Shown: positions 1 through 12,914 of the stretch, piece by piece | Position numbering within the stretch: the first letter of the stretch is position 1 | Layout: the number at the start of each line of letters is the position of its first letter | Origin: Capsulimonas sp. | GTDB lineage: Bacteria; Armatimonadota; Armatimonadia; Armatimonadales; Capsulimonadaceae | DNA length: 12,914 nt | Direction of reading: 5' to 3' | NCBI GenBank assembly: GCA_025963815.1 | Contig: JAOQAA010000702.1 | Coordinates: 1-12,914 of the forward strand | Notes under the pieces: generated by a model | What the model saw: the letters and a program-made list of their open reading frames with translations, nothing else | What the model was told of the DNA's origin: nothing | Databases searched by the model: none | Position numbers and translations under genes: made by a program

Positions 1-2
1 TC

Positions 3-203
3 TGTGCTTCTCCCGAGGGTGAAGATTGGACTTAGGTCGGAGGTACTCTCGACGCCACAAAGCTTTCTGACGATTACGGTCGTGGCCTGCGCTTTTCGGG
101 CGCGATGGTTGGTATCTGCGCCCAGGATATCCACGAAGCGCGCGCCACAGCCGACTTCGACTACTTCCTGCTCAAAGAGGAATTGGCGGATGAGGTAATA
201 TAA
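3..203 (+). pseudogene. C-terminal fragment of a GH43-type beta-xylosidase/arabinofuranosidase, interrupted by an in-frame TAG
   Basis: Reading in the frame that ends at TAA 201-203 gives a C-terminal tail typical of GH43 beta-xylosidases: a DGE-like turn (PEGEDWT), then VGGTLDATKLSDDYG, then FSGAMVGICAQDIHEAR and a final ADFDYF. Family members carry the same 'FTGAFVG..CQDL......ADFDYF' ending on the beta-sandwich that follows the five-bladed propeller. The frame contains a TAG at 33-35, exactly between 'DWT' and 'VGGTLD', where homologues have an ordinary residue. One substitution from TGG, CAG or AAG would explain it. If the stop is real, the protein loses about its last 55 residues. The 5' part lies outside the window, so I cannot tell whether the rest is intact. 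TAG is the normal stop of three other genes here, which argues against recoding. TAA 203 is five bases before the glycerate kinase ATG, implying an ancestral operon. The GH43 assignment is from memory of family motifs and rests on only about 65 residues. Confidence 0.72.
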
Positions 204-208
204 AACTC

Positions 209-1348
209 ATGAAAGTCATCGTTGCCCCCGATTCATTCAAAGGAACGCTCACGGCGCGGGAGGCCGCGCTCGCGATGGCGGCGGGCGTACGCCAGGCGCA
301 TCCCGATGCCGAGATCGTTTTGATCCCGCTGGCGGACGGAGGCGAGGGGACGATGGAGACGCTGGTTGTCGCGACCGGCGGTGAGACAGTGACTCGCACG
401 GTGATGGGGCCGCTGGGCGAACCAGTGCAGGCTTCTTTTGGACTGATCGGCGAGGGGCGTCGTACGGCGGTGATCGAGATGGCGCAGGCGTCGGGGCTGG
501 GGCTCGTTCCCGTGGAGCGCCGCGACCCGCGCGTCACGACGACATATGGGGTAGGGGAATTGATGCGCGCCGCTGCTCAGTCCGGCGCCCATGAGATCTT
601 AATCGGGCTAGGCGGCAGCGCGACGAATGACGGCGGCGCTGGGGCGATGCAGGCGCTTGGAGTGCGATTTTTGGACACGGATGGACGAGAATTAGAGCAC
701 GGCGGCGCGGCTCTGGCGCGCCTGGCGTCGATCGATCTCACGGGGTTTGATTTTCCAAAGGAGCGTGTTTTGATTCGTGTGGCGTCCGATGTGCGCAATC
801 CGTTGATCGGGCCAGAGGGCGCGAGCGCTGTCTATGGCCCTCAGAAAGGCGCGACGCCGGAGATGGTTCTGGAACTCGATCGAGCGTTGGCGAAGTATGC
901 GGCCGTATTGAAACGGGATTTGGGATGCGATGTCGCCGATCTGCCCGGCGCCGGAGCGGCGGGTGGTCTCGGCGCCGCGCTCGCGGCGTTTTTGGGCGCG
1001 ACCTCGCAGTCGGGAATCGATGTCGTGATGGATACGGTGGACTTCGAATCCAAGGTGCGGGGAGCATATTGGGTGCTGACAGGGGAAGGATATCTGGATA
1101 GCCAGACGCTTTCCGGCAAGCTGATCGCCGGCCTGCTCGCGCGCTGCCGGACGGTCGGAGTTCCGGTCATGGCCTTCGGCGGCGGCGTGGACAGAAGCGC
1201 GGCGGCAACCCTCGTTGGGCAGGGGTTGATGGATGCTGTCTCTTTAGTCAGCAACGATGTGACGCTGGAGGAGGCGCTGCGCGATCCGGCGCGTGTCCTT
1301 GAGGAAGCCGTTGCGCGCACGATGAGGAAATGGCTTCGAACTTCTTGA
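209..1348 (+). CDS. glxK: Glycerate kinase (GarK/GlxK-type, type I)
   Basis: This 379-residue protein has the usual length and motifs of bacterial ATP-dependent glycerate kinases (Gly_kinase family), which phosphorylate D-glycerate, usually to 2-phosphoglycerate, for entry into lower glycolysis. Visible motifs are the N-terminal MKVIVAPDSFKGTLTA (1-16), PLADGGEGT (40-48), the glycine-rich GLGGSATNDGGAGA (133-146), PGAGAAGGLGAAL (246-258) and TGEGYLDSQTLSGK (291-304). All are intact and in family order, and the first ATG gives the canonical start. The upstream TGAGGT at 191-196 is a poor Shine-Dalgarno site because it lies about 12 bases from the ATG. The gene follows the GH43 tail by five bases, so translation may once have been coupled. 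Its place beside polysaccharide-degrading genes suggests a role in using glycerate from sugar-acid catabolism, for example via tartronate semialdehyde; that role is inference. The garK/glxK choice of symbol is by family only. Confidence 0.95.
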   Translation: MKVIVAPDSFKGTLTAREAALAMAAGVRQAHPDAEIVLIPLADGGEGTMETLVVATGGETVTRTVMGPLGEPVQASFGLIGEGRRTAVIEMAQASGLGLVPVERRDPRVTTTYGVGELMRAAAQSGAHEILIGLGGSATNDGGAGAMQALGVRFLDTDGRELEHGGAALARLASIDLTGFDFPKERVLIRVASDVRNPLIGPEGASAVYGPQKGATPEMVLELDRALAKYAAVLKRDLGCDVADLPGAGAAGGLGAALAAFLGATSQSGIDVVMDTVDFESKVRGAYWVLTGEGYLDSQTLSGKLIAGLLARCRTVGVPVMAFGGGVDRSAAATLVGQGLMDAVSLVSNDVTLEEALRDPARVLEEAVARTMRKWLRTS

Positions 1349-1373
1349 CAATCAAGCGTGGCCATGTCATGAT
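1345..1373 (+). promoter_or_regulatory. Possible sigma70-like promoter of the LacI gene
   Basis: A perfect TTGACA at 1345-1350, overlapping the glycerate kinase stop codon, is followed after 17 bases by CATGAT (1368-1373), which matches TATAAT at 4 of 6 positions. Transcription would begin near 1380, just ahead of the palindrome at 1385-1395. The spacing is ideal, but the -10 box is imperfect and the promoter consensus of this organism is unknown. A second -10-like TATAAG (1444-1449) lies closer to the gene without a good -35. Confidence 0.35.
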
Positions 1374-1384
1374 AAATGCTTCTC

Positions 1385-1395
1385 GTTTAGTAAAC
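1385..1395. promoter_or_regulatory. Candidate LacI-family operator (11-bp palindrome)
   Basis: GTTTAGTAAAC is a perfect 5-1-5 palindrome (GTTTA, central G, TAAAC). It lies about 60 bases upstream of the LacI-type gene and just downstream of the proposed promoter. Short A/T-rich odd-length palindromes are common operators of LacI-family proteins, and this position would suit autoregulation. I found no second copy of the core TTTAGTAAA in the window, so a local regulon is not demonstrated. Confidence 0.33.
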
Positions 1396-1453
1396 TCATG
1401 TCTGGTCTCCGCTCTTTGGATTCGTATTTGACCGTTGGAATGATATAAGCATT

Positions 1454-2482
1454 ATGATGCAGGAAACACCTAAGATCTCGGTTCGCTCGATCGCACAGCA
1501 TTTAGGGCTTTCACCCGCGACGGTTTCGCTTGTGCTGAACGGCCGGCGTCCGACTAGCTTCGTTTCCGTGGCGACGCGCAAGCAGGTTTGGGCGGCCGCG
1601 AAAGAGCTGGGATATCCGATGGAGCGGCTGCGTTCGACCCGCCCGCTGCTGGAGCGAGTCTCCGTGTTCGTCCACGCTGGCCCCAACCCTGTCTACTCAG
1701 AAACCGTGCTGGAGATCTGCCGCGTGCTTAATACGCATCAAGTGCAGGTCTTTATCCGTACGGTAAGGTCCGATCAGGAGGCGACGACGGCGGCGCGCGA
1801 GATGTACGCCCGCCAGGAGATCGACGCCGCGATCTTTGTCGGCTCCCGCCAGGAGATCACCCCGCTGGACGCCCCCAGTGTCTTTGTTGGCGAAGTGCCG
1901 CCGGACGCCCATGTCTGGCAGGTGCGCGCGGACAACGAGGGGGGCGGGCGCTCGGTAGGCGAATATCTCTGGTCTCTCGGACACCGTTCGATCGGCGCTA
2001 TTGTTCCAGGACGCGTCAACCTGGCGGGAGAGCGCCGTCTGGCCGGTCTGAGAGCGTGCTGGGAAGAGCATGGCAAGGTCATTCCCGAAGACAATGTGCT
2101 GCGCTGCGATCCGAACGAAACCTCGGACGCCACTCTGGATGGGAAGTTTTCGGAGTTTCTCATCCGGAACCGATCCTCTGATCACCCGGTCACCGCATTC
2201 TTCTGTTTCAATGACTGGGTTGCCGGTTCAGCGCTGAAGATTTTGCGCGGTCAGGGCGTCAAAGTCCCGGAAGAGATCTCTGTCGTCGGGTTCGATGACA
2301 GCATCTACACGGAGCTGCTGGATCCTCCGCTGACGACTGTTCATAATTCCTTTGACGCTTTGGGCGCCGCCGGCGCCAATTTGCTGCTGGAAATGGCTGG
2401 GAATCCGACAACTGAACCCCGAGTCGTGGTTGTTCCGTGTCGTTTGGTCTGCCGGCAATCTTGCCTGCCGCCGATCTCGTAA
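1454..2482 (+). CDS. LacI-family transcriptional repressor
   Basis: This 342-residue protein has the LacI/GalR layout. An N-terminal helix-turn-helix (about residues 8-31) reads SVRSIAQHLGLSPATVSLVL followed by NGR. A hinge region follows (TRKQVWAAAKELGYPMERL, 41-59). A periplasmic-binding-protein-like effector domain spans about 67-342 and ends with the diagnostic EISVVGFDDS (274-283) and LTTVHNSFDALGAAGANLLL (293-312). The turn between HTH and hinge (RRPTSFVSVATRK) is slightly longer than in typical family members. Two adjacent ATGs (1454 and 1457) are possible starts; I use the first, and neither has a good Shine-Dalgarno site. Proteins of this type bind an operator until a sugar ligand releases them. 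The gene converges on the GH127 gene, so this protein is a plausible local regulator of the minus-strand CAZyme operon. Its ligand cannot be read from the sequence. Confidence 0.95.
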   Translation: MMQETPKISVRSIAQHLGLSPATVSLVLNGRRPTSFVSVATRKQVWAAAKELGYPMERLRSTRPLLERVSVFVHAGPNPVYSETVLEICRVLNTHQVQVFIRTVRSDQEATTAAREMYARQEIDAAIFVGSRQEITPLDAPSVFVGEVPPDAHVWQVRADNEGGGRSVGEYLWSLGHRSIGAIVPGRVNLAGERRLAGLRACWEEHGKVIPEDNVLRCDPNETSDATLDGKFSEFLIRNRSSDHPVTAFFCFNDWVAGSALKILRGQGVKVPEEISVVGFDDSIYTELLDPPLTTVHNSFDALGAAGANLLLEMAGNPTTEPRVVVVPCRLVCRQSCLPPIS

Positions 2483-2525
2483 TTGGCCCTCTCGCCATCA
2501 CGTAATCGTGTCAAGGCGTTTGAAG

Positions 2526-4424
2526 TCAAGGCGCGGAAGAGGATCGTATCGGAAAATAGATGGTATAGGTTTCGTCCCGCACATCGGTGAGTGGAATGAA
2601 GCGCATGCCGCGATCCTGTCCGGTCGTTCGATAGTATCCCGTATTCCACCAGCCATGATGCCGCTCGCGGTCGGGTATCAGCATCGCCTCCGGCCGCTGG
2701 GCGTCGCCGATCAGCGTGCGCTCCTCATCCACCAATCCCGCCAGCACGAGAGGGCCGTCCAAAAAGACGACCGTGTTCGGTTCGTCCGGAAGCGATTCGG
2801 TGGAGAGCGCTTTCGGCAGGACGAGATGCACGCGGTCATCGCTCCATGTTCTGCGAATAGTAAGAAATCCCGAGCAAGATGTATCCGGTTGTATCCGTTC
2901 GCCGTTGATGGAGACTTCGGGCGTTTTGCTCACCCACCATGGCGTGCGCAGGGTGAGCGTGAACGCCGCCGGCTCGGCGCATTGTACGCGAATGTCGTAG
3001 ACATAGGCGCTCGGGCGATGAGCCGGGATGTGGGGTGTGTGGACGTGCTGAATGCCCATATGTCCCTCATGAGTAAATTTTTGGCCGACACTCAGGCCGT
3101 TCTGAACGTCCTGCTCGATGATGATCTCCACTTGCGTTCCGAACGCCTCCCAGCGCGTGTGCGAAGGCAGGTATTGGCTGACGGTAAAGCCAGCATCATT
3201 TGAAAACGCGATGGACTGATCGTAGTGGGAATGCGCCTGCATGAGAGTGCCGTGGCAGCACCAGAAATCGTCGGTTGGCGTCCCCCAGGTTTTGACGCTC
3301 CCAGCCGCGAGCGGCAGAAAATAGCTGACCATTCCGGTGTCGGCGTTCTGCTGAGAGTAAATGGCGTTGAGGAAGTTGCGCTCCCAGTAGTCGGCGTACT
3401 GGGCGTCGCCGGTCCAGCGATAGAGATACTGAGCGACGCGCATCATGTTGTAAACGGTGCAGTGTTCGTGCGGACTTTGCAGGCGCGCGGAAAGGGAGAA
3501 CGGCGGCTGCCAGACCTCGCCGCAGCTTCCGCCGCCGGTAGGATAGGCGCCGCGCTCTGTCACCGCGCTTCGCCAGAACGCCTCCACGATGCGCCGCCAG
3601 CGCTCGTCGCCTGTTACCTCCCAGGCGCGCGCTGCGCCGAGGATCTCCGGGATCTGCGTGTTCGCGTGTTTGTTGGTCAGCACGTCCTCACCCGCGATCA
3701 GAGGATCGAAGAGACGCCGTCGGTCATAGCGATGGATCAACTCTCGATGCTCAGGATTGTGGGTAACGCCATACAGACCCGCCCACACTTCGAGCATGCC
3801 GCCGGTTTCCCAGTCCAGAATCTCGTCCATCTGCTCACGCGTGAACGGCTCCGTCCACCGCGAGAACCAGCGGGCGAACCGAACCAAAATCTCCAGCGCC
3901 TGCGCGTTCTTCGCCGCTACATGCATATCGAGCAGTCCCATCAGCAGCTTATGCAGTGTATATTGCGGCGCCCACGCCGTTTCGCCCCGCGCGATCCGGT
4001 GCAGAAACTTCTCCGAGAACGGTCCGGCCCATTCCCCGCCGTTCGCCTGCTGGCAGCGCCCCAGCTCCGCGACAATCCGCGTTGCCTTCGCCTGCAATTC
4101 GATATCGCCTGATTGCGCTCCGATCCGCGCCGCCGCCGAGAGCCAGTGTCCTAGGATATGTCCGCGCAATTCGCACGTAAGCGACTCCCATCCCCAATGC
4201 CACGTTGCCGGCCCGCCCTCCGTCTTTGCGCCAACCGTCGTACCTGACGATCCTGAGTAGCTCCATAGCCCGGCCTCCAGAAGATAGGGCCGCAGCAGAT
4301 TCTCGTTGTCCAGGCTGGCGACATACTTTTTGTTCAGCGCGAAGCGCTGATAAAACGGACTGGGCAGCAGGGTTGTTTGCCCTGGGATGGCCTCTTGTAG
4401 GAGGATTTCTGTATTCAATGTCAT
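2526..4424 (-). CDS. GH127 beta-L-arabinofuranosidase-like glycoside hydrolase (former DUF1680)
   Basis: This 632-residue protein has the full length and motif order of GH127, whose characterised member HypBA1 removes beta-1,2-linked L-arabinofuranose. N-terminal landmarks are PSPFYQRFALNKKYVASL (21-38), WESLTCELRGHILGHWLSA (79-97) and YTLHKLLMGLLD (155-166). The HypBA1 zinc-thiolate site appears conserved: Glu303 in GGGSCGEVW as the likely general acid/base, Glu320 and Cys322 in HEHC, and the vicinal pair Cys389-Cys390 in FWCCHGT (codons at 3255-3260), where the first Cys of the pair is the nucleophile in HypBA1. A beta-sandwich follows. There is no signal peptide, so the enzyme is probably cytoplasmic and acts on imported oligosaccharides. 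The start ATG is 22 bp downstream of the lyase-like gene's stop, implying co-transcription. Related DUF1680 families (GH137, GH142, GH146) also act on arabinosides, so the exact linkage is uncertain. Confidence 0.88.
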   Translation of the reverse strand: MTLNTEILLQEAIPGQTTLLPSPFYQRFALNKKYVASLDNENLLRPYLLEAGLWSYSGSSGTTVGAKTEGGPATWHWGWESLTCELRGHILGHWLSAAARIGAQSGDIELQAKATRIVAELGRCQQANGGEWAGPFSEKFLHRIARGETAWAPQYTLHKLLMGLLDMHVAAKNAQALEILVRFARWFSRWTEPFTREQMDEILDWETGGMLEVWAGLYGVTHNPEHRELIHRYDRRRLFDPLIAGEDVLTNKHANTQIPEILGAARAWEVTGDERWRRIVEAFWRSAVTERGAYPTGGGSCGEVWQPPFSLSARLQSPHEHCTVYNMMRVAQYLYRWTGDAQYADYWERNFLNAIYSQQNADTGMVSYFLPLAAGSVKTWGTPTDDFWCCHGTLMQAHSHYDQSIAFSNDAGFTVSQYLPSHTRWEAFGTQVEIIIEQDVQNGLSVGQKFTHEGHMGIQHVHTPHIPAHRPSAYVYDIRVQCAEPAAFTLTLRTPWWVSKTPEVSINGERIQPDTSCSGFLTIRRTWSDDRVHLVLPKALSTESLPDEPNTVVFLDGPLVLAGLVDEERTLIGDAQRPEAMLIPDRERHHGWWNTGYYRTTGQDRGMRFIPLTDVRDETYTIYFPIRSSSAP

Positions 4425-4446
4425 GTCCTATAATTTCGCCTGCGGA

Positions 4447-7400
4447 CTATTCGCTCGTCGTGCTCTCCGACCGCACGGTCTTCCCGTTCTTCGTCTCCGT
4501 AATCTCCACGTCAATGGCCTTCCCATCACCGGTGAATCCGCGCAGGGCGATCTCCTGCACGCGGCCGTCAATCAGTGTCACACGGATATGGTCGGCGTCG
4601 GGCGCTTCGGCTTTCTGGACAGCGTTTTTGTCTTCGAACGGCTCGATCACCGTGAGAAAGCGCGCTTCCGTTCCCTGAGAGCGGATGCTATAGGTTTTGC
4701 GGCGCTGACTTTCGTTGCCGAGGGGGTAGTCGCCGCCGAGTGTAGTCTTGAAGCGGACGGCGTCGACGCCGGTGAGGTCGATATGGACAACGGATGGCTT
4801 CTTGACGTCGAGCGGCTGGCCGGGGGTGGAGGCGTCGTAAGCGACGCCTTCGATCTTGACCGGGCCTCCAAAGTAGTCGAGGTTCGGGCCTTTGGGCTGC
4901 TGGGTGTTTTCGTAAGTCACAGGCAGTTTGGATAGCGGGATCTCATGGCCGTCATTGGTGACGATGCGCGCGTTCGCCCAGAAGACCGTGGGGACGGAGC
5001 CGACGGCGATACTGGCCTGCAAGTCCAGCTGCTTGAGGCCGGTGACGGGAAGGTCGATATCGGCTTTCCCAAGGATCCAGGCGCCGAACTTGCCTTCGGT
5101 GAGCGTCTTGTCGCCGCCGCGCACGGCGTAGGTCAGCTGCTTCTGGACGCCGTGGTCTTCCGGGGCCGTCGCGACCATGATCTGCTGCTTGGCGGGCCAG
5201 AGAGAATAAATATCCAGGTTGAGCGGCCCGTCCTCGCTGTAAAGAGCGCGTGTGCCGGCGTTATCCGCGCCAGGGCCGAACTGCATCGTGAATTGGCTGC
5301 GCGCCGGGGCTTGAGCAGTCCACCAATCGCAGTCGGTGACGAATTGCGCGCTGCCCACGGGATCGGGATTCCACTGGGCGTCATGCCGTAAGTACGTCTT
5401 GCCGGGCGCTTCGAGTCCCTGAAACCCCTTCATCTGGAACAGCGAATCGAAGGTGTGCGGTTTATTCCCTTTCAGGTAATCGGCGAGCAGAACGTAATCG
5501 TCCGTCACGACCATCAGGCGGCGCTGCAGGATCTTCTCGGTGTAATCCGTGAGCGATCCGTAGGCGGGCTGGTTCTTGGGAATGGGAACGTAACGTCCCT
5601 CGCGCCAGGTCTTTTCTTCAAAGGTCTTCACGGGGACATAGTCATAGACCATGCCGCCGTAGGGGGGATTAGACCAGCGGGTATCGGTCTGCACGGCGGT
5701 CGCCTGCATCATCTTACCGGTGTGGAATAAGAGACGATTGCCGGGGGACGCTTCCTGCATCTTCTGATCGACGACGACCATGTTGCTCGCATCCGAGGTC
5801 TGGACGTAGAACTTGTACATGAACGGCTCATAGCCGAACCACATGGCTTCCGGGTTGTAGAACGAGCGGCCGTAACGCATGAGATTCAGTATGTTCGTGC
5901 GATCATAGTGCCCATGCGCCCAGCCATGCGTGCCGTAATGCAGCGCCGCCTGGATTTGTTCGCGGATCGGGCGTCCGTCGGTCTGTGAGCGAAGCATGGT
6001 CAGGCCGACGTTATCGGCGTAGGCCGATTGGGTGTATAAATTCGGCGTGTTGGCCGGCAACTCACCGACGCCATAGAGCAGGTCACGCTTGCCGTTTTTC
6101 GGGATTTGCGCGGCGTAAGCCGGATCGCGGTAAAGCATGTAGGCAAGTTCGAACGGCTGCGCGCCGATCTCGGGACGGTAGCCGCCGACCAAGTTTTCCG
6201 TCGAATCGTTGACGCCGAACATCACGCCCCGATAATCGATAAATGGCGGCAGGCCGTTCCAGAGATCCCGGATTTCGCGTGAGGGGCGCAGCATCGGCCC
6301 CCAGATTTCTTTGCTCATGCCGAACGGCCGCCGCTGGGCGACGAGATCGTTGGTCTTTACGGGATTGCCGCCATTAAAACTTCCGCCGCCGTCCGGCGCG
6401 GAGAGCAAAGCCTCCAGCGCATAACTGGCCGGCAGCTTCATGTCCTTGAAGTTCATGCCCCACGGCGCATAAGCAAGCGCGACTTGAGAGAACTCGGAGG
6501 CGCACCAGACATTGTAGGAAATGGAGCATTCGTACCACCAGCCGTCGTCCATCGTCCCCTTCGCCATCTGATCTTGAATGCCCGCCGGCCCGCTGAAGAA
6601 GTGGTTCGCCGCTGACAGGTCCTGAAGCGTGAGCGCACAGTAAAATGCGCCGACATCCTCAGCGAGATTCCAGTTGTTGATTGATCCCTTCTCCATCTCG
6701 AAGGTGATTGTGTCCATGAACATCCGGAAAGTCGTCTCGATTTGTTTTTTGTCGGCGTCGGTATAGACGCCGGAATCGAGCGTCATATCGTATCCCATGG
6801 AAATCAGCTGGAAGAACTGCCCCTCCTGAACCAGACTCTGACTGCATGCGCGGAGTGTCTTGGGGTACCCCGCGCTGGGATCGGAAAGGCGGCGCATATA
6901 GGTCGCGACCTTCTCGGCGTACTTCTTGTCATGCGTTAGCTGCCAGGCGACGCCGCAGTCGAGCAGATCGTTAGAGCTAGGAGTACGGAACACAAACGGT
7001 CCCATCGTATCATCGGGATCGTTGTCTGGGGGCTGCGTGATCTGCGGGACTACCCACTTGTCCGATCGTTTGATATAGTCGTTTTGGGCGTCCTTAGCCC
7101 AGGAATAATTCGCCACTTTCGTGAGTACTTCGCGCCAGCGCTCGGGCGTATGCACGATATAGGGATGGGGTAGGGCGCTCGCCGTGGTGAACTCGATCGA
7201 CGATCCGCGCGCCGCATCCCCGTTCGCGATGGCGCGCAGCGTCTGAACCTCATGCCCGCCGGGCGGAACACGGTCCGAAACCACGACATGGATCGTCACC
7301 TGTTTCGTTTCGCCTGGACCTAGCGTAAGCTGCGATGGCGTCACGCTGGTCGTCATGGCCTCCCAGCCATGGCGCTCAGACTGAAGCGTGACGGACTGCG

Positions 7401-8025
7401 CCTTCGCCGTGCAGTTGCCGACACGCACCGAATATTCGACCGTCTGTCCTCGCTCGGCGGATTTACCACAGATGTTACTGTCCAGCGCAACCGTCTCCGC
7501 GCGCACCACGCGGACATTGCTCAGGACGATCTTGCCCGTCACCCCCGGTCTCACCTTCACCCGTACTTCCTTTGCGTACTTAAGAAACGCGGAGCGCGCC
7601 TGGTCGAACGCGAACACCGACCAGGGAAGCGTGACCGCATGCCACCCTTTGCCGGCGATCGTGACACTCGCCGAAACCGTCTCGTCCGCCGGAGTTTTCA
7701 GCGCCGCCTCCAGCGTCATCGGCTTATCGCTCGGCAGAAACACGCCCATCTGCAAGCCGTAATACGCACGCCAATCCCGCGCGCCATCGTTTTCCGTTCG
7801 GAGCCCATGTTTGTACCACCCGCGCGGCCCGTCGGGAACGCGAAAGACCGCCTCACTGGCGCCGGTCAGCGTCGCCGAGCCCAGCGGCTGCGTGGGCGCA
7901 TTCAGTGAGGCGATTGCAGGGATGGAGACCGTCATCGGAGCGCTCCAGGCATGCGAGGGCGCCGCCGCGAGAACGAGTGCGGACAGCGTGATTGGCGCGG
8001 CAATGCGTGTGATCGGTGATATCAT
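4447..8025 (-). CDS. Secreted multidomain heparinase II/III-like (polysaccharide-lyase-fold) protein
   Basis: This is a 1192-residue protein with a signal peptide (residues 1-26, hydrophobic core then PSHA, cleavage likely before Trp27). Residues about 45-178 look like a jelly-roll CBM/CIA30-type beta domain (for example GWHAVTLPWSVF, 127-138). About 185-285 resembles the NEW3/NPCBM-associated Ig-like domain (SVTPSQLTLGPGETKQVTI, 227-245). Residues about 290-660 are helix-rich and fit an alpha/alpha toroid, including NNWNLAEDVGAFYCAL (450-465) and WWYECSISYNVW (496-507). The next part is beta-rich and opens with HGWAHGHYD (700-708, 5902-5928), which resembles the His-containing HGHxD motif of heparinase II/III and oligoalginate-lyase families. 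This layout points to beta-elimination of a uronic-acid polysaccharide, but the exact PL family and substrate are not recognised. The last 150 or so residues form a further beta-rich segment. The gene follows a palindromic element and precedes GH127 by 22 bp. The start is chosen because it directly opens the signal peptide. Confidence 0.75.
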   Translation of the reverse strand: MISPITRIAAPITLSALVLAAAPSHAWSAPMTVSIPAIASLNAPTQPLGSATLTGASEAVFRVPDGPRGWYKHGLRTENDGARDWRAYYGLQMGVFLPSDKPMTLEAALKTPADETVSASVTIAGKGWHAVTLPWSVFAFDQARSAFLKYAKEVRVKVRPGVTGKIVLSNVRVVRAETVALDSNICGKSAERGQTVEYSVRVGNCTAKAQSVTLQSERHGWEAMTTSVTPSQLTLGPGETKQVTIHVVVSDRVPPGGHEVQTLRAIANGDAARGSSIEFTTASALPHPYIVHTPERWREVLTKVANYSWAKDAQNDYIKRSDKWVVPQITQPPDNDPDDTMGPFVFRTPSSNDLLDCGVAWQLTHDKKYAEKVATYMRRLSDPSAGYPKTLRACSQSLVQEGQFFQLISMGYDMTLDSGVYTDADKKQIETTFRMFMDTITFEMEKGSINNWNLAEDVGAFYCALTLQDLSAANHFFSGPAGIQDQMAKGTMDDGWWYECSISYNVWCASEFSQVALAYAPWGMNFKDMKLPASYALEALLSAPDGGGSFNGGNPVKTNDLVAQRRPFGMSKEIWGPMLRPSREIRDLWNGLPPFIDYRGVMFGVNDSTENLVGGYRPEIGAQPFELAYMLYRDPAYAAQIPKNGKRDLLYGVGELPANTPNLYTQSAYADNVGLTMLRSQTDGRPIREQIQAALHYGTHGWAHGHYDRTNILNLMRYGRSFYNPEAMWFGYEPFMYKFYVQTSDASNMVVVDQKMQEASPGNRLLFHTGKMMQATAVQTDTRWSNPPYGGMVYDYVPVKTFEEKTWREGRYVPIPKNQPAYGSLTDYTEKILQRRLMVVTDDYVLLADYLKGNKPHTFDSLFQMKGFQGLEAPGKTYLRHDAQWNPDPVGSAQFVTDCDWWTAQAPARSQFTMQFGPGADNAGTRALYSEDGPLNLDIYSLWPAKQQIMVATAPEDHGVQKQLTYAVRGGDKTLTEGKFGAWILGKADIDLPVTGLKQLDLQASIAVGSVPTVFWANARIVTNDGHEIPLSKLPVTYENTQQPKGPNLDYFGGPVKIEGVAYDASTPGQPLDVKKPSVVHIDLTGVDAVRFKTTLGGDYPLGNESQRRKTYSIRSQGTEARFLTVIEPFEDKNAVQKAEAPDADHIRVTLIDGRVQEIALRGFTGDGKAIDVEITETKNGKTVRSESTTSE

Positions 8026-8089
8026 GGGTGTCTTTTGATCTTTGCTGTTGCTATCGATGGGCGATTATCTGATCGGCCCTCACCCGGCG

Positions 8090-8135
8090 CTTCATCTTAA
8101 CCCTCTCCCAATTCTGGGAGAGGGTTAAGATGAAG
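8090..8135. repeat. Perfect 21-bp inverted repeat with 4-nt loop
   Basis: The arms 8090-8110 and 8115-8135 are exact reverse complements (CTTCATCTTAACCCTCTCCC plus A), separated by ATTC. Transcribed from the minus strand, this would form a very stable RNA hairpin between the third hydrolase gene and the lyase-like gene. No U-tract follows the stem in that direction, so it does not look like a classical intrinsic terminator. Processing, mRNA stabilisation or simple mobile-element structure are alternatives. Confidence 0.8.
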
Positions 8136-8137
8136 AG

Positions 8138-8158
8138 ATTTGGATCTATGATCCAAAT
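8138..8158. repeat. 9-bp inverted repeat at the centre of the element
   Basis: ATTTGGATC (8138-8146) and GATCCAAAT (8150-8158) are exact reverse complements around TAT. They lie inside the outer AGAGATT/AATCTCT pairing and form the middle hairpin of the three-hairpin intergenic element. Confidence 0.65.
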
Positions 8159-8228
8159 AATCTCCGAATCTCTTGCTCCCCTTCTCCTAGAATTGGGAGA
8201 AGAGGCTGGGGGATGAGGGCCACTTTCC

Positions 8229-9854
8229 CTACCGACTAATCCAGAACTCCTGCGTCACCGGCCCCGCCGTCTGCACCTTAGGTTCGACAGTGCGCCCCCA
8301 TTGATACGCGCCAAGCACCACGTGGACGGGGAACTTGCTGCGCGGTGGGATCGGAAGGAACTCCAGCGTTCGGTTGTCGTCTCGCAACCGAACGGGGCCG
8401 GAAATAACGTAGAGCTGGACTGGCAGGCCGGCGTCGGAAGTCGCGTTCAAGTGGATCGATTTTGCGCCGGCCTTCTGGTCGCCGATGCGGGCGAAGTCGA
8501 TGATCTGCATCGCGCCGTCGCGGTTGATGGTGTTCAGCCAGGCGTGGCCGGGCCGATCGGCGCGGCGGTACTCAGCGTTGCCGTTTTGATAGGCCATGAT
8601 CCAGGGCTCCCAGGGTGAGCCCTGCTGGATCAGGCCGCCGCGCCGCATCCAGATTTGGAATGTGTCTGGACCAGTTTGCTTGAGCGCGCCGCTGCTGACT
8701 TTGAACTGAATCGGTCCGGGCGCATGGCCGACGGGCGCGCCGCCATAGATCTGAACTGGCGCTTGATCGAGAGATGTCGCCGTGACTTTGAAGGTGGCGC
8801 CGTTCGCCAGAAACTGTGGATGCAGATCGGCTCCGCCCGTTGTGGCGAGCGAGATAGGCTGGCCGTTTTCGACGAAGTCGATCACCTGCGGTTTCTTGGC
8901 GAGGCGTGAGGCGGCGTAGTCGTTGATCGTGCGCGCCATTTCTTCGTCGAAGTACCAGAGCGCTTTGGTCGGATCGCCGACCCACTGAGCATAGGGCACG
9001 GGTTTTCCGTCGGGCGTTCCGAACTTATCCGGATCGATTAGCCATCCCGATTTGGGATCGATTGGCTTCAGTGTTATGACTCCATTGCCAGACGCGCCGG
9101 CGGGCAGGCGATACTGAATTGCTTTATGGATAAACATCGCGAGGATGGGGGCGACTTCCGGGTTCCACTCATAATGCCCATTGCCGATCTCGGCAAACTC
9201 GCCGGCGATCACATCATCACCCGCCGCGCGCTGCTTGAGTGTGGAGGCTATGTCCTTGCGCCAGACCTCGCCCCACTTGTCGCCGCCGACTTCTGCGTAT
9301 TCGGACGTGATGTGGAGGGTGGGGATACCTGGCGTCATCTTTTCGATCCAGCCTTTGTAGGGGAAGACCGCCACCATGCGCGACGGCAGCGTCGCCGCGA
9401 GATTATAGACGAACGGCGTGGAGGCCGAATGCGCCGTTACGATCATCGGGGCGTTCGCAAGCTCCGTGTATCCTGACTCTTTGCTTAGCGCCGCGAGGAT
9501 TTGCAGGATGGCCTGCGACATTGGCTTGGCGGGACTGAGCGTGCGCACCGACTGGTTTTTATCGTCGAAGTCGTCACGCGGTGAGAGCCAGACGATGGCG
9601 AGATTGTCTTCGGTCGCCTCCTTGCGGATCACGTCGTCCTCGAACATCGGCTGCTCCAGCATATTTTGCACGCCGAGGATCACGCCCCGGAGATGCTGCG
9701 CCTTCGGCGGAACCCAGAGATACGCGCGGCGCAGGGGATCCTGTCCGACGCGTATGGAGTACTGCCAGGTATCGTCGGCGTGCGCGGCGGGCGTCAGCGG
9801 CGCGGCGGCAAGCAGGGCCAGCGCAAGAAGGGAGTAATGAGCATTCAGTCGCAT
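8229..9854 (-). CDS. Secreted alpha/beta-hydrolase-like protein with C-terminal Ig-like domain (divergent paralogue)
   Basis: This 541-residue protein has a clear signal peptide (hydrophobic core, then PAAHA with cleavage after Ala26). The frame stays open about 129 codons further upstream, but that stretch overlaps the preceding gene and is low-complexity basic sequence. The ATG at 9854, which opens the signal peptide 14 bp after the upstream stop, is therefore the start. Residues about 42-250 fit an alpha/beta-hydrolase: RAYLWVPP (43-50), a nucleophile-elbow-like VTAHSAS with Ser143 (codon 9426-9428), acidic candidates in TSEYAE (Glu185) and NGHYEW with His227. The elbow reads A-H-S-A-S rather than the G-H-S-A seen in the two upstream paralogues. 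A shared LWYFDEEMA block opens a beta-rich middle region. The last 90 or so residues (ATSDAGLPV, IPPRSKFPV) form an Ig/MBG-like domain. The sequence suggests a serine esterase or hydrolase, but the substrate is unknown and the family is not one I recognise. Confidence 0.8.
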   Translation of the reverse strand: MRLNAHYSLLALALLAAAPLTPAAHADDTWQYSIRVGQDPLRRAYLWVPPKAQHLRGVILGVQNMLEQPMFEDDVIRKEATEDNLAIVWLSPRDDFDDKNQSVRTLSPAKPMSQAILQILAALSKESGYTELANAPMIVTAHSASTPFVYNLAATLPSRMVAVFPYKGWIEKMTPGIPTLHITSEYAEVGGDKWGEVWRKDIASTLKQRAAGDDVIAGEFAEIGNGHYEWNPEVAPILAMFIHKAIQYRLPAGASGNGVITLKPIDPKSGWLIDPDKFGTPDGKPVPYAQWVGDPTKALWYFDEEMARTINDYAASRLAKKPQVIDFVENGQPISLATTGGADLHPQFLANGATFKVTATSLDQAPVQIYGGAPVGHAPGPIQFKVSSGALKQTGPDTFQIWMRRGGLIQQGSPWEPWIMAYQNGNAEYRRADRPGHAWLNTINRDGAMQIIDFARIGDQKAGAKSIHLNATSDAGLPVQLYVISGPVRLRDDNRTLEFLPIPPRSKFPVHVVLGAYQWGRTVEPKVQTAGPVTQEFWISR

Positions 9855-9868
9855 AGTATTGCTGTTTC

Positions 9869-11527
9869 TTATCGGACGATCGAGAATGTCTGTGTGATCG
9901 GCTCGGCGGATTGCAGGAGCGGTTCGATGGAGCGTCCGTACTGCCAGGCGACGACCGTTATCTTCACTGGAAACTTCGCGCGCGGCGGGATCTTCGTGAA
10001 CGTAAGCGTATTGTCGTTCGTGACCTCCGCTGGCCCCTCCCGCACGTAGTAATAAACGGGAACTCCAGCGTCGGACGTCGCGCTGAGTTTCAGTGATTTT
10101 ACGCCCGCTTTCTGATCTGGAAGCTGCGGAAATGTAATGTGCTGCTCCGCGCCCTTGATGTTGCGCAGTGGAATCGTCAGCAGCGCCTGCTGTTCCACCT
10201 TCTTGTACTGAGCGTCGCCAGGATGCACCGCCAGAAGCCATATCGCATTGGAGCGCTTGACGTTATCCATTCCCATACGATAGTAACGGATCGAGAATGT
10301 GTCCGGTCCGGTCTGAATGACGGGGCCGCAGATGCGCGAAATCACGACGGGACCGCCGCCGCTGGCACGGCCGACCGGAGAGCCGGCGGGCAGTCCCGTC
10401 CATTTTTCAGGATTGCCCGCCGGCACGGTATCCAAAAACGTTCCTGTCAAACGGAAGCTGACGCCGTCGGCGAGTGGCTCAAATGGGATGCGCACGCCGG
10501 CGAAGGGATCATTATAGGGCAGGATATGTCCACCCTGAACGTATCCCACAAGCTGCGGCTTTTTGCCGCGCGGCCCGGCGTAATACTTCTCCGTCGCCAG
10601 CGCCGTTTCTTGGTCGAAGCACCAGAAGGCGTTTGCTCGATCGCCCATGTATTGGCTATAAGGAGCGGGCGGGGCTGTGGGCGGACTCTGTCCGCGCCAG
10701 CGATCTACCAGCCATTCCGACTTCGGATCGACGGGTGTCAGCGCCACAGGCGCATCGAGCGGCGCGTGCGCGGGCAATCGATATTGGGCGGCTTTGCGGA
10801 GAAAGAGCGAAAGATATCCGACCAGCTCATCAGACGATCCAAAGTGCGAATTTGCGGCGTCCGCGAGCATGGCGACCGGGGCCTTGGGATGTTTGGCCTC
10901 GTAGTTCAGCGCCGGAGCGATACGACCTTCGAGCCATTCGTACTCGCCCATCACCATCAATCCGGGAACGCCGTCGAGCGTGCGGTCTCCCCAATCGGGG
11001 TTCGGCTGACCGCTGCCGGTCATATTTGTCAGCGGCGCGTCGCCATGAACGGAAAGGATCGCCAGCGTCCGTCCCGGATTCCAGGCCCCGAAGTTCCACG
11101 GATAGCTCGCCGCCGCCGAATGGCCGATAGGAACAATGGGCGCATACTTCAGCTCTCCGTATCCCGACTCTTGCGCGAGATCGTTCATCATCCCATTAAA
11201 ATCATCGCCGGCGCCTTTATCAAATCGAAACACGGCATTGAGAAATGGCGTGACCCAGACTTCCGCGATCCCCAGATCGCCCAGCGTCTTCCGAAACGCC
11301 GGGTGCTCCAGAATATCTTCCTCCAGCATATTGTGCTGCCCAACGACCACCGCCCGCACACGCTTGCAGTTTGGCGGAACCCAAAGAAACGCCCTTGGAT
11401 GTCCATTGATTTCGGAGGATGTCACGGATGTTACCGGGACCGACCATTGCCACTCCGCAGCGTGCGAGGGCGCAGCGAGAAGCGATAGTGTGACGGTGAT
11501 ATAGGCTGTTGCGTGGCGAAGATTCAT
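9869..11527 (-). CDS. Secreted alpha/beta-hydrolase-like protein with C-terminal Ig-like domain
   Basis: This 552-residue protein has a signal peptide (residues 1-23, ending PSHA). Residues about 45-252 look like an alpha/beta-hydrolase: RAFLWVPP (45-52), VVVGQHNMLEE (60-70), the nucleophile elbow IGHSAA with Ser137 (codon 11117-11119), an acidic candidate in MGEYEW (Glu195 or Glu197) and a late His228 in NSHFG. FWCFDQE (301-307) starts a beta-rich middle region that includes GLPAGSPVG and QTGPDTFSI. The C-terminal 90 or so residues (LSATSDAGVPVYYYVREGPA, then IPPRAKFPV and a final QTFSIVR) resemble bacterial Ig/MBG domains. The triad is inferred from position and motif, not from a structure. 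The gene lies 32 bp after its upstream paralogue and 14 bp before the next, so all three are likely co-transcribed. A carbohydrate esterase is a reasonable guess given the CAZyme neighbours, but substrate and family are unknown. Confidence 0.82.
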   Translation of the reverse strand: MNLRHATAYITVTLSLLAAPSHAAEWQWSVPVTSVTSSEINGHPRAFLWVPPNCKRVRAVVVGQHNMLEEDILEHPAFRKTLGDLGIAEVWVTPFLNAVFRFDKGAGDDFNGMMNDLAQESGYGELKYAPIVPIGHSAAASYPWNFGAWNPGRTLAILSVHGDAPLTNMTGSGQPNPDWGDRTLDGVPGLMVMGEYEWLEGRIAPALNYEAKHPKAPVAMLADAANSHFGSSDELVGYLSLFLRKAAQYRLPAHAPLDAPVALTPVDPKSEWLVDRWRGQSPPTAPPAPYSQYMGDRANAFWCFDQETALATEKYYAGPRGKKPQLVGYVQGGHILPYNDPFAGVRIPFEPLADGVSFRLTGTFLDTVPAGNPEKWTGLPAGSPVGRASGGGPVVISRICGPVIQTGPDTFSIRYYRMGMDNVKRSNAIWLLAVHPGDAQYKKVEQQALLTIPLRNIKGAEQHITFPQLPDQKAGVKSLKLSATSDAGVPVYYYVREGPAEVTNDNTLTFTKIPPRAKFPVKITVVAWQYGRSIEPLLQSAEPITQTFSIVR

Positions 11528-11559
11528 GACGTGTGCAATCCCACTCGGTGCTAGATGAC

Positions 11560-12914
11560 CTATCTCAAAATGTAAAATGTTTGTGTCACCGGTTCGGCGG
11601 TTTTCAGTAATGGCGCCACAGAGCGCCCGTATTGCCAGGCCGTCACTGTAACGGCGACGGGATATTTGGCGCGGGGCGGAATCGCGGTGAGCGTCAGTGT
11701 GTTGCCTTCAGCAATCGCAGGCCCACTTTCAACAAAATAGGAGACGGGAACGCCGGCGTCCGAAGTTGCCGCCAGCGTAATCGGCTTGGCCTTGGATCGT
11801 TGGTTTGGGATTGCCGGGAACGTGATGTGCTGGTCGGGCCCGTTCGTATTGCGCACGGGCAGACGCATTTCCGCCTGCTGTATCGCGGGGCGATAGTCGC
11901 CATCGCCGGGGTGAGTCGCGGCGAACCAGAATTCGTAGTGGTCCAGGCTGGCCCCCAGGCCTTTCTCCATCTGGAATGTGAATATGTCGGGTCCGATTTT
12001 GACGAACGGACCGGTAATTCGATCGATGGAGATTGGGACGCCGCCAGTTGCGTGTCCGACGGGGGAGCCAGCGGGCAGGCCGGTCCAGCCTGCCGGGCGC
12101 GGACTGCCGCCGGGAACCGTGTCCAGAAATGCGCCGGTCAGATGGAAGGTAACGCCGTCGGACTCCGGCTCGAACTTGAGATTGACCTGCTGATGCGTGT
12201 TACTCTGCGGCGAGATCTGACCGTCCTGAACATAGCCCAGCAGATCGACTTTCTTGCCGCGATACGCCGCTTCGTAGGCGTCGGTCGCCTTCGCCATCTC
12301 TTCATCGAAGTACCAGAATGCTTGCCCGGGATCGCCTTTGTACTGGCCGACCGGCGCGGGCAATGCCGTCGGCGGTTGGTTCTTGCGCCAGCGGTCGGCG
12401 AGCCATCCTGTTTTGGTGGGATCGATGGGAGTCAGCTTGGGCGGACCATCGCCCTTCCAATCTTTCGGCAGGCGATACTGCACGGCCTTTTGGATATAGA
12501 GGATAAGATAATCGATCTTGGCGTTGGCGGCCACAAAATGGCTCTGCGCCGGGCCGGCGGCCATGCTTAGAGGCGTAAGGGGATGCTTGCGTCGTTCGGC
12601 GAGGCCTTCGTTCGCCCAGCTATCGGCGGATTCATATTCGCCCATTGTCTCCAGGCTAGGGACGTAATCAATGGTCTTATCGCCCCAAATATCGGGTGCG
12701 AAGATTTTATCGCGGAAGTAGGGCCACTGGCCGCTGACGGAGATCGCCGCCAGCGCCCTGTCCGGATTCCAGGCCGCGAAATAGTACGGCCAGCTCGCCA
12801 TCGCCGAATGTCCCATGGGGGCGACCGGCGCAAAAGCCAGCTCCCCATACCCTGATTTGTCCGCGAGATCCTTCATCAATGTATTGAAAACATCGCCCGC
12901 GCCCTGATCGAATC
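11560..12914 (-). CDS. Secreted alpha/beta-hydrolase-like paralogue, 5' end outside the window
   Basis: About 450 residues are visible, with the frame open to the window edge. The last readable residues there (FDQGAGDVFNTLMKDLADKS) align with FDKGAGDDFNGMMNDLAQES of the next gene, so the start lies beyond 12914. The internal TTG/ATG codons near 12875 are not starts. The nucleophile-elbow-like MGHSAMAS (Ser codon 12805-12807), MGEYES and QSHFV supply the same putative Ser/Glu/His set as the neighbour. FWYFDEEMA then opens the middle beta-rich region (GLPAGSPVG, IGPDIFTF). The C-terminal Ig/MBG-like domain follows (AATSDAGVPVSYF, IPPRAKYPV, final QTFYILR). It is closer to the 9869-11527 product than to the 8229-9854 product. 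By analogy with the other two it should carry a signal peptide. It is the first visible gene of the minus-strand operon, so the promoter is probably outside the window. Confidence 0.82.
   Translation of the reverse strand, partial: FDQGAGDVFNTLMKDLADKSGYGELAFAPVAPMGHSAMASWPYYFAAWNPDRALAAISVSGQWPYFRDKIFAPDIWGDKTIDYVPSLETMGEYESADSWANEGLAERRKHPLTPLSMAAGPAQSHFVAANAKIDYLILYIQKAVQYRLPKDWKGDGPPKLTPIDPTKTGWLADRWRKNQPPTALPAPVGQYKGDPGQAFWYFDEEMAKATDAYEAAYRGKKVDLLGYVQDGQISPQSNTHQQVNLKFEPESDGVTFHLTGAFLDTVPGGSPRPAGWTGLPAGSPVGHATGGVPISIDRITGPFVKIGPDIFTFQMEKGLGASLDHYEFWFAATHPGDGDYRPAIQQAEMRLPVRNTNGPDQHITFPAIPNQRSKAKPITLAATSDAGVPVSYFVESGPAIAEGNTLTLTAIPPRAKYPVAVTVTAWQYGRSVAPLLKTAEPVTQTFYILR

Follow-up and report, generated by a model that had tools for sequence, protein, structure and literature searches.

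Probable secreted serine esterases of an unnamed family, encoded in loci for plant polysaccharides

What do three adjacent, related genes of no recognised family contribute to a locus that also encodes a lyase-like protein and a glycoside hydrolase? The stretch analysed here (the window, 12,914 nucleotides from Capsulimonas sp.) is an entire contig. Five minus-strand genes lie in a row: C, B, A, a lyase-like gene and a GH127/146-like gene (Table 1). The remaining genes of the window encode a LacI-type regulator, convergent to the row, and a glycerate kinase. A, B and C are co-directional and their reading frames were confirmed, as the sequence-only reading had described. Because the five genes share a strand and are separated by gaps of 32 bp (C-B), 14 bp (B-A), 203 bp (A to lyase-like) and 22 bp (lyase-like to GH127), they may form one operon. 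The regulator could control the cluster, to judge from its position alone. Judged by eye, A and B start with a signal-peptide-like stretch, in agreement with the claim of a signal peptide visible in two of the three proteins. The longest open reading frame across gene A (8229-10241) reaches 129 codons upstream into gene B; the ATG at 9854, with the signal-peptide-like stretch right after it, is the likelier start.

Table 1. Positions of the genes and predicted functional features in the window
Feature	Position	Strand	Description
Gene A	8229..9854	-	541 aa; putative secreted esterase of the A class; motifs AHSA (nucleophile), SEYAE (following strand 7) and NGHYE
Gene B	9869..11527	-	B-class secreted putative esterase, 552 aa; modelled, mean pLDDT 95.4
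Gene C	11560..12912	-	B-class paralogue; 450 aa visible, contig edge cuts the 5' end
Gene B alpha/beta-hydrolase domain	10769..11449	-	residues ~27-253; some aligned chains reach ~319
Gene B Ser137	11117..11119	-	predicted nucleophile, after strand 131-136
Gene B Glu195-Tyr-Glu197	10937..10945	-	follows strand 189-194; catalytic acid predicted to be one of the two Glu
Gene B His228	10844..10846	-	predicted base, after strand 218-223
Gene B beta-rich C-terminal half	9872..10570	-	residues 320-552; without Pfam family
Lyase-like neighbour	4447..8025	-	1192 aa; weak PF05426 match (E 1.1e-5; 25.5 bits, cut-off 22.2)
GH127/GH146-like arabinofuranosidase neighbour	2526..4424	-	PF07944 E 9.9e-90; PDB 5opj E 9.9e-64
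LacI-family regulator	1454..2482	+	convergent to the cluster

The three proteins are homologous over their whole visible length, well above chance. In pairwise protein comparison, B and C share 53% identity (E 1e-163), A and B 34% (E 3e-97), and A and C 35% (E 2e-68). The motifs named earlier from the letters were found again: LWVPP in A and B (the corresponding region of C lies beyond the contig edge), the nucleophile motif as AHSA in A and GHSA in B and C, the [FL]W[YC]FD[EQ]E block as LWYFDEE (A), FWCFDQE (B) and FWYFDEE (C), TGPD in A and B with IGPD in C, and ATSDAG[LV]PV...IPPR[SA]K[FY]PV common to all three.

No Pfam or NCBIfam model matches the A, B or C protein above its cut-off. The Pfam scan took in 49 members of alignment A1, window proteins included, and not the 55-row A-class alignment A4; at E <= 0.01 its sole match among the 49 was the PF05426 part of one fusion protein, which is consistent with the earlier statement that no characterised carbohydrate esterase family was recognised. 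A match of gene C to Me-amine-dh_H (E 0.15, below the cut-off; E 0.097 for the NCBIfam counterpart) was dismissed as chance. One database search scored 7,999 candidates and found at least 2,454 homologues of gene B at E <= 0.001, related public sequences for which we found no family name; among the 120 matches listed, the source names were 'hypothetical protein', a few with the second name 'alpha/beta hydrolase'. For gene A, at least 165 homologues were found among 8,000 candidates at the same threshold. One of the 120 gene-A matches listed is named pimeloyl-ACP methyl ester carboxylesterase, and the others with a legible name are hypothetical proteins.

A pattern scan of a one-genome-per-species collection gave 189 loci with a relative, and the best 80 of the 189, which were kept, include Bacteroides, Pontibacter, Pedobacter, Dysgonomonas, Verrucomicrobia and Phycisphaerae. 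On three plasmids, of Hymenobacter, Fibrella and B. finegoldii, the gene is annotated 'hypothetical protein' in every case. Genomes related to the window's own seldom carry the gene: it was found in 4 of 61 (own included), two of the four giving no more than weak partial matches, and the own assembly (~69% complete) gave no copy beyond A, B and C at E <= 1. Literature searches, matched by title or abstract start and with subscription papers and preprints outside their scope, found no description of the family. It is thus undescribed as far as Pfam, NCBIfam and the literature searched show; the enzyme type itself is ordinary. We regard the family as real, widespread and unnamed, its members being probably secreted serine esterases of plant-polysaccharide loci, with activity and export predicted.

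In the gene B model, the N-terminal domain adopts an alpha/beta-hydrolase fold, in keeping with the hydrolase-like domain proposed before. Taking this model together with the columns of a 122-row alignment, we find a Ser after strand 5, an acid after strand 7 and a His after strand 8, the strand order of the Ser, Glu and His triad that the sequence-only reading had suggested. Ser occupies column 137 in 120 of the 122 family members, Glu occupies columns 195 and 197 in 109 and 116 of them, and His is found at column 228 in all 122. According to the accessible text of PMC7034887, alpha/beta-hydrolases have the Ser after strand 5 and the His after strand 8, and the acid follows strand 7 in most families, the alternative being the end of strand 6. 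At this alternative site (residue 161), 77 members of the present family have Lys, 35 His, 9 Ser and 1 Arg. Because Lys or His stands there in 112 of 122, the conserved Glu after strand 7 is more likely the catalytic acid, as far as alignment and model can place it. Two residues after the predicted nucleophile, at position 139, Ala (73), Met (16) and Cys (11) are the residues counted among the 122, and the window's three proteins carry the versions HSAA, HSAM and HSAS. In P0031 and P0036, two Pontibacter-named proteins, Ala replaces Ser137 and both His136 and His228 are kept; they are possibly inactive or altered relatives.

Searching the PDB with the gene B sequence returned nothing up to E 10. 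With the family profile A2, the best match was esterase 713 (1qlw, E 0.0017), which covers the Ser-Glu-His region, and the next nine rows had E >= 0.068. The catalytic Glu of esterase 713 presumably sits at the end of strand 6. Since residue 161 is not acidic, an esterase-713-like triad was ruled out. The likeness to esterase 713 (1QLW) and its relative SulE lies in the missing GXSXG consensus and, for SulE, in the use of a Glu as acid, as given in the available part of PMC10356948. The same text places the catalytic Glu232 of SulE at the end of strand 6, whereas the family described here has Lys or His at that point and its conserved Glu after strand 7.

We also compared the family with BT1017 (6GOC), which we take to belong to family CE19. 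The accessible part of PMC7939467 describes BT1017 as an alpha/beta-hydrolase serine esterase with a signal peptide and an extra C-terminal module, required for growth on the pectin RG-II. The two probably have this core in common, and in both the acid, predicted in the window family, is placed in the loop that follows the penultimate strand, with the His after the last one. However, BT1017 is described there with a GXSXGG motif, an Asp acid, a zinc site and DUF3826, whereas the window family has GHSA followed by Ala, Met, Ser or other residues, a Glu acid, and a beta-rich C-terminal half that lacks DUF3826. For DUF3826, the A and B products gave no Pfam match, and C has one match below cut-off to another model. 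6GOC is absent among the 50 fold matches listed for gene B, a list that does not exclude families outside it. Within those 50, the enterobactin esterase Fes, cutinases, the feruloyl esterase Est1E and esterase D/S-formylglutathione hydrolase differ from gene B in that identity is only 7-15%. Profile comparison gave no convincing match to E. coli K-12 Fes (32 N-terminal columns aligned, 1% probability) or to a plasmid 'acetylxylan esterase' (a short N-terminal stretch, ~1% probability).

The C-terminal half was compared with Pfam as well. At E <= 0.1 each family matched at most 3 of 74 members, with a best E of 0.005. Big_12, an Ig-like family, was matched by one member at E 0.1, and P0140 matched BiPBP_C below that family's cut-off (E 0.0082). 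These matches show no likeness of this half to a named family.

What was computed is the homology, the hydrolase fold, the conservation of residues and order of strands, and the neighbourhoods and fusions; export, catalysis, the chosen ester and the role of the C-terminal half are what we infer. We propose, with a probability of roughly 0.6, that all three genes encode exported serine esterases, that these belong to a single alpha/beta-hydrolase family not yet characterised, and that they act on a plant polysaccharide resembling pectin or a gum. Ester cleavage would take place in the N-terminal domain in the usual two steps: His228 and a Glu after strand 7 would activate Ser137 to form an acyl-enzyme, which water would then release. 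The beta-rich C-terminal half may help to hold or recognise the polymer. The substrate would be an ester group carried by this polysaccharide, which would be acidic and contain arabinose; its chain would then be broken down by the lyase-like and GH127/146-like neighbours. The predicted deacylation role is plausible. The ester is most likely O-acetyl, put first by base rate only, with a uronate methyl ester second. If the proteins are esterases, they fill a gap in the digestion pathways of pectin- or gum-like polymers and form a new family for annotators to name.

The neighbourhoods bear on this substrate. Reading frames in the 80 loci were called by script and clustered, cluster representatives were named by Pfam, and the counts rest on the 76 loci where the family gene itself was labelled. 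GH97 was found in 26 of the 76, PF05426 lyases in 25, GH127/146 in 24, GH28 in 23, GH43 in 20, GH88/105 in 18, SusC in 18, SusD in 15 and PF00144 in 14; GH95 is also among the labels. At least one of 14 chosen labels (glycoside hydrolases, lyase-like families, PF00144) was present in 65 of the 76 loci, so the family mostly sits among polysaccharide-degrading enzymes in the loci examined. GH127/146 is the commonest labelled same-strand direct neighbour (16 times among 80 gene copies, with 33 such neighbours unlabelled). As a background for this partner alone, 123 PF07944 matches in ~143.5 Mb of 24 genomes correspond to ~0.02 matches expected in a 21.6-kb locus, compared with 8 of 24 loci observed, by hand arithmetic that counts pieces of split genes apart, with the 24 loci hand-picked from the 80, some of them shorter than 21.6 kb, and with a higher local background in CAZyme-rich regions.

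The window's neighbours, the 76-locus counts and the three plasmid loci together bear out the polysaccharide-degradation setting suggested earlier. The neighbour itself had been called GH127; PDB 5opj, which we take to be a GH146 enzyme, is closer than the PDB chains named GH127, which match much more weakly. The lyase-like protein has homologues, 41-59% identical along 600-1,180 residues, at 6 of the 80 loci, in G005, a genome from the family to which the window's organism belongs, and on the Hymenobacter plasmid. On that plasmid, the lyase-like gene lies immediately downstream of the esterase gene, behind genes for GH97, a PF05426-type lyase, GH88 and an arabinofuranosidase, and the locus also holds fucP. 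The Fibrella and B. finegoldii plasmids carry similar gene sets, the latter with GH78 and uxuA. G005 has one copy of the family gene that immediately follows a PF05426 lyase gene, and two further copies that adjoin a GH43 gene. The sugar specificities of GH88/105, GH28, GH127/146, GH43, GH95, GH78, uxuA and fucP suggest a plant polymer that contains uronic acid and arabinose, perhaps with rhamnose or fucose as well, and thus one of the pectin or gum type. With arabinose side chains as the target, a feruloyl or other aromatic esterase would be conceivable, which we consider very improbable.

Other neighbours were seen in these loci. A 913-aa family (L084:11597-14338, Sphingobacterium and others; 9 of 76 loci) has no Pfam match at E 1e-5 and is similar to Uly1040, a PL40 ulvan lyase (9vtk, E 1.6e-26). 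Another family, with a representative of 1191 aa (L074:6172-9747 and seven more loci), also has no Pfam match at E 1e-5. DUF4861 proteins occur in two of the three plasmid loci (L095:20315-21529, L096:21071-22195), and a literature search for DUF4861 with polysaccharide found nothing.

On the other hand, the uronate-processing partners could fit a narrower form of our explanation, whose odds overlap with it: the enzymes would act on the esterified carboxyl groups of uronic acids and take off methyl (or other alkyl) groups, as the CE19 pectin methylesterase does, and so enable the lyase and GH88/105. PF05426 lyases, GH88/105 and GH28 are frequent, uxuA is present in the B. finegoldii locus, and P0037 is a lyase fusion. 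The Lys or His at residue 161 might pair with a carboxyl group, and BT1017 provides, in the available text of PMC7939467, a precedent for an alpha/beta-hydrolase pectin methylesterase. However, its GXSXGG motif and DUF3826 are not found in the window family, and nothing computed separates methyl from acetyl esters. We hold this narrower form to be rather unlikely, though clearly less so than an aromatic esterase.

Fusions tie the family to polysaccharide attack, as the family domain is joined directly to a PF05426 lyase in P0037 and to PF00144 in L035 and L039; both kinds are direct handles on the substrate. The extra part of a further protein, L024, matches nothing in Pfam. The family might instead comprise secreted peptidases, other non-ester alpha/beta-hydrolases or chiefly binding proteins that occupy polysaccharide loci for another reason, and PF00144 includes some peptidases. 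This is improbable, since the predicted Ser and His are conserved, the fusion partners are a lyase and the PF00144 hydrolase, and none of 20 scanned neighbour-cluster representatives matches a Pfam peptidase family by name.

The origin of the three copies was addressed with a midpoint-rooted FastTree tree of 122 rows. A and B/C lie on opposite sides of the root with a support of 1.0, and B pairs with P0004, C with P0238 and A with P0124. Since each copy pairs elsewhere and A and B/C split at the root, the copies, by this tree, predate the locus. The tree contradicts a recent duplication, and the sequence-only account of duplication followed by specialisation, taken as a local event, is not supported. 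More than one copy was found in 4 of the 80 fetched loci (L023, L056, L065, L078) and both classes in two (L056, L065). In the 24 genomes behind 25 chosen loci (two loci in one genome), an A-class match, defined as a gene A match above 300 bits, was present in 4, a count that misses A-only genomes because the 24 were picked via B-like loci; A and B are adjacent in one of them (G098) and ~4.9 kb apart on the same contig in another (G096). The triplet, which had been suggested to be a dedicated module, is not a conserved unit.

Meanwhile, P0140 holds a B-class and an A-class copy in a single chain, as read from its sequence, which suggests that A-class and B-class copies are able to cooperate. 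A more far-reaching possibility, which we put forward tentatively and think doubtful, is a large, ancient and undescribed carbohydrate esterase family of two classes. In some organisms these would be paired, adjacent or fused as in P0140, and would remove two different esters from one acidic, arabinose-rich plant polymer, with a pathway not worked out (PF05426 lyase, 1192-aa lyase-like protein, GH146-like, GH97, GH28). Another family member, P0216 (752 aa), has two N-terminal stretches that match PF11875 (DnaJ-like C11) at E 4.3e-14, which is unexpected for such a bacterial protein.
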